A program made the translations under genes and the position numbers. DNA of 64,000 nucleotides from Halorhabdus rudnickae (GTDB lineage: Archaea > Halobacteriota > Halobacteria > Halobacteriales > Haloarculaceae), in the NCBI RefSeq assembly GCF_900880625.1, contig NZ_CAAHFB010000001.1:1798001-1862000 (forward strand), written 5' to 3'. The notes under the pieces were generated by a model. The model made no database searches and was not told where the DNA came from. It saw only the letters and a program-made list of their open reading frames with translations. Shown here in pieces: positions 1 through 64,000 of the stretch (position 1 is its first letter; every line of letters starts with the position of its first letter).

Positions 1-1
1 G

Positions 2-1417
2 AGCCCGACGTATTCGCAAACGAACTTTCAAAACTTGCTGTTCGGGACCGATCCGTCGATCGCGTCCGGGCCGGGGAGCCTTTCGGACTACTATTCGGAA
101 GTCTCTTACGGCCAGTTATCGGTCACAGGGAACGTCGTTGGCTGGGTGACGGCCGACAAAACCCACGATTATTACGGTAGGAATTCGGGCAGAATGGACG
201 CGAACGTAAGCGAATTGATCAGAGAATCAGCACAGAAAGTCGATTCTCAGGTTGATTTCAGCCAATATGATAACGACGGTGACGACGTCGTCGATCAGTT
301 CGTGGTCATCCATCAGGGTGCCGGCGAAGAATTTTCGGGCCAATCAACGGATATCTGGTCCCATCACTACTCGATCGATTATCAGACAAACGACGGTGTA
401 ACGATCCAGTCGTACACGATACAGCCCGAAACCCAAAACGGGCAGATCTCGACCACCGGGGTATTCGCCCACGAGATGGGTCACGCGTTCGGTCTCCCGG
501 ACCTCTACGATACCGATTATAGTTCCGCTGGAATCGGGGATTGGGGACTGATGAGTAGTGGAAGCTGGAACGGGGTAAATCGCGCGGGTGACTCTCCGGC
601 ACATCTATCAGCCTGGAGCAAGCAGTATCTCAGCTGGATCTCACCGACGACACTGCAGAACGGCGAGTCCTTAGCAGACAAGCAGATCGATCCAGCAACG
701 ACCACGACGGACTTCTATCAGCTCCGCCAACCGACGAGCCAGCAGCGTGAATACTTCCTGGTCGGAAACCGCCAACGAACAGGGTTCGACAAAGGACTTC
801 CCGGAAGTGGCGTTGCGATTTGGCACATCGACCGCTCGAATATCGACAACAACTGCCTCTACTATAACGACTGTAACGACGATGAAAACGACAAGCTCGT
901 CGATCTCGAAGCTGGCGATGGAGCAGCAGACTTAGACAACGACACGAACACCGGAAATGCCGCAGATCTCTGGCCGTCCGGGACCTTCGATGGCTCGTCA
1001 ACGCCCAGTTCTGACTTCGATAACGGGACTGCAAGCGACGTGTTCGTCGCAAATATTGGCTCGAGTGGCGGAGCGTCCTATACAGCGGATTTCGGGGTCG
1101 GATCGCAGACAACACATGCGTCAGTTGCAACAGGATCAGCGTCAAACGTCGACAGTTCCTCGGCGAGGTTAAGTGGCGATCTCACGGATCTGGGAAGTGC
1201 CGCCTCTGTGGACGTCTATCTCACCTACTGGATCGAAGGGCAGAAAAGCTCGACCCAGCAGTACGCTGATGGCGGAACACGCACTTCGACTGGCTCGTTC
1301 AGTGCAGATGCGAGTAGTCTACAGAGTGGAACGCCCTACGTGTTCAAAGCGATCGGCCAGGAAGATGACGGCGACTGGGTGCCGACCGGCCAAGAACAAA
1401 CCTTCCAGACATCGTAA
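2..1417 (+). CDS. M6-family secreted metalloprotease, 5' end cut by window
   Basis: Extracellular zinc endopeptidase of the immune inhibitor A (M6) type. The frame is open to the first base of the window, so the true start and signal peptide lie upstream; the TTG at 35 is not a convincing start. The zinc site HEMGHAFGLPD (first His codon at 470) fits HExxHxxGxxD, followed by the Met-turn region GDWGLMSSGSW. The catalytic domain starts with the typical segment around DYYSEVSYGQL. Roughly the last 105 residues look like a fibronectin-type III or similar beta domain. A Ca-type acidic stretch (DNDGDD) is also present. Family assignment is confident; the substrate is unknown. Confidence 0.88.
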   Translation, partial: SPTYSQTNFQNLLFGTDPSIASGPGSLSDYYSEVSYGQLSVTGNVVGWVTADKTHDYYGRNSGRMDANVSELIRESAQKVDSQVDFSQYDNDGDDVVDQFVVIHQGAGEEFSGQSTDIWSHHYSIDYQTNDGVTIQSYTIQPETQNGQISTTGVFAHEMGHAFGLPDLYDTDYSSAGIGDWGLMSSGSWNGVNRAGDSPAHLSAWSKQYLSWISPTTLQNGESLADKQIDPATTTTDFYQLRQPTSQQREYFLVGNRQRTGFDKGLPGSGVAIWHIDRSNIDNNCLYYNDCNDDENDKLVDLEAGDGAADLDNDTNTGNAADLWPSGTFDGSSTPSSDFDNGTASDVFVANIGSSGGASYTADFGVGSQTTHASVATGSASNVDSSSARLSGDLTDLGSAASVDVYLTYWIEGQKSSTQQYADGGTRTSTGSFSADASSLQSGTPYVFKAIGQEDDGDWVPTGQEQTFQTS

Positions 1418-1577
1418 TCTCTTCTCTTCGAAGTTCCATCATCGAAGATTCGACATTTTGTGTACTCAAGTGGATGTTGAAAATTGTCTACTCATTGAAG
1501 TCAAATATCGTCTACAGCCGAATCATCGCAATTTGAGCTACACGACGACGCGAAATCACAGTTCAGTGTCGTCGGTA

Positions 1578-1861
1578 ATGGATTGCCCGACCAATGCGCC
1601 ACAACATATCGTCATCGCCGTCGTAGATGCGTTGCGGCCAGATTCAGAGTGATATGATTCCCGGCGCTCGTTTACGGTCCCGACGACGACGTATTTCTCT
1701 CGGGCACCGTCGATACCGAGACCGATATCGAACACTCAGAGAGAACTGAGGACCCACCGGATTATCTACGCTCAGCACTTCCCGAAAGTCAACCCAACGC
1801 ATCGGCATGGGACATTTCGTCGTTGACGTCCGACCAATTGGAAGCACTCGGCTACAAATAG
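1578..1861 (+). pseudogene. Sulfatase-like AlkP-superfamily gene relic (N- and C-terminal scraps only)
   Basis: Two pieces of an alkaline phosphatase/sulfatase-type protein remain. The first (1578-1652) reads HIVIAVVDALRPDSE then stops; this is the N-terminal metal-binding strand of sulfatases. The second, in another frame (about 1677-1861), ends with QLEALGYK and a stop, matching the C-terminal tails of the two intact AlkP-type proteins at 7584 and 12185. About 400 residues that should lie between are missing. It converges on the glycosyltransferase at 1874. An internal deletion plus frameshift is inferred; the family call rests on the two end motifs. Confidence 0.7.
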
Positions 1862-1873
1862 TGATGGCAACGA

Positions 1874-3136
1874 TCACTTGGCTGTGGGTTCCTCACGACG
1901 GAGTGTCTGATAATAGGCCTCGATTGACTGCGCTTTCGTAAAGGCTGATTCAAACGTCTCCCGGGCATTGGTTCCCTGTTTCTCGAGGAGTTCCGGCTGT
2001 TCGATCCAGCTTTGCAACGCTGACACGACGCCTTCGACATCCCGTTGCCGTACGACTTCTCCAGCCCCTCCGCTATCGACGATCTGGCCTTCATCGTCAT
2101 CGGGCTTGGCGATGCAGAGGATCGGCATCCCGGCCGCCAACGAAGTATAGAGCTTGCTCGAGACGCAAACGCCCTTGAATCCTTCCTCGACGGCGACGAC
2201 AGACACGTCTCCGCTGGTCAAGCTGTACGGGAGATCACTCTTTGGCTGATAGGGGAGGAAGATCACATCCTCGCCAGCGACATCGAGATCTTCAGCGAGA
2301 GATACCAGACGTTCTTTATTATCACCCTCACCAATGATGCAAAACCGCACGTCGACACCGTCCGCCGAGAGGCGGGCCACCGCTTTGACGACTGTTTCGA
2401 GGTCGTGGAATTCAGCGATATTACCGGAATAGAGGAGCGTGAACGGTTCGACAAGGTTATGTTCCTGACTGAACCAGTTCGATTCTTTCTCTTTGGGCTG
2501 GATGAATTCGCCATCCGCCCAGTTATGGATGATCTCGATTGTGTCTGCATCAAACCCTGCGCCAGCTACCTGAGTGATCCGATCGCGCATCGCTGGACCG
2601 AGTGCGACGACGGTCGTAGCATCCCGAAAGACGAACTGATGAAGGAATCGCCAAATTCGAGCGATGACGCCGTTTTCTCGCAAATATCCGAGCTCGACAG
2701 GCTGTGCGGGATACAGGTCGTGGACAATATACGTGTACTCCCATCCGCGAAGTTTACACACCGGCCACAGGACGATCGGCAGAAACGGGGGGTTCGAAAC
2801 GAAGACGATTTCCCGGTCCTTGGTCGATCGACTGAACAGCAAGGCGACTGCCATCCAGAGCGTGAACACCGTCCAGTTGAACAATCGACGCGGCAACGAC
2901 GACTGGCGGAGTTGCGGTGCACGGATGCGTTTTACGAGGACGCCCTCGTGAGTGGTCTCGAGTGGCTGCCGTTCGTTTTCTCCACTGTGGTAGTTAGGCT
3001 GACCAGTGTAGACGGTCATGTCCAATCCACGGTCTTCGAGACCGACCGCCAACTCGGTCATAAGTTGACCGGTGGAGGCCGTGTCCGGATGGAAATACTC
3101 GGTGACTAACACATACTCGCGTTCTTGCCCGGTCAT
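1874..3136 (-). CDS. GT4 glycosyltransferase, WbuB-like
   Basis: Cytoplasmic, membrane-associated glycosyltransferase of about 420 residues with a GT-B fold. Visible features are the N-terminal VTEYFHPDTASTGQL segment, a central IVHDLYPAQPVELGY block and the C-terminal YSGNIAEFHDLETV and FKGVCVSSKLYTSLAAGMP donor-binding motifs typical of WbuB-type GT4 enzymes. An upstream extension of 56 residues is open but has no conserved features and overlaps the promoter zone, so the ATG at 3136 (MTGQEREYVLV) is preferred. It is last of a four-gene minus-strand run. Donor and acceptor sugars cannot be told from sequence. Confidence 0.88.
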   Translation of the reverse strand: MTGQEREYVLVTEYFHPDTASTGQLMTELAVGLEDRGLDMTVYTGQPNYHSGENERQPLETTHEGVLVKRIRAPQLRQSSLPRRLFNWTVFTLWMAVALLFSRSTKDREIVFVSNPPFLPIVLWPVCKLRGWEYTYIVHDLYPAQPVELGYLRENGVIARIWRFLHQFVFRDATTVVALGPAMRDRITQVAGAGFDADTIEIIHNWADGEFIQPKEKESNWFSQEHNLVEPFTLLYSGNIAEFHDLETVVKAVARLSADGVDVRFCIIGEGDNKERLVSLAEDLDVAGEDVIFLPYQPKSDLPYSLTSGDVSVVAVEEGFKGVCVSSKLYTSLAAGMPILCIAKPDDDEGQIVDSGGAGEVVRQRDVEGVVSALQSWIEQPELLEKQGTNARETFESAFTKAQSIEAYYQTLRREEPTAK

Positions 3137-3243
3137 GATTCCGTACTGGGACCGTTCGCCATTGTAGCACTTTCGAGGCGACACTCGCAGGTTCGAAGAT
3201 CGAACGACATTCCGATAGGGTTGCTGAACATTCAGACGGTAAT

Positions 3244-4329
3244 TCAGTATTGATCGATCGCCCGTCGGAGCGTGGTCGAGATCTCGTCTACCGCCCGGTC
3301 CCACGTGAACGAACGCGCGTGATCTATCTCCTCATTGGTCGGCCCGGGATCGCCCGCTTCTAGCAGAGCCGCGGTCCTCGAGGCGAATTCGTCGGGATCT
3401 GTTGGGTCGGCCAAAGCGGTATCTTCAGGTAATATCTCCGTCATCGCCGGTCGGTTCCCGGCAATTACCGGCGTCCCGCACGCGATGGCTTCTAGCGGCG
3501 GCAATCCGAACCCTTCCTCCAGCGATGGGAACAAAAACGCCGACGCTTGGGTGTATACGTACTTCAATTCCCTGGCTGTGAGAAAGCCGAGCGATCGGAT
3601 CTGTTCGCGGTCCGACCCAGCACTGTCACCGACGTGCCCGTCGATGAATCGCTCTTGAGGACCTACCAGAACCAGTTCGTGGGGAACATCGTACTCCTCG
3701 CGCAACGCTATGTAACTGTCGACGAGGACCTCAGTGTTTTTTCGTTTACCCGTCCCACCGACGTACAAGAGGTATTCGTCTGGGAGTGAAACGGCCGATC
3801 CGGCGTGATCATCGAGAAAGACTTCTTGAAGCCCATTCGGCACAACATCGATCGGTGTATCGGGATCAATCCGCGATGTAACCGTCGAGCGGGTATGTCT
3901 TGACGGGGCGACGATTCGATCAGCCGCTGAAAGCATTCGAGGAACTCTGAACTGCTGGAGAAGCGTATAGAGCCGCGGCCCGTAGCCGACGAATCCAAAG
4001 ATGTCGTGGAGGCGCACGACGACCGGAACGTCGAGCGATCGCACCGGACCGTCGCTGTTTGGGCAAAAGAGGACGTCAATATCGGATTCCGAGACCAGAC
4101 GGGGTAGTATCAGCTGTTCCCAGCCGAGGCCGTACACTTGTGAGTCGCTGTACATCCCCCGGGTAATAACTGGTGTGTCTGTGAAATGATCGCGGACGGA
4201 CCGGCTGCCGAAAACCACGACGTCAACGCCAGGTTGGTGAGCAAGGGCACGAACAGATTCGACGCTCGACTGGACAGAGCCGCGGGGTTGCTCGACGGAA
4301 AACGTTCGTCCATTGACTCCGACTCGCAT
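3244..4329 (-). CDS. GT4 glycosyltransferase
   Basis: Glycosyltransferase of 361 residues, GT-B fold. The N-terminus MRVGVNGRTFSVEQPRG resembles GT4 enzymes of the mannosyltransferase/WbaZ type. The C-terminal half has LLYVGGTGKRKNTEVLV and FLFPSLEEGFGLPPLEAIACGTPV, the E-x7-E donor-binding signature. It has no signal peptide, so it should act on the cytoplasmic side on lipid-linked glycan. It lies 41 bp downstream of the GT4 gene at 4371 and about 107 bp upstream of the one at 3136. Specific sugar unknown. Confidence 0.9.
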   Translation of the reverse strand: MRVGVNGRTFSVEQPRGSVQSSVESVRALAHQPGVDVVVFGSRSVRDHFTDTPVITRGMYSDSQVYGLGWEQLILPRLVSESDIDVLFCPNSDGPVRSLDVPVVVRLHDIFGFVGYGPRLYTLLQQFRVPRMLSAADRIVAPSRHTRSTVTSRIDPDTPIDVVPNGLQEVFLDDHAGSAVSLPDEYLLYVGGTGKRKNTEVLVDSYIALREEYDVPHELVLVGPQERFIDGHVGDSAGSDREQIRSLGFLTARELKYVYTQASAFLFPSLEEGFGLPPLEAIACGTPVIAGNRPAMTEILPEDTALADPTDPDEFASRTAALLEAGDPGPTNEEIDHARSFTWDRAVDEISTTLRRAIDQY

Positions 4330-4370
4330 TGTCCAGTTTACCTCTTGTGATGGGTATACGGCGTTCCGTA

Positions 4371-5669
4371 TCAGGCTTTCTGCTCATGTGCGACACCAGC
4401 GTCAGCACCGAGCACGCGGCGATACGTCTTCGAGGAACGCTCGGCGAGTCGTCCGTATGTCTGGCTTTCCACATACTCGGACATTGACTGCTCGTCAAGT
4501 ATCCCCTCCGGATTACTCGCGACTGACGCGAGCACAGCAGAGAGTGACTCGGCCGATCCCGGCTCGAATGTCGTTCCGAGATTCCACTTGGACACTCGGG
4601 CAGCAAACGCACCGAAGTTCGGAGCGATGACTGGACGACCCGCGCTACAGGCCTTCTGGAAGACACCACTGGTCCGGTAGGTACCAAACGACCGTCGGTA
4701 GGGGAGGATCACGGCGTCCGCCGCAAAGAAGTAATCGGGAACTGCCTCTTGTGGAACGAACCCCAGTTCAGGGACGACCGTCACGTCCGGGTTCGCAACG
4801 CCACGTTCGATTTTGCGTGCGTCAACAGCGACCGGTTTGCCGGCTAGTATGACCGTAATCGGAGAGCCATCGTACTCCTCCAGTGCGTCAACCAGCAGGT
4901 CGACACCCTTCTCTGCGCGCATCTCGCCGAAAAACGTGAACACGTATTCTTCCTCGGTGAGATCGAGACGGTCACGAGCGCTCTGACGATCGAACGCCTC
5001 GTTCGACCAGGTTTCGACCGGGTCCGGTATCTTTGTCAGCGGGGCGTACTGCTCAATGTCGGTCGCCGACAGAATCAGCTCTCTTCCGATTTCGGATGCG
5101 ACGAAGAACTCCTTGACCACGTTGTCTCGGGCTAGTCGATGAAGGTTTACGTGATTCCAGGGGCCACGCCGCGAAAAGACATCGGGCACAGCTGTCGAGG
5201 CGATGTCCGTCAGCCCATGCTCGATTAGACGCTTCGCAATCGCAGTACGGCGGCGCGTCTGAACGCGAAAGTACGAACCATTGATCGTCGCGACGATCGG
5301 TGTCTCGATCGACTGACCGTGGCGATAAATCTCTTTGAGGATGTCGTCAGCGTGCAGAAAGTGGACGAGATCGTAGGACCGCTCCTCGACGTATTCGAGG
5401 GCGTCTGCGACGATCGAACCACGTGGATTCCGAATTGCACGAATGGCGTGGCCGGTAGCACTCTTCGGATGGAGACGGTCCAATACGTCGTCGTCGTAGA
5501 GATATTTAACGGTCTCTGGGTCGAGGAACTCTTCGTGATGGCCCTCGCGGACAGTACTCAGGATCGTGATCTCGATATCTGACCACAGTTCTGTTAGCTC
5601 TTGGCGGAGCAGGCTAGCGTATTCAAGATGATGCCCACCGGTATGCATATCGAAGAGGAGAACGTGCAT
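4371..5669 (-). CDS. GT4-type glycosyltransferase
   Basis: Protein of 432 residues with a GT-B glycosyltransferase pattern. The start MHVLLFDMHTGGHHLEYASLL has the GGH glycine-rich acceptor loop; the C-terminal domain shows FTFFGEMRAEKGVDLLVDAL, ITVILAGKP and VILPYRRSFGTYRTSGVFQKA, where the donor-binding Glu of usual GT4 is not obvious. Membrane segments are absent. It sits between the polytopic protein at 5717 and the GT4 at 3244 in the same transcription direction with gaps under 50 bp, so the products probably build one glycan. Role in surface glycan assembly is inferred from context. Confidence 0.83.
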   Translation of the reverse strand: MHVLLFDMHTGGHHLEYASLLRQELTELWSDIEITILSTVREGHHEEFLDPETVKYLYDDDVLDRLHPKSATGHAIRAIRNPRGSIVADALEYVEERSYDLVHFLHADDILKEIYRHGQSIETPIVATINGSYFRVQTRRRTAIAKRLIEHGLTDIASTAVPDVFSRRGPWNHVNLHRLARDNVVKEFFVASEIGRELILSATDIEQYAPLTKIPDPVETWSNEAFDRQSARDRLDLTEEEYVFTFFGEMRAEKGVDLLVDALEEYDGSPITVILAGKPVAVDARKIERGVANPDVTVVPELGFVPQEAVPDYFFAADAVILPYRRSFGTYRTSGVFQKACSAGRPVIAPNFGAFAARVSKWNLGTTFEPGSAESLSAVLASVASNPEGILDEQSMSEYVESQTYGRLAERSSKTYRRVLGADAGVAHEQKA

Positions 5670-5716
5670 TCACGACCAATTCCACTCCCAGGAATAAACA
5701 GTGTTTCTCATCAGTT

Positions 5717-7303
5717 TCAGTTCGCGTGATCCGGCGGATGTCTCCCACAGGTAAGTATGGCCGGACCACCCGCGTCGTAGACGAGATGATCAGACGCCCG
5801 GTACGGAACGGGATGGATAGGGCTGGTGTCGAGCTTCGCAGCGATCACGTCGTCTAGTTGCTGGTGTGTCTGCACGCAGTCACTTCCGAACTCGCCGGCC
5901 CACTCTATCTTCGATTGATCGGCACGGTCGGCGTACATGTCATATGGGGTGAGTTGCTCGTCCAGCGTCGCTCGTGGTACCGCCAGAATTGACCCGAGTA
6001 AGAGTACTACGAACGTGACCTTCAGGACCGTATCGCGTCGATGCGAGAGCACACCGAGCTCCTCAGGGAGTCGATCCTGGCTCAGCATCCACGTCCAGTA
6101 AAGTGTGCCAAGAATCCCCGGCACGACGATAGTACGCTTTAGCGTCGCGAAGTCCCCCACAACATACAGGACAACTGTGGCACTGCCGAGAGCGATACTC
6201 ACGGCGAGAAAGAGTTTCCCGAGCGGCGTGCTTCGGCGTCGAAAAAACGATACTGCGGCAAGTGCCAGCGACGCTGCGGACAGACCTGCGACGACAAAAA
6301 TGCCTGCCACGGCGATGAACCAACTCGACACTCCGGCAACGGAGGGCCAATCGTTGATGTTATTCAGTGCGGACCTGCTTCCGCTCTGAAAGAGCCCCGG
6401 ACGATCGAGCATTTCAACAGTCGGACCGTCGGCAGATTGTCCACCCCCCGGTGTCTGTTCGGTCGGCGTCGGCTGCTGTTCGGTCGGTGTTGGCGTCTGT
6501 TCTGGGGCTGAATCTTTGTGACCACCGTCGTCGGCACCACTGAACAACGACTGCAGCGGGCCGAGGATGGTATTTTCGAAATATGGGATCGTGATTCGTG
6601 TTGTCGATAGTCTAGTAGCGACGACCGCCCCGATTAGCGGGATGAGACTGAGACTCCCGTATCGCAGTCCGGTCCGCCGGGAGAGAAACAGCGCAGCAAC
6701 GATCGCACCGCCGTAGATAACTCCCCAAATGAAGTTAGTGAACGACACTGCGAACAACGCGACTCCGGCGACGACGGCAAATCTTGGATCCGAGTCGTCT
6801 TCAAGGAGTCGATAGATCGCGTAGAGGCCCAGAAAGACAAACGTGAAAGTAAATGTCTTGTGACTGGTTTCTCGGATCCGAAAGATGAAGCCACCGAAGA
6901 CGAATATGGCAGGCACGAACACAAACGGGTGCCACCACGAACTGGTTGGAGTACTCCGAACGAACACGCTGTAACAAAGAATTACGATCGCAGTAAGGAC
7001 GAACGCGCCGATAAGAGGACTCACATGATTGAGTGAAGTCGGATCGAGACCAGTCGCCTGAAGAAGAGTCGCAATTCCTGTCTGATAGGTATTCCCATTG
7101 TGGTAATTAAAAGTATCTGTGATTTGCCCATGTTGGACTAATTCATAGATATCCCGCAACGGCGCACCCTCGTCAGTAGACACGCGGAGCGGTAAGGCTC
7201 CCACTATCGTCATCAAGTACGTTATGATAGTGAAAGAGATGATGAGTAATACTTTTGAGCGGCGGTTCACAACCGAGTCCAGTTGAAGTGTAATAAAAAG
7301 CAC
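5717..7303 (-). CDS. Polytopic membrane protein of the glycan cluster
   Basis: Protein of about 528 residues with 10 or more hydrophobic segments, starting with LLIISFTIITYLMTIVGALP. A Thr/Pro/Gln-rich linker (PTPTEQQPTPTEQTP) near residues 270-290 separates two membrane halves and probably faces outside. A soluble tail of about 90 residues ends with CGRHPPDHAN. The architecture resembles GT-C mannosyltransferase-like or polymerase proteins of archaeal glycan loci, but no catalytic motif is clear. The start at 7303 is GTG; a later start near the first membrane segment is possible. It heads the four-gene minus-strand run ending at 1874. Confidence 0.72.
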   Translation of the reverse strand: MLFITLQLDSVVNRRSKVLLIISFTIITYLMTIVGALPLRVSTDEGAPLRDIYELVQHGQITDTFNYHNGNTYQTGIATLLQATGLDPTSLNHVSPLIGAFVLTAIVILCYSVFVRSTPTSSWWHPFVFVPAIFVFGGFIFRIRETSHKTFTFTFVFLGLYAIYRLLEDDSDPRFAVVAGVALFAVSFTNFIWGVIYGGAIVAALFLSRRTGLRYGSLSLIPLIGAVVATRLSTTRITIPYFENTILGPLQSLFSGADDGGHKDSAPEQTPTPTEQQPTPTEQTPGGGQSADGPTVEMLDRPGLFQSGSRSALNNINDWPSVAGVSSWFIAVAGIFVVAGLSAASLALAAVSFFRRRSTPLGKLFLAVSIALGSATVVLYVVGDFATLKRTIVVPGILGTLYWTWMLSQDRLPEELGVLSHRRDTVLKVTFVVLLLGSILAVPRATLDEQLTPYDMYADRADQSKIEWAGEFGSDCVQTHQQLDDVIAAKLDTSPIHPVPYRASDHLVYDAGGPAILTCGRHPPDHAN

Positions 7304-7583
7304 TACGATTTGGGTTACAGTTTCAGAACAACGAATCCGACCAAATACTAGTTGATTCGGGAAAGTTAGTCAATCTGGCTACCAGAATGTAACCAAAATC
7401 GACACATTCGCGGGCTTCAAGTCGGTGAATGCATGACCGTCGCTCACGTATTCAGGGGTGGTCTATCCAGCGGAAAGCGGCATGCAGCTTGTGCGCATTG
7501 ATCCAGTTTGAGGCGGAGTTGGATAAGGACCAATCCAAACAACCGAAGCTATTTGATTCGAGGTGCGAAAGGCGGCCGTACGA

Positions 7584-8525
7584 ATGCTCTATCGCATCGC
7601 GGAGTCTCTTTATCCGGCATGGAACGGTTTGGCTACGACGGTCTCCTCACGGTTGCGCCCCGGAACAAACGTGTTCTCCCGGGAGTGGGACATGCTCGTG
7701 ATTCTCGACACGTGTCGGATTGACGCGCTCCGTGCCGTCGCTCCCGAATTCGATTTCTTGCCGCCCGCTGACGAGATCGGATCACTCTGGTCGGTGGGAA
7801 GTATGACTGCGGAGTTCGTCGCAAACACGTTCGTCTCGGATTTCGAAGGCGACTTCGCGAATACGGCTGTGTTCGCCCAGAATTCCCACTATTATACCGT
7901 TCTCGAAGAGCGACGGATGCCCGAAGACGAGCGTCCGACGGTGGGTGCGTGGACAAACTGGCAGACGGTCTCACCGAATGCCTTCGAGCATCTCGATCAC
8001 GTCTGGCGTCGTACCACTGACGACATCGTGACGATGGAGTCGATTCGAGCGACGACCGATGCCGCGGTTCACTACGCCCGGCGCAACGATCCAGAGCGCC
8101 TGCTCGTCCACTACAACCGCCCCCACCATCCCTACCGGGCGAACGCCATCGAGGAGGATCGAACCGACGAGGAACTGCACGACCACGAGCGCGATCCGTT
8201 CACGTATCTCCGCGAAGGAGGTGACTTCGAGACGGTTTGGGAGAGCTATCTTGACGATCTTCGGATGGGGCTGCGCGATGTCGAACATCTCATTTCAAAC
8301 GTCGATGCCGAAAACGTGGTGATCACTGCCGACCACGGCGACGGATTCGGAGAATGGGGGTTCGTCTACTCCCATCCCTTTGGATTCCCCCATCCCGTGG
8401 TTCGGCGTGTTCCCTGGGCCGAAACGACTGCGTCCGATTCGGGAGGATACGAGCCGAAACCGCCCGAAACGGACGCTGTCCACAAGTCGGTCACTGATCA
8501 GTTGGAGGAACTCGGGTATCTATAG
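7584..8525 (+). CDS. Sulfatase-like AlkP-superfamily protein
   Basis: Hydrolase-like protein of about 313 residues. The metal-binding N-terminal strand reads WDMLVILDTCRIDALRAVAPE and the C-terminal metal site reads VVITADHGDGFGEWGFVYSHP, both typical of sulfatase-like AlkP enzymes. Compared with true sulfatases (450-550 residues) it is short, and the Cys/Ser to be converted to formylglycine is not seen in a CxPxR context; the residue at that place is CRIDAL. The ATG at 7584 lies about 30 bp after a TATA-like CTATTTGATTC (near 7550), so it is preferred over GTG at 7563. It ends LEELGYL. Likely a phospho- or sulfoester transferase acting on surface glycan; substrate unknown. Confidence 0.75.
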   Translation: MLYRIAESLYPAWNGLATTVSSRLRPGTNVFSREWDMLVILDTCRIDALRAVAPEFDFLPPADEIGSLWSVGSMTAEFVANTFVSDFEGDFANTAVFAQNSHYYTVLEERRMPEDERPTVGAWTNWQTVSPNAFEHLDHVWRRTTDDIVTMESIRATTDAAVHYARRNDPERLLVHYNRPHHPYRANAIEEDRTDEELHDHERDPFTYLREGGDFETVWESYLDDLRMGLRDVEHLISNVDAENVVITADHGDGFGEWGFVYSHPFGFPHPVVRRVPWAETTASDSGGYEPKPPETDAVHKSVTDQLEELGYL

Positions 8526-8581
8526 CGTCCTATCGTATCGTGGTGAGCCACTTGATAGGCTTCTTTGGTTTCGGTAGGCGT

Positions 8582-10123
8582 CTATTCTATTGACTTTATC
8601 AGAAATATACCATTATTACGGAAAACTACTTCATAGCCATCCATCTTGTTAACTGTTGACTGGTTAACCATTATCTTTGGAATATAATAATAGTCTGCAT
8701 CAAATCCATGCTGGATGGATTTTTTAACGATATCGTCAAAGTTACTTGATTTACTTAAATCATGGCTAAACAGACGGAGTGCTTGGAAATCCTGATTAGG
8801 GTCGAATTCGGCTCCCCACGGAACATTGAGAACAGTCCTTTCAGCGTAGAAGGGAAGCTTCTCGGAAGCTGCTCCGATTGCAATAAATGTTGACTGTTCT
8901 GGTGTATTTTCGTGTATCCAGTTTGCTGCTTGTTGGTCGTCAGCGTTCCATCCACTGGTCATGAGTGTTGTGTCACCATCATAAACTCGCGTATACTGAT
9001 TGCTTGCGTACATGACCCCGGAGAGTACGCTAAGTAGAATGATTGCTACAAGCGCGCCACGTTTGACAATTTGGCCCCACTCTTGTGACGTCGCTTTCGA
9101 TTGCAACATTGGCAGGACACCCTCATACAGAAATGATACCGCCATTAGGATTTCCGCAAGATAAACGAACCGTTCCGCACCGGTAGTGAACCACGAGACA
9201 ACGAACACCACGGGTAAAAACATCTTCCGTCGTGCAAGGAGATACAGCCCTCCGAGTGATCCACTATAGAACGCTACCGTTGAGGCGTATTGTGTCTGTT
9301 CCAGCGTCGGGACTTTGATTGCGAACCTAATGAATTTGATCACGGAATCGAGCGAAAGGGATACTCGACTCCCTGACGTGAGTCCCGCGAGAAACGGATC
9401 GATACCTGTATGAAGAAGAACGGTACCCCACCAGACTGATGCGATACTCACACCTCCGACGGCGACGATGGTCCCATGTACAAGGCCACTAATCGACCGA
9501 TCTTTTGTCAAGTAGATGGTTAAAAACCACAATCCAGCTGCGTAACCACACAGGGGATGAGACAATACTGCGAGTCCAAACGAAACTGTTGCGCCGATAA
9601 GCCAGCGTCGATCGAAGTCGGAATAAAGACACAGGCCGAAGAAGACAGTCGCTAAAAAGAAGCAATAGCCGAGGCCGCGGACTGCTCCACCAGGAATCGC
9701 CATATACCAAAATATCGCTGGTGCCGTCGTCGCAAGGACCGTAGCGACGATCGATTCGATTTTGTCGTCAAATAGCTCTTGGGCAATTTTGTAAATGAGA
9801 AGACCCAAAACACCATTCCAGACAAAGGATAAGAAGATAGTCGCTGACAGGTACTCCATCCCTGTAATATCGTGGACGAGGGCGATAAAATAGAATCCTA
9901 AGGGAGGATATGCGAATGGAATACCGCCTTCAGTGAAATGGGGTATAGTTTCTGGCAACAAATACCCATTATTTGATATTTCTCGCGCCATTGCGAGATA
10001 CAGTCCAGGTATTTTCGGATTGGAGAACAAGTTGTATGCTGCGACAATAGTTATCGGAGAGACAATAGCTATGAGATATGGGTAGTACTCCTTATATGGG
10101 AGATTCTCCGAAAACTGATCCAT
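8582..10123 (-). CDS. AT-rich polytopic membrane protein, GT-C-like
   Basis: 513-residue protein with about a dozen hydrophobic segments. The N-terminal loop contains FTEGGIPFAYPPLGFY, comparable with the extracytoplasmic first loop of GT-C glycosyltransferases (dolichyl-phosphate sugar users), and the last about 100 residues are soluble (TTLMTSGWNADDQQAANWIHEN), like the C-terminal domain of STT3/PMT-type proteins. The DNA is clearly more AT-rich than neighbouring genes, as is the 400 bp upstream, which suggests acquisition by transfer. A TATA-like AAATATAAG lies about 30 bp before the ATG. It is alone on its strand and convergent with the AlkP gene at 7584. Confidence 0.72.
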   Translation of the reverse strand: MDQFSENLPYKEYYPYLIAIVSPITIVAAYNLFSNPKIPGLYLAMAREISNNGYLLPETIPHFTEGGIPFAYPPLGFYFIALVHDITGMEYLSATIFLSFVWNGVLGLLIYKIAQELFDDKIESIVATVLATTAPAIFWYMAIPGGAVRGLGYCFFLATVFFGLCLYSDFDRRWLIGATVSFGLAVLSHPLCGYAAGLWFLTIYLTKDRSISGLVHGTIVAVGGVSIASVWWGTVLLHTGIDPFLAGLTSGSRVSLSLDSVIKFIRFAIKVPTLEQTQYASTVAFYSGSLGGLYLLARRKMFLPVVFVVSWFTTGAERFVYLAEILMAVSFLYEGVLPMLQSKATSQEWGQIVKRGALVAIILLSVLSGVMYASNQYTRVYDGDTTLMTSGWNADDQQAANWIHENTPEQSTFIAIGAASEKLPFYAERTVLNVPWGAEFDPNQDFQALRLFSHDLSKSSNFDDIVKKSIQHGFDADYYYIPKIMVNQSTVNKMDGYEVVFRNNGIFLIKSIE

Positions 10124-10540
10124 AATCCGCTCATGCTATCAGTTGGACTTATATTTGTTGGTATGCCAAGTACACCTCAAACGAGAATTATAAATTTCCT
10201 GTTTACCGAAAGCCATGATTATAACAATATTTTCATTCCAGTAAATTCCGAATTATCGGTATGATATAATATTCGAATCTGTTTCCCCCATTCACAGATG
10301 TCGAGACACGGTCATAGAGGACGACGAGGTGAAAGTTCTGAAAGCACGCGGGCGAATACAACCTCGATACGGACTATATCTGCTCGAATCCACATATTGC
10401 CTACTTCAAACAACCAACCCTTACATCGGCGAGTCGGCACTGGACGATCTTGGCGTTCTGTCCGACGTCGAGAACGCCCGCTGCGTCGCCGAGGACGAGA
10501 CGCGATACTCGACCTCGACGAGGAGTTCGGACAAACGTGA
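10124..10540. other. AT-rich intergenic stretch with a coding-like scrap
   Basis: About 415 bp without a convincing gene. The first 170 bp are strongly AT-rich and contain the promoter of the membrane gene at 10123. From about 10298 the base use becomes GC-rich and two overlapping plus-strand frames (about 79-80 codons) look coding-like, one with a stretch ESALDDLGVLSDVENARC. No family was recognised and no start with a promoter was found, so this is probably the eroded end of a lost gene. Confidence 0.4.
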
Positions 10541-12121
10541 TCAGATGATTCGGGAGAATACTTTGTAACCAAGCCGATCGTCAATCTGGTTGACGGCTCT
10601 TCTATCCTCGGCTGTGAAGGAATCAAACACTACTAGAAGTATGAAGTACAGGGCTAAAACCGCCACCGGAGCGATAAGGGCTGTCTCGATGCGTCGTCCG
10701 ACTATTTGGACGATGAAATATCCACTTATCAACGTAAGGAGCCCAGATAGCCAAAGTTTCACGAGCGATCGGTCCACAGGAACAAACCCCTCGAAGACAC
10801 GGATCTCGGTAGCGGTCAGCACAGCAAGGAATGTGAGTGAGGTGGCAGTTGCCGTGGCAGCCCCCACAATACCGAACGTTGGGACCAGAGCGAAGTCGAG
10901 TATGGAATTCAGGCTGACGAGGACGACCGTGTTGAGGAATGTTATCCGAGTGCGACCGATACTTTCGATGAATCGTCCCGACGGACCCACAGATATATTT
11001 AGGAATTGGCCGACGACGAGCAAAACTAGTGCTGGTGCGGCGACAGCGTACTTCGCAGAGAAGAACAGTGACAAGTACTGCCCAGGCAACACTAGCAACG
11101 TCACGACCGCGGGGAACGTAAGCATCGTCACCCACCGAACGATTAGCTGATAACGCTCACGGCGAGCGTTCCCGTCGTGCTGTTTTTCCGCGATCATCGG
11201 CTTGAAAATCGGTTTGATCGCCGTGTGAACGATCAAGATATTCGTCGCGAGCAAGTATGCGACGCGATATGACGCCACGTCGGCGGCAGGATGAAAGTAG
11301 CCAATGACGAAGTAGTCGATCTGTGCGACGGTCGCATAGATGACACCTGCGAACGCCAGCGGCAGCGAATACGACACGAGTGAAGAGATCGAGTCCCTGT
11401 TGTATGTTGGCCACGAAATCCAGTTGACCTTCCGGTAGAGCAACCACAACCCGAGAAGAACCGACCCCAACACGCCTAACAGATGTGCGAGCATGAGGCC
11501 GTGGAGCGAGAAGCCGAGAGAGAGGAACACCACGACACTACCCAGCATCAAGATGGGTTGGGTGAGGTTCTTCGTGAGCACCCGGTAATGCATCTTTTTG
11601 ATGCTGTTGAAGGTAGCAAACAGAATCCGATTGAGCGCGACGAGGAGAACAAGCAGTGCTACATACGGCATGATCGCTGACAGTGCTGACTCACCGAAGA
11701 GGGCTGAAATCCGATCAGAGAACAACAACACGACCCCGAGAACGACCACAGTCGATGGCACTGTGATGCCGATCACGTTCCAGAAAACCTGATTTGCCCC
11801 GTCGTGATCGTTGTCCGCGAGATGTTGGGGGATAAAATAATCTACGGCACGGTTGAGGTTGATATTCGAGAACGACTGTGAGAACATCACAATCGAGATG
11901 GCAAGTGTATAAACGCCAAAGGTAGATTGGGTCGTAAGCCGCGTCGCGGCGAGAAAGAACCCGAATTTGATTGCCTTGCCGAATACGTTTCCGAAAAGCG
12001 TCGTTCCCCCCTGCAAGAAAAACGTTGAACTGCCGGCGGGGTCCTCATCCTCAGGAACAGTTTCACCAGAGGCGTCACCGCTGGCGTCGGTAGCGACAGT
12101 TTCATCCACGTCGTCGGCCAT
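10541..12121 (-). CDS. Polysaccharide/lipid-linked glycan flippase (MVF/MATE-like)
   Basis: Membrane transporter of about 526 residues that should move lipid-linked oligosaccharide across the membrane. After an acidic cytoplasmic N-terminus rich in Asp/Glu, the segment FFLQGGTTLFGNVFGKAIKF begins the first of 12-14 helices, as in Wzx-like flippases. Typical parts follow: LTTQSTFGVYTLAISI and a late ILDFALVPTFGIVGAATATA. The ATG at 12121 (MADDVDETV) is preferred to an in-frame codon nine residues upstream. It is divergent from the phosphodiesterase-like gene at 12185, with which it shares a 63-bp promoter region. Confidence 0.88.
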   Translation of the reverse strand: MADDVDETVATDASGDASGETVPEDEDPAGSSTFFLQGGTTLFGNVFGKAIKFGFFLAATRLTTQSTFGVYTLAISIVMFSQSFSNINLNRAVDYFIPQHLADNDHDGANQVFWNVIGITVPSTVVVLGVVLLFSDRISALFGESALSAIMPYVALLVLLVALNRILFATFNSIKKMHYRVLTKNLTQPILMLGSVVVFLSLGFSLHGLMLAHLLGVLGSVLLGLWLLYRKVNWISWPTYNRDSISSLVSYSLPLAFAGVIYATVAQIDYFVIGYFHPAADVASYRVAYLLATNILIVHTAIKPIFKPMIAEKQHDGNARRERYQLIVRWVTMLTFPAVVTLLVLPGQYLSLFFSAKYAVAAPALVLLVVGQFLNISVGPSGRFIESIGRTRITFLNTVVLVSLNSILDFALVPTFGIVGAATATATSLTFLAVLTATEIRVFEGFVPVDRSLVKLWLSGLLTLISGYFIVQIVGRRIETALIAPVAVLALYFILLVVFDSFTAEDRRAVNQIDDRLGYKVFSRII

Positions 12122-12184
12122 ACAATCTATCGGACGATTTTCGAACAAACAAAGGTTTGTATCTCCTATCGAGAGTGTTGATCA

Positions 12185-13792
12185 ATGGTTTCGACGCTCG
12201 TCGTGGGCATCGACGCGGCCACCTGGGACATCCTCGAGGGACTGCTCGATGCTGGAGACCTTCCACATCTCGCGTCACTTCGGTCAGACGGCACACACGG
12301 GACCCTCACCTCGACACGTCCGCCGATGACCCCCCAAGCCTGGACCTCGATGGTGACCGGCGTCAATCCCGGGAAACACGGCATATTCGATTTCAGGACA
12401 CAGGATCCCGAGACCTACGAGGTTCGGCCGGTCGACGCGACCGACCGCAGGTTTCCCACGCTGTGGGACGTCTTCGACCACGCCGACCGATCGAGTGGGG
12501 TAGTCAATCTCCCCGTCTCCCATCCTGCACCGAGTAACACTTCGTTTTTTGTCGCCGGGTTTCCGGCCTCCGTCGACGACGACATCGTCGCGCCACAGGC
12601 GGCCGCCAATCATCTCCCCGACGACTATCGAATCGAACCCACAGTCGATCCGGACGACGATCCGGCGGCGTATCTGGAGGCAGTCGAGGCATTGATGAGC
12701 GTCCGAACGGACCTCACGCTCTCGCTGCTGGACGCCTACGATCCGGAGCTGTGTTGGACTGTCTTCATGGGAGTCGACTGGGTGCAACACTACCTCTGGA
12801 ACGATCAGATCGACGGGGAGCGCGCGGTTCATCGGGCTTACCGCCACGTCGATGCGCAACTCGGTCGCCTTCTGGAGGCCATCGATGACGACGTGAACGT
12901 CCTGGTCGTCTCCGATCACGGCTTTCGTGAGATCGACGGCGAGATCCATCTCAACTCCGTGCTCGAATCGCTCGGCGAACTCCGACGGTACGATGCAGAC
13001 GACGACACAGGGGCCTTCGCCACGTTTGCGACCGCCGCGCTCGCAGCTATCGAACGCTTTCCCGATAGTGTCGAGCACTCGATCAAGGCGGCTGTCAAGC
13101 GAGCGGCTCCGGCGTCGCTACTCCGGCGCAGCGAGCAGGCGGCCGGTCTGACGGGCCAGCGCTATCTCCACGAGCGCGTCGAGTGGTCGGCCACGCGGGC
13201 GTTCAGTTACGGATCGATGGGGCGCGTGTTCCTCAATCGTGCGTCTCGGTACCGGGACGGGACGATCGAAGAGGCAGACTACGAGTCGGTCCGCGCGTCG
13301 CTAGCCGCCGATTTAGAGGGTGTCATACACCCCGAGACCGGCGATCAGGTGTTCGAAGCCGCGACGCCAGGCGAAGAGGTCTATACCGGCGGATCCACCG
13401 ACGCGGCCCCAGATCTCCTGTTGACACCGACGGACTGGCGATACATGATATACGGCGGGTTCGGCGACGAGTGGCTACATCCTCCCGAGAAACGATACGC
13501 CGATCACGCGCCAGCGGGGATTTTCCTCGCCGCAGGCCCCGACATCGCCGCGGGAACCTGTGATGCGTCCGTATATGATGTTGCACCGACCGTACTGGCA
13601 CTACACGATCTGCCACTGGTCGAAGGAATGGACGGGGCGCCACTGACGTCGATGCTCCGCGGAATCGACGTCTCTGGAAAGACGGTCGCCCCCGATGCGA
13701 TCCGAGACGAATTATCACACGGACCGACAGATAGGAGTACGGATCCTGACAACGACGTCGAGGACCGGCTCGAAGACCTCGGGTATCTATAG
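12185..13792 (+). CDS. Type I phosphodiesterase/nucleotide pyrophosphatase-like protein
   Basis: AlkP-superfamily phosphodiesterase of 535 residues. The start LVVGIDAATWDILEGLLD carries the first metal-binding Asp; RPPMTPQAWTSMVTGVNPGK carries the nucleophile region, and FMGVDWVQHYLW and VVSDHGFREIDGEIHLN provide the other metal ligands. It ends RLEDLGYL. Haloarchaeal relatives occur in surface-glycan and sulfate/phosphate-modification loci. No signal peptide or membrane segment is visible, so the protein may act inside or be anchored by a partner. It overlaps the Nudix gene tail-to-tail by 6 bp. Substrate is not deducible. Confidence 0.85.
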   Translation: MVSTLVVGIDAATWDILEGLLDAGDLPHLASLRSDGTHGTLTSTRPPMTPQAWTSMVTGVNPGKHGIFDFRTQDPETYEVRPVDATDRRFPTLWDVFDHADRSSGVVNLPVSHPAPSNTSFFVAGFPASVDDDIVAPQAAANHLPDDYRIEPTVDPDDDPAAYLEAVEALMSVRTDLTLSLLDAYDPELCWTVFMGVDWVQHYLWNDQIDGERAVHRAYRHVDAQLGRLLEAIDDDVNVLVVSDHGFREIDGEIHLNSVLESLGELRRYDADDDTGAFATFATAALAAIERFPDSVEHSIKAAVKRAAPASLLRRSEQAAGLTGQRYLHERVEWSATRAFSYGSMGRVFLNRASRYRDGTIEEADYESVRASLAADLEGVIHPETGDQVFEAATPGEEVYTGGSTDAAPDLLLTPTDWRYMIYGGFGDEWLHPPEKRYADHAPAGIFLAAGPDIAAGTCDASVYDVAPTVLALHDLPLVEGMDGAPLTSMLRGIDVSGKTVAPDAIRDELSHGPTDRSTDPDNDVEDRLEDLGYL

Positions 13793-14278
13793 GACGCCCG
13801 TGTCGGCGAGATACTGGGCCGTATAGGGGTGGAGATCGTCGGGTGGCGTCTCAAAGATGTCGACGGCGTCGTGCTGGTCGTCAAGCGCGAACGTCTCACT
13901 GTCTGTTCGGACGACGAAGCCGTTGGCGAGGTAGTGTTTCCCCCCAGCGTCCTCGACATCGGCGGTTCGATAGAAGTGCTGGTACGCGCCCAGAGACGCC
14001 TCGATAGTGACGTCGGCGTCGAGTTCTTCCTCGGCGACCCGGTGGACCGCCTCCTGGAGGCGCTCACCTTTCCGGACGCGACCGCCGGGGACGAACCACT
14101 CGCCGCTCGCTGGTTCGTTCGTCCGGCGTGCGAGGACGACCCCGGCACCGGTTTTGACGACCAGGTCGATGGAGACGATCGGGACCGAGGCGACGATAGT
14201 CGCCCAGTCGTCAGCGTCGATCCAGCCGGGACCAGTCACCGCCTCGGAACGGATCGCGTTGTCCACGTGCTCAGTCAT
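13787..14278 (-). CDS. gmm: Nudix hydrolase, GDP-mannose mannosyl hydrolase type
   Basis: 163-residue Nudix protein. The sequence [21 protein letters not shown] followed by [15 protein letters not shown] matches the atypical Nudix box of GDP-mannose mannosyl hydrolase, in which the usual REuxEE is altered. Such enzymes hydrolyse GDP-mannose or GDP-glucose with inversion at C1. The start MTEHVDNAI at 14278 overlaps the end of fcl (14271) by 8 bp, so the two are translationally coupled. With fcl and gmd it forms the order gmd-fcl-gmm. The specific name is inferred from box and context. Confidence 0.8.
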
Positions 14279-15233
14279 CTGCGATCTCGTCACGGTGAGT
14301 CTCGTACCACTCGATTGTCTCCCGTAAACCGTCCTCGAAGTCAGTCCGAGCTTCCCAGTCGAAGTACGCCTTCGCACGGCTCGTATCGAGGCGCCGCCGG
14401 GGTTGGCCGTCTGGCTTTGAGGTGTCCCACTCGATGTCGCCTTCGAAGCCGGTCAGGTCAGCAATCGTCTCTACGAGGTCACGAATCGAGATTTCCATCC
14501 CGCTGCCGAGGTTGACCGGCTCGCTTCGGTCGTAGCGTTCCGTTGCGTCGAGGATGCCACGCGCGGCGTCCTCGACGTAGAGGAACTCCCGGGTCGGTTC
14601 GCCGGTCCCCCAGGCGGTAATCGCGTCCTCGCCCCGCTCGCGTGCCTCGACGCACTTGCGGATGATCGCCGGAATGACGTGAGAGGTCTCCAGATCGAAG
14701 TCGTCGCGCGGCCCGTAGAGGTTGACCGGCATCAGGTAGATGCTGTCGAAATCGTACTGTTTGCGGTAGGCCTTCGACTGGGTCAACAGCGCCTTCTTGG
14801 CAATGCCGTACGGGGCATTTGTCTCCTCGGGGTACCCGTCGAAGAGGTCGTCCTCATCGAACGGGACTGGGGTGTGTTCGGGGTACGAACAGATCGTCCC
14901 CAGGATGGTGAACGTCTCGACATCGAACTGCCGAGCCAACTCCAGCAACTCGATACCCATGATCGCGTTGTCGTAGAAGTACCGTCCCGGGTTCTTCCGG
15001 TTGGCACCGATGCCGCCGACAGTGGCCGCGAGGTGCAGGACGGTGTCCGCGCCGGAGTCGACGAACGCCCGCCTGATGTCCGCACGTTCACGAAGGTCGT
15101 ACTCGTCACTCCGGGGGATGAACACCTCGACTGTGTCCGATCGTGCGGTCAGTTCCTCGACGAGGTGGCCCCCGAGGAATCCCGACCCGCCGGTGACCAT
15201 CACCGTTCGATCGTCCCAGAACGACCCGCTCAT
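14271..15233 (-). CDS. fcl: GDP-L-fucose synthase (epimerase/reductase)
   Basis: Extended SDR enzyme of 320 residues that converts GDP-4-keto-6-deoxy-mannose to GDP-L-fucose with NADPH. Seen: Rossmann motif [11 protein letters not shown] near residue 13, the family-typical [20 protein letters not shown], the catalytic pair in YGIAKKALL (YxxxK) and [10 protein letters not shown]. The ATG at 15233 (MSGSFWDD) is chosen because it overlaps the gmd stop by 4 bp (ATGA) and because upstream residues are not conserved. It lies between gmd and the Nudix gene in one operon. Confidence 0.88.
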
Positions 15234-16291
15234 CGCCAATCGACTCTCCCGTACCAGCGCTGAGTGTTGTTCGCGTACCAGTCGATCGTTCGACGGATCC
15301 CTTCTTCCCACTCGACCTGTGGTTCCCACCCGGTCTCCTCGTGAAGCTTTTCGTACCCGACGCGGAGTTCCTCGACGTCGCTATCGCCCGGTCGATACCG
15401 GTCCTCGTCCTGGACGATTTCGGGACGTTCCCAGTATCCTTCCTCGGCACCGATGTCGAGGATCATGTTCGTCCACTCGCGCATCGAGACATTCTCGCCG
15501 TAGCCGTAGACGTACTGTTCGCCGGGGTTGCCCGAGAGTGCTACGTGGAGGTGCCCACGGACGCCGTCGGCAACGTAACACATGTCGCGCTTGGGCGCGA
15601 GGTTCCCCAGCTCGACGATCTCTCGTTCCAGTGCCTGCGTGATGATTGTCCCCGTAATGTACCGTGGGTTCTGTCGCGGCCCGTAGTTGTTGAACATCCG
15701 GGTCGTGACCGCCGGCAATCCGTAGGCATCGTGATAGTTCATCGTCAGGAAGTCGGCCGCGAGTTTCGAGGTTGCGTAGACGCTGGTGGGATTGACGGGT
15801 GAGCGCTCGCTCAGAATGACCTGGCCGTCGTCGTGGAATTCGTGGCTGTCCCGCATCTCGTCGTCGACGTTCCCGTACTCTTCGCTCGTTCCAGCCGTGT
15901 CGAACTTCGCTATATCCAGGTCGAGATCGACAATGCTTTGCAAGAGATTGAGCGTCCCCGTGACGTTGGAATCGACCGTCTCGTATGGGCGTTCCCACGA
16001 TTCACCGACGTGTGCCTGCGCAGCCAGGTGAAAAATAAGCGTGTCACTGAAATCGATGAAAGTCGATAAGACACGTTCAACCGAATGTTTGTCGCGTAAG
16101 TCTCCCCGATGGACAGTGATCTCCTCGCCTTGGTGACGGACATTCTTCAGCTCACCGCTCGACGTCGCACGCACGAACGCGTGGACATCGGCACCACTAT
16201 CGACGAGTCGATCTACAAGATGGGAGCCGACAAACCCATCCGCGCCAGTTACGAGAACGGGCCGACCATCAAGTTCCGATTGGACGTTCAT
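15230..16291 (-). CDS. gmd: GDP-mannose 4,6-dehydratase-type SDR enzyme
   Basis: NAD(P)-dependent extended SDR of 353 residues. Rossmann motif [18 protein letters not shown] and the catalytic YATSK are visible, together with [16 protein letters not shown], which fits sugar nucleotide 4,6-dehydratases. Sequence alone cannot exclude another NDP-sugar dehydratase, but the fcl and GDP-mannose Nudix genes directly downstream make GDP-mannose the likely substrate. It lies 57 bp after the STT3-like gene and overlaps fcl by 4 bp. Product would be GDP-4-keto-6-deoxymannose for glycan synthesis. Confidence 0.78.
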
Positions 16292-16348
16292 TTCGACAGG
16301 GTCTTTCTGCCATACAGTGTTGGTTCTTTCCTTTCAACAGAAGGGCTA

Positions 16349-19300
16349 TCAGGGAGATGTGATGTTGGTGAACGACCGCGGAATCGAATTTTGATCGAGC
16401 CCGGTTGCGGAGAACTTGACTTCGTCGATCAACCCCTGAAACGAACTATGCGTGTCGGCGTTCGCTCCGAGCACAAGCGGGTGCCGCGACCGAATATCGC
16501 CCGAATATACATTCGTCCTCACGAGACGTCCGTCAACAAATAGACGCACCATGTCTCCGTCCCAAGATAGTGTCGCCACGTGCCACTGTCCGTCGGCCAC
16601 TCCCGGGCCGCCAAGAACCGTTGTGCTTGATCCGTTACCCATCGCGGCGAAAATTCGCCCTTTGTGTAATCCGAGCTGATATCCGTCTACGTTTCCGAAA
16701 TACGACGAATTCGATGTCGATACCAAACGCGGGGCGACAGTATCGTTCCTGTAATCGACCTGCTCGTGTGTCCGAAACCGAACTCTTACCGAGAATTCAT
16801 CGGTGTTCGTGAACGTTCTAGAATCCCGGATTCGAGCGTACCCTTCGCCATCGAAGGCGAGTCCTGTCGAATTCCCATTCGAGAACCTGTCAACTGTCGC
16901 GATCTCGCCGTGGTGGCCGCCGACAGTATCGTAAGCGACGCGGCCCGAACCGGTCTCGAACGCCCAGGAGGCATTCGGTTGGGACCCGACGCCGTCGACG
17001 CGGATCACCGATCCATCCCGAACAGCGGTTTCCGTCACTGAGAACGACGCTGAATCCACAGCATACTCGCCAGCGTACGGTACAATCGCAGCGTACCAGC
17101 CGTCCGTAGCCGTTGTCACGGTTCGCCGATACTCGATCTGTTCCCGGCCGATCGACGGTTCCCCTTCGATCGTCACAGCGTCACCAGCAGCACGCCCGGT
17201 CACCAGCGCCCCGGGAACAGCCTGGCCGACGTGCGGTCGTCCGTCCGGAGCCGTGTAGACCGGCCGAAAGTGGCCCCAGCCGAACGTCGTTTCAGAACCG
17301 ACATCCGATTTGAGGTGATCAACCAGCGTGCCACCGCCCCCCTCGTCCGCAATTCCATCGGCGACGACGTACTCCACTCGATCCGCGTATTTCCAGTAGG
17401 TTGCAACGGGCGTCTCGGACAGACTTACATTGGCGAAGTGAGATTTTGCATACGAATATGATCCCGAATTACCACTGAGGAAGTAATTGTAGACTCGGTT
17501 GCGTCCCCAACCGCTGAGTACGTAGTTTGCGTCAGTAATGTTCTCTTGACTGTCGAAGGACTCGACCCACGTGGCCGTCTCGTAGGTATCACCGTCGATC
17601 GTGAGTTGGGACTGCTTGACCGGCAGCTGAACGAGGCCAATGCTCGCCACCACCAGAAAAAATACAGCAATGAGTGCGACCATCCGTGGCGAAATCGAAC
17701 GGGGGTCGAAATCCACGTCGATCGGAGCTTCTGAGGAGGAGTCGCCGAACAGTGACGGAGAGCGAAACAGCTCCAGGTGGGCCCCGATATGAACGAAGCC
17801 GACAGCTCCGAAAAGGGCGACGAACAGCGAAAGCTGACCTGCGAACCGGACCTGCGCGATCGCCAGGCCGAAAAACACCCAGGCGTACACGACCGCGACC
17901 GCCCACTTGGGCGCATGCGTCCGGTAACAGTGCCAACTGGCCCACGCCAGGTACGGGAGTGCTAACACAACTAGCAGTCCGAAAAACAGGATCGGTCCGA
18001 AGATAGAACCCATCTCACCCCCGACGATCGAAGCGGTTTCGACAATGTTGCTCGACCCGGCCCAGCCCATGTAGCGCAGGAACTTCGACATCGCCCTGCC
18101 GACCTCTGGAACGAACAACCACGCGAGAAAACTGACGACGAACCCGGAGCCGACGATCGCCCCGATCCCGACACGGAGCGAGATACCCGAGTGCCGTACT
18201 CCTTGTGCGGCTGTCAGAACGGTGACCGCACCACCAAGTAGCAACCAGGGCGCAGCGACTCGATACAGTGGAAACCACCCCCACAAGACGTGCGCAAGCA
18301 CACTCAAAATAGCCCCACCCGCGATCCCGAGTAACAAACCTACGTTTGTCCCGATCGGAGAGGTGCCGGCTCTGACGTCGGACACTGCGCGATAGACCAC
18401 GTAGAATGCGATCGGGGCAAGCAAAATGGGACCCCCGCGCCACGCTGCGATCTGAGCCCCGATTCCGACCGCGAGAAGTACACTTCCCTGCCAGGCGTCG
18501 CGGATCAATGAGAACCACCGGTCCGAAGAGCGGTATGTCGTCGGTGTAGCTAGCAACACGAGGGCGAATACGGTCACGGCTACCCAGACGTAGTCGAAGG
18601 CGTGGTGATCGGCGAATCCGAGCATCGTCCGATACCCGTGAACCGGCGTCACTGCCAACAGCAGTACGGTCGCGAGGGCGATTCGCCGATCCTCACTCAG
18701 CCGCTTTGCGATCAGATAGAGAACGGCTGCGCTGGCGACGCCTGCGATCACCGGATACCAGGCCAATACGACCCCGGCTACTTCCGGCGACCCGCCGAGT
18801 GCGGCGGCGACCCACCATAGGACAACGATCAAGAGTTTGTCCTGAGCGTATCCACCTGCAGGGATCTCGCCGAGAGAACTGAACGAGAACGCGCTGATAT
18901 CGCCGTGGAGCAGAGACTCGAGCCAGTATCGATACCCCCACGGATCGTTCCCTACGAGCACGACGTCACTGCCTCGAAAGACGGCCGGAAACGGGAGGGC
19001 GACCCGAAGGAAAACCACGAAGACGAGCGAAGCTACTCCTGCAAGCACGATAGGTTGTGACGGCTTCGGAACCGAGACTGCCACCGATGAGAGCGAAATC
19101 CCGTTATCGGACGTTTCGAGATCGGTATCCGTGCCAAGTGCCTTCTCTACGGCTGTCCGGTCGACAACTCGATAGCCCGCCACATTCTTCTCGACGATAT
19201 CACGCGAGACGATTTCACCGAATGTCCCGGAGTCGATAGAGAGGTCGTCGAACTCCCACGGCCCATCTTCGTCGACATCGAGAATTTCTTCGAGGGCGGA

Positions 19301-19357
19301 CGCAACTGCTGGCTTCTCGTCGAGCAACTCGGTGACCTCCTCGCGGGGACCGCTCAT
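16349..19357 (-). CDS. STT3/AglB-like oligosaccharyltransferase with C-terminal LamG domain
   Basis: 1002-residue membrane protein. A soluble N-terminus of about 105 residues precedes some 12-13 membrane helices. The first outer loop has LVGNDPWGYRYWLES (the metal-binding Asp region of STT3) and a later loop GFADHHAFDYVW. In the soluble part, where STT3 normally has WWDYG, the aligned-looking stretch is LSGWGRNRVYNYFLSG. From about residue 790 a concanavalin/LamG fold follows (SWAFETGSGRVAYDTVGGHH ... WHVATLSWDGDMVRLFVDGR ... GLIDEVKF). The family transfers glycan from dolichol phosphate to Asn-X-Ser/Thr sites outside the cell. It is 52 bp behind the GT2 gene. Confidence 0.82.
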   Translation of the reverse strand: MSGPREEVTELLDEKPAVASALEEILDVDEDGPWEFDDLSIDSGTFGEIVSRDIVEKNVAGYRVVDRTAVEKALGTDTDLETSDNGISLSSVAVSVPKPSQPIVLAGVASLVFVVFLRVALPFPAVFRGSDVVLVGNDPWGYRYWLESLLHGDISAFSFSSLGEIPAGGYAQDKLLIVVLWWVAAALGGSPEVAGVVLAWYPVIAGVASAAVLYLIAKRLSEDRRIALATVLLLAVTPVHGYRTMLGFADHHAFDYVWVAVTVFALVLLATPTTYRSSDRWFSLIRDAWQGSVLLAVGIGAQIAAWRGGPILLAPIAFYVVYRAVSDVRAGTSPIGTNVGLLLGIAGGAILSVLAHVLWGWFPLYRVAAPWLLLGGAVTVLTAAQGVRHSGISLRVGIGAIVGSGFVVSFLAWLFVPEVGRAMSKFLRYMGWAGSSNIVETASIVGGEMGSIFGPILFFGLLVVLALPYLAWASWHCYRTHAPKWAVAVVYAWVFFGLAIAQVRFAGQLSLFVALFGAVGFVHIGAHLELFRSPSLFGDSSSEAPIDVDFDPRSISPRMVALIAVFFLVVASIGLVQLPVKQSQLTIDGDTYETATWVESFDSQENITDANYVLSGWGRNRVYNYFLSGNSGSYSYAKSHFANVSLSETPVATYWKYADRVEYVVADGIADEGGGGTLVDHLKSDVGSETTFGWGHFRPVYTAPDGRPHVGQAVPGALVTGRAAGDAVTIEGEPSIGREQIEYRRTVTTATDGWYAAIVPYAGEYAVDSASFSVTETAVRDGSVIRVDGVGSQPNASWAFETGSGRVAYDTVGGHHGEIATVDRFSNGNSTGLAFDGEGYARIRDSRTFTNTDEFSVRVRFRTHEQVDYRNDTVAPRLVSTSNSSYFGNVDGYQLGLHKGRIFAAMGNGSSTTVLGGPGVADGQWHVATLSWDGDMVRLFVDGRLVRTNVYSGDIRSRHPLVLGANADTHSSFQGLIDEVKFSATGLDQNSIPRSFTNITSP

Positions 19358-19409
19358 ACAATCCGTTCCTTGCCGACATCGAGCATAAAACCATCGCAGC
19401 CGACTACCA

Positions 19410-20630
19410 TCACCGGTCTGCTAGCACGCTCAGGAAGAACGATTTGAAGATCGTCTGTAGCCCCACGACGATGGCAGTAAACGCGAGAATGTCGTGTCGC
19501 ATGCCGGGCAACGCCCCGTACCCGGCTGTATACCAGACCCAGAGGATCCAGCCAGCGTACACGACACCGGGGAAAAACACGGCGAGACCGATTGTGCCAC
19601 CGAGTTCCATCGTCATATGATCGATGATCCAGTTGGTCACGCGATCGTCCGGTCGCCGAATCGGATTTGACGCCATCGTCGCAAACGCACCGAGGCCGGC
19701 AATCTGGTAGCCAGCGATCATCAAGAGACTGCCAGCGAACATGGTTCGGACACCAAACGGCCAGATGATACCGTCGATGGAAAATTCGACACCGGAAACC
19801 GAACCACCGACCATGACCAACCCGGCTATCATTAGAACCACTCCCGGGACAGTAAACAGGTATCCGGGCGCGTTCACAAGCATGAACTTGATGTGGCGCC
19901 ACCCGTCCTGAAAGCTATTCAGCGTCGCCTCCCCCTCGCGTTCGTGGTAGGTGATCGGTACCTCTTCGATCGTCAGGCCGCGTGCGCCGGCATCCATGAC
20001 CATCTCGCTGGCAAACTCCATCCCGTCGGAGTGCAAGTCCAGAACGTCAAGCACGTCGCGATGAAAAACCCGAAAGCCGCTGTGTGCATCGCTGATATCG
20101 GTATCGTAGAACAGATTCAAAAACGCTGTCAGCAGCGGGTTACCAACGAACTGGTGAAGCGTTGGCATCGCGCCGTCCTTGATTTCGCCCTCGAAGCGAC
20201 TCCCCATGCAGATGTCCGCGTCGCCGTTTCGGATCGGATCGAGCAGATTGGGCAACTCCTCGAAGTCGTAGGTCGTGTCGGCATCGCCCATCACGATATA
20301 TTCCCCGCGGGCCTGGTCGAAGCCGTAGCGATACGCGTACCCGTATCCCGTTCCGTCCGGTTCGACGACGTGAGCGCCCATTGCCCGACCGATATCGGGC
20401 GTCTGATCGCTCGAACTATCACTTAGAATGATCTCGCCGGGTAGTCCGATCTGCTCGAAGGCTGACGTAGCACGCCGGATACACTCTGCGATCCCTTCCT
20501 CTTCATTCAGTGTCGGCATGACGACACTGATCACGGGGTCGCGTTCGTCTCCGGCGGTGACGAAGTGCGAGTCCGCCCCAACCCCGTCAGCGTCTGAAGC
20601 CACAGTCGGAACGTGAACTTCGGCGACCAT
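19410..20630 (-). CDS. GT2 glycosyltransferase, dolichyl-phosphate-sugar synthase type
   Basis: 406-residue GT-A enzyme. The catalytic domain begins ISVVMPTLNEEEGIAECIRR and contains the DxD-type GDADTTYDFEELP and MGSRFEGEIKDGAMP, close to polyprenyl-phosphate sugar synthases (AglJ/DPM-like). About four membrane segments follow (LFTVPGVVLMIAGLVMVGG and others), as in DPM-like enzymes of archaea. It probably loads a sugar onto dolichol phosphate at the cytoplasmic face, feeding the STT3-like protein encoded next. Start ATG at 20630 lies 6 bp after the stop of the small Cys-containing ORF. Confidence 0.87.
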   Translation of the reverse strand: MVAEVHVPTVASDADGVGADSHFVTAGDERDPVISVVMPTLNEEEGIAECIRRATSAFEQIGLPGEIILSDSSSDQTPDIGRAMGAHVVEPDGTGYGYAYRYGFDQARGEYIVMGDADTTYDFEELPNLLDPIRNGDADICMGSRFEGEIKDGAMPTLHQFVGNPLLTAFLNLFYDTDISDAHSGFRVFHRDVLDVLDLHSDGMEFASEMVMDAGARGLTIEEVPITYHEREGEATLNSFQDGWRHIKFMLVNAPGYLFTVPGVVLMIAGLVMVGGSVSGVEFSIDGIIWPFGVRTMFAGSLLMIAGYQIAGLGAFATMASNPIRRPDDRVTNWIIDHMTMELGGTIGLAVFFPGVVYAGWILWVWYTAGYGALPGMRHDILAFTAIVVGLQTIFKSFFLSVLADR

Positions 20631-20636
20631 CGTATA

Positions 20637-20759
20637 TCAATTGGAGGTAAGAGACATCGACCCGTCAGGCGAGTAGATCGGTTCCGTCCCGCATTCGACG
20701 CAGACGTACCGGCCCCCTACTGTCCCGATGACCGGCGCATTGCGCGACAAACATTTCAT
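20637..20759 (-). CDS. 40-residue Cys-containing small protein
   Basis: Short ORF encoding MKCLSRNAPVIGTVGGRYVC and a tail with ECGTEPIYSPDG. It holds a CxxC pair (CVEC) and one more Cys near the start, so a small metal site is possible, though four ligands are not obvious. The ATG at 20759 is about 33 bp downstream of a clear TATATATGAG box, which fits a leaderless transcript, and the stop lies 6 bp before the GT2 start. This makes it the likely first gene of the glycosylation operon. Function unknown. Confidence 0.55.
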   Translation of the reverse strand: MKCLSRNAPVIGTVGGRYVCVECGTEPIYSPDGSMSLTSN

Positions 20760-20787
20760 CCGGGATGCCCGGGCTCGTTGCGGGGAG

Positions 20788-20802
20788 GCGCTCATATATA
20801 TG
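20788..20802 (-). promoter_or_regulatory. TATA element of the glycosylation operon
   Basis: On the minus strand the sequence CCATATATATGAGC stands about 33 bp upstream of the small ORF's ATG at 20759. Spacing fits an archaeal TATA box with transcription starting at or next to the start codon. No other strong TATA box is seen before the GT2 gene, so this is the likely operon promoter. Confidence 0.6.
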
Positions 20803-21069
20803 GAGGACAACTCCGTCAGTGAAAAGAGTATCCCATCATCACGCGAGACGGCACGAAACACCGACAACACTCACTTGAGAACTATTCACGAATTCTCGAC
20901 CCACCAAAACACAACAATATGGGGATAGTCCTGCTTAAACATTCATGGAAGAACAATGCGTGTGGATGCCATCAAGTATCCGGAAATCGAACATCTCGGA
21001 CACAGTCCGAGACCCACATGGTGTGAGTCGAATGGAGGGAGACTGGTTTTCCGGAAGGACCGCGATCCG

Positions 21070-22107
21070 TCAGTCAGTACTGCTTGTCACGTTCACAAAC
21101 ACGTGATTCCATCGGTAGGCGTTCTCGACCGATGGATCAGCCGGTGGCTCCCCACGGTACAGCAGAAAGACCAGCCGTAACTCCTCGCCGGTCATCGTTG
21201 GCTTGGCCTCGTACCGTTGGTGCCACGTCCCATTCGCCTCGACACTCGTCGCCAGTCGATCGAGTTCCTGCTCTTCGAGTACCGTCGTGGCGTCCCCATC
21301 GCGTTCGACCCGCTGTAACGCGATCACCACCGTGTAGTCCATCGGCTCGTGTTCGTGATTGCCGATTCCGACGACTAGGGGCTTAGACTGGCCGACCGCG
21401 AGGGTCGTTGAGTAGTTCTCGGCGACGAGTTGGCCGTCAGCATCCTCGTTGAGCAGATAAAGTTCCGTGAACGCGTCTCCCTGTCTCGTACCCATCACTG
21501 CGTAGGCCACGCTCGCGGTCGCCAGTAAGACGCTGAGTAGCAACAATACATTCAGTGCAGTGTCAGTTCGAGAGTCCGGTGCGAACAGTTCCGAACGCCC
21601 AGCGACAATCCACTCCTGATAGGGGACTTGCAGTCGCTCCCCGGAGGGGAGCTGTCGACGCCGATACGCGGCCAGCACGACGAACCCGAGAGTCAACGTC
21701 GTCAGCGACACGACGATCGGCACAGGACGGATCCCCCAGGGCGAGAAATTCAGTGCCAGCCCCACGAGAGAGACGATGGCGATCGAGAGCGCGAACGAGA
21801 GAGCGGTACGCTCGATGCCGTCGATGCCGCGTCCAGCGACGACCGATCGCCCGCGACCGCGTTCCTCGGCCGTTCCGTCACGATCGGTTCCGGCGGCCTC
21901 AGGGAACAGTGCCGCGACGAACGCGTAGCCGGGCACGAACAGGACGAACACGAAGCCAAGCACCACTCGCAATGGCGTCTCGCTGATCCACGGAACGGAC
22001 ACGACGACCAAAGTTAGCACGGTCCAGAGACAGACACCAGCCAAATCGGCAGGGAGATCCCGAAGTTGTCCGGGGAACGACAATGACCTGTCCGGGCGAT
22101 CGGCCAT
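21070..22107 (-). CDS. DUF1616-family membrane protein
   Basis: 345-residue protein. Four or five membrane helices (LAGVCLWTVLTLVVVSVPW, GFVFVLFVPGYAFVAALFP, ALSFALSIAIVSLVGLAL and others) are followed by a soluble C-terminal domain with LYLLNEDADGQLVAENY, typical of haloarchaeal DUF1616 proteins. Its function is unknown; relatives often sit in surface-glycan clusters. The 200 bp between its stop and the operon promoter at 20800 show no gene. The start is the first ATG with a plausible acidic cytoplasmic lead. Confidence 0.82.
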   Translation of the reverse strand: MADRPDRSLSFPGQLRDLPADLAGVCLWTVLTLVVVSVPWISETPLRVVLGFVFVLFVPGYAFVAALFPEAAGTDRDGTAEERGRGRSVVAGRGIDGIERTALSFALSIAIVSLVGLALNFSPWGIRPVPIVVSLTTLTLGFVVLAAYRRRQLPSGERLQVPYQEWIVAGRSELFAPDSRTDTALNVLLLLSVLLATASVAYAVMGTRQGDAFTELYLLNEDADGQLVAENYSTTLAVGQSKPLVVGIGNHEHEPMDYTVVIALQRVERDGDATTVLEEQELDRLATSVEANGTWHQRYEAKPTMTGEELRLVFLLYRGEPPADPSVENAYRWNHVFVNVTSSTD

Positions 22108-22387
22108 GGTGAGGGTTCGTCCGCACTACCGGGTGAAAAACGACTCGGTCGAAGCCCTCCGCCAAATTATTGTGCCGATACGCAATGCAATCTTCGTCGA
22201 TGCCGGTGACTAACCGGGATGCAAGAACAGCGTTGGGTCCCCGTACTCGGTCTCGAAGACGGGCAACACGAGACCGAGTACGGCGCTGACGCCGCCACAG
22301 GTCAGGACATCGCCATCGTCGGCGGGCATCCCACGCGGTCGCTTCTCGCTTGCGCCTTCGACCTCTCCGCGTGAGTGACAGTCGGCC

Positions 22388-23200
22388 GTCACGCGAGTTC
22401 GACCCACAGCGGGCCGGCCCAGGCGAGGCCGCCACCGGCCTGTGCGAGGTGGACGTGATAGGTGTCAGCGCGACCCCGCGCTCGTCGAAAGACCTTCGCG
22501 CGCGCGTCACTCAGCGAGAGAGGGAAGATGCGCGTCGGTATGCAGTAGCGGATGGCCAGGCCGGGCATCGAAGTAGTCGGCAGAAGCAAACAGGCCGACG
22601 CGATTGCCCATCGCCAGGGCATCCTGGATGTGATGGCCCGGTCGCTCGGCCTCGCCGTGACCCATCTCGATGGGTTGGTCGTTACCCTCCCAGGCCGGGC
22701 GTTCGCTGTTGCCCCACCGAAAGTAGATTTCCGCGATCGAAGCCACCTCGTCGTCGTACCGTGTCGTCACTCGGGTTCGCTATCGGTGAGCCGAACCGGA
22801 TTAGAGACGAAACGCTCCCCGGTCGCTTCGTGGGTGAGCGTGAGATACTGGATCCCCAGGCGTTCCGAACGCAACGCCGTTAACCATCGTGCGACCGCCG
22901 TTGCGCGCGAAACGTGATCCGATCGGGACGGGGCGCGTCACCGTCGTTCGACTCGATCCGAAACGATCTCCGGAAATCGTCGATCAGGCGCTCACACTGG
23001 TCCCAGGCCTGGAGCGTGACGGGTCGTCCACAGCGGCGTCCGAGGAAACGATCGCGTGGGCCGCAGTGAATTCCTGGTGTCGGTTTGCCAGCAGCCCCCG
23101 GATCGAGGGGGCGCTGGCGGACCATCGATCCCAGGGCCATCTTCGACTTGTAGAGCGCGCCCTCGGCCGAGGAGACATCGTCCCCGCCGTTCGTCGCCAT
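22388..23200 (-). pseudogene. DUF3604 gene relic
   Basis: Minus-strand pieces of a DUF3604 protein in changing frames. The best is GHHIQDALAMGNRVGLFASA followed by DYFDARPGHPLLHTDAHLP (about 22530-22660), preceded by EIYFRWGNSERPAWEG. A C-terminal piece RGRADTYHVHLAQAGGGLAW ends at 22388, and an upstream piece reads LTLTHEATGERFVSNPVRL (about 22800-22860). A still earlier piece (VTLQAWDQCERLIDDFRRSF) lies near 22970-23030. Stops and frame changes separate these parts, and the usual central WGDLHGQ region is absent, so a large internal deletion is likely. The intact family is a conserved protein of unknown role. Confidence 0.68.
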
Positions 23201-23240
23201 ACGCCAGCGAGGAGAGGGAAGTGGATAAAACGAGGGGCAA

Positions 23241-23870
23241 TCAACAGACCGGTTTCGGGTTGACACCCATCGACTCTAAAGATGTGGTGTAGGCGTCGTA
23301 GGCAGTCTGGATCGCCCCCGAGGCTGCCTCAGCAGCTCGCTCCCAGTCGTCGTCGGTCTCACAGCTCGCCTCCAGTAACTCGCCGGCCCGCTCCAGTTGC
23401 GGGTCCAGATCGCCGCCCACGTCCCGGAACAACTGAGCAGTCTGTGGGTCGGCCTCGCCGACGAAATAGCCGGTGAACTGTTCTTTGGACTTCTCGGCGG
23501 CGATCGTCCGCCCGACGAACCCGCCGAGTCGCTCGATCGTACCGTCCAGATCCCGGAGATACTGCTGGATGGCCGGGACCGCCTCGCCAGGAGCGTAGTC
23601 GTCGAGTTCACCTGCGACGCGCTCGTAGTGATCGCGTTCCTCGGCGGCCGTCTCGGCGAACGCATCGGCGACCGCGTCGTCGCTCTCGGTGTCGGCCCAC
23701 TCCTGGTAGGTGACAGCGGCGTGGTGTTCGGCATCGGCAGCGGCCGACAGTACCGTCTCGTCGTCCATTTCGCCCCCAGTATCGGCGTACAGTGCTTTCG
23801 AGGAACCCAGCCGTGAGAGGGCCGTGTCGTTGTCCGATCGGATCCGATCGAGGAATTGCTCGGCGTTCAT
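23241..23870 (-). CDS. Rubrerythrin/ferritin-like protein
   Basis: 209-residue protein, mostly helical and acidic. The helices contain Glu/His patterns of ferritin-like diiron proteins: DAEHHAAVTYQEWADTES and ETAAEERDHYERVAGEL (ExxxH). Haloarchaeal annotation calls such proteins rubrerythrin-family. No rubredoxin Cys4 centre is present; the single C-terminal Cys residues (GVNPKPVC) do not form one. It may handle peroxide or iron. It is divergent from the RecA-like gene at 23908, with 37 bp between starts, so promoters overlap. Confidence 0.7.
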   Translation of the reverse strand: MNAEQFLDRIRSDNDTALSRLGSSKALYADTGGEMDDETVLSAAADAEHHAAVTYQEWADTESDDAVADAFAETAAEERDHYERVAGELDDYAPGEAVPAIQQYLRDLDGTIERLGGFVGRTIAAEKSKEQFTGYFVGEADPQTAQLFRDVGGDLDPQLERAGELLEASCETDDDWERAAEAASGAIQTAYDAYTTSLESMGVNPKPVC

Positions 23871-23907
23871 GTTCTCGAATTGGCCCGCCGACGGTTAGAA
23901 GTCACCG

Positions 23908-24861
23908 ATGGGTGCAAAAATACAGGGACAGATCCTGGCGGGCGACGCCGTTCGTGAGCAGATCAGCGTGATCGTACGCGAGTGGCGGCGAAACACCCAA
24001 GCACTGGCGGACGGACCGTACGGTATGGAGCGCATCCCCTTCGGCATTCAGCGGATGGACTCCCTCATCGACGGCGGCGCCCCGCGGGGCACCGTCGTCC
24101 TGCTGTCGGGGGAGTCCGGCGCGGGGGCGCGGGAGTTCATGTACACCAGTGCGGCCATCAACGGCCTCGCATCCGTCGATCCCGAGCGCCACGACCTCTA
24201 CTACGGCGACCTCGCCGGGGACGCGACACTCCCCGATGAGATCCACTACGTCTCCTTTACGGCCGGTGAGTCACAGTTCCGCTGGGAACTCGCCCAGACG
24301 ATGGAAGACGACATCGTCGAGGGCGGACTGGAGGCGATCACGTTCCACGATCTCTCGACGGACTTCTTCCACGACAGTCCCCTCCCCCGGGACTGGTACG
24401 CTGATCGAACACCCAGCGTGAAAGACCTGCGTTCGCGGACCGACCGCGAGGGCCTGCTCTCGGCCTTTGGCGATCTCATGTCCGACCACGCCGCCGATAA
24501 CCTCGTCGTCATCGACTCCCTTACGGACCTCATCAGTGCGACCGAGGACGAGGTGTCCTGGTCGGACGTCACGTACATTCTCAAGGGCCTCCAGAAGGCT
24601 GCTCACCGCTGGAACGGACTGGTCCTCGCACACGTCAACCACGAGACGCTGTCGCCGGAGCGTCACGGCCAACTGGTCGACGCCGTCAACGGGACGATGC
24701 GATTCGAGTGGGAGTCCGGCGGCAGCACGCGCGCCCGGACGCTCGTCGTCAAGCAGTTTCGCGGCGTGCTCTCGGCACTCGAAGACGAGAACATCGTCCG
24801 CTTCGAGACCGAAATCGACGACGACGGCTTCGACATCTCGGACGTGCGCAAGATCCGCTGA
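23908..24861 (+). CDS. RecA-superfamily (HTR/KaiC-like) ATPase homologue without P-loop lysine
   Basis: 317-residue RecA-fold protein. The P-loop position reads LLSGESGAGAREFMYTSA: the glycine pattern is present but the GK[ST] lysine is replaced (GAR). A Walker B-like strand reads NLVVIDSLTDLISATED and a later VLAHVNHETLSPERH matches KaiC-like proteins. Haloarchaeal relatives are annotated as HTR-like. Loss of lysine suggests altered or no ATP hydrolysis. It is followed after 86 bp by the coiled-coil/zinc gene and then the DPF-repeat gene on the same strand, suggesting a shared process. Role unknown. Confidence 0.72.
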   Translation: MGAKIQGQILAGDAVREQISVIVREWRRNTQALADGPYGMERIPFGIQRMDSLIDGGAPRGTVVLLSGESGAGAREFMYTSAAINGLASVDPERHDLYYGDLAGDATLPDEIHYVSFTAGESQFRWELAQTMEDDIVEGGLEAITFHDLSTDFFHDSPLPRDWYADRTPSVKDLRSRTDREGLLSAFGDLMSDHAADNLVVIDSLTDLISATEDEVSWSDVTYILKGLQKAAHRWNGLVLAHVNHETLSPERHGQLVDAVNGTMRFEWESGGSTRARTLVVKQFRGVLSALEDENIVRFETEIDDDGFDISDVRKIR

Positions 24862-24947
24862 GAAGGGAATACAGCCTCGACAGTGACAGTATCGAAGCTG
24901 GGAACCGGCGGCAAACCCTTAACTATCCGGTCGATGAAATCCCGGTG

Positions 24948-25871
24948 ATGGCGAGCGAGTCGACGGACCCGGGGGACGTGACGGTGAACATCCCCGCCGA
25001 GCTACTCGAGTGGCTCGATACCCACACCGCCGAACGCGACGTCGACCGTGACGCCCTCCTCACGCAACTCCTCGAAACCTATCGCCGGACTGCCGACGGC
25101 GATACCCCCGATCCCGCGGCGGCGGGTGTCGATCGCGAGACGATAGAACACGTCGTCGAAGAGATACTCGCCCAGCAGCGGGAGGAACTCGTCGCTACCG
25201 TCGCCGCGGAAGTCGAATCCGACACGGAGACCGATAGCCTCGCCGAACGCATTGGGGATCTCGAGGCCGACTTTCAGGGCAAACTCGAGGACGTCCGCGA
25301 GCGGGTCATCCAGGTCAAACGGGAGACGGATGCCAAAGCGCCCGCCGACCATCACCACGACGCTCTCGATCGGTTGGACGCAATCGACGAGCGTCTGGAT
25401 CAGTTGGCCGGCGACGTGGCTGCACTCGAAGCCGAAGTCGAGGCGCGTGCCGGCCAGCCAGCACTCGAGGCCCTCGAAGATACCGTCGAGGAGCACGCGG
25501 AGACGCTTTCGGCTCGCGAGGAGCGCCTCGCCGACCTCGAAGACAAGTTGCGGACAGTGGGGTGGGCGGTCAGCGACCTCCGAGAGGAACAGGCCGCCCG
25601 TGGAACTGATACCCTCGACCGGATCAAAACGGCCGCCGCCGGTCACGACGTCAGCCGCGCGGTCTGTGAGAACTGCGGTGAAGCCGTCGAGATTGCTCTC
25701 ATGACACGGCCCGCCTGTCCGCACTGTGAAGCGGCAGTGACCAACGTCGAGCCGGCCAGCGGCTTCTTCGGCAAGCCGGCGCTGGTCACCGCCTCGCAAA
25801 TCGAGAGCGGGATGGACGATGGGGCAGATCCCAATCGGGATGTCTCGGCGTCAAGGAGTGACCGGCGATGA
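24948..25871 (+). CDS. Ribbon-helix-helix-like/coiled-coil/zinc-ribbon protein
   Basis: 307-residue protein with three parts. Residues about 8-45 (DVTVNIPAELLEWLDTHTAE) resemble a CopG/RHH-like segment. Residues about 60-225 are a long, Glu-rich coiled coil with heptad patterns. Near residues 245-265 a zinc ribbon is formed by CENCG and CPHCE. The C-terminal tail (SGFFGKPALVTASQIES) may be an interaction peptide. The ATG at 24948 follows a TATA-like CTTAACTAT by about 30 bp. It overlaps the next gene by 4 bp (ATGA). DNA-binding or scaffold functions are possible; none is established. Confidence 0.72.
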   Translation: MASESTDPGDVTVNIPAELLEWLDTHTAERDVDRDALLTQLLETYRRTADGDTPDPAAAGVDRETIEHVVEEILAQQREELVATVAAEVESDTETDSLAERIGDLEADFQGKLEDVRERVIQVKRETDAKAPADHHHDALDRLDAIDERLDQLAGDVAALEAEVEARAGQPALEALEDTVEEHAETLSAREERLADLEDKLRTVGWAVSDLREEQAARGTDTLDRIKTAAAGHDVSRAVCENCGEAVEIALMTRPACPHCEAAVTNVEPASGFFGKPALVTASQIESGMDDGADPNRDVSASRSDRR

Positions 25872-26653
25872 GCGACGATGATCCGGATCGCAAGACCGGC
25901 CCTGAGGGCGTAGACGAACTCTGGGACGACGACGCGGCAGACACGAGTGGTGACAACGAGGCGACGGAGACGGACAGTGAAGACGACAGGGTAGAGACGA
26001 CCGGCGAAGACGACACGGCGGAGTTGACCGGTGAAGACGACGAGACGGACCCCTTCGAGGTGATCAAAGAGCCGGAGACGGGCGATCCCTTCGACCGAAT
26101 CGACGTCGAGGACCGGGACGCCGACCCCTTCGAGCGATTGGACGATCACGGCACGTCGCCGGAAGCCGACGCTGATATGGACGCTGATGCGGAGCACTTC
26201 GACGCGAGCGGTGCCGATACTGAGCCGGGAGCGGAGTCAGATCCGGCGGCGATGCCCGGCGAGACGGCGACCCAGGGGACGCCGCCCGGCGACGAGGACG
26301 ATCCCTTCTCGAACCTCGGCCGCGACGAGCGGACGGGTGATCCGTTCGATGGACTGGCTGGGGAACGCGTCGATGGCGAAGACGCGACACGGCCCGATGC
26401 CGAGCTGTGGGAAGACCTCTCCCGTAGTGAGGTCGAACCCGAAACGGAGCGCCACGGACAGCGTCGGTTCGCTGAAGTGTCGAAACACACCTACTGCGAG
26501 CGCTGTGAGTACTTCTCGGACCCCCCGGAGATCGCCTGCGCTCACGAAGGAACCGACATCATCGAGTTCGTCGACTTCGAGACGGTCCGAGTCGCCGACT
26601 GCCCGGTCGTCGCCGAACGCGAACAGCTGGCCGACATGGACCGCGAGCGATAA
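25868..26653 (+). CDS. Acidic protein with five DPF repeats and a C-terminal Cys motif
   Basis: 261-residue protein, extremely acidic over the first 200 residues and probably disordered. Five short motifs recur: DPFEVI, DPFDRI, DPFERL, DPFSNL, DPFDGL. The last about 55 residues form a small conserved-looking domain with CERC, a Cys-Ala-His and DCPVV, which could bind one zinc ion. It is translationally coupled to the coiled-coil gene (4-bp overlap). Repeated short hydrophobic motifs in a disordered chain suggest multivalent binding to a partner. Family function unknown. Confidence 0.7.
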   Translation: MSDDDPDRKTGPEGVDELWDDDAADTSGDNEATETDSEDDRVETTGEDDTAELTGEDDETDPFEVIKEPETGDPFDRIDVEDRDADPFERLDDHGTSPEADADMDADAEHFDASGADTEPGAESDPAAMPGETATQGTPPGDEDDPFSNLGRDERTGDPFDGLAGERVDGEDATRPDAELWEDLSRSEVEPETERHGQRRFAEVSKHTYCERCEYFSDPPEIACAHEGTDIIEFVDFETVRVADCPVVAEREQLADMDRER

Positions 26654-26701
26654 ACGCGGACGGGCAGGCTTTTCCCACTCTGGAACGTGTCATCGGCAAC
26701 G

Positions 26702-27025
26702 ATGCAATTCTGCGACGAGTGCGGGTCGATGATGCATGCCGACGGCGAGGAGATGGTCTGTCAGAGCTGTGGCTATCGCAAAGCCAAAGACCAAGAGCTG
26801 GCCGACGATTTCGTCTCGACGGAAGCTCAGAGCGACGATGACGTGATTGAAACCGAGGAGGACGCGAATTTCGAGGGGAAACCCACCGCTGACGACGTGA
26901 TCTGTGAGGAGTGTGGCCACGGCGAAGCCTGGTATACTATCAAACAGACCGGCTCGGCCGACGAACCGCCAACACGTTTTTTCAAGTGCAAGGAATGTGG
27001 GCACCGCTGGCGTGGGTATAGCTGA
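26702..27025 (+). CDS. tfs: Transcription factor S (TFIIS-like RNA cleavage factor)
   Basis: 107-residue protein with two zinc ribbons. The N-terminal ribbon has CDECG and CQSCG, the C-terminal ribbon CEECG and CKECG. The loop ADEPPT carries the Asp-Glu pair that enters the polymerase active site and stimulates cleavage of backtracked RNA, so it should be active like TFIIS rather than structural like Rpb9. The ATG at 26702 gives the standard MQFCDECGSMM start. It is 48 bp after the DPF-repeat gene and may be co-transcribed. Confidence 0.93.
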   Translation: MQFCDECGSMMHADGEEMVCQSCGYRKAKDQELADDFVSTEAQSDDDVIETEEDANFEGKPTADDVICEECGHGEAWYTIKQTGSADEPPTRFFKCKECGHRWRGYS

Positions 27026-27043
27026 CCGAACAGCTGCGGTCGT

Positions 27044-27532
27044 TCACGCCTCGAACAATCTCCCGGCCCGCCGATAGATCGGTGCGCCGAGCCAATCACA
27101 CTCCTCGGCAAGTACCTCGACGTCTGCCAGCGCGTCTTTGTGATCCAACATCCTGCGATCGACCAGTGCCCGCAACACGATCGGCGAAATGGCGACCCGC
27201 GCGTCAGTGGCGGCTTGGAGTTCGGGCAGTGCCCGTAGGTCGTCCGTGATGAGAAACTCTGCAGCCTGCTCGCGTGCGAGCACGGCTACGCTCCCTTCAC
27301 CTGCGTCGATCCGTGCGGATTCGATCGCCCCATCGACGCGCTGGACGGTGAAGTCGCCCCGGTGATCCAGGACCAATCGTGCGGCCCTCCCGTGGGTGTC
27401 CTCGTACTCGGCCGTCTCCTGCAGTTCCGTCGCGACTGTCTCGGTCGTGTACATGTCGAATTCCGCAAGCAGAAGCTCCAGCCGGTCGATCGACGCGAGC
27501 GAGAGTAGCGCGCTCGTGTCCGCGGCGATCAT
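27044..27532 (-). CDS. PIN-domain protein (probable toxin nuclease)
   Basis: 162-residue PIN-fold protein. The acidic catalytic residues are visible in MIAADTSALLSLA (first Asp), a Glu in TVATELQETAEYED, and EGSVAVLA and ITDDLRALPEL (later acidic sites). PIN toxins cut RNA in a Mg-dependent way. It overlaps by 4 bp (ATGA) the RHH gene upstream, the usual antitoxin-toxin arrangement, although many haloarchaeal PIN/RHH pairs have no proven toxic effect. Convergent with TFS. Confidence 0.85.
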   Translation of the reverse strand: MIAADTSALLSLASIDRLELLLAEFDMYTTETVATELQETAEYEDTHGRAARLVLDHRGDFTVQRVDGAIESARIDAGEGSVAVLAREQAAEFLITDDLRALPELQAATDARVAISPIVLRALVDRRMLDHKDALADVEVLAEECDWLGAPIYRRAGRLFEA

Positions 27533-27843
27533 GCCTCGTCGTCGAGTGCGGCGAGATCAGCAGCCAGTTCCGCCCCATCGTCGAGCATGGCTTTCGAGGC
27601 GCGGACCGATTCTGCGTCCTGGCGGCCGACGAACGTCTTCAACACGTCGAACCCGATCTCGTCGTCCAGATAGAGTTCGACCACTGCCTCTTTGAACCGT
27701 TCGTCGTCCTCGACGTCAGCCAGGTACTCCCGGAGGGCCTCTCTGACGATCGCCGTCCGGTCGGCGTGGCTCACTTCGGCAGCCACGTCGGCCTTCTCGA
27801 CAAGTTCCTCCGGCAAACGGAAATTGACCCGTCGTGTCCCCAT
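27529..27843 (-). CDS. Ribbon-helix-helix antitoxin-like regulator
   Basis: 104-residue protein starting MGTRRVNFRLPEELVEKADV, an N-terminal beta strand and two helices typical of CopG/Arc-type RHH DNA-binding proteins, followed by a C-terminal acidic helix that could cover the PIN active site. An open upstream extension of 12 residues lacks support, so ATG 27843 is used. Just upstream, TGTACG occurs twice 11 bp apart (27850-27867), a plausible autoregulatory operator. Coupled to the PIN gene. Confidence 0.85.
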   Translation of the reverse strand: MGTRRVNFRLPEELVEKADVAAEVSHADRTAIVREALREYLADVEDDERFKEAVVELYLDDEIGFDVLKTFVGRQDAESVRASKAMLDDGAELAADLAALDDEA

Positions 27844-28017
27844 TCTTGTGTGTACGTTGTATGTACGGACTGAAAGCATTTTCCCTGGCTCTTGACACCG
27901 GGTTCACGGGGAGGCAGTCTCGACAATTCGAACCACGAGGACGGCAGTGATCTGCCCCCGGAGTCGATACGCACGCTGGAAGAGAGCGTGATGACACGAA
28001 GTCGAGCGGCGAGTGGT

Positions 28018-28233
28018 TCAAGAGTCGTCCACGTCCTCGGGTAGGTCAAACACGTCCTCGATTCGGGCGTCGAACTCCCGAGCGATCCGCCAGGCCAGCT
28101 CCAGCGAGGGGTTGTACTCGCCCTTCTCGACGTAGAGGATCGTCTGGCGGGTGACGCCGACGCGGTCGGCGAGTTCGGCCTGGGTAAGCCCCGCGGCTTC
28201 GCGGCGCTCCTTGATCTCCGTCTCGAAGTCCAT
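28018..28233 (-). CDS. XRE-family HTH regulator
   Basis: 71-residue protein, all of it one HTH_3 domain: [20 protein letters not shown] followed by [19 protein letters not shown]. Small regulators of this YvaO/Xre type often form a pair with a DUF2178 membrane protein. Its ATG is 1 bp after the stop of the membrane gene at 28235, so both are made from one message. It probably binds the palindrome over the operon's start codon. Confidence in family is high; the signal sensed is unknown. Confidence 0.92.
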
Positions 28234-28234
28234 G

Positions 28235-28690
28235 CTACCCCTCCAGACGCCTGGCGCGGAGCACGTTCCAGCCTTTGTGGACGACCGAGGAGACGATCGC
28301 AGCCATGCCGACCCAGACGAACACGATCTGGCCCTGCTGGACGACCGTCGCGAGAGGGTCGGTCAGATCACCACCCTGTGCGTCAATCATCAAACCGAGA
28401 ACATATGCGAGGAACCCGACTGCAAAGAGGCCGTACAGCGCCCGGCTGGCGGCCGTCTGGATCAACGTTCGGACCCGTTCGTCGTTCTCCTCGATACCGA
28501 GGCGAGCGCCCAGCCACCGACTCGTCGGGACGAACCCCACGAACAGCACGCCGCCGAGCGCGATCAACGGGGCCAACTCGAAGGTGATTCCGACGTTCAG
28601 GAGCGCAATCACCACCAGCAGGTACAGGCCCCGAACGGCTCGATACACTGTTCTGGACTCCCCGAATCCGGCGTTAGATCGATTTAACAT
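28235..28690 (-). CDS. Four-helix membrane protein, DUF2178-like
   Basis: 151-residue protein with four hydrophobic segments in two hairpins ([64 protein letters not shown]). The loop [19 protein letters not shown] is typical of DUF2178 proteins (xNDERxxxI). Partner of the XRE regulator at 28233. The start codon lies inside a perfect inverted repeat. Function unknown; such pairs may sense membrane stress. Confidence 0.82.
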
Positions 28691-28699
28691 CTCATGTTA
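28685..28699 (-). promoter_or_regulatory. Operator palindrome TAACAT-CTC-ATGTTA over the start codon
   Basis: TAACATCTCATGTTA is a perfect inverted repeat of 6-bp arms with a 3-bp spacer. The minus-strand ATG of the DUF2178 gene (28690-28688) is in one arm. A TATA-like TTATATAAAT lies at about 28701-28710 on the same strand, so the transcript is probably leaderless and the repeat covers the transcription start. This is the expected position of a repressor site, most simply for the co-encoded XRE protein. Confidence 0.6.
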
Positions 28700-28858
28700 G
28701 ATTTATATAACACTGCCACTTAGTTCCTGTGGGTATTGGGGGGCAAAGCGAAGGGAGTGCGACCGGACGCGAAATCGTGCTATTCGACGATGACGGCTTT
28801 GTGGGCTAGCACCGCGAGAATCTGCTATTGTAGCCCCCGCCTCCACTCGGTCGCCCAG

Positions 28859-29617
28859 TCAAATTGCATCGCGTTCGGTTTTGATATGCTCGACATAGCT
28901 CTCGACGACGTTCTGGATGATCACTTCGCCTGCCTCGGCAGTTGCCTCCGTCGGATCACCGAGGACGCCGGTTTCGGTGATCGTCTCGAACCCTTCACTC
29001 AACAGCCGGGCTGTCGAGATTTCGCCCTCGGGCCCGGGCTCGATATCGTCCGTCCTGACGAGACCGTCGTCGATGGCCAGAACGATCGCTGTCTCGGCGG
29101 CTCCAGCGTGAATGACGTCCTGCGTATATTCGACAGCTGCGTCGCTGAGCCCCTCGTTCAGCAATTGCATGTGTTCATCGAGATCGGCGAGTGGAATCAC
29201 CGAAGCATCGAGTTCGCGGGCGATGTCTGGGGCCACAGTCGTGACTGGGCCGAAGTTCCCACCGTGGGTCGGGATGAGAACGATGTGTTCGAAGCCATGC
29301 TCGTCGAGAGATCGACAGTACGACCGGATCACGTCCATCAGCGTCTCGGGTGGGACGGTGATCGTGCCGGGGAATTCCATGTGATGGCCCGAGCAGCCGG
29401 GGCGAATCGTGGGGGCAGCGAGAGCATCGCCCAGTTCGGTCGCAATGCGTCGTGCAAGTTCGTCCCCATCGAGCGTATCCATATTCAATGGCAGATGGGG
29501 GCCATGTTGTTCAATCGACCCGACAGCCACGATTGCCGTCCGAGTTCCGTTTTCGAGGGCGGACTCGACTTCCGGCCATACCATCTCCTCAAGACAGATT
29601 GATTTCCGAGAAGACAT
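28859..29617 (-). CDS. Creatininase-family amidohydrolase
   Basis: 252-residue enzyme of the creatininase/FAPy-deformylase (ArfB) and mycofactocin MftE superfamily. Metal ligands are visible in VGSIEQHGPHLPLNMDT (Glu, His, Asp), the second half in LIPTHGGNFGP (His) and HAGAAETAIVL (Glu). In archaea such enzymes can act in riboflavin/F420 synthesis (FAPy deformylase) or on cyclic amides; the exact substrate is uncertain here. It is monocistronic. The 168 bp between it and the DUF2178 promoter show no gene. Confidence 0.87.
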   Translation of the reverse strand: MSSRKSICLEEMVWPEVESALENGTRTAIVAVGSIEQHGPHLPLNMDTLDGDELARRIATELGDALAAPTIRPGCSGHHMEFPGTITVPPETLMDVIRSYCRSLDEHGFEHIVLIPTHGGNFGPVTTVAPDIARELDASVIPLADLDEHMQLLNEGLSDAAVEYTQDVIHAGAAETAIVLAIDDGLVRTDDIEPGPEGEISTARLLSEGFETITETGVLGDPTEATAEAGEVIIQNVVESYVEHIKTERDAI

Positions 29618-29746
29618 CCACTGTTATCACTCCTGGCGGACCAAAGAACCTTGTGTCGGAACAGTACCATTCCACACGGACTCTATTTCCAGGGCGCTAT
29701 CGACAGCGGCCGACACCGAAAGCGTGCGAACAGACCCTAAATCACC

Positions 29747-32197
29747 CTATTCGACGATGACGGTGCCCTCCATGCCGACAACCTCGTGGGGGATGCAGAC
29801 GTAGCCGTGCTCACCTGTGGTTTCGAAGGTGTGGACGTACGACTGGCCGGGCTGGACGGCACCCGCTCCGTTCTCCCAGCCCTCCCGAGCGGCCTCCTCG
29901 CTGTCGAAGTCTCCGGACGCCCAGTAGTCAGCATCCTCGGGAATACCGTCGCCAACGGCCGTTACCGTGTGGGGCTCACCACCGGCAAATTTCCAGGCGA
30001 CTTTCTCGCCGCTCTCGACGGTCAACTCCGCCGGCTCGAATGCTGCGGCCGTCATGTCGACGACGTGATCGGCGTCCTCGGGTACCCCCTCGACGACGTT
30101 CGGACCGCCTTCGAGGCCCGCCTGACCGCCTTCCTCACTCTCCTCGCCACTCTCGGCCGGCTGGACGTTCGAACCCACGAGCGACAGCGACAGCGGGAGA
30201 TCCTCGACGGCGTCGACCAGCGCGAACTGGGCGTACAGCGTCGCGTCTGCGAACGACGCGGCGGCCCCCTGAACGTCGCCGCCAGTATCCAGCGTTTCGA
30301 TGAGCCCTTCCAGGTGGCTTTCGAAGGTCTCGTAGGCGTTGTGGTCGGCCTCCTCGAGCAGATCGTGCACGCGGGCCTCCTCGAAGCTCGCGAAAGCGGA
30401 CTCAGCGACGTCCAGGGCTATCTCGCGCTGGGGTCCACCCGCACTCTCGACGACGGCGTAGGCCGAGGCGACCGCCTCAGCGTTGAAAGATTTCGCTGGC
30501 GCATAGACGTCTTCGCCCTCCTCGGCCGCCGAAACCACTGTACCGATGGTCTCCTCGAAGGCTTCGTAGGTCTTCTCGTCGGCGTGCTCCAGGGTCTCGT
30601 GGTAGCCACCGGGATCGCCCTCGAAGTGCTCGAAGACACCCTGTGCGATCGTCGCCGCGCGCTCGGCCTCACCGAGCGTGTCCAGAACGGCGGCGTCGAA
30701 CGCGCGAGCACTGACGAAGGCGGACTCGGCTGCACTCGTCGCCGCCGTCGTTCCGGCGGTCGTTGCGAACTCCAACAGCGTCGCCTGGGCACCCTCGTAG
30801 TGGGTCCCGACGGCCTCGTCGTCCTCGGCTTCGAACGCCTCGATCAATCCGGCGAGGTGTTCCTCCTCGAAGCGCTCGTAGAGGTCCTCGCTGACGGACT
30901 CGACCGTCTCGTGGAAGTCGAGTTCGTTCTCCTCGAAGCGCTCGAACAGCCCCTGGGCGATCGATGCGGCCTCGGCGGCCTCTCCCAGGCGGTATCGTTC
31001 GCGTGCGTCGGCGAGCCGAGCGCGGAAGAACGCAGCCTCGACCAGCGGAGCGTTCGAACCGGCGAGGGCGTCGATACCGGCGACGAGGTTCGCATCGACC
31101 GTCGAAGTGGCGTCTTCGATCGCGCCGGCGTCGCCGTTCTCGATTGCACTCTGGAGGCTTTCTAATCCCGATTCGAATCCCTCGTAGGCTTCGGCGTCGG
31201 CTGATTCGAGGGCGTCGTGGGCCATCGCACCCTCGAAGTGGGCAAAGATGTCCTGGGCGATCGTCCCAGCTCGCCCGGCCTCGCCGCCCGCGGCGAGCCA
31301 GGCAGCGTCCGCGATCCGGGCGCGATAGCCGGTGAGGGTCGCGGCGTGGGCGACGCCCGTCGAGGGGCCGCCCGTCGACGCGAGCCCGGCCGCGTCCCAC
31401 CCGCGTGCCTGTGCGATCGCGATCTCTCCGACACCCGCAGCGACTTCGTCGTCGGCGACCGCGTAGCTCCCCTCGATCGCCGCCTGGACGCCCAGATCGA
31501 CGTTGGTTCCCGATCGCTCGTTGTCGCCGGACCCAGCAGCCGACACCAGGCCATCGAGAGCACTTTCGACGGTATCGAAGACGGGACCATCCGCCGACTC
31601 GAGCGCGCTACGGGCGGAACTATCGGTAAAGCGATCACGGGTCCCCTCGGCGATAGATTGAGCGGCCTCGAACGCGCCCATCTCCAGAAGATAAGACACG
31701 TCCTCGATCGAGAGGGCGAGCCGCTGGAGGGCAAACGCGTCCGCCGTCGAGTCGCTGACGAGTGACTTCTGGGCAGTGATCAATTGCGACGTGGCCGTCT
31801 CGGCTGCCTCGTGGGCACGCTCAATATCGTCGTCGTTCAGCGCCGAGCGAAGGTTCCCCAGCGCCGCCTCGAACTCCTCGTAGGCCGCCTCGTCGGTCTC
31901 TTCGAGCATCTCGTGGGCACCGTACTCGCCGGTCGCTCCCTCGAAGCGCGCGAAAACGTTCCGGACGAGGTTCGAAGCTGCGTCCGCCGCTCCGGCCCGT
32001 CCGAGAGCCACGGCGTCGCGGGTCCGGGCGGCCATCGCGTTCCACTCCGCCCCAACGGCCAGGGAGGTATCGGGCTCCGCGGCCGAACTCTCACCTGTGT
32101 CGGTGGCCGTTCCCCCGGTCTCGGTGCACCCGGCCAACCCAGCCGTGGCAAACAACGCCGCTCCACTCGTCAATATCGCTCGTCTACTCGGTGGCAT
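29747..32197 (-). CDS. Lipoprotein with DUF5059 repeats and C-terminal halocyanin domain
   Basis: 816-residue secreted protein. The N-terminus PSRRAILTSGAALFATAGLA followed by GC is a Tat signal with lipobox. About 650 residues consist of five or six divergent helical repeats marked by F.xFE, then EADxxAYExFE (for example YEEFE, YEGFE, YERFE, YEAFE, YETFE). The last about 110 residues are a plastocyanin-like domain with Cu ligands His in GGEPHTVTA and Cys, His, Met in YVCIPHEVVGMEG. The protein should sit on the outer membrane face, possibly moving electrons to or from a metal bound by the Glu-rich repeats. Preceded by paired iron boxes. Confidence 0.85.
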   Translation of the reverse strand: MPPSRRAILTSGAALFATAGLAGCTETGGTATDTGESSAAEPDTSLAVGAEWNAMAARTRDAVALGRAGAADAASNLVRNVFARFEGATGEYGAHEMLEETDEAAYEEFEAALGNLRSALNDDDIERAHEAAETATSQLITAQKSLVSDSTADAFALQRLALSIEDVSYLLEMGAFEAAQSIAEGTRDRFTDSSARSALESADGPVFDTVESALDGLVSAAGSGDNERSGTNVDLGVQAAIEGSYAVADDEVAAGVGEIAIAQARGWDAAGLASTGGPSTGVAHAATLTGYRARIADAAWLAAGGEAGRAGTIAQDIFAHFEGAMAHDALESADAEAYEGFESGLESLQSAIENGDAGAIEDATSTVDANLVAGIDALAGSNAPLVEAAFFRARLADARERYRLGEAAEAASIAQGLFERFEENELDFHETVESVSEDLYERFEEEHLAGLIEAFEAEDDEAVGTHYEGAQATLLEFATTAGTTAATSAAESAFVSARAFDAAVLDTLGEAERAATIAQGVFEHFEGDPGGYHETLEHADEKTYEAFEETIGTVVSAAEEGEDVYAPAKSFNAEAVASAYAVVESAGGPQREIALDVAESAFASFEEARVHDLLEEADHNAYETFESHLEGLIETLDTGGDVQGAAASFADATLYAQFALVDAVEDLPLSLSLVGSNVQPAESGEESEEGGQAGLEGGPNVVEGVPEDADHVVDMTAAAFEPAELTVESGEKVAWKFAGGEPHTVTAVGDGIPEDADYWASGDFDSEEAAREGWENGAGAVQPGQSYVHTFETTGEHGYVCIPHEVVGMEGTVIVE

Positions 32198-32202
32198 CAG
32201 TT

Positions 32203-32254
32203 TTTAGGCTTCCCTAAACAGGCATAAGTCCGTCGTTTTTTAGGCAAGCCAAAA
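32203..32254 (-). promoter_or_regulatory. Paired iron-box operators upstream of the DUF5059-halocyanin gene
   Basis: Box 1, TTTAGGCTTCCCTAAA (32203-32218), is a perfect 6-bp inverted repeat starting 6 bp upstream of the ATG. Box 2, TTTAGGCAAGCCAAAA (32239-32254), starts 36 bp further out and is imperfect. Between them the minus strand has a TATA-like GACTTATG about 27 bp from the start codon. The sequence form matches binding sites of DtxR-type metal regulators. The same arrangement is seen at 62323-62374. A bound repressor would cover both sides of the TATA box. Confidence 0.75.
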
Positions 32255-32522
32255 ACTTAATACGCCGATCGGATACCTGCAGTGAAGACCCGTCTCATCG
32301 AGGTCTATCCGGGCACGGTGGTCGCCGTCGAGTTCGAATCCAGACTCATTCGAGTGCGTCGAAAAGACGATCTGGTGCTGTCATCACGGCGTGGTGCTCT
32401 AGGAACCTGTCTTCCTGAAACAGACCGCACACGCCGATTGGAACACGGCGACGAAGGTCCAGGGCGAGGGACCCCACTCCTATGGGGGTGTCCGATACGG
32501 AGATACGCCAAAGATTTGCGGT
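32255..32522. other. Short region with a doubtful GTG-started ORF
   Basis: This stretch lies between the iron boxes and the ZIP gene. An 82-codon plus-strand frame starts at GTG 32282 (MKTRLIEVYPGTVVAVEFES) and runs to 32530, overlapping the ZIP stop. The first 45 codons look coding-like and a TATA-like CTTAATAC precedes them by about 20 bp, but the rest does not and no family was recognised. It may be a gene remnant. No RNA structure was evident. Confidence 0.3.
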
Positions 32523-33389
32523 TCAGGTGACGAGAAGCCAGGCCACAACCACCACGACTCCTCCGAGAGTTGTCGAGAGCAGCGACTGGACGCGCAGGCG
32601 ATCGAGCAATTCGTGAGACGTTTCGGTCATCCCAGCCGCCTGATCGATCTCGCCACCGACCTCACACGAGGGCAGGAAGTCCATCGCGACGTGGAGGAAC
32701 ACGCCGGCCGCAAACCCGAAGACGACGGCGTTGATAGCCGGCGCACTCGGCAACGCCACCATCGCGACCGGGAGCGCGGTCAGCCCGACACCGGCCGAAG
32801 GCAACAACAGCGGCACCGCGGACTTCCCGTCGAGTGCGAGTCGACGAGCGGCGGCGTACCCTGCCGGGCCCTTGTGGGAGACGATCGCTACGCCGAGGAG
32901 GAGTCCGAGTTCGGGCATCTGGCCGTAGATGACGCCGATGATCAGCCCCGCCGAAAGAGCGTGGGCAGCCAGTTCTGTCGCCGTCGTTGTCATCGGGAGA
33001 TCGAGATGGGAAAGTCGATGGCCGATGGTATGAGCGTTGTAGCCGACGAGGATCCCCGCGGCGATGCCGAATCCGCCCAGCCGCGGGTCCTGACCGATGG
33101 CTTGGGGCACGAGAAACGCCGCGGCACTCGCGATCATCGCACCGCTGGCGAGTCCATAGCCCCACACCAGCCCACGGGGATGGCGACCACTCGTACGGGC
33201 CCCGACGAGCGCGCCGCCGGCCATCGCGGCGAAGGCGACCCAGGAGATCACGACGAGTTTCCCGATCTCCGGCGGCGCGGGCCCGAACAACCCGACGGCC
33301 GTGAAAACGACGAGAAGGACTGTCGAGAGACCACCGAGGAGGAGACCGTCACCAGTGTTATTAATATATGGCTTTGATTTAATATCCAT
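32523..33389 (-). CDS. ZIP-family metal transporter
   Basis: 288-residue membrane protein with about eight helices. Signature parts of ZIP proteins are visible: helix 4 region TELAAHALSAGLIIGVIYG (His-Ala-x-x-Ala-Gly) and helix 5 region VAIVSHKGPAGYAA (HK instead of the usual HKxxE), and VDMDF-like HVAMDFLPSCEVGG near the end. ZIP proteins import Zn, Fe or Mn. The HxxxG and E ligands deviate from the best-known members, so metal preference is uncertain. Being near the iron-box gene hints at metal homeostasis, but this gene has its own divergent promoter with crtD and no such box was seen. Confidence 0.8.
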   Translation of the reverse strand: MDIKSKPYINNTGDGLLLGGLSTVLLVVFTAVGLFGPAPPEIGKLVVISWVAFAAMAGGALVGARTSGRHPRGLVWGYGLASGAMIASAAAFLVPQAIGQDPRLGGFGIAAGILVGYNAHTIGHRLSHLDLPMTTTATELAAHALSAGLIIGVIYGQMPELGLLLGVAIVSHKGPAGYAAARRLALDGKSAVPLLLPSAGVGLTALPVAMVALPSAPAINAVVFGFAAGVFLHVAMDFLPSCEVGGEIDQAAGMTETSHELLDRLRVQSLLSTTLGGVVVVVAWLLVT

Positions 33390-33587
33390 CGGATAGCCGT
33401 ACCGTATCGACGAACATGAATATGTCGGTGGCCGTCGGATCGCCGACAGTCAGGAAGTCCCCCGACAAGCACCCTGAACGACGTCCTGACGTTCAGTATC
33501 GGCGGTTCGATCCGGCCGGGGAGCGATAATATCACCGACCCATCCCGTGCCGACATTTAAGCAGGTGCCGGTCGTCGGTTTCACGCG

Positions 33588-35093
33588 ATGACACCCGAAA
33601 CGAACGCCGACGTGACGATCGTCGGCGGGGGCTTTGGCGGGCTCTCGGCCGCCTGCCACCTCGCCGATGCTGGTGGGAAAGTGACGATCCTCGAGAAGAA
33701 CGAACAGGTCGGCGGTCGGGCCAGCCGCCGCGAACGCGAGGGGTTCGTCTTCGATATGGGGCCGTCGTGGTATCTGATGCCAGAAGTGTTCGAGCGCTTC
33801 TTCTCGCACTTCGACCGTGAGCCCTCGGAGTACTACGAACTCGAACGGCTGGATCCACACTATCGGATCTTCTTCAAAGACGGGGACGAGGTGGACATCG
33901 AAGCCGATCGGAACGCCAACCGCGAACGCTTCGAGTCCTACGAGGCCGGGGCCGGCGAGGCCTTCGAAGAGTATCTCGCGACGAGCGAGCGTCACTACGA
34001 GACCGCGATGGAGAACTTCGTCTACGAGTATCGTCCCACCTGGCGCGACTGGATCGACCCCGCACTCCTCCGTGCGGCGCCCGTCGGGTTGAAACTGCTC
34101 GGGTCGATGCAGAGTCACGTCGAGGACTACTTCGAGCACCCGAAACTCCAGCAGATCGTCCAGTATACCCTCGTGTTCCTCGGGGGCTCGCCGAAGAACA
34201 CGCCCGCGATCTACAACATGATGAGCCACGTCGACTTCAATCTCGGCGTCTACTATCCCCAGCCGGTCGATGGCGGCCCTGGCGGGATCGGAGCGGTCGT
34301 GAACGCGCTCGTCGATCTCGCCGAGGAACTGGGCGTGACGATCGAGACCGACGCTGCAGTCACGGAGATCACGCGCCGCAAGAACGGGTTCCTCGTCGAG
34401 ACCGAAGACGGCCAGCAGCGCCGCCCCGATGTCGTGGTCGCAAACACCGACTACGCCCACGCGGAACAGGACCTCATGCCCGAGCACGAACGCCAGTACG
34501 ACGAAACGTACTGGGAGGGCCGGACTGACGCCCCGTCGGCGTTCCTGCTGTACCTGGGTGTCGAAGGTGACCTCCCCGAACTGGCTCACCACACGCTCGT
34601 TCTCCCGACCGACTGGGACGAGCACTTCGAGGCGATCTTCGACGACCCGGCCTGGCCCGACGATCCCTCCTATTACCTCTGTGTCCCCTCGAAGAGCGAC
34701 GACGACGTCGCGCCCGACGGGCACAGCAACCTCTTTGCGCTGGTGCCGATCGCACCCGGTCTGCCCGACGACGAGTCGACCCGCGAACGCTACCGCGAGA
34801 AGGTGATCGAAGACATCGCCGAGCAGACGGGTGTCGACCTCGAAGACCGGATCGTCGTCGAGGAGAGTTTCTGCGTCTCGGACTTCGCCGAACGGTACAA
34901 CGCCCGCAACGGCACGGCGATGGGACTGGCCCACACCCTCCGCCAGACGTCGATGTTCCGGCCCCCCATCGAATCCGACACAGTCGAGGACCTGTACTTC
35001 ACTGGCGGCGACACCACGCCCGGCGTCGGCGTCCCGATGACGCTGATCAGCGGCGAACACGCGGCCAAAGCGGTCCTCGAAAACAGTCGATGA
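33588..35093 (+). CDS. crtD: Carotenoid 3,4-desaturase (phytoene desaturase family)
   Basis: 501-residue flavoprotein. FAD-binding GGGFGGLSAACHLADAGGKV follows residue 10, and the C-terminal carotene-desaturase motif LYFTGGDTTPGVGVPMTLIS is present. In Haloarcula japonica the ordered genes crtD-lyeJ-cruF make bacterioruberin from lycopene, and the same order is seen here, so it should act as the 3,4-desaturase. A TATA-like ACATTTAAG lies about 30 bp before the ATG. It overlaps lyeJ by 4 bp. Confidence 0.9.
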   Translation: MTPETNADVTIVGGGFGGLSAACHLADAGGKVTILEKNEQVGGRASRREREGFVFDMGPSWYLMPEVFERFFSHFDREPSEYYELERLDPHYRIFFKDGDEVDIEADRNANRERFESYEAGAGEAFEEYLATSERHYETAMENFVYEYRPTWRDWIDPALLRAAPVGLKLLGSMQSHVEDYFEHPKLQQIVQYTLVFLGGSPKNTPAIYNMMSHVDFNLGVYYPQPVDGGPGGIGAVVNALVDLAEELGVTIETDAAVTEITRRKNGFLVETEDGQQRRPDVVVANTDYAHAEQDLMPEHERQYDETYWEGRTDAPSAFLLYLGVEGDLPELAHHTLVLPTDWDEHFEAIFDDPAWPDDPSYYLCVPSKSDDDVAPDGHSNLFALVPIAPGLPDDESTRERYREKVIEDIAEQTGVDLEDRIVVEESFCVSDFAERYNARNGTAMGLAHTLRQTSMFRPPIESDTVEDLYFTGGDTTPGVGVPMTLISGEHAAKAVLENSR

Positions 35094-35962
35094 CGGCCGC
35101 GGATTCACGGCGCCTGGGTCTGGTCGGGTCACTCACGCACTTGTTGGTCCTCTCTCGTCCCCGGTTCTGGCTCTATCTCGCCGGGCCTGTCGTCGTGGGC
35201 GTCGTCTACGCTGCCGATTCGACAGCCGAGTTGATCACGCCGCTGTCGGCGGCGCTGTTTGTGTACTTCCTCATCCCCGCGAACGTCTTCCTCTACGGCG
35301 TCAACGACATCTTCGACGCCGACGTCGACGCCGAGAACCCAAAGAAAGACGAGGGGCCGGAAGTCCGCTTTACCGGCGACCGCTGGGTCGTGTTCGCGGT
35401 GATACTCTCGGGACTCCTCGCGCTCCCGTTCGCCCTCGTCGTCGGACCCGCGGGCAAAGTCACGCTCGGGGCATTCCTCGTCCTCGCTATCGAGTACAGC
35501 GCCCCGCCGTTTCGATTCAAGACCACGCCCGGCCTCGACTCGCTGTCCAACGGGCTGTACGTCCTGCCGGGCGTACTCGCGTTCACCGCGGTCGCGGGCG
35601 ACCTCCCGCCGACCCCGGCGATCGTCGGCGGGTGGCTCTGGACGATGGCGATGCACACCTTCTCGGCGATCCCCGACATCGAACCCGACCGCCGGGCCGG
35701 CATCCGGACGACAGCGACCGCCCTCGGCCAGCGCGGGACCTACGCCTACTGCGGCGTGGTCTGGGTACTCGCCGCCGCTGCGTTCGCGCTGGTCCATCCG
35801 CTGCTCGGCGTCGCCCTCGCGGTCTATCCGCTCTTGCAGGTTGCCATTGCCGTCTCGGGTGTGGCCGTCGATCGGGCGTACTGGTGGTTCCCGGCGATCA
35901 ACACGGTCGTCGGGATGGCCCTGACGATGGGCTATCTCTGGAGGGTGATGTACGGTGGGTGA
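35090..35962 (+). CDS. lyeJ: Lycopene elongase/hydratase (UbiA prenyltransferase family)
   Basis: 290-residue membrane prenyltransferase. The first Asp-rich motif NDIFDADVDAENPKKDE and the second DIEPDRRAGIRTTA bind the Mg-diphosphate of dimethylallyl diphosphate. About eight or nine helices are present. It adds C5 units to both ends of lycopene to make C50 carotenoids. It overlaps crtD (4 bp) and cruF (8 bp), so the three proteins should be made together. Confidence 0.9.
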   Translation: MTAADSRRLGLVGSLTHLLVLSRPRFWLYLAGPVVVGVVYAADSTAELITPLSAALFVYFLIPANVFLYGVNDIFDADVDAENPKKDEGPEVRFTGDRWVVFAVILSGLLALPFALVVGPAGKVTLGAFLVLAIEYSAPPFRFKTTPGLDSLSNGLYVLPGVLAFTAVAGDLPPTPAIVGGWLWTMAMHTFSAIPDIEPDRRAGIRTTATALGQRGTYAYCGVVWVLAAAAFALVHPLLGVALAVYPLLQVAIAVSGVAVDRAYWWFPAINTVVGMALTMGYLWRVMYGG

Positions 35963-36839
35963 GTTCGATCGCCGCGCGCTGGAGCGACGATTCGACGCCC
36001 TCGTCGCGGAGAACCGCTTCACCATCGCGGTGGTCTTCCCCGCGGTGGGTGCCGTGATGCTCGTCGCCAGCGCCGAGGGCTGGCTACCGGGGCCGCTCGC
36101 GTTCAACCCCGCGCTGGTGCTGTTCGGGACGGCCGTGATGCGCCTGCCGCTGATCGCCGGCGTCGCGCCGCTGGTCGATCGCCGGGCCGCCTTCGCAATC
36201 GTCGGACTCACACTGTATACTTACGGGATCGAGTTCCTCGGGGTCCTTACTGGCCTGCCCTACGGTGACTTCGAGTACGTCATCGATCTCGGGCCGATGG
36301 TGCTGGATACGGTCCCGGCAGCCCTGCCAATCTTTTTCTTCCCGCTGGTCCTGAACGCGTACCTACTTTGTCTACTCTTGCTCGGGGACCGGGCAGTGCT
36401 GACCCGAGTGCGCCTGCCGGCAGTCATCGCGACCGTCCTCGCGATGGATCTCGTACTGGATCCGGGGGCCGTGGCGCTGGGTTTCTGGGAGTACGCACCC
36501 CCGTTGGGTGGTAATGGACCCTGGGCGAGCGCGACGGCCATCCAGTTCTACGGCGTCCCGCTATCGAACTACCTCGGATGGGTTTTGAGCGCGACCGTCG
36601 CCGTTCTCGCGCTCGATCTGGGCTTCAATCGGGCCGGGTTGCTCGGCCGTCTGGAGCGGACGGGGTTCATGCTCGACGATCTGGTGAGCTTCGTGATCCT
36701 CTGGGGCGCGATCAACGCCTGGTTCGGCAACTGGCTGGCGGTCGGCGTCGCGGGACTGTTCGGTGCCGGGTTGCTCGGGACCGACCGCTTCGACTTCTCT
36801 GTCCGAGAAACGGTGCCGCTAGCCGATGCGTGGCGGTGA
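35955..36839 (+). CDS. cruF: Bisanhydrobacterioruberin hydratase (CruF)
   Basis: 294-residue polytopic membrane protein of the DUF422/CruF carotenoid hydratase family, with about seven helices. Typical parts are TYGIEFLGVLTGLPYGDFEY and MDLVLDPGAVALGFWEY with conserved acidic residues in the membrane. It adds water to the C50 chain ends and finishes bacterioruberin, a pigment that protects the membrane from light and oxidants. It starts at GTG 35955 inside lyeJ. Confidence 0.9.
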   Translation: MGEFDRRALERRFDALVAENRFTIAVVFPAVGAVMLVASAEGWLPGPLAFNPALVLFGTAVMRLPLIAGVAPLVDRRAAFAIVGLTLYTYGIEFLGVLTGLPYGDFEYVIDLGPMVLDTVPAALPIFFFPLVLNAYLLCLLLLGDRAVLTRVRLPAVIATVLAMDLVLDPGAVALGFWEYAPPLGGNGPWASATAIQFYGVPLSNYLGWVLSATVAVLALDLGFNRAGLLGRLERTGFMLDDLVSFVILWGAINAWFGNWLAVGVAGLFGAGLLGTDRFDFSVRETVPLADAWR

Positions 36840-36941
36840 GTCCGGATCTGCGTGCGGACACGAGGTCGTCCGTCGTCGGAGATACCGACCGATCCTTGCC
36901 ACAGTCGTCACGTCTTTGCAACCGGCCCGTCACCACGAACC

Positions 36942-37208
36942 ATGACGCGAACAAAACTCACGGCAGCAAGAGACTCGCTCAGGACGGCAGCCGACAGTAC
37001 GGAAACCAACGCCGATCGACTCGCGGACCTGGCGGCCCAACTCGACCGACTCGCCGAGGCCGACCGTGGCCCCGACCACGGCCGACTGGCCCGAATCCAG
37101 ACCGCCCTCGACGAGGTCCAGCAGGCGGTCGACGACGAAACGGCGGCGACCATCGAGGACGCCCGAAGAGAGATCAGAGACTACCGAGCGACGGTCGACG
37201 GCGTATGA
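36942..37208 (+). CDS. Small helical haloarchaeal protein
   Basis: 88-residue, entirely helical, charged protein (MTRTKLTAARDSLRTAADST) with heptad-like spacing, and ADRGPDHGRLARIQTALDEV in the middle. Short proteins of this kind are conserved in haloarchaea as domains of unknown function. The ATG at 36942 follows 100 bp of non-coding DNA after cruF. It has no Cys and no membrane segment. Possibly forms a helical bundle; function unknown. Confidence 0.65.
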   Translation: MTRTKLTAARDSLRTAADSTETNADRLADLAAQLDRLAEADRGPDHGRLARIQTALDEVQQAVDDETAATIEDARREIRDYRATVDGV

Positions 37209-37278
37209 CAGCCTCCCCGCCGTCGACGGCAGGACTCTCGCTGTCAAAGAGAAACCCCAAACGGACGACTGGTATCGC

Positions 37279-37671
37279 TCACGCCGAATCGCCGGCCTCC
37301 TCGATCTGCCGTTCGACATCCCACTCGAAACCGCTTGCTTCGGTGAGACGCCCGTAAAACCGTCGCAAACCCGCAGATCCCGTTTCAGGAAGAACGTGTA
37401 ACTGAAGCGCCCCGTCCCGGATCGAGGCCCGGAAAACGTCGCCGGTCCCCTCGTCACGGACCAGATAGACGACCATCGGGAGGTCGTGAAAGTCACCGTA
37501 GCGATAGGGACCTCGATCCAAGACGGCTTCGAGCAGTCCCCGAAGATCCGGCTCGTCCGCAGTCGAGGGTTCGAGTCCGAAGAGTACTGACCCCGCATAC
37601 GAGAGACGGCCCGCCCGATCGTAGGTCCGGCGGGGGCGAGTTGGGATCTCGAAGGCGGGAGGATCTGTCAT
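37279..37671 (-). CDS. Conserved haloarchaeal hypothetical protein
   Basis: 130-residue soluble acidic protein. It has a LRGLLEAVLDRGPYRYGDFH segment followed by DLPMVVYLVRDEGTGDVFR, which would form a small alpha/beta domain. No catalytic motif or Cys pair is visible. It lies alone on the minus strand, convergent with the helical protein. A family could not be named. Confidence 0.62.
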   Translation of the reverse strand: MTDPPAFEIPTRPRRTYDRAGRLSYAGSVLFGLEPSTADEPDLRGLLEAVLDRGPYRYGDFHDLPMVVYLVRDEGTGDVFRASIRDGALQLHVLPETGSAGLRRFYGRLTEASGFEWDVERQIEEAGDSA

Positions 37672-37687
37672 GCAGACAGGGGGTGTT

Positions 37688-37766
37688 TGGACGCCCCGGG
37701 ATTTGAACTCACGGGACGGCTGTTGTTGGTCGGCTGAGCCGATGGGCCATCCCTCCGGACCGTCCA
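37688..37766 (-). other. Degenerate tRNA-like 3' sequence, possible attachment site
   Basis: On the minus strand the segment ends with GAGTTCAAATCCCGGGGCG then TCCA, matching the T-loop and acceptor end of a tRNA, and starts with GGACGGTCC that could partly pair with GGCGTCC. Two T-stem pairs and two acceptor pairs are broken, and no D arm or anticodon arm is convincing. It marks the change from core-like genes to the accessory region with transposase relics, so it may be a relic of an integration site at a tRNA gene. This is an inference. Confidence 0.4.
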
Positions 37767-37770
37767 GGCC

Positions 37771-37801
37771 GCCTACCGCATCGAAACACGGTTCGGTAGG
37801 C
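37771..37801. repeat. Perfect 8-bp inverted repeat hairpin
   Basis: GCCTACCG (37771-37778) and CGGTAGGC (37794-37801) can form a stem of 8 GC-rich pairs with a 15-base loop. It lies next to the tRNA-like segment and in no gene. It might be a transcription terminator, part of a small RNA, or an end sequence of a lost element. No U-tract follows. Confidence 0.45.
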
Positions 37802-38109
37802 GTGTGCGGTAACCGTCGAACCGACGGACAGCGCCGTTACCGGGCACGGCCCTCTATCGATTCGTTGATCAGTGTCTTGTCGTGCTTCCCGCGATGGCCC
37901 GAGGACGTGTAGAGACGGACGGAAGAGCAGGCCGTGGCGGTTGCACGGTGATCGATATCCGAGTACGCGAGTGGGAGTATCGTCCAAATCGATGGAGAGT
38001 TGCTACAGCGAAAACGACACCGCGATCGCTGACGAAGAGCAAAAGAAGTCACTCGAAGCTGGCCAATACATCACTTTAAAATACTATATCTATTTTTTAG
38101 ATTTATCGT

Positions 38110-38560
38110 ATCAAACGCGCTCGTTCACCGATTGGTGGCTGGGTGCACAAAAAAGATAGACAGTCCGAAACTGGACAGCGTCCAAATCACAGTACGAACG
38201 ACGAAATCGAAATCCTGCTCGTCGTCGAGCAGGAGTAGCTGTACCCGGCCGTCGATCCGGGGGCAAACGAATCATGCCACACAGTGCGTAAAACGCCAGA
38301 ATATCGGCTCTTGTTCGATCGTTGTCTCACAAACTGCACGGAAAGCACGATGGTGGCGACGTGATGGTCAGATCCTTGATCCACACTCATTGAAAGACGC
38401 TTGCAACCGGAATGGTCACGATTTCGGTCGCGAACAGTCCGGAAGACGAATCAGTGTCGAACATATAATTCATGAGTTAAAGAATAGAAGCTATTTGTTT
38501 TCAAATAATTCTAGACGAGGCGTACAGAAGTGGCCAACGACTGGCCCATGACCGTCTCAT
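38110..38560 (+). mobile_element. IS6-family transposase relic A
   Basis: Heavily mutated transposase frame. Reading across frames gives SETGQRPNHSTNDE (cf. SGxxPNxVALDE, first DDE Asp), YPAVDPGANES (cf. YAAVDPxTNE), LKDACNRNGHDF (cf. the segment after the second Asp) and ISVEHIIHELKNRSYLFSNN (cf. NSVERxFxEIKRRTxxFSN with the catalytic Glu). Several stops and frame changes show it is dead. The flanking sequence 37802-38110 is AT-rich with no gene seen, and 38561-38804 holds only a short duplicated word (GGTAGTGNATCCCGC at 38638 and 38666). Confidence 0.7.
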
Positions 38561-38804
38561 TCGGATAGCACCATCGTCTCTGAACGCACCCCTTGGCGCC
38601 ATCGTGAAAAACGACTGCCGCCGACCTCCTTGCCAGCGGTAGTGCATCCCGCGACACTTCTGGAGGGTAGTGAATCCCGCACAGGCGTGAATGTCACGAG
38701 AGATATACGCGACTGCGCTCGTGTCGGGAATCGAAGAGTTCCAGTTGAACCCCGCTAACCGAATATTACAAATACAGGCCGACGCTAATTAGTATTCAGA
38801 CAAA

Positions 38805-39488
38805 ATGGCTGACCGAGGATCGATTGGAGAGGAGGCCGTAGACGATCAAGCCGCCTGTTGTAAAGCGGGGCGGATAGCCGCGAAATACGGGATAGACGAG
38901 TTCCTTGACGAAACCCTCGCAGAAGAGTGGGCAGCGATGGATGGGCCAGGACTCCGAACGATCGCAAATCGGTTCAATAAACAGGTCATCCAGGTCACGC
39001 TCATCGAACAGGGAGAACCCCCACTCGACGGCGAAGAAGATCTCATCTACGATCAGTTGACCGCCGATTCGGACGATCGATCGAATCGTGTCGAACGGAG
39101 ACTCGAGAAGAACGGGATCGATCCGACGCGTCTCAGAGAGGACTTCATTTCGTACAAAACGATCGATCGGCATTTCAAGAACTGTACGAGTCGGAAGCGA
39201 GAGACCGCCGATCCGATCGATACGACGGATGCAATCGACCGTATCCGTGCGATGAATCGTCGCGTAGAGAAAGTCGCGGCCAATACGCTCTCGGAACTGA
39301 ACAAGCAGACGTCACTGGGCTTCGAGGATCCGGAGGTTTCTGCATCGGTAACTGTCGTCTGCCCCGAGTGCAACGAACGGAAATCGTTCACAGCTGCTGT
39401 CAAACACGGCTGTGAGTGTGATCGATCGACCGACCGGGACGAGACTAGCACGGAGGAGCCGGCTGAAGAGGGCCACAATCTGGTCTAG
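38805..39488 (+). CDS. rdfA: Rod-determining factor RdfA-like protein
   Basis: 227-residue protein with an N-terminal CCKAGRIAAKYGI segment, a helical middle containing LREDFISYKTIDRHFKNC, and a C-terminal zinc-type VCPECNERKSFTAAVKHGCE. This is the pattern of haloarchaeal RdfA, needed for rod shape in Haloferax volcanii, whose gene also stands before an SMC-like gene. The ATG at 38805 is 12 bp before another; a TATA-like CTAATTAGT is about 25 bp upstream. It is 11 bp from the SMC-like gene. Here it lies between IS6 relics, so it may be an accessory paralogue rather than the cell-shape gene. Confidence 0.72.
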   Translation: MADRGSIGEEAVDDQAACCKAGRIAAKYGIDEFLDETLAEEWAAMDGPGLRTIANRFNKQVIQVTLIEQGEPPLDGEEDLIYDQLTADSDDRSNRVERRLEKNGIDPTRLREDFISYKTIDRHFKNCTSRKRETADPIDTTDAIDRIRAMNRRVEKVAANTLSELNKQTSLGFEDPEVSASVTVVCPECNERKSFTAAVKHGCECDRSTDRDETSTEEPAEEGHNLV

Positions 39489-39499
39489 TTCGACAATTC

Positions 39500-41506
39500 A
39501 TGACCGAAACGGGGAAAGGGCGGACTGCAACGGTTGAAATCAAAAATATCGGCGGAATTGAACGTCTTCGTATCGAATTCGACGAAGGAACAACGCTTTT
39601 GTCTGGGGAAAACGCGACAAACCGGACGTCCATTCTTCGAGCGATTGCTGGCGTGTTCGGGAGCGACCTCGCAACGTTGAACGCGAGTGCAGATGACGGG
39701 TTCGTCCGGCTCTCTCTAGACGGGGAGTCGTATACCCGCCGGTTGCGCCGGACGGAGTCCGGGACAGTTCGCTTCGAGGGCGACCCGTATCTCGACGACG
39801 CGACCGCCCCGGATCTCTTTGCGTTCCTCCTCGCAAACAACGAGACGAGACAGACCGTCGTCACCGAAGGTAACCTCCGGGACATCGTGATGGAACCGAT
39901 TGATCTCACAGCGATCGAGCGAGAGATCACCGAGCTTCGCGATGAGCTAGATGGTGTCGACGAGCAGATAGAGCGTCGAGAACATCTCCAAAACGAGCGA
40001 CTACCGGACCTTCGATCGAGACGAGACCACGCACAGACGGAGTACGAGGAAGTCGAGGCGGAACTCGAAACTAGGCAAAGAGAGCTCGCAGCTGCCGACA
40101 GAGATGTCGCCGAGTCGCGGTCACAGCGTGAGGCTGTCGACGAGACACTCTCTGAACTCAAGCAAGCCCGGAACGAACGACAGGAAACGGAACAGGAACT
40201 GACTGCCGAACGAAAAGCTGTCCAAGCAGCGAAAGAGCGACTTGCGGACATCAAGGCTGAACTGCGCGAATTGGACCCACTGGACGCCGATCGTGACGAA
40301 TTACAGCGGGAGCGATCGGAGCTGTGGGACCGCAAGGAGCAACTCGAAGACCAGATCGAGCAACTGCAGACGCTGATCGACTTCAACGAGGAATTCCGGA
40401 CGGACGATGCATCGCTGTTCGACGCGATCGAATCCGCGATCGACGTCGAGGCCGGATCGGCGGTGAGTCGTGGAGAGCAGCTCACCAAACAACTGCACAG
40501 TCCGGACGAAGAGGCGCTGGTATGTTGGACGTGCGGCCAAACGACCAGTCGAGCAGAGATCGAGGAGACGGTCGACGCCCTCGATCAGTATCGAGCGTCG
40601 CTCTACGAGGAGTATACCGACGTCGACGAGCGGATCGAAGCGATCGAAACCAAGATCGAGCGCCTGGACGAGCAGAGAGCCACGCGCGATCGACTGGTCG
40701 AACGGCGCGAACGAACCCAACAGGAAATCGACCGAACCGAACGGACGATCGAGAGCCTCGTCGATCGCAAAACCGGTCTGAGCGAGAATATCGACGATCT
40801 AGAGGAGAAACTGGCGTCCCTCGAGACCGACGAGGGCTATCAGCGGGTGATCGACCGCCACAAGGAGGTCAACGAACTAGAAGTTGAGCGGGACGCCCTC
40901 CAGGAACGACTCACAGACCTCGAAGACGAAATCGAGACGGTGGAGGCGGAGCTGTCCGAACTGTCCGATCTCGAAGCGACACGGTCGGAGATACGAGAGG
41001 AGTTACAGGAACGCCGAACCCGGATCGAGCGCCTCGAACAGCGGACGATCGAGACCTTCAACGAACACATGGAGGCGCTGCTGGAACGGCTCGATTTTGC
41101 GAATATCGAACGTGTCTGGCTCGAACGCAAAGAACAGTCGAGCGCCGGACGTGGTGACACCGAGACCGTCTTCGACCTCCACGTGGTTCGAAGTCACGAC
41201 GATGGCACGGTGTTCGAAGACAGTGTCCAGCACCTGAGCGAGAGCGAACGGCAGGTCGTCGCACTGGTGTTCGCTCTCGCAGGCAATCTGGCTCACGAGG
41301 TACACGAAAAGATGCCGTTCATGCTGCTTGACTCCATGGAGATGATCGATGCGACACGAAAAGCGCGGCTCCTCGAGTACTTTGCACAATATCACGCGTA
41401 TCTAATCGCTGTGGTCCTCTTCGAGGAACTAGATCCTGTACTAGACGAACTCGGGGCAGTAGATGTGATTGAAGTTACTGGGGATGCGTCCGAGTTGACT
41501 CCCTAG
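39500..41506 (+). CDS. Archaea-specific SMC-related (Sph3/Rad50-like) ATPase
   Basis: 668-residue ABC-type ATPase with a long coiled coil. The P-loop reads LSGENATNRTSILRAIAG (residues 35-50) with N-R where GK is usual. Coiled-coil arms (about 130-330 and 350-560) flank a zinc-hook CWTCGQ near residue 343. The ABC signature is LSESERQVVALVF (about 579) and Walker B MPFMLLDSMEMID (about 606). Arms are shorter than in Rad50. Second gene of the rdfA pair. Likely forms a ring or hook-linked dimer acting on DNA or membrane-linked structures; exact role unknown. Confidence 0.82.
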   Translation: MTETGKGRTATVEIKNIGGIERLRIEFDEGTTLLSGENATNRTSILRAIAGVFGSDLATLNASADDGFVRLSLDGESYTRRLRRTESGTVRFEGDPYLDDATAPDLFAFLLANNETRQTVVTEGNLRDIVMEPIDLTAIEREITELRDELDGVDEQIERREHLQNERLPDLRSRRDHAQTEYEEVEAELETRQRELAAADRDVAESRSQREAVDETLSELKQARNERQETEQELTAERKAVQAAKERLADIKAELRELDPLDADRDELQRERSELWDRKEQLEDQIEQLQTLIDFNEEFRTDDASLFDAIESAIDVEAGSAVSRGEQLTKQLHSPDEEALVCWTCGQTTSRAEIEETVDALDQYRASLYEEYTDVDERIEAIETKIERLDEQRATRDRLVERRERTQQEIDRTERTIESLVDRKTGLSENIDDLEEKLASLETDEGYQRVIDRHKEVNELEVERDALQERLTDLEDEIETVEAELSELSDLEATRSEIREELQERRTRIERLEQRTIETFNEHMEALLERLDFANIERVWLERKEQSSAGRGDTETVFDLHVVRSHDDGTVFEDSVQHLSESERQVVALVFALAGNLAHEVHEKMPFMLLDSMEMIDATRKARLLEYFAQYHAYLIAVVLFEELDPVLDELGAVDVIEVTGDASELTP

Positions 41507-41543
41507 TGGCCGCGTCGAGAGGCTTGTTCGGATCGGATAGCCG

Positions 41544-43280
41544 TTATTGTGGGAGGTAGATACAGAAACCGCCGTTCGGACGCACGCTAATGGAGAGTTC
41601 GTCGGCTGGGTCGACCGACAGTGAATCGCGGCGGAGCACCTCACCAGTGTCGTCGTCCTGGAGTATCGTGCCGGTCCTGGATTCAGACAGAAACGACAGC
41701 GGAACGTCGATTGTTTGCTCACCACCAGCAGTGATCGAGCCGACGAACCACTCGCCACCGGACCGACGGGCGATCGTCGCTCCTGTCCCCGGTTGTCCGG
41801 CGATGAACCGCGTTTCGTCCCAGACTGCGGGGACCCGTTCGAGAAACCACTCCGCGTGCGGGCGAGCGGCATACTCGTCGATGCTGTCGGCGAAGTGTTG
41901 GAGACCGGATTCATAGACGACCGAGAGGGCGAGTTCGTGGCCGACGGTCGTGTGTCTGTTCTCTGCCGAGAGCGTCACGGGCGTGTAATCCATCGGTCCG
42001 ACGACGTTGCGCATGTACGGCAGGACGGTGTTGTGTGTCGGAGTCAGCGTCGCCCACTCGTAGTGTTCGGCTCCTTTGACGGCCTCGTAGGTGAGGACGT
42101 GTGGCCAGCGAGCCTTCATCCCGGTCGGGAGCAAGGAACTGTGGAAGTTGACCATCAGTTCGTATTCGGCAGTTGCCTGTAGCAATTGGTCGTAAAACTG
42201 CATTCGACCCTGTTCGTTGGCGTCCATGACGTCGATCTTGATGCCGTCGACACCCCAACGCTTCCAGCGTGAGAGCTTCACTTCACGCTCCTCGGGATCA
42301 TAGAGGTCCGTCCAGTGTGTCCAGATGAACACGCCAACGTCTTTGGCCGCCGCGTACTCGACGACGTCCGGCATCCACTCTGCCTCCCACCCTTCGTCAA
42401 TGAGGACGTATTCCCAGTCGCGTGCACTTGCGTAGTCGATATAATCCTTCTGTCGGTCAGGGTTCGCGGCGCTGTCCCACTCAGACCACCACGACCAGGC
42501 AACTCGACCGGGTTCGATCCAGTCGGTATCATCGATCTGTGAACCCTCGACCAGTGCCGGGACGAGATCGGATTCGACGACGGTTTCGAGACTGCCGAGA
42601 ACGATCACTCTCCAGGGAATCTCGAAACCACTCGTGGTCCGAACGGGAAACTCAGGATGTTGGAAGTACATCCGATCGTCTTGCGGATCGGCCCCGAGCT
42701 GGGAGGGCATAAACGAACCGTCGACATCGGCTTCGGTGAGGAGAACCCACTGATCGTCGTAGATCTTGAACAGCCCCGGCATGGAAAAGGTCCCCGCGGC
42801 GTCGAACACTGACGTCTGATGGATGTCCGTCTCGTGGCCGGTCGCGTACGGCGAGAGCCACGAAATCGTCCGGCGGGGAAACCGGATACCTGCCTCTTGC
42901 TGGAACGTAAGCAAGACGCTCGTGTCGGGAAATCGAAGCCGGAACGCGACCCCGTTGGCGGAGACGCGGATATAAAACTCGAGGCGTTGACCGTTCGATA
43001 GATCACAGGAGAAAACGCTCTCTGTCGCTCGATACGTGTGTTCCCGTTGCTTGCCAGTGACTGTCGAAAACTCCCGGTGGATCTGACGCTCCGTCCGACT
43101 GATCGATATGATAGAGACCTCTTCATTCCCCTCAGACCCGTCGGATACGGGATCAGTGAGTCGGAGAGGGGACGGTTTGATTAGCTGTCGACCCTCGTTC
43201 GAGATAGCCATTGTCTGTACCGTCCCGCCAAGAGAAAGGTCAACGGTGATGTCCGCTTCGGGACTCTGTACCGTTGGCAT
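41544..43280 (-). CDS. GH97 glycoside hydrolase, probable alpha-galactosidase type
   Basis: 578-residue intracellular enzyme. An N-terminal beta-sandwich (TVDLSLGGTVQTMAISNEG) leads into a TIM barrel with WSWWSEWDSAANPDRQKDY, VLIDEGWE and GIKIDVMDANEQGRMQFYDQ, ending with a C-terminal beta domain. In retaining GH97 enzymes (alpha-galactosidase type) an Asp at the end of the strand GxKxD is the nucleophile; D in IKIDVMD fits this. Signal peptide is absent, so it would cleave imported oligosaccharides. ATG 43280 follows TTTATGTAC by about 26 bp. Near galT-galE-galK, which supports galactose release. Confidence 0.8.
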   Translation of the reverse strand: MPTVQSPEADITVDLSLGGTVQTMAISNEGRQLIKPSPLRLTDPVSDGSEGNEEVSIISISRTERQIHREFSTVTGKQREHTYRATESVFSCDLSNGQRLEFYIRVSANGVAFRLRFPDTSVLLTFQQEAGIRFPRRTISWLSPYATGHETDIHQTSVFDAAGTFSMPGLFKIYDDQWVLLTEADVDGSFMPSQLGADPQDDRMYFQHPEFPVRTTSGFEIPWRVIVLGSLETVVESDLVPALVEGSQIDDTDWIEPGRVAWSWWSEWDSAANPDRQKDYIDYASARDWEYVLIDEGWEAEWMPDVVEYAAAKDVGVFIWTHWTDLYDPEEREVKLSRWKRWGVDGIKIDVMDANEQGRMQFYDQLLQATAEYELMVNFHSSLLPTGMKARWPHVLTYEAVKGAEHYEWATLTPTHNTVLPYMRNVVGPMDYTPVTLSAENRHTTVGHELALSVVYESGLQHFADSIDEYAARPHAEWFLERVPAVWDETRFIAGQPGTGATIARRSGGEWFVGSITAGGEQTIDVPLSFLSESRTGTILQDDDTGEVLRRDSLSVDPADELSISVRPNGGFCIYLPQ

Positions 43281-43380
43281 ATCCGAATACACGGTACATC
43301 AGTACATAAACGCCACTACTGCTGGCTCGGCGGTGTTTAGTTACGCCTGAAAAGTGAGGCGGGAGAATTTTCGGATGGTC

Positions 43381-43938
43381 TATGACCGAAATCACCTCCC
43401 TCAGCGACAGTAGGCGGGAGAGTATTCGATGTCGTTTTGCTGACTATCACTTTCGAATACAGTATCTAAAATTGACTGTTTCGGTTCCCAACGGTCGCAC
43501 AAAGCAGGCCACGATTGGGTGCAGAAAGCTGATCTACAGCCAGTTGGCGGGAAAAACCCGACTCAGATCGCGCTCGACGAAACCGTGATTTGAATCAATG
43601 ATCGAAAGTACTGGCTACACGCCACAACAAACCCTGAAATGAGTAAATTGCGTGTGTTCGGCTGTATTCGACGACCATGACTGCGTTGACCGAGATATTC
43701 TCTCAGGAACTCTGTGAGATACACGATGTCGAAAACGCCGTGTTTCTCGTTGATACTGCTACCATCCCCAAACTGAGCTGTAACGAGCCGAACGCCGATT
43801 GTAAGTTGAACGTCGCGGAAACCGGAACAGCGTCGAACGTATCTTCGCGAGATAAGACGCCGAACGTTTTTGTTCTCAAACTATTTCAGTCAACGTCGGG
43901 CCGCAAGCAGCCGAAAATTGGTTTCAAAGCTTCGTAAC
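43381..43938 (+). mobile_element. IS6-family transposase relic B
   Basis: Best preserved of the three relics. It starts MTEITSLSD, then across frames THDWVQKADLQPVGGKNPTQ, ALDETVI (first catalytic Asp, followed by a stop), ALTEIFSQELCEIHDVENAV with FLVD (second Asp), and NRNSVERIFAR ... ISVNVGPQAAENWFQSFVT (third acidic residue region). Two or more stops, frame changes and a deletion near the N-terminus inactivate it. No terminal inverted repeats were found by eye. Confidence 0.78.
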
Positions 43939-44064
43939 ATAACCAGTCATAGAATCAGTCACAGCTAGAGTAGAGATGGTCACTGTATGAGCGTATTGCT
44001 CATTGAAACTTTGATCAAGCACCGAAATTCTTAACAAGTCGTGTGTGTGTTATTTTGCACTGAC

Positions 44065-44280
44065 ATGCCTTCCACAAAATCCGGGACTGAACAATTAGCG
44101 TCAGCACTTCACCGTGGGCTCTTAGGGCTGTTTCTCGGACTAGTTGGTCTATTTGCTATCGAGTTAGCAGGGAGACTTCTGGTAGGGGACTACCTGATCG
44201 GTACTATCGGTGCGATCGTTACACTTGGGATAGCCTACTGGATACTCTCGCTCTTTTTGGAAGGCCTTCACGAAAGATGA
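44065..44280 (+). CDS. Small two-helix membrane protein
   Basis: 71-residue protein MPSTKSGTEQLASALHRG and two hydrophobic segments (LLGLFLGLVGLFAIELAG and IGTIGAIVTLGIAYWILSLF). ATG 44065 is used because the open upstream part has no start with a promoter; a TATA-like TTCTTAACA lies about 30 bp before it. Function unknown. It stands between IS6 relic B and the next membrane gene on the same strand. Confidence 0.55.
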   Translation: MPSTKSGTEQLASALHRGLLGLFLGLVGLFAIELAGRLLVGDYLIGTIGAIVTLGIAYWILSLFLEGLHER

Positions 44281-44430
44281 GCCGGTAGTCTGTTCAACTG
44301 TACTGATCGACTCACGAACTCCGTGAGAATCTTTCTATGACACGCTCTCGTAACATGGTAGAATTCTTTCAATCAAAAATTACAGTTCACACAGACAAAG
44401 TATTTGGCAGTGCCGCGTTACGGATGCGAT

Positions 44431-44865
44431 ATGGGAAAGAGACCGACACCTGCATATATTACTGGGACGATCTTCGCAGCGGTTTTGAGCGTTGTTGGGG
44501 TGTATCTCCCGTGGGTTCAGAAACAGCCAGTTGGTTATACTGATGGACAACCCTACTACACGGCTGAATTTGTGGCAGGCTTGGAAGCTGGCTTTGATGG
44601 GGGTGACCCCTTCATCATCTTACTCGTTGTAGCCGTTGTCGTGGTGGTCATATTGGCACGATACCGCACTTGGAGTCCGGATATTGCGCTCATCGGTGTT
44701 GGTGCCGTGACATTCTTGCTGTTCGGAAATACCTTCCTCGACTATTGGTCAGTTGAAAGGTATGCAGTCCAACCGGGGTTGTTTCTCCTGGTTATCAGTG
44801 GCCTCATCTTCATTTTCGTTGGCGCGGGTGCAATTCTCAAACGGGAATTTTCAACCCACATATGA
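44431..44865 (+). CDS. Four-helix membrane protein
   Basis: 144-residue protein with four hydrophobic segments: AYITGTIFAAVLSVVGVYLP, FIILLVVAVVVVVILARY, IALIGVGAVTFLLFGNTF, and LFLLVISGLIFIFVGAGAIL. An outer loop has VGYTDGQPYYTAEFVAG. Small haloarchaeal proteins of this kind exist without a known role. ATG 44431 (MGKRPTPAY) is preferred to one 9 codons upstream. The DNA is less GC-rich than the gal genes. The 250 bp after it show no confident gene. Confidence 0.58.
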   Translation: MGKRPTPAYITGTIFAAVLSVVGVYLPWVQKQPVGYTDGQPYYTAEFVAGLEAGFDGGDPFIILLVVAVVVVVILARYRTWSPDIALIGVGAVTFLLFGNTFLDYWSVERYAVQPGLFLLVISGLIFIFVGAGAILKREFSTHI

Positions 44866-45119
44866 AATAGTCGAATATAATAGATGAATGGTAGACTGTT
44901 CATACACAGTAGTAGTGTCACACTCATATCGGTGTGACAGACACGGTTGCGTGGTGACCGCGCGGGTATGATCGGTCCGAACGGCCCGCCAATTGTCGGT
45001 CACTCGGATAAAACACCACCCATCGGCGGTTTCAATACTGCTCTGGCGGTACTGATGTCGGTGGCAGGAGACCTCCGATAGAATTAACAACTGGAATCTA
45101 CTTAGTTACTACGAGAACA

Positions 45120-45251
45120 ATGCAAAAGAGAAGGGTCCGCAATCATAACGACAAGTATGTCGTGTTCTTCGAATTCGACGACGAACAGGACGAGCTCGAC
45201 GAGATCGAGGAACCGCTGTCAAAGCCGACGCGACAATCAACGGAGTCCTGA
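45120..45251 (+). CDS. 43-residue ORF immediately before galT
   Basis: Short ORF encoding MQKRRVRNHNDKYVVFFEFD then an acidic tail DEQDELDEIEE. Its stop is one base before the galT ATG (TGA-A-ATG), an arrangement giving coupled translation. A TATA-like GAATTAAC lies about 30 bp before its start. It may be a real leader protein or the tail of a lost larger gene. No family was recognised. Confidence 0.38.
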   Translation: MQKRRVRNHNDKYVVFFEFDDEQDELDEIEEPLSKPTRQSTES

Positions 45252-45252
45252 A

Positions 45253-46224
45253 ATGACCGAACGACGCTGGGATCCAACGTTGCAAGAATGGGTCATCACT
45301 GCAACCCATCGCCAAGAGCGTACCTTCAAACCCCCGGAAGATTACTGCCCGTTTTGTCCGACCGAGGAAGACGCTGAGTATCCCACGGCGATTCCCGATC
45401 CGGAGTACGACATGGCTGTCGTCGAGAATGGATTTCCGTCGCTGCAGCCCGATCCGCCGGCCCCCGCGGTCGACTCGACCGCCCTCTCCCCGGTCGAGGA
45501 AGCCAACGGGCAATGTGAGGTCGTCCTCTTCACGGAGAAACACGACGGACAGATGTCCGAAGAACCCGTCAGTCGCTTCGTGAAGCTGGTGAAGATGTGG
45601 CGCGACCGCTACGAAGAGTTGGGTGCGGTCGACGACCACGAGTACGTCTACATTTTCGAGAACAAAGGCGAAGAGGTCGGTGTCACACTCGAGCACCCAC
45701 ACGGGCAGATATACGCCTACCCGTTCGTGCCGCCAAAGATCGAGCGAGAGCTGGAGTCGAGCGAACAACACCTCAAGGAAGAAGGTCGGTGCTTGTTCTG
45801 TGACCTCATCGATTCCGAAATCGAAGACGGTCGACGGATCGTCGCGCAGAACGACTCGTTTACCGCGGTCGTCCCGTTCCATGCCCGCTGGACCTACGAG
45901 GTGCACGTCTACGCGAACGATCACGTGCCGTCGATGGCCGAGTTCACTGCCAAGACTGAACGCGATCTCGGTACACTCCTCAAGGCAGTCCTCCAGCGGT
46001 ACGACGCGCTGTTTGGCTTCGAGATGCCCTACATCATGGCGACCCACCAGCAGCCGACCAACGGGAAGGCCGAAGACTACGCGCACTTCCACATGGAGTT
46101 TTACCCGCCCTACCGGACCGAAGACAAACTGAAGTATCCCGCCGGCAGCGAGCGTGGCGCCGGGACGTACATCAACAACAAACTTGCCAAGGAAGCCGCT
46201 GCAGAACTTCGAGACGCAATATAA
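45253..46224 (+). CDS. galT: Galactose-1-phosphate uridylyltransferase
   Basis: 323-residue HIT-superfamily enzyme of the Leloir pathway: galactose-1-phosphate plus UDP-glucose to glucose-1-phosphate plus UDP-galactose. Seen: zinc-type CPFCP near residue 32, FENKGEEVGVTLEHPHGQIY (the catalytic HPH with HxHxQ-like context), CLFCDLI, and the late FHMEFYPPYR. The ATG at 45253 gives the usual MTERRWDPTLQEWV start. It is the first Leloir gene; galE and galK follow, with galK on the other strand. Confidence 0.93.
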   Translation: MTERRWDPTLQEWVITATHRQERTFKPPEDYCPFCPTEEDAEYPTAIPDPEYDMAVVENGFPSLQPDPPAPAVDSTALSPVEEANGQCEVVLFTEKHDGQMSEEPVSRFVKLVKMWRDRYEELGAVDDHEYVYIFENKGEEVGVTLEHPHGQIYAYPFVPPKIERELESSEQHLKEEGRCLFCDLIDSEIEDGRRIVAQNDSFTAVVPFHARWTYEVHVYANDHVPSMAEFTAKTERDLGTLLKAVLQRYDALFGFEMPYIMATHQQPTNGKAEDYAHFHMEFYPPYRTEDKLKYPAGSERGAGTYINNKLAKEAAAELRDAI

Positions 46225-46632
46225 TTGTTCATCGACCGTGCAGCCGAGCGCGCCGGCCCATACGATTGGGATTCGCCTGTTCTCTCGGATCTGCTTTACT
46301 GACTGTCCGCGTGTTTTCCACAGTATCACGAACACTCTATGGCGCTTTCGATCACCACGAACGGTCGGGACAGTGTCTCTTGCAGCCGACGCCAGCTCAG
46401 CCCGGTATCAGTTCGCTCGTTGCGCGAGTGAATGCGTCGTCACGGCGCTCGTGGCTTTCCTGACCACAGTGGCTGTCGCCCGCTCGCGTTTCTAACCGGC
46501 GATCTATTTGATTGCGATTATCCGAATATATGATTAAGCATCAGATGTGAGTACCCGATCGCGAGCAGTTCAGGTCTCTCGGCCGGAGCACAATCCGACA
46601 GCTATTTAATGTCGTCTGTGGGGAATAGACAT
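46225..46632. other. Intergenic stretch before galE
   Basis: About 400 bp with no convincing gene in either strand; short frames here lack start signals and family patterns. The last 40 bp contain the probable galE promoter, CAGCTATTTAATGTCG (about 46598-46613). No hairpin of note was seen. Confidence 0.5.
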
Positions 46633-47580
46633 ATGAGGCTGACTGATAAAAAGATCCTCGTGACCGGTGGTGCAGGGTTGATCGGATCGGCGCTGGCGGA
46701 GCGACTTCTCGACGACAACGACGTCGTCATCGTTGATGACCTCTCGAACGGGATCGCGGAGTCCGTCCCGGAGGCTGCGACGTTTGTCGAAGGTGACCTG
46801 ACCGACGAGGCTGTCGTCGCCGAGGCGATCGACGCCGAGACGGATGTCGTCTTCCACCTGGCGGCCGACAAGTACGTCAACGCCGATCAACCGCGAGAAC
46901 AGTTCGAAACGAACGGCGAAATGACCTACAACATCCTCGAACGGATGAACGAGGTCGGCGTCGAACACATCGCCTTTACCTCTTCCTCGACGGTGTACGG
47001 CGAAGCACCGCGGCCAACGCCGGAGGACTACGCGCCCCTCGAACCGATCAGCGAGTACGGTGCGGCGAAACTCTCAGAGGAAGCGCTACTGTCGGTGTAC
47101 GGACACAACTACGGCTTTAGGACCTGGAACTTCCGGTTTGCGAATATCGTCGGGCCGCGCTACGGTGCTGGCGTCGTCCCGGACTTCATCTACAAACTCC
47201 AGCAGGACCCGGAATCGCTGACGATCCGGGGGAACGGACTCCAGGAGAAATCCTACATGACCCTCGAGGACTGCATCGACGCGATGTGTTATGTCGTCGA
47301 GAACACCGACAAGCCGGTCAACACGTACAATCTTGGCACGCGAACGACCACCTCCGTCAATCGGATCGCCGATATCGTCAGCGACGTCATGGGTGTCGAC
47401 CCCGAGTACGAATACACCGGTGGAGACCGCGGGTGGAGCGGCGACGTCCCCAAGATGCGCCTCTCGATCGAGAAGCTCGCCGCGCTCGGTTGGGAACCGA
47501 CAGTCCCGAGCGATCAAGCCGTCCGAGAAGGTGCCCAAGCGATCCTCGAGAACGCCGAGAACGAACCCCACCTGAGCTAG
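46633..47580 (+). CDS. galE: UDP-glucose 4-epimerase-type SDR enzyme
   Basis: 315-residue extended SDR. Rossmann motif VTGGAGLIGSALAERLL, catalytic SEYGAAK (YxxxK), TSSSTVYGE and the substrate-loop NIVGPRYGAGVVPDFI. The neighbourhood of galT and galK supports interconversion of UDP-galactose and UDP-glucose; general NDP-sugar epimerase is the alternative. The start at ATG 46633 is about 27 bp after a TATA-like CTATTTAATG, as for leaderless genes, so the open eight-residue upstream extension is left out. Confidence 0.82.
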   Translation: MRLTDKKILVTGGAGLIGSALAERLLDDNDVVIVDDLSNGIAESVPEAATFVEGDLTDEAVVAEAIDAETDVVFHLAADKYVNADQPREQFETNGEMTYNILERMNEVGVEHIAFTSSSTVYGEAPRPTPEDYAPLEPISEYGAAKLSEEALLSVYGHNYGFRTWNFRFANIVGPRYGAGVVPDFIYKLQQDPESLTIRGNGLQEKSYMTLEDCIDAMCYVVENTDKPVNTYNLGTRTTTSVNRIADIVSDVMGVDPEYEYTGGDRGWSGDVPKMRLSIEKLAALGWEPTVPSDQAVREGAQAILENAENEPHLS

Positions 47581-47736
47581 GCTCAAGACGGACTGTCGTT
47601 GTGTTGTAATTCGGTCCGGCGTCGGCGTTGTACCGGCGTGCACGGCCGTCACCGCGCCCGTAGCGTCGCGGCTCGATAGAAATACTCGACACCTTTAATA
47701 CCCCAAGACACGCTTCCTGTAAGATAGAGAAACACC

Positions 47737-48915
47737 ATGCCACGGACAATCTCGGAGGGTGTCAGCGTCGTACACGACTGGCGGAGTGGTGACGGAGAAA
47801 GCGCTATCGAGGCGTTGTTCGACGTGTTTCGCCGTCAATACCGTGAGCAATCGGTATCGGATCAGCCGACAGATAACGTCCGCTTTACGGTGAAAACGGA
47901 CCTTCTCAGACAGAATCCGCCGGATATCTGGTTCGACTGGCCCGGCGCAAATCTCCCGCCATACATCAATGCTGGCGTGTTAGCAGACGTCACACATCTC
48001 TGGGATCGGAACAACCTGGCATCGAAGTATCTGGACGGACCGGCTTCGCTGTCCCGGTTCGACGGGCAGTACTACGCCATTCCAGTCAACATCCACCGCT
48101 TAAACAACCTGTTTTACAACGTCGAACTCGTCGAGAAAGCCGGTGTCGATCCGACTACTGCGGGATCGCCGCGCGAGTTCATCGAGATCCTCGAGCAGGT
48201 CTCGGACACCGGCACAGTACCGCTCATTCAGCCGATGAAAAACCCCTGGCCGATCGTACAACTGTGGGCGACGATTCTCCTCGGGCAGGCAGGTCCCGAC
48301 GTATACAACCAGATCACGGAAGGTGACGCCCAACGAAACAGTTCGGCGATCGAAACGTCGCTCACGCTTCTCGAGCGGTACATGGACTTTACGCCCGACA
48401 ATTCGCTGTTCCTCAATTTGACCGACGTCCAGAGCCGGTTCACTGACGAAGAATCGGCGTTTTTCACCCAAGGGGACTGGTCTGTCAAGGGGTTCAACAC
48501 TCAGGCGGACTTTGACTACCAAGCGGAGTGGGACTATCTTCCATTCCCCGGGACAGAAGACCGCTACGTGATGAACATGGACGCGGCCATCGCCGCGAAG
48601 ACAGACGGTCTCGACGACGGCGTGGAAGGGTTCCTGGAAACGGCTGCCTCCGTGGAGGGGCAGGTAGCGTTCAACAAGGAGAAGGGATCGATCCCACCAC
48701 GTACGGATGTGCCCGAAAACGAGTTCTCTGCGTTCCAGCAAGACCAGATCCGTTCGTTCCAGCGGTCCCGCTCGCAACCACCATCGATCGCTCACGGGCT
48801 GGCAGCCACCCCGGACCAGCGGATCGAACTGTTGTCGACGTTCACGGAGTTCGCTTCGGAGCCGGATGTCGATTCGGCCCGGAAAGAACTGGTCGAGACC
48901 TTCGAGAAATCGTAA
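47737..48915 (+). CDS. Sugar-type ABC solute-binding protein without signal peptide
   Basis: 392-residue protein of extracellular solute-binding family 1 (carbohydrate type). It reads ISEGVSVVHDWRSGDGESAI, PPDIWFDWPGANLPPYINAG, LSRFDGQYYAIPVNIHRLN and FFTQGDWSVKGFNTQADFDY, all typical. No Tat motif, lipobox or hydrophobic N-terminus precedes the domain, and a TATA-like TTTAATACC (near 47695) stands upstream, so the start seems native. No ABC permease genes are adjacent. It may be a cytoplasmic sugar sensor, or a gene that has lost its export signal. It lies between galE and galK. Confidence 0.78.
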   Translation: MPRTISEGVSVVHDWRSGDGESAIEALFDVFRRQYREQSVSDQPTDNVRFTVKTDLLRQNPPDIWFDWPGANLPPYINAGVLADVTHLWDRNNLASKYLDGPASLSRFDGQYYAIPVNIHRLNNLFYNVELVEKAGVDPTTAGSPREFIEILEQVSDTGTVPLIQPMKNPWPIVQLWATILLGQAGPDVYNQITEGDAQRNSSAIETSLTLLERYMDFTPDNSLFLNLTDVQSRFTDEESAFFTQGDWSVKGFNTQADFDYQAEWDYLPFPGTEDRYVMNMDAAIAAKTDGLDDGVEGFLETAASVEGQVAFNKEKGSIPPRTDVPENEFSAFQQDQIRSFQRSRSQPPSIAHGLAATPDQRIELLSTFTEFASEPDVDSARKELVETFEKS

Positions 48916-48938
48916 CCGTCGCCGCGATCGCTACCGGG

Positions 48939-50030
48939 TCAGTTTTCGGCGGAGACGGAGACGCCCTCGCTTGCCGTCACGAGGTGATAGTGTGGGTCTC
49001 GATCCGGGAACTGATCGGTGTAAGTCTCGTAGACGGATTCGGCGAACGCATCCGCGCCCGCGGTGTCCACGATCGCGATCGCTGTGCCGCCCCATCCAGC
49101 GCCCGTGAGCCGAGCACCGTACGCGCCTTCCTCGAGGGCCGCATCCACGAAGAAGTCCAGTTCCGCGCAACTGGCCTCGTAGTTCTCCGCAATATCCCGA
49201 TGGGCAGTCACGAGCACGTCGCCAAAGCCGGCGTTATCGCCGCTTTCGAGTGCCTCGACAGCGCGCTGGACGCGCTCGTTCTCCCGGATGACGTAGCCGA
49301 GACGCTGTTTCTGGAGCGGGGGGAGCGCATCGAGATCGTCCGCGGAGACATCCTTCGAACTGGACTCGCCGAGGGTGTCCAGTGCCGCTTCGACGGTCTC
49401 CCGGCGCTGGTTGTACTCGGAATCGACCAGCTCTCGCTCGACGCCGGTGTGGAAGACGACGACCTCGAGGTCTTCCGGAAAACGGACCGGTTCGTACCCG
49501 AGCGACTCCGTGTCGATCTTGAGCGCGTGGTCGGCTTGCCCGAGTGCGACGGCGAACTGATCCATGATACCACACGAGACGCCGACGAAGTCGTTCTCGA
49601 CGCGCTGGGCCAGCGTCGCCATCTCCTCGCGCGACAGACCGAACTCGTGGACACTGTCGAGGAAGCCGATGATCGCTAGTTCGAGACTCGCCGAGGAACT
49701 CATCCCCGAGCCGAGCGGGAGATCCCCGCTGAGTTCACCGACGAAGCCCGCCGGATCGTAGCCTTCCGCTTGCAAAACCGCGTAACAACCCGCGACGTAG
49801 TCGGTCCAGTCCCCGTTGGCCTGGGGATCGTCGATCGAGACCGTCCGTGTCTCGCCGATCGCCTCGGAGCGGATCTGTACCTCCTCGGCCTGGTCGGTCG
49901 GCGTGGCGTCCAGACGCGTATGGAGGTCCGTCGCAAGTGGCATCACGTATCCGTACGTGTAGTCCGTGTGCTCGCCGATCAGGTTCACCCGACCCGGAGA
50001 GACGATCTGGTACTCGTGTTGGTCGCGCAT
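48939..50030 (-). CDS. galK: Galactokinase
   Basis: 363-residue GHMP kinase. Substrate motif PGRVNLIGEHTDYTYGYVMP near residue 12, ATP motif LPLGSGMSSSASLEL near residue 106, and ARLTGAGWGGTAIAI near the end. It phosphorylates galactose at C1. Length fits bacterial galactokinases (about 380 residues). Convergent with the solute-binding gene (23 bp between stops) and with its own promoter before 50030. Confidence 0.93.
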   Translation of the reverse strand: MRDQHEYQIVSPGRVNLIGEHTDYTYGYVMPLATDLHTRLDATPTDQAEEVQIRSEAIGETRTVSIDDPQANGDWTDYVAGCYAVLQAEGYDPAGFVGELSGDLPLGSGMSSSASLELAIIGFLDSVHEFGLSREEMATLAQRVENDFVGVSCGIMDQFAVALGQADHALKIDTESLGYEPVRFPEDLEVVVFHTGVERELVDSEYNQRRETVEAALDTLGESSSKDVSADDLDALPPLQKQRLGYVIRENERVQRAVEALESGDNAGFGDVLVTAHRDIAENYEASCAELDFFVDAALEEGAYGARLTGAGWGGTAIAIVDTAGADAFAESVYETYTDQFPDRDPHYHLVTASEGVSVSAEN

Positions 50031-50160
50031 TGTTTACCGTCAATCATTCGATTAGCCACCTCTTAAAAATGATGATCGGTGGTTTCGCGCCTGCGTTACC
50101 CGGTCGAAGCGAGTGGCGGACAGTGATATTATCTGTAGAATTTGGTAATTAATCAGTTAT

Positions 50161-51898
50161 ATGGCTGGATAGTGGATCGGACATCGACGTTGGCGTCTGT
50201 TACTTTCCGGAGCACTGGCCGTCGGAGAACATGGAAGACGACATCAAGCAGATGGCCGCAACGGGCATCGAATACGTCCGCATGGCCGAGTTCGCGTGGT
50301 CAGAGTTCGAACCCAAACCAGGCGAATACGATTTCGAGTGGTTAGAGAGAGCAGTGTCACTGATTGAGGATCACGGGATGAAAGCCGTCCTGTGTACGCC
50401 GACAGCAGCACCGCCGAAGTGGCTCATCGACGAGTATCCCAGTGTGCTTCAGGAGGAAGCGGATAGAACGACCCGGGAGTTCGGCAGTCGCCGCCATTAC
50501 TGTTACAATTCGGAGATCTACCGCCGAGAATCTCGCCGCATCGTTGAGGAGTTGGCCGATCGCTTCGCGAATGAGGAGACCGTCGTCGGGTGGCAGGTCG
50601 ACAACGAGTACGGCTGGGCAGGGACACTGCACTGTTAGTGTGAGGTCTGTGGGAGTGGCTTCCGGAACTGGCTCCGTGAGAAGTACGGCGACATTGAGTC
50701 GCTCAACGAACGCTGGGGAACCGAGTTCAGGAGTCAGGAACTCACCTCGTTCAGCGAGATCGACCCACCTCGACATACGCCCGGGAGCCACCACCCATCG
50801 AAGCTACTGGACTATCATCGATTCACGAACGACGGTGTCGGGGAGTACAACCAGTTTCAGGTCGACATCCTGCGGGAGCACAACGATGAGTGGTTCGTCA
50901 CGCACAACTTCATGTCCCACGACGCGCTGAACGCCTACGGCGTGGCCGAAGCGTTGGGCTTCGCGTCCTGGGACTCCTACCCGACCGGTCACATACAGGT
51001 CCAGCGCGAGTCGGTTACCGAAGACGAGTATCGAGTCGGGAATCCGGACAACCTGGGACTCGACCACGACCTCTACCGGAGCGCGACCGAGTCGCCGGTG
51101 TGGATCATGGAACAGCAACCGGGCGACATCAACTGGCCGCCGTACTCGCCCCAACCCGCCGACGGTGCGATGGGGCTGTGGGCCCACTACGCGATCGCAC
51201 ATGGCGCGGATGTCGTCTTTGTCCCACCCTCGCGGGATCTGGGCAAGTACGACGCCGTCGTCGCCCCCACGCTGTATCTCGTCGACGAGGGCATCGCAGG
51301 GACGCTCGAAGCGTACGTCGAGGACGGTGGCGAACTCGTCGTGACGATGCGGACGGGATTCAAAGACCGCTACAACAGGCTTCACGACAGCGCCCAGCCG
51401 GGACCACTGGCGTCGCTCCTCGGAGCGACGGTCCGACAGCACGAGAGCGTCCCCGAGTCGATCACCAGTTCGGTCGTCTACGACGGTGAGACCTACGACG
51501 CGCGCGTCTGGAACGAGTGGCTGACCACCGACGAGGCCGAAACGATCGGCCACTACGAGGGCGAACGCTCCGAGGGGAAATCCGCGATCGTCCACAACAC
51601 GGTCGGTGACGGCTCGGTGGCCTACGTCGGGACCTATCCCAGCGAAGAGTTGACCAGCGCGGTCGTCTCCGATCTCCTCGAACGGGCCGGCGTCGAGACG
51701 ACCGAAAGGCTCCCGACGGGGGTTCGCGTCATGGAGCGGGACGACATGACCTGGGTTGGGAACTTCACCGGCGAATCGGTGACAGTCGACGTTCCCGAGG
51801 ACAGTGACTTCTATCCCGGAGGAGCGACCATCGAGGCCTACGACATCGCGGTCACAGACGCAGCGGCACCGACGATCGAGATCGACGATTCACAATAA
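50161..51898 (+). pseudogene. GH42 beta-galactosidase, inactivated by TAG stop, start damage and internal deletion
   Basis: The frame reads DVGVCYFPEHWPSENMEDDI onward, a GH42 N-terminus, but the ATG at 50161 is out of frame with it, so a small indel has damaged the start. The acid/base region VGWQVDNEYGWAGTLHC is followed at 50636 by TAG, then the same frame continues as CEVCGSGFRNWLREKYGD. Near 51220 AHYAIAHGADVV is joined directly to FVPPSRDLGKYDAVVAPTLY, skipping about 100 residues between barrel and trimerisation domain seen in GH42 enzymes. The C-terminal domain is intact. It lies at the end of the gal locus, before IS6 relic C. Confidence 0.85.
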
Positions 51899-52084
51899 CG
51901 TCTCGAGTGCCGGAAGTGTCGTAAGATGTACAATAGAACGGTCGATACCCGACCGTATGATTGTGCAGAGCGTGAGCAGACACCGTACTGGTTACAGTAT
52001 CCTAATGATCGAGTACAGCAACCATTCCTACCATATTTATATATTGTTACGTTAGTTGTTACTTTGGCGAGAATAACTCGGAGG

Positions 52085-52425
52085 AAGCTATCCACGACTG
52101 GGCCCAGAAACCGATCTACGGCCCGTCTGTGGAACGCACTACATACGTCTTGTCCGCTGAAATAGTGATTTAAATCACTGATCGCCAGTACTGGCTATAG
52201 GCCGCGACGAATACCGAAACAAGCTGAGTAGCGCCGATTCGACTATCTACGTCGACAGCGAACGTATTGACCGAGCAGTTCCGGTAAGAACTCTGTGAGA
52301 ACCAGGTTGTCGAAGCCGCCATGACTCTCGTCGACAGGACGGGCCATCGCCCCTTGCGCTACGACGACGCAAAGCGCCGAATACAGGTGACCGCCCCGGG
52401 AATCGAAACCGAGAACTCATATAAC
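52085..52425 (+). mobile_element. IS6-family transposase relic C
   Basis: Another dead copy: IHDWAQKPIYGPSVERTT, then ETVI-like EIVI with stop, ITDRQYWL (cf. INDRKYWL in relic B), VLTEQFR then ELCENQVVEAAMTLVD (cf. LTEIFSQELCEIHDVENAV). Up to five stop codons and changes of frame occur. It aligns with relic B over the catalytic core, confirming that both come from related IS6 elements. The 52426-52466 part and 51899-52084 contain no gene. Confidence 0.75.
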
Positions 52426-52466
52426 TACTTAGTCAAAAAAGAAGTATGATATTTTATTTGATTATT

Positions 52467-52942
52467 TCACACGTATGGTCGTTGTACCCGAGACGCAATG
52501 TGAATGATACGTTCGATCCGATCGACAGCCAGTTCCGTGTCATCGATTGCTGTCGGGAGATTCGATTCAACCTCGGTCGGCGGTTCGGGCGCGTCGAAGA
52601 GATATCGATCCATCACATCCTTGGCGGTTCCCCTGGAGAGTGTCCTCCCGACCAGGAGTTCGTACACCGACTGTCCCGAGTTGATAGATGCCGGTGTGGT
52701 CGACCAGTGGGCCGAACGTTTCGGGGTCAAGTTGCTCCGGCGCCGAGTACTGCGGTGAGAGTCCCCTTTGGCCGTCCCCCCGCTCCAATCTGTTCACGCT
52801 CGTCTATTGTCGAGAAGTCGACATTGACCGCTGGCTCGGTGGGGATTCGCTCCGGGATCGCCGCGTGATCAGTCGGCAAGAACTCTATGGCTGCCGTATC
52901 CCTCAGTTGAGGGATCTGGTCACTGTAATATATGCGTGTCAT
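52467..52942 (-). pseudogene. Ser/Thr protein kinase relic
   Basis: Minus-strand fragments of a Hanks-type kinase of the haloarchaeal type. The upstream part (about 52740-52942) reads AAIPERIPTEPAVNVDFST, then DEREQIGAGG (glycine-loop start). The second (about 52640-52770) reads GLSPQYSAPEQLDPETFGPL with DHTGIYQLGTV (activation segment APE and helix F). The third (52467-52700) gives VYELLVGRTLSRGTAKDVMD and APEPPTEVESNLPTAIDD in a shifted frame. The catalytic HRD and DFG loops between the first two parts are lost. Confidence 0.72.
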
Positions 52943-53092
52943 GTATCCTAACTCATAGAACTTATATCGGACTGGTGGTCAAGAGTTCATAATGTCCCGG
53001 AGATGAAACGACAAAGCACAGTCGAATACGCGTATCGGCGATACCCTCGTGAATCCGGTAGCACCAGCCAAAAGGCGGGTAAATTAGGTATT

Positions 53093-53542
53093 CTACTTGT
53101 TTTTGACGAACGTCACTGGAGACGGTGCATCAAGCATGATGTCCTGAGCGACGCTCCCGAAGACCGCCTTGCCACTCGGAGACCGCTTACGTCCGCCGAC
53201 GACGACCCGGTCGGCGTCGATCTCGGTGGCCAGATCAACGATCTCCGTGGCGTGGTCGCCGACCCGGCCGTGGATGTCGTATTTGACGCCGGCGTCGTCG
53301 AATGCGTCGGTGAGTGTCCGGACAGCCCCGTGTCGGTGAGCGACGTCGTCGGGGTCCGCATCCGATTGCGTATCGAAGTCCAGTCGATCCACTGTGTTTT
53401 CATATTCTTCCGGTGTGAATACGTGCGTGATGACGACCGTTGCCTCAGACGGCGTAGCTATCTCGAGGACTGTTTCCGCGAGTTCATCGATGCGATCGTT
53501 ATCTTTCGGCCCGATGGCCAAAAGAATAGTTTCCAGAGTCAT
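53093..53542 (-). CDS. Universal stress protein (UspA family)
   Basis: 149-residue UspA-fold protein. The start MTLETILLAIGPKDNDRID, a central LTDAFDDAGVKYDIHGRVG and the C-terminal VVVGGRKRSPSGKAVFGSVA follow the UspA plan; GGxxRSxxGKxxFGS is an ATP-binding-type loop (G2xG9xGS pattern somewhat changed). ATG 53542 gives the usual start; the 10-residue upstream extension is not conserved. Likely stress or osmotic response; its ligand is unknown. Intergenic 52943-53092 is empty. Confidence 0.88.
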   Translation of the reverse strand: MTLETILLAIGPKDNDRIDELAETVLEIATPSEATVVITHVFTPEEYENTVDRLDFDTQSDADPDDVAHRHGAVRTLTDAFDDAGVKYDIHGRVGDHATEIVDLATEIDADRVVVGGRKRSPSGKAVFGSVAQDIMLDAPSPVTFVKNK

Positions 53543-53825
53543 GATGAAATCAACGTTTGTATGACTATACAAGAGACTATTTAAACATTTCTATCATATC
53601 CACGTTCGCAGTACACCACAGAAATTCACGATAATCAAGTCGCCTCTGTTGATAGCATAAAAGTGATTTAGTATTGAAAACGACCATAGTTTGTTGATTG
53701 ATTTCGGACAAGAGGCGGGGAATCGGAACTGAAGACGATTGATCTTCGTCTGAAAGGCAATAGTCCACGTGACAATGAAGGGTACTCTGGTCGTCGGGAC
53801 GGATTCCATCGTCGCGTGTCAGCCT

Positions 53826-54671
53826 TCAGTAGCCCAGTTCCGTGAGTGTCGCGTCGATCCCGGGGAGATACTCCGATCCAAACAGCCGTACGTGGATGAG
53901 TAACGGATACAGGCGATAGACGAAGCGCCGGTGCTCGAAGAACCCTGGTTCGATAGAGTGCCGTGAGCGGTAGCGTTCGAAGAACGGATCACCGAACGTG
54001 TCCGTCCAGTCGACGTACGCCAGTTCCACCTCGGGATGGGCGTAGTAGATCGCCGGATCGAGGAACGCCCGCACGTCACCGTTGGCCGCCAGGACGTTCG
54101 TCCGCCAGACGTCGCCGTGGATCAGTGCCGGCTCGTCGGGCTCGACGAGCAAATCTGACAGGTCGTCTGCGACCTTCTGGATGCGCTCGAAACGCTCGCG
54201 ATCGAGCGGTCCCTCCTCGCGTGCGCCGCGGGCCTGCCGGCACAGCCGGTGTTCGCGGAAGAAATCGATCCAGTCGTCCGTCCAGGGGTTGGGCTGTGCG
54301 AGCGGGCCACAGAGCGTCTGGAAGGGGAAGCCAAAGGCCTCGGCCGAATGATCGTGAAGTGCCGCCAGCTGGTCGGCAGCGTCACGTTCGACTGCCGGCG
54401 TGATCGTGGAGTCGCCATCGACGTACTCGATGACGAGCAGGTCGTCACTCGCCGACAACACGGCTGGAACCGCCAGATCGGTGTGGGTCCCGAGATAGCG
54501 GAGCATCGATGCTTCGACTGAGAGCGGCGTCTCGCCGGTCTTGGCGACGACCGACGTACCATCAGCGAGATCGACGCGGTGGACTTGCCCAATCATCCCA
54601 CCGTCGAGTTCCCGGCAGGCCGTCGGCTCGACGGCGAGAGTATCGCCGACTTTTCGAGCGATCGGATGCAC
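53826..54671 (-). CDS. Fructosamine kinase-family protein
   Basis: 281-residue APH-type kinase. Seen: a glycine-containing CRELDGGMIGQVHRVDLADG, Lys in SVVAKTG, catalytic LIHGDVWRTNVL and metal-binding FLDPAIYYAHPEVELAY, all as in fructosamine-3-kinase and ketoamine kinases, which repair glycated proteins. Length fits (about 290). It starts 3 bp after the HAD gene's stop, so the two genes are co-translated. A protein-repair or sugar-phosphorylating role is inferred. Confidence 0.87.
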   Translation of the reverse strand: MHPIARKVGDTLAVEPTACRELDGGMIGQVHRVDLADGTSVVAKTGETPLSVEASMLRYLGTHTDLAVPAVLSASDDLLVIEYVDGDSTITPAVERDAADQLAALHDHSAEAFGFPFQTLCGPLAQPNPWTDDWIDFFREHRLCRQARGAREEGPLDRERFERIQKVADDLSDLLVEPDEPALIHGDVWRTNVLAANGDVRAFLDPAIYYAHPEVELAYVDWTDTFGDPFFERYRSRHSIEPGFFEHRRFVYRLYPLLIHVRLFGSEYLPGIDATLTELGY

Positions 54672-54674
54672 GTC

Positions 54675-55667
54675 TCAGTCCACACCGTCGGATGATCTTT
54701 GCGCTCGCGGTTCTCTCGTGGAGACGCCAAGCGCCGTGAACGTCTGCCGGAGGGCGTCCGTGACACTCGTCTCGCGGGGGACGATAATGGCGTCAGTATC
54801 GGCAGCTAGTTGGGTCGTTCGAAGCGCTGACAGCTCGATGGACCGATACTCGGCCGGGAGTTCCGCCAGCAGGTTCCCCCGCCCGGCGACAGCCATCAAC
54901 AGGTCCGCAGCCGCGGCCATCGGAAGGTCGTTCGCCGAATCACCGGCTGCCAGCACGTACTCCCACTCGCGTTCGGTGTGCAGTCGATCGACTGCTGCAC
55001 CTTTGTCGACGAACGTATACTCGCCAGTGAAACGACCGTCGCTTGTGGCGAAGTCGGTACCGATGACGTCGATCTCGTCGCCGAGCGACGCCGCGTAGGG
55101 TCGTGCGATATGGGTCGGAACGTCCGTGACGAGGACCACGTCGAGATCGACGACACTGGCGAGGTCGGCGATCACTCGTCGGATCTCGGGATCTACGCGG
55201 ACGTGACGTTCCACAACGCGTTCGAAGGCGCCTTGGACCCGCTCCCGGTGTCGACCGTCCAGAAAGGTCCCGTAGCGGTCGAGAATCCGGCGTTGCATCT
55301 CGCGATAGTCGCCGGCGTCACCGGCTGTGGCGGACGCCGAGGCGCGCCTGGCTCGATAGCGGACGAGTCCGGCGAGAAGACGGGCGACCGGGCGACCCAA
55401 TCCCGCCGCTGCGAGGACGTCACAGACACGGATCATCCCGAGCCAGCGCCGACGGGAACGGTCGCCACCGGCATAAGCTGCGACCGATCCAAGCACGTCA
55501 CGGAGCGTGTCACGGTCGGCTTCATCGAGAGAGATGTCGCCGACGTAGGGAAGCAACGCCAGCGACTCCACAAAGATCGAACCGTGGCGGTGAACGGTCC
55601 CGTCAATGTCCAAGACGAGCGCGACGCGATCGCCGGCCGTGATACCTGTGGACGAGTCCGAGACCAT
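54675..55667 (-). CDS. HAD-family phosphatase
   Basis: 330-residue HAD-superfamily hydrolase. Motif I LVLDIDGTVHRHG (Asp nucleophile), motif II VLVTDVPT (Thr), a Lys in YTFVDKGAAVD and motif IV AAGDSANDLPMAAAAD. The cap of about 120 residues between motifs I and II is helical and Arg/Ala-rich. It should remove phosphate from a small molecule. Its tight coupling to the fructosamine kinase gene suggests the two act on the same sugar or repair pathway, but the substrate is not known. Confidence 0.85.
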   Translation of the reverse strand: MVSDSSTGITAGDRVALVLDIDGTVHRHGSIFVESLALLPYVGDISLDEADRDTLRDVLGSVAAYAGGDRSRRRWLGMIRVCDVLAAAGLGRPVARLLAGLVRYRARRASASATAGDAGDYREMQRRILDRYGTFLDGRHRERVQGAFERVVERHVRVDPEIRRVIADLASVVDLDVVLVTDVPTHIARPYAASLGDEIDVIGTDFATSDGRFTGEYTFVDKGAAVDRLHTEREWEYVLAAGDSANDLPMAAAADLLMAVAGRGNLLAELPAEYRSIELSALRTTQLAADTDAIIVPRETSVTDALRQTFTALGVSTREPRAQRSSDGVD

Positions 55668-55778
55668 CTGGCTCCGGGTTGTGCCGTCGCCGTGTTGAGC
55701 GTATCGGCTCGCCGTCAGGCCTGGCGGAGTGGTCCCGTGCCCGCCTTCTCGACCGTGACGCTGGCCAACGTGGTCCGG

Positions 55779-56393
55779 TCAGGCCTGACGGGCGAACGCC
55801 AGGTTGCCGTTGATCGACTCGATGTAGGCGGTGACGACGTCACCCTCCTGGGCACCGGGGACGAAAATAGTGTAGTTGCCCTTCTCGGCGACCCCGTCGC
55901 CCTTGCGGCCGGTGCCGACGATCTTTACCTCGTAGGATTTACCCTCTTCGAGGGTCGGTCGATCGGTCGCCGTACTGGATTTTGCGGCCTGGGTCTCGAC
56001 GGGGCGGAAGGCCCCACAGGCCTGACAGCGAAGCATGTCGATCCCGTCTTCGGTCGTGAGAACAGTGTCTGGCAGTCCACACTCCGAGCAGGTGACGTAC
56101 TCGGCGACGTAACTGTCGATCGCCGCCGAGAAGTCGCCTGCAGAGAAGTCACCGTTGTAGCGGGCGCGGTCGTCCTCGAACTGGCCGCTCGTGCCAAGTT
56201 CGCGCTGGATCGCCCGATGGAGGTGTTCGGACTCCCGCGAGAGGGCATCGGCGACCTCTCCGAGATTCGTGAGTCGTGTGAACGCACCGTCTGCCTGGGC
56301 CTCGGGGTCGGGGATCGAGAGCCGTCGTTCGTCGGCCGCAGGTCGATCGGGGAGCGCGTCGTGTGCGCGCTCGAGAGCTTGATCGTAGTCCAT
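55779..56393 (-). CDS. Translation initiation factor aIF2 beta with TRAM domain
   Basis: 204-residue protein. The N-terminal half follows eIF2-beta/eIF5 (FTRLTNLGEVADALSRESEH, FEDDRARYNGDFSAGDF), then a zinc ribbon with CSECG and CQACG, then a C-terminal TRAM RNA-binding domain (GKSYEVKIVGTGRKGDGVAE to YIESINGNLAFARQA). In haloarchaea this domain order is usual for IF-2 subunit beta. It is part of the factor that brings Met-tRNA to the ribosome. ATG 56393 (MDYDQALERAH) is preferred over an open 17-residue extension. Confidence 0.86.
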   Translation of the reverse strand: MDYDQALERAHDALPDRPAADERRLSIPDPEAQADGAFTRLTNLGEVADALSRESEHLHRAIQRELGTSGQFEDDRARYNGDFSAGDFSAAIDSYVAEYVTCSECGLPDTVLTTEDGIDMLRCQACGAFRPVETQAAKSSTATDRPTLEEGKSYEVKIVGTGRKGDGVAEKGNYTIFVPGAQEGDVVTAYIESINGNLAFARQA

Positions 56394-56468
56394 ACGATCT
56401 GGACGGGACCCGGACGTAAGGCCACTGCGTGAGCCGTGATACATCGAACCACGACACTGACTGGCGCG

Positions 56469-57482
56469 TCACCGATCGCCGTGTTCGGCCAACACGTCGC
56501 GGTAGAGGGAAACGAGATCGTCGCCGATCGCCTCGAGGGTGAACGCCTCGCTACGCTCTGCAGCCCGCCGGCCGATCCGCTCGCGCAGCACCGGGTCACG
56601 GAGACGCTCCAGCGGTTCCGTGAAGTCCTGGCTGGCTTTCAGACAGTCCTCGTCGTCGTTGAGCCACTCGAAAGTGGGGATCGACCGGACCAGTGGCGGG
56701 CGGCCACAGGCCATCGCTTCCAGTAAGGCCATGCCTTCGTTCTCGTTTTTCGTCGGGAAAAAGAAGATGTCGCCTGCAGCGAACCCGCCGCGGATGTCCT
56801 CGACGTAGCCCGTGAACGTACAGTTCTCGGGGGCGTTCTCGACGAGTTTCGTCGTTGTTCTCGATCGTAACAGGCCATCTACCCACCCGCCGCCGGTCGG
56901 GTTGAGGTAGCCAAACCACACGAAGTCCAGCTCGGGCATCGCGCGGGCCGTCTCCACGAACGATCGCAGGCCCTTGCGCTCGATGACGTGGCCGACGTTG
57001 AAGACGACCGGCGGGTCGAGGTCGTAGCGGTCGAGATACTCCTCGCGGAGGGACTCGAACCCCGCCAGGCGGCCGGGATCGAACCCGTTGGAGATGACCG
57101 TCTTCGGGGCGTCGCTGTACCCGGCGATCACCTCGCGGTTGTGTTCGGAGGGGCAGATCAGGTGATCCCCAAAGGAGTAGGCCCACCGCAGGTACGGGGC
57201 CATGGGTCTCGCCAGCGCGTTCGAGAAAGCAAAACTCTCCCGGAAGTCCTCGGCAGTCTGGTGGGTGTGGATCACGACGGGGACGCCCACGTCGCGGGCT
57301 TGCCGGGCGTAGTAGACCGATTTGGGACCCATGTTGTTGAGGTGCAACAGGTCGGCGTCGAGATCCGGTTCGGTCGTGTACTCGATCCCCCGCCGGTCGA
57401 GCATCGTTCGCTGGTTCTCGACGGACTGGGCGTGGCCTCCGGTGATGTACTCCTCCCACTCGAAGTAGTGGCTGATCCGCAC
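56469..57482 (-). CDS. GT4 glycosyltransferase
   Basis: 337-residue GT-B enzyme. N-terminus HYFEWEEYITGGHAQSVENQ, middle HTHQTAEDFRESFAFSNALA and CPSEHNREVIAGYSDAPKTV, donor domain FNVGHVIERKGLRSFVETAR and FFPTKNENEGMALLEAMACG (E-x7-E). The GTG at 57482 starts at MRISHYFEWEEY; the frame is open upstream but without conservation. It has no neighbours of glycan type, lying behind the ABC operon and aIF2-beta. Probably adds sugar to a membrane lipid or glycan; substrate unknown. Confidence 0.82.
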   Translation of the reverse strand: MRISHYFEWEEYITGGHAQSVENQRTMLDRRGIEYTTEPDLDADLLHLNNMGPKSVYYARQARDVGVPVVIHTHQTAEDFRESFAFSNALARPMAPYLRWAYSFGDHLICPSEHNREVIAGYSDAPKTVISNGFDPGRLAGFESLREEYLDRYDLDPPVVFNVGHVIERKGLRSFVETARAMPELDFVWFGYLNPTGGGWVDGLLRSRTTTKLVENAPENCTFTGYVEDIRGGFAAGDIFFFPTKNENEGMALLEAMACGRPPLVRSIPTFEWLNDDEDCLKASQDFTEPLERLRDPVLRERIGRRAAERSEAFTLEAIGDDLVSLYRDVLAEHGDR

Positions 57483-57682
57483 GGGTGTCCCACACTGCTG
57501 GCCCGACCGTCCAGTACTTTCCGGAATCGAACCGTCACCTGGACGCGAAAAACGGACGCGAACAGCAGCGGGTCTGTCCGGGTAGAATGGACGCGAAAAA
57601 GATCGAGTCCACTGGGCGGAACGGACGGTCGACGAACCGACTGCGGACGGTCGAGTGTAGACTCGATCGAAAGCAACCGGAG

Positions 57683-58606
57683 TCACTCGCTGTCGTGGTG
57701 GGGACGCAGTGGCGTTATCTGCAGTCCTTGATCAGTCGTCTCGACGGTCGCCTCGACGGCAAAGACGTCGGTGAGCAACGCCTCGGTCAGTACCGTTTCG
57801 GGGTCGCCTCTGGCCTGGACAGCGCCGTCGTTCAGCGCGACCACGTGGTCGGCGTACCGGGCGGCCTGCTCGATATCGTGCAGGACGAGGCCGACGGTCA
57901 CGTCGCTCTCGTCCCGGAGCCGTTCGACGATCTCCATGACCTCCAACTGGTGGTGCATATCGAGGAACGTCGTCGGTTCGTCCAGCAGGAGCACGTCGGT
58001 GTCCTGGGCGAGAACCATCGCAATCCAGACGAGTTGCTGCTGGCCGCCACTGAGACTGCCGATCTCACGGTCCCGCAAGTGGTCAATTCCGGCCAGTTCG
58101 ATCGCCTCGTCGATGGCGTCCCGGTCGGCAGCCGAAAGCGAGTCGAAAAAGCCACGGTGTGGATACCGGCCGTGGGCAACCAGCTCCTCGACGGCGAGGC
58201 TATTGGGCGCGACGTTCTCCTGGGAAAGCAAGCCGAGCTTCTGGGCGAGTTCTTTCGCCTCCAAGTTGTGAACGTCTGCCCCATCGAGGAGGACGGTGCC
58301 CGCGTCGATGGAGAGCTGGTCGGCGAGACTCTTCAACAGCGTGCTCTTGCCGCTGCCGTTCGGACCGATCAAGGCGGTCACTTCCCCCGGCGGGAGTCGA
58401 ATCGTCGCACCGTCGATCACCGGCTGCTCGCTCGATGGGTAGCCGGCGACGATATCCTCGCCGACGAACTCGCTGGCGTTGGACGACGACTCGCTGTGAG
58501 TGTCGTCCGTGTCGCCGATGGCATCTCTGGGTAGCTCGCCGGTCGTTTCCGAGGGGGGCTGTACTGCCTGACTGCCGCCGTCGGTCTGTGGTGTGTCCTC
58601 GCTCAT
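57683..58606 (-). CDS. ABC importer ATPase (FecE/BtuD type)
   Basis: 307-residue ATPase. Walker A GPNGSGKST, signature LSGGQQQLVW, Walker B VLLLDEPTTFLDMHHQ and the H-loop VLHDIEQAARYADHV are all intact. The first about 45 residues are an acidic, Ser/Thr/Gln-rich tail not found in bacterial FecE. It powers the permease encoded just upstream, with which it shares the base A of TGATG. Predicted substrate group: ferric siderophore, haem or cobalamin. Confidence 0.92.
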   Translation of the reverse strand: MSEDTPQTDGGSQAVQPPSETTGELPRDAIGDTDDTHSESSSNASEFVGEDIVAGYPSSEQPVIDGATIRLPPGEVTALIGPNGSGKSTLLKSLADQLSIDAGTVLLDGADVHNLEAKELAQKLGLLSQENVAPNSLAVEELVAHGRYPHRGFFDSLSAADRDAIDEAIELAGIDHLRDREIGSLSGGQQQLVWIAMVLAQDTDVLLLDEPTTFLDMHHQLEVMEIVERLRDESDVTVGLVLHDIEQAARYADHVVALNDGAVQARGDPETVLTEALLTDVFAVEATVETTDQGLQITPLRPHHDSE

Positions 58607-59760
58607 CAGATCTCACCCATGGTTTCCTGTCTGCGCATCAGATAGAGGAAATACGGGCCGCCGACGAGCCCGGTCACGATGCCGACCGGGATCTGAACCG
58701 GCAGCGCGAGGCGGGCACCCACGTCTGCGGCGACCATCAGCGCCGGGCCGACGAACAGACAGCCGACGACGAGCTTTCGATAGTCGCTGCCGACGATGTT
58801 GCGGACCATATGCGGGACGATCAATCCGACGAACCCGACGATGCCCGCGACGGCGATGCTCGCGGCCGCCGCGAGGACGGCCACCCCCGAGAGCGCAAAG
58901 CGGACGCGTTCGACGCGCATGCCCAACGAACTCGCCGTGCGTTCCCCGAGCAGGAGGACGTTCAACTGGCGGGCGCTGATCACGGCGAGTGCAAGCGCGA
59001 TCACCGACCACGGCAAGACCATCCTGACTTGCTCCCAGTCGGTGCCGGCCAGCGAGCCAGTGATCCAGGAAATGGCCGATTGAACGACCCCGAGATCGTC
59101 AGCGAAGAAGAACATGGCCCGCTGGAGGCTGCCAAAGACCGTACTGACGATGACGCCCGCCAACACCAGTCGGACCGGCGAGGTGCCGTTTTTCCAGGCG
59201 ATCGCATAGACGATCACAAACGCGGCGATGCCACCGCCTGCGGCGAACACCGGCAACAACATCGACGTGCTGACGTGCAATTCGGCGACGAGCAGGGGCA
59301 CGACGATCGTCACCCCCGGGATCGCGACGAGCGTGAGCAAGATTGCGAGCCCAGCCCCCGAAGAGACGCCGAGAATAAACGGACTCGCAAGTTCGTTTCG
59401 CGTCACGGCCTGGAATATCGCCCCCGAGGCGGCGAGGTTCATTCCGACAAAGACGGCGACGATCACCCGCGGGATACGCATGTTCCAGACGATCAGGCTC
59501 CGGTTGGACAGTTCGGGCAACTCGCCGCCAAGCAAAAACCCCTTCCAGGCCTGGGCGCTGAACAGGATATTCGGATCGGAGACAGCCGCCCACGCCTCGC
59601 CGAACGTCATCGGATAGTCGCCGAAACGGATCTGGACGAATCCAGCGATCAGTACCACGACGACGCTGGCGAGACAGAGGGCAACCAGCGAGGTGTCGAC
59701 GTCACTGAGCCAGCCCAACCGGGAAGCGATCCGGTCGTCCGTCGTCGGTTCGCCCGCCAT
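58606..59760 (-). CDS. ABC importer permease (FecCD/BtuC type)
   Basis: 384-residue membrane protein, about ten helices. Motifs of the BtuC/FecCD family: PRVIVAVFVGMNLAASGAIF, NELASPFILGVSSGAGLAI, and the cytoplasmic coupling region near LLGERTASSLGMRVERVRFA and GIVGFVGLIVPHMVRNIVGS. It should form a homodimer carrying substrate through the membrane. It is 64 bp behind the second binding-protein gene. Confidence 0.93.
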   Translation of the reverse strand: MAGEPTTDDRIASRLGWLSDVDTSLVALCLASVVVVLIAGFVQIRFGDYPMTFGEAWAAVSDPNILFSAQAWKGFLLGGELPELSNRSLIVWNMRIPRVIVAVFVGMNLAASGAIFQAVTRNELASPFILGVSSGAGLAILLTLVAIPGVTIVVPLLVAELHVSTSMLLPVFAAGGGIAAFVIVYAIAWKNGTSPVRLVLAGVIVSTVFGSLQRAMFFFADDLGVVQSAISWITGSLAGTDWEQVRMVLPWSVIALALAVISARQLNVLLLGERTASSLGMRVERVRFALSGVAVLAAAASIAVAGIVGFVGLIVPHMVRNIVGSDYRKLVVGCLFVGPALMVAADVGARLALPVQIPVGIVTGLVGGPYFLYLMRRQETMGEI

Positions 59761-59824
59761 AGTCAGATGTACACCTCCGATGAGTTCCGTCCCCTACCTG
59801 GGAGACCATCGTGGTCGATCATCG

Positions 59825-61108
59825 CTAGTCACCTCGTATCGTCTGGGCGACCTGGTCATGCTCGAACAGCTGTTCGTCGGCCGCGAGGTCCGGATACGGC
59901 CCGGACTCGTAGTGCGGCCACGCGCCGAACTGCTCGGGATAGAGCTGTTTGGCACCCATCTCAAGCTGGAAGAGATTCAGCAGGGGACCCTGATGCCTCC
60001 CGCCCTGGGCGTAGATCCGGTCGTTCTCGACAGCAGCGACCGAACTCGCGACGGGATCGTCCGCAAGCGTCTCCCGGATCGCGGGCATGTCGTGGGCGTC
60101 GACCACGCCACCGAGGATCAAAAGAACGTCCGGATCAGCCGCGAGGAGTTCCTCGTAGTCGATCTGGGTGCCACTCTCGACGCCACCGTCGGCGGCGAAG
60201 GCGTCGACCGCGCCGAGCGGCCGGGTGTGGGCGGCGTGATACCCTGGACCGTTCACGTCGTAGACCCACATCGTGTCGTCGTTCGTCGAGGGGAGTATCA
60301 TCGTGACTGTCGGGCGCTCCGATTCCGGGGGCAACCCCTCGCTGATCGTCGAGATCAGCGAATCGTGTTCGGCACGCAACGCCTCGTAACGCTGCCGTTC
60401 CCGGAGGACCGAAGCGGCGCGGCCGAAGGTTTCCCAGAGCGTGTAATATTCGTAGCTGTCGGCGTAGGATTCGGGCGGCTGACCGTGACCGGCGCTAAAC
60501 GTGTTTCCGAACCACGGCGCGGCGTTCTCGGCGACCTCCTCGACGTCTTGACGTTCCCATTTGCCCATCGTGACCACGTGAGCAGGATCGGCGAAGTGGA
60601 CATCGCTGTCCAGGTCGTAGAGCTTCTCCTTGCTCGGGTTCCAGGAGCCATAACAGTCGCTCCAGTCGACGGAGACACCCTCGAGTGGAGCGGTGAACGC
60701 AGTCATCAGCGAGTCCACGTACTCGACGGCGTAGACGGCGTTGACGTCTTCGCCACGGCCGAGCATGAGGGCCATCTCGGCGTAGGGATTCAGGATCGTG
60801 AAGATGTCGTCGGGCGTATCCTCGAAGGTGACCTCGCCCATCGGAGCCATCGAGACAGAATACGCGCCGGTTGCGTCATCGCCGTTCTGCTGTGCGGTCT
60901 GTGTCGAGGTGCCCCCGGTCGGTGTCGGCGTAGTGGTCGCCGTCGGTTCGCCGTCAGTCTGGGCCGCTCCTGTCGGCGTGTCAGTCCCGTCTCCCCCGCC
61001 CAGACAGCCAGCGAGTAGACCACTACCGAGGAGTGCCGTCGTGCTTGCGAGACACTTCCGGCGGGTTACCACAGCATCCCCGTCCGTCGGAGCTCGCACG
61101 TCAGTCAT
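59825..61108 (-). CDS. ABC periplasmic-type binding lipoprotein 2
   Basis: 427-residue TroA/FepB-like binding protein. Start MTDVRAPTDGDAVVTRRKCL and the lipobox LLGSGLLAGCLGGG with twin Arg (RRK) mark a Tat lipoprotein. A Thr-rich linker follows, then GAYSVSMAPMGEVTFEDTPD and the substrate fold with IDYEELLAADPDVLLILGG. It is related to the upstream protein at 61110, sharing the SYSVSM-x-P-x-G-x-VTFE start, so the two arose by tandem duplication. ATG 61108 is 1 bp from the previous stop. Confidence 0.88.
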   Translation of the reverse strand: MTDVRAPTDGDAVVTRRKCLASTTALLGSGLLAGCLGGGDGTDTPTGAAQTDGEPTATTTPTPTGGTSTQTAQQNGDDATGAYSVSMAPMGEVTFEDTPDDIFTILNPYAEMALMLGRGEDVNAVYAVEYVDSLMTAFTAPLEGVSVDWSDCYGSWNPSKEKLYDLDSDVHFADPAHVVTMGKWERQDVEEVAENAAPWFGNTFSAGHGQPPESYADSYEYYTLWETFGRAASVLRERQRYEALRAEHDSLISTISEGLPPESERPTVTMILPSTNDDTMWVYDVNGPGYHAAHTRPLGAVDAFAADGGVESGTQIDYEELLAADPDVLLILGGVVDAHDMPAIRETLADDPVASSVAAVENDRIYAQGGRHQGPLLNLFQLEMGAKQLYPEQFGAWPHYESGPYPDLAADEQLFEHDQVAQTIRGD

Positions 61109-61109
61109 C

Positions 61110-62318
61110 TCAGAACTCCCCGGCGACGACCGCGGCGACGCGCTCGCGGTCGAAGAGCTGTCCCTCGAAACCGTACAGGTTCCGGGCCAGGCGCTCAGTG
61201 ACGACGAGATTTGTGATGGGGCCTTGATACAGCGGACCCGCGCGGTAGACGTCACCGTTCTCGACGGCTGTCAACTGACTCGCGACCGGGTGATCTTCGA
61301 GGAACGTCACGACGGTGTCACGGAACTCATCGCGGGATTTGGCCTCCTGGCCACGCAACAGAATGACCGTCGGATCGATCGACAGCAGCGTTTCGAAGTC
61401 GATGACCCCACGGGAACTGTGGAAATCCTTGACGTCCGTATTTGCCAGTGCGTCCCTGACGCCGAGGTCGCGCAGGTGCTTGAAACTCGTTCCCTCGTCG
61501 ATGACGTACGGGTAGAACTGCTCGGGTTCGTCGCCACCGGCCCAGAGGACCGCCGCCGCGGGTCGCTCGCCGAGTCCGGGAACGGCGGGTGCGAGCGCAG
61601 TCTGGAAGTCGTCATGAATCGAGGCGAATGCCTCGAAGCGCTCGCGTTCGTCGAAGACTGCCGCGAGCTTCTCGAAGGCCGCAAGGAGCGTGTAGTAGCG
61701 GTAATCGTCGTGCCAGGAGTAATTCCGTGAGAAGATGCTGTTGCCAAAGAAGGGACCGACGTCCCGCTCGACCTCAGCGACGTCATCGTCAGTCCACTTA
61801 AACCGGTTTGTGATGAAGTTCGGGTCGATCACGTGGACGTCGGCGTCGATCGCGAAAAAGCGCTCCTTGCTGACGCCGTCCTGAGAAAGGCGTTCGATAC
61901 TCGATTTGTCCACGGAGACGCCCGGAATCTCGTCGTAGTAGTGGGTGTGATACCGGCTCGGAAGCCACACGCCCGCCGGTGGGTCCTGCCCGAGCGCAAT
62001 CCCCATGTCCGCCCAGCTGCCGTTGTTCGTGACCCAGGTCTCGGGTACTCCCTCGAAGGTGACGTCGCCGACCGGGACCATCGACACCGAGTACGACGAC
62101 GCTGCCGGCGTTTCAGTCCCGGTCGTCTCCGCCATAGTCGTGGGGTCGGACTCCGCCGTCGTCTCCATCGTTGTGGTGGTGTCGGTCTCCGTCCCCGCGG
62201 GCGTGTCGCCTTCACCGCCGAGACAGCCGGCGAGCAATCCACCGCCGATCACTGCCCCGCCGTATCGGAGGTACTCACGACGCGTCGACGTTCCAGCAGT
62301 GTCTGACTTGCGACCCAT
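61110..62318 (-). CDS. ABC periplasmic-type binding lipoprotein 1
   Basis: 402-residue binding protein and first gene of the importer operon. The Tat signal STRREYLRYGGAVIGGGLLA plus GC lipobox is followed by a Thr-rich linker and the SYSVSMVPVGDVTFEGVPE domain. The segment IDFETLLSIDPTVILLRGQ matches ferric-siderophore/cobalamin receptors. It differs from protein 2 in the pocket region (for example HTHYYDEIPGVSVDKSS). Its ATG lies 5 bp from an iron box. It should capture the substrate outside the membrane and pass it to the FecCD-type permease. Confidence 0.9.
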   Translation of the reverse strand: MGRKSDTAGTSTRREYLRYGGAVIGGGLLAGCLGGEGDTPAGTETDTTTTMETTAESDPTTMAETTGTETPAASSYSVSMVPVGDVTFEGVPETWVTNNGSWADMGIALGQDPPAGVWLPSRYHTHYYDEIPGVSVDKSSIERLSQDGVSKERFFAIDADVHVIDPNFITNRFKWTDDDVAEVERDVGPFFGNSIFSRNYSWHDDYRYYTLLAAFEKLAAVFDERERFEAFASIHDDFQTALAPAVPGLGERPAAAVLWAGGDEPEQFYPYVIDEGTSFKHLRDLGVRDALANTDVKDFHSSRGVIDFETLLSIDPTVILLRGQEAKSRDEFRDTVVTFLEDHPVASQLTAVENGDVYRAGPLYQGPITNLVVTERLARNLYGFEGQLFDRERVAAVVAGEF

Positions 62319-62322
62319 AGAT

Positions 62323-62374
62323 TTTAGGGCAGCCTAAACAAATAAGTCGGTTACGGTTTTTAGGCATACCAAAA
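62323..62374 (-). promoter_or_regulatory. Paired iron-box operators of the ABC importer
   Basis: Box 1, TTTAGGGCAGCCTAAA (62323-62338), is a perfect 6-bp inverted repeat with a 4-bp spacer. Box 2, TTTAGGCATACCAAAA (62359-62374), is one mismatched arm away. Starts of the boxes are 36 bp apart, and a TATA-like GACTTATTT is between them. The same order, spacing and distance to the ATG occur at 32203-32254. Expected regulator: a DtxR/Idr-type protein with Fe(II). Confidence 0.78.
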
Positions 62375-62438
62375 CAGGGCTGTCACGAATGGTGGTCGCG
62401 CCACGCGCAAAGAGAATCGATTGGCCCAATATAGTGCA

Positions 62439-62466
62439 CGATATTGTGCATATCGCAAAATATAAT
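62439..62466 (+). promoter_or_regulatory. Palindrome and TATA element upstream of the glutaredoxin-like gene
   Basis: CGATATTGTGCATATCG (62439-62455) is an inverted repeat with perfect 6-bp arms and a 5-bp spacer, overlapping a second repeat TGCAC-GATATT-GTGCA. It stands directly before AAAATATAATT (62457-62467), a TATA-like element about 30 bp from the ATG at 62496. A protein bound here would block or assist TFB/TBP. Redox control is only a guess from the target gene. Confidence 0.5.
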
Positions 62467-62495
62467 TGGGCAGTGGCTACTACGGTGACCTACAG

Positions 62496-63137
62496 ATGTC
62501 GATACTGGACGAGGACGATAAATCCGAAGTGTCGGAGATGCTCGACGAGATGGACGAACCGATCGACGTGCACGTCTTCACGGAGGAAGACTGCCAGTAT
62601 TGTGAGGAGACAGTCGAACTGCTCGAAGACGTAGACGCGTTGACCGAGTTGAGTGATCTGTACGTCCACGACATGGGCGATCCGCTGGCCGCCGAGATGG
62701 GGGCCGACCGCTACGACGGCGGACCGGTGACAATCATCACGCGCGAGGCTGTCTCGGGTGTCCGGTACTTCGGAATCCCCTCTGGCCAGGAGTTCAGTTC
62801 GTTCCTGCAGGACATCCTTGCCGTCTCGACCGGCGAGACGGGACTAGACGAGAGCGTCCGGACGGATCTGGACGAGATCGACGAACCCGTCGAGATCACC
62901 GTGTTCGTCACGCCGACCTGTCCGCACTGCCCGCGGGCGGTCCAGACGGCCCACAGCCTCGCCATCGAGAACGAGCACGTCGAGGCAAACTCTATCGAGT
63001 CCCAGGAGTTCATGGATCTCTCCGAAGAGTTCGGCGTCCGTGGCGTCCCCCAGATCAACGTCAACGGGACCGACGGCGAGTTCACGGGTGCGCTACCGCC
63101 GGCTCAGTTCCTCCAGCAAGTCAAACAGGCCCTCTGA
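62496..63137 (+). CDS. Two-domain glutaredoxin-like disulfide oxidoreductase (PDO-like)
   Basis: 213-residue protein with two thioredoxin folds. Domain 1 has the active-site pair CQYC (residues 33-36) and cis-Pro region GGPVTII; domain 2 has CPHC (142-145) and GVRGVPQINVNG with the cis-Pro. This is the architecture of archaeal protein disulfide oxidoreductase. It would exchange disulfides in the cytoplasm and pass electrons from a thioredoxin reductase-like partner. ATG 62496 is chosen over an open 10-residue extension because of the TATA element. It is divergent from the iron-box operon. Confidence 0.85.
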   Translation: MSILDEDDKSEVSEMLDEMDEPIDVHVFTEEDCQYCEETVELLEDVDALTELSDLYVHDMGDPLAAEMGADRYDGGPVTIITREAVSGVRYFGIPSGQEFSSFLQDILAVSTGETGLDESVRTDLDEIDEPVEITVFVTPTCPHCPRAVQTAHSLAIENEHVEANSIESQEFMDLSEEFGVRGVPQINVNGTDGEFTGALPPAQFLQQVKQAL

Positions 63138-63245
63138 GGGCGCTCAGTGGCGCGGTCAAAGCGACCGAATCCCTTAATCCTACCCACCGAATAGCCTCAC
63201 TCGGCAGCGGGAGTCCGGTTCCCGTACCCGGGACCCTCGACGTTT

Positions 63246-63691
63246 CGATTGGATCGGAACGCTGGCAACGGGTATGAGGAAAGTCCCCCCACCGTCCGGG
63301 CAGGCGGCCGGGTGCAAACCCGGGACGGGAGACCGTCGGCTCTGGAACAGCAACGAGACCCCTCGCCCCGACCGATGAGGCGCGCGAACCCCGAGCGAGA
63401 AAGTCCGACCGTGCGATCGCCGCAAGGTGACCGTGCGACCGGACAAACAAGCGACGGGGAGCTAACCCGCCGAGGGCGCGTCGCGGGACGTGAAATCCCT
63501 TCGGGGCCTCACGCTACGCGACGAGTTGGGTCCGCCGGCCTCGCCGGCGGGTCGACGGGCGAGAACGGATGGAACGGCGAATCCCCGCCGGTGCAAGTCC
63601 GCGCGACAGGTAGCCCGGACATGGCGCGGACGCTGAGCCGAATACCGGACCGAACAGAAGGGGGCTCACTCCCCGCAGCCGTTTTCAATCG
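63246..63691 (+). ncRNA. rnpB: RNase P RNA (archaeal type A)
   Basis: The conserved core is present in order: TGAGGAAAGTCC near 63275 (CR-I), GAGAAAGTCCGACC (near 63400), and ACAGAAGGGGGCTCAC (near 63655, CR-V). CGATTG (63246-63251) pairs with CAATCG (63686-63691) and is taken as helix P1, which sets the ends. The RNA cuts the 5' leader of pre-tRNAs. Length (about 446) is in the range for haloarchaea. No protein gene overlaps it. Confidence 0.93.
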
Positions 63692-63750
63692 CGGAGCCAC
63701 GCGAGCAACGGCCCCACGACGCGGGCGAACTATGATGTGTTCGGGAGTCA

Positions 63751-64000
63751 ATGGCCGACGGGATGGACACACTCATCATCGGCGGAACCGGGATCATCTC
63801 GACCGGCATCACCCGCCAACTCGTCGAGGCGGGCCACGACGTGACGATCTTCAACCGCGGTGAAACGGAGATCGAGATTCCCGACGAAGTCACGCGGATT
63901 CACGGCGATCGGTTCGACTACGACGCCTTCGAGGCGGCACTCGATGACGTCGATGTCGGCGCTGTTATCGACATGATGTGTTTCACGCCCGAGGACGCGG
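63751..64000 (+). CDS. NAD-dependent epimerase/dehydratase, cut by window end
   Basis: The first 83 codons of an extended SDR enzyme: MADGMDTLIIGGTGIISTGI with the Rossmann GGTGxxxxG motif, then ITRQLVEAGHDVTIFNRGET and the segment GAVIDMMCFTPEDA before the sequence ends. FNRG after strand 2 suggests NADP preference and relatives that act on NDP-sugars or reduce isoflavone-like compounds. The start may be the ATG at 63751 or at 63763. It lies 60 bp after rnpB. Confidence 0.8.
   Translation, partial: MADGMDTLIIGGTGIISTGITRQLVEAGHDVTIFNRGETEIEIPDEVTRIHGDRFDYDAFEAALDDVDVGAVIDMMCFTPEDA

Follow-up and report, generated by a model that had tools for sequence, protein, structure and literature searches.

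A WWDYG-less STT3 subfamily in Halobacteriales: a predicted second oligosaccharyltransferase beside AglB

Background

The WWDYG motif is the mark by which oligosaccharyltransferases are recognised, and it accounts for the Asn-X-Ser/Thr rule of N-glycosylation: its WWD part reads the hydroxyl of the Ser/Thr at position +2 of the sequon (PMC7226087). What, then, would be the role of an STT3-type protein in which this motif is missing? The question is raised by a gene of Halorhabdus rudnickae located at 16349..19357 on the minus strand of the window, by which we mean the whole stretch of 64,000 nucleotides that was analysed and to which all coordinates refer. From an ATG start, the gene encodes an STT3/AglB-like protein of 1002 aa without WWDYG. 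A large and conserved family in which the catalytic centre is kept and the reader swapped would show how acceptor choice changes, and it would offer an enzyme with which proteins could be glycosylated at sites other than the sequon. We found no described WWDYG-less haloarchaeal STT3 in the open-access literature, which is not proof of absence.

Our preferred reading is that the protein is a predicted oligosaccharyltransferase from a divergent STT3 subfamily, restricted to Halobacteriales, which works beside AglB and selects its acceptors by means other than the Ser/Thr at +2. We assign this reading a probability of about one half. The alternatives are weighed below, each with the evidence that bears on it.

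Results and discussion

Domain layout and predicted structure

The protein matches the Pfam model PF02516 (STT3 N-terminal) at 4.3e-8, with 33.5 bits against a cut-off of 24.5. In NCBIfam, TIGR04154 (archaeo_STT3), the NCBI model of haloarchaeal AglB, gives 130.9 bits, below its cut-off of 450. Profile-profile comparison aligns the GT-C membrane domain (residues 100-530; 17768..19060, minus strand) with canonical haloarchaeal AglBs at a probability of 100% and E 1.2e-42. It is preceded by an N-terminal helical domain (residues 1-75; 19133..19357, minus strand), which is modelled with confidence (pLDDT about 77-94) and resembles the N-terminus of a haloarchaeal EMC3/TMCO1-like protein (PF01956); profile matches to residues 1-94/111 of the PF01956 proteins of ~300 aa range from 1e-8 to 1e-12, and pairwise BLASTP reaches only E 0.005. 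Further downstream, the soluble domain ends, like that of AglB, in an AglB_L1-like beta domain (residues 716-775; 17033..17212, minus strand), a weak match of 20.1 bits, below cut-off, whose VPGA...G anchor aligns with canonical AglB in the profile-profile comparison. The C-terminus is formed by a LamG (concanavalin-like) domain at residues 836-990 (16388..16852, minus strand; Laminin_G_3 7.6e-18). The initial annotation had allotted about 210 residues to this fold; the domain is real, and its size is about 155-170 residues.

The AlphaFold2 model of the protein has a mean pLDDT of 74.5, mostly above 85 in the membrane part and poor in LamG, because the alignment contains few LamG-bearing rows. 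In a Foldseek search the best match of the model is Archaeoglobus fulgidus AglB (E 4.7e-22), and superposition on AfAglB 3waj gives a VIA Z of 37.4 over 596 residues at 3.8 A. AfAglB ranks ahead of eukaryotic STT3, PglB, DPY19 and PMT as the structural match, with DPY19 at Z about 24 and PMT at about Z 20.

Catalytic, metal and lipid-phosphate positions

Both STT3 loop motifs named in the initial annotation, GNDPWGY and ADHHAFDY, were located, at residues 136-142 and 249-256. The former (18932..18952, minus strand) is the conserved EL1 motif with the predicted catalytic Asp138, equivalent to AfAglB D47; N137 and D138 are invariant in all 81 distinct members of the family. The latter (18590..18613, minus strand) is the conserved, predicted metal-binding motif corresponding to the D161/H163 region of AfAglB, where 73 of the 81 members have D250 (E in the other 8), 81 have H251 and 70 have H252. 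In EL5, the TIxE-like NIVE (437-440; 18038..18049, minus strand) falls opposite TIGE of canonical AglB, and its Glu440, the counterpart of AfAglB E360, is again present in 81/81. The conserved QVRFAGQ (502-508; 17834..17854, minus strand) supplies Arg504, which corresponds to the lipid-phosphate contact PglB R375 / yeast R404; this equivalent of the pyrophosphate-binding Arg is likewise found in 81/81. The roles of AglB D47, E360 and D161/H163 are those given in PMC7226087. The family thus shares with AglB (AfAglB 3waj/7e9s; TIGR04154) the GT-C fold, the EL1 Asp, the DHH metal motif, the EL5 Glu and the RF Arg.

One could suppose that the protein is a non-catalytic relative of STT3, for example a regulator or chaperone for AglB, in view of a sequence far from AglB and below the TIGR04154 cut-off. 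We regard this as very unlikely: D138, E440 and R504 are invariant, these residues and the metal-site positions rank with the best-conserved columns of the family alignment, and the genomic partners described below are glycan-building enzymes other than those beside AglB.

The retained catalytic residues are not in themselves proof that Asn is the acceptor. The enzyme might have abandoned the N-glycosylation sequon altogether and act on Ser/Thr residues (O-glycosylation) or on a different side chain of its protein substrates, an option to which the fold matches with GT-C relatives of other acceptor specificity lend some weight. DPY19, which uses Dol-P-Man as donor and tryptophan as acceptor, is a C-mannosyltransferase with an STT3-related GT-C fold, but it resembles the variant much less than AglB does. 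We consider such a change of acceptor chemistry rather unlikely, given that both acidic residues described as holding the Asn amide (the D47 and E360 equivalents) are kept throughout the family, that the AglB and STT3 fold matches stand well above those of DPY19 and PMT, and that long clusters with a flippase and several glycosyltransferases are better explained by en bloc transfer than by short O-glycans.

The WWDYG site and its replacement

Neither WWDYG nor a near variant occurs anywhere in the protein or in the 80 other distinct relatives, so that the motif is found in 0/81 members versus 40/40 canonical AglBs; a true WWDYG elsewhere in the protein had been named at the outset as a finding that would speak against a special transferase. 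As initially annotated, GWGRNRVYNY (616-625) stands where WWDYG is expected. It comes after 'YVLS', as WWDYG comes after 'YGVMS' in the canonical AglB of the same genome. A MAFFT alignment puts the segment WGRNRVYN (617-624; 17486..17509, minus strand) at the WWDYG place, where the family has a signature of its own, V-x-S-x-W-x-x-N-R-x-Y-N or, in fuller form, YV(F/L)SxWG-x-NR-x-YNYFVNGE. Among the 81 members, V613 is conserved in 81, W617 in 80, N620 in 69, R621 in 79, Y623 in 73 and N624 in 81. The median spacing from the signature to VPGA is 97 residues, compared to 247 from WWDYG to VPGA in AglB, and K(F/Y)..AP, a DK-like element (the DK motif itself being recognised by eye only), occurs in 0/81 members versus 32/40 canonical AglBs; the segment of ~150 residues that carries it in most canonical AglBs is absent from the family.

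That WGRNR is equivalent to WWDYG is our judgement, based on the MAFFT alignment and on the sequence in which the structural elements follow one another. When the C-terminal domains were compared profile against profile, WGRNR fell, without confidence, opposite a downstream strand; the WWDYG register seems preferable to us, since a strand of the family further on, 'EYVVAD', already matches 'RYVMVD'. The change of motif is not a matter of chance, as V613, N624, N137, D138, E440 and R504 are invariant in 81 distinct relatives, and on these alignments the loss of WWDYG is a fixed trait of the whole family and not the decay of an AglB. An altered acceptor is the natural reading of this change: with D138, E440 and R504 kept and WWDYG lost, the chemistry would be conserved and the acceptor reader changed.

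Distribution of the family and its relation to AglB

A whole-genome search of the window's species finds two PF02516 genes, the variant and a canonical WWDYG AglB at C1:724 kb, so the suggestion that the gene encodes a second STT3-type transferase holds. With presence called at E of 1e-30 or better, 61 of 126 Halobacteriales genomes, or about half, have the WWDYG-less variant, and 121/126 have a TIGR04154 match above cut-off. In a sample of 247 genomes of the phylum, full-length matches are confined to Halobacteriales; outside this order the best match, of 108 bits, covers part of the membrane domain and is an ordinary AglB.

Variant and AglB have the STT3 fold in common, as well as the beta domain that follows the core, which could suggest an AglB of the usual kind in which WWDYG has simply drifted. 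This is extremely unlikely. In a FastTree phylogeny of 776 columns with local supports, a single branch with 100% local support splits the 10 canonical from the 81 variant sequences (the deep order within the variant clade is soft); the grouping with canonical AglB that would have pointed to drift did not appear. The tree and the coexisting canonical AglB refute a drifted AglB, and the conserved new signature and the score below the TIGR04154 cut-off agree with them. Unlike AglB, the variant lacks WWDYG together with the K(F/Y)..AP segment and bears the W-x-x-N-R-x-Y-N signature; it further differs in the extra N-terminal domain, the optional LamG and other neighbours, including a PF02397 initiating enzyme. 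We conclude from sequence comparison that this is a real, conserved STT3 variant with a changed reader and changed partners.

The initial annotation suggested that LamG may bind glycan; the analysis does not support it as a glycan-binding part. It is present in 25/81 distinct members, with at least 11 gains or losses along the tree, so that it is an accessory module; its patchy presence rules it out as a core or essential part of the family.

The variant was found in none of 15 Haloferax genomes (0/15). It therefore cannot explain the AglB-independent Asn-498 glycan of Haloferax. The result agrees with the statement that Hfx. volcanii has no Stt3 homologue besides AglB (PMC3871713). HVO_2052 (arCOG00563), a distant PMT/STT3 relative, belongs to the second, low-salt N-glycosylation cluster of Haloferax (PMC5898192); its likeness to the variant lies in this description, and none of the Haloferax genomes has the variant.

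Genomic neighbourhood and the type of donor

Phosphoglycosyl transferases of PF02397, which make lipid-PP-sugars, were identified by Pfam within 8.5 kb of 33/81 variant loci versus 0/40 of the canonical AglB loci used as control (p 1.4e-7). An undecaprenyl-PP phosphatase-like gene lies near 9/81 variant loci versus 0/40 AglB loci (p 0.03). PF02397 enzymes and undecaprenyl-diphosphate phosphatases both belong to pyrophosphate-linked carriers; to our knowledge, all haloarchaeal AglB glycans studied so far are on dolichyl monophosphate. The association of PF02397 with the variant is gained or lost about 19 times along the tree and is consequently not one inherited operon. Genome-wide, PF02397 is found in 58/61 genomes with the variant versus 23/65 without it (p 4e-13) and, among genomes at least 90% complete, in 55/58 versus 19/47 (p 6e-10), both p values being indicative in that related genomes are not independent. 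Since variant and canonical AglB loci alike often have flippases and GT4s as neighbours, the contrast in context is not simply that of a glycan island against none.

The flippases, the GT4s, the sulfatase- and phosphodiesterase-like proteins encoded near the variant and PF02397 itself are also typical of exopolysaccharide loci, and in Haloarcula the dolichyl-P glucuronosyltransferase AepG works for EPS rather than for S-layer glycosylation (PMC9943897). The variant could accordingly have a WaaL- or EPS-like role, in which it uses a lipid-linked glycan to ligate or polymerise surface polysaccharide or glycolipid and has no protein acceptor. We hold this to be unlikely: the AglB-like soluble domain on the peptide side is retained, and some loci, on Haloplanus and Salinibaculum plasmids, combine a neighbouring gene for an S-layer or surface glycoprotein with a small number of sugar genes.

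The window's own locus is of a different kind. An AglJ-like GT2 with C-terminal hydrophobic segments (19410..20630, minus strand; TIGR04182 161.6 bits, below the cut-off of 325) is probably a dolichyl-phosphate sugar transferase; it adjoins the variant in 8/81 loci. A DUF1616 membrane protein (21070..22107, minus strand; PF07760 1.7e-110) occurs in 7/81 variant loci versus 0/40 AglB loci, and the set of both genes recurs in related loci, for example in Natrinema thermotolerans and Halorientalis. Downstream lie a GDP-mannose 4,6-dehydratase-like SDR (15230..16291; PF16363 1.3e-70, below every NCBIfam equivalog cut-off), a GDP-L-fucose synthase-like protein (14271..15329; NF047922 288 bits, cut-off 500), a GDP-mannose mannosyl hydrolase-like NUDIX protein (13787..14377; NF011963 95 bits, cut-off 146) and a polysaccharide flippase (10541..12148; PF13440 5e-27), all on the minus strand. 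None of the gmd - fcl - gmm-like trio (0/3) reaches an NCBIfam equivalog cut-off; genes of these three kinds stand in the same order in the colanic acid locus of E. coli.

The initial annotation saw in the protein a transferase specialised for the fucose- or deoxysugar-type glycan of this cluster. The order of the trio does fit a GDP-deoxyhexose glycan, and the donor of the window's member may carry a 6-deoxyhexose; specialisation does not extend to the family, which is associated with glycan clusters of many kinds and whose species mostly also encode a phosphoglycosyl transferase. PF02397 and PF00953 are both absent from the window's genome (99.99% complete), so that a pyrophosphate donor cannot be inferred for this species and was rejected as first choice for its member; a monophosphate-linked donor is more likely.

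Proposed mechanism

We propose that transfer would take place outside the membrane, with the glycan taken from a dolichyl-(pyro)phosphate carrier and moved en bloc to the side-chain amide of Asn in surface proteins, for example the S-layer glycoprotein. The acceptor would be chosen, in place of the Ser/Thr at +2, by the W-x-x-N-R-x-Y-N signature, perhaps together with protein context. The donor of most species would be a pyrophosphate-linked glycan that the PF02397 phosphoglycosyl transferase begins; that of the window's species would probably be monophosphate-linked, begun by the adjacent AglJ-like GT2 and possibly furnished with a GDP-derived 6-deoxyhexose. LamG, where present, may contribute to targeting or glycan contact.

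The Asn-2 glycan of Halobacterium

Halobacterium salinarum carries a repeating-unit glycan on Asn-2 of its S-layer glycoprotein, assembled on a pyrophosphate carrier and blocked by bacitracin; it persists when the sequon Ser becomes Val, Leu or Asn, for which there was 'no suitable explanation', and a single OST gene was known (PMC2952790). Surveys list one aglB in H. salinarum (PMC4335974), and whether AglB attaches the Asn-2 glycan is 'still not clear' (PMC6591318). Halobacteria have been described as possessing a second, AglB-distinct N-glycan pathway, in which the carrier is a pyrophosphate and the sequon Ser can be dispensed with (PMC2952790, PMC6591318, PMC3871713), and the variant is a concrete candidate gene for this question of the 1980s-90s. 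The second oligosaccharyltransferase of H. salinarum is known as an activity only; the properties expected of it, independence of the Ser/Thr at +2, use of a pyrophosphate carrier and action on the S-layer glycoprotein, match the lost WWDYG and the PF02397 link of the variant. A WWDYG-less STT3 travelling with PF02397 is what the Asn-2 pathway would need, which fits and does not prove the connection. That the variant represents a second archaeal class of oligosaccharyltransferase, performing Ser/Thr-independent N-glycosylation mostly from dolichyl-pyrophosphate donors, and lies behind the Asn-2 glycan with its exchangeable Ser-4, is in our view a tentative and somewhat doubtful proposal.

Searches with S-layer protein sequences as bait led to related genomes alone, with best identities of 68% and 84%, so that our comparisons here cover Halobacterium-like relatives. 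The variant is present in 4/13 genomes of the Halobacterium-like genus g35; one genome, G095, is without PF02397. With cleavage sites set by eye, the predicted mature S-layer N-termini read AN-A-S in one protein each of G095 and G151, AN-A-D in G064 and, for a further G151 protein, AN-E-V. Asn-2 thus appears to be kept and +2 to vary among the S-layer proteins that start with AN, which for a handful of sequences is a lead and not evidence. The N-terminus, also cleaved by eye, is SNPTG in G080, which is without the variant, and QAGNIDD in G160. S-layer genes lie close to the variant in Haloplanus and in two of the Halobacterium-like genomes, G064 and G160, where the distance to an S-layer-type gene is about 4-6 kb.

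Sequence features and neighbors of the variant STT3

The first ~75 residues of the variant STT3 (window 19133-19357, minus strand) are similar to the N-terminal part of a translocon-type protein of haloarchaea, the EMC3/TMCO1-like insertase (PF01956; L077:901-1779 and L088:913-1779, minus strand). May this be a putative docking domain common to an insertase and a glycan transferase? A possible partner of the variant STT3 is the DUF1616 membrane protein (window 21070-22107, minus strand), which is found beside 7 family members, all LamG-bearing, and at none of the 40 canonical AglB loci.

The gmd-like, fcl-like and gmm-like NUDIX genes follow one another in that order (window 13787-16291, minus strand), as in the E. 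coli colanic acid locus, an arrangement that suggests GDP-L-fucose or a related 6-deoxyhexose. The same glycan cluster contains a second GT-C-type membrane protein (PMT_2; PF13231, 2.2e-10; window 8585-10123, minus strand), possibly a dolichyl-phosphate sugar transferase. A glycoside hydrolase family 97 protein (PF10566, 2.8e-64) is encoded at window 41547-43292 (minus strand).

Association with S-layer genes

S-layer-type genes occur in the Halobacterium-like genus g35 at loci L193, L194, L195, L196 and L197. Asn-2 is kept in the predicted mature S-layer N-termini of three variant-bearing g35 genomes, with Ser, Asp or Val at +2; the predicted mature N-terminus of the fourth, G160, is without the Asn-2 pattern. 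Near S-layer genes of genome G095, two adjoining short frames matching family residues 1-160 (C1:214022-214499) are probably a broken second copy of the variant STT3. One plasmid region of Haloplanus sp. GDY1 (L055:5480-14355) unites an S-layer glycoprotein gene, a variant STT3 and an undecaprenyl-PP phosphatase, a gene set that is possibly a mobile surface-identity module.
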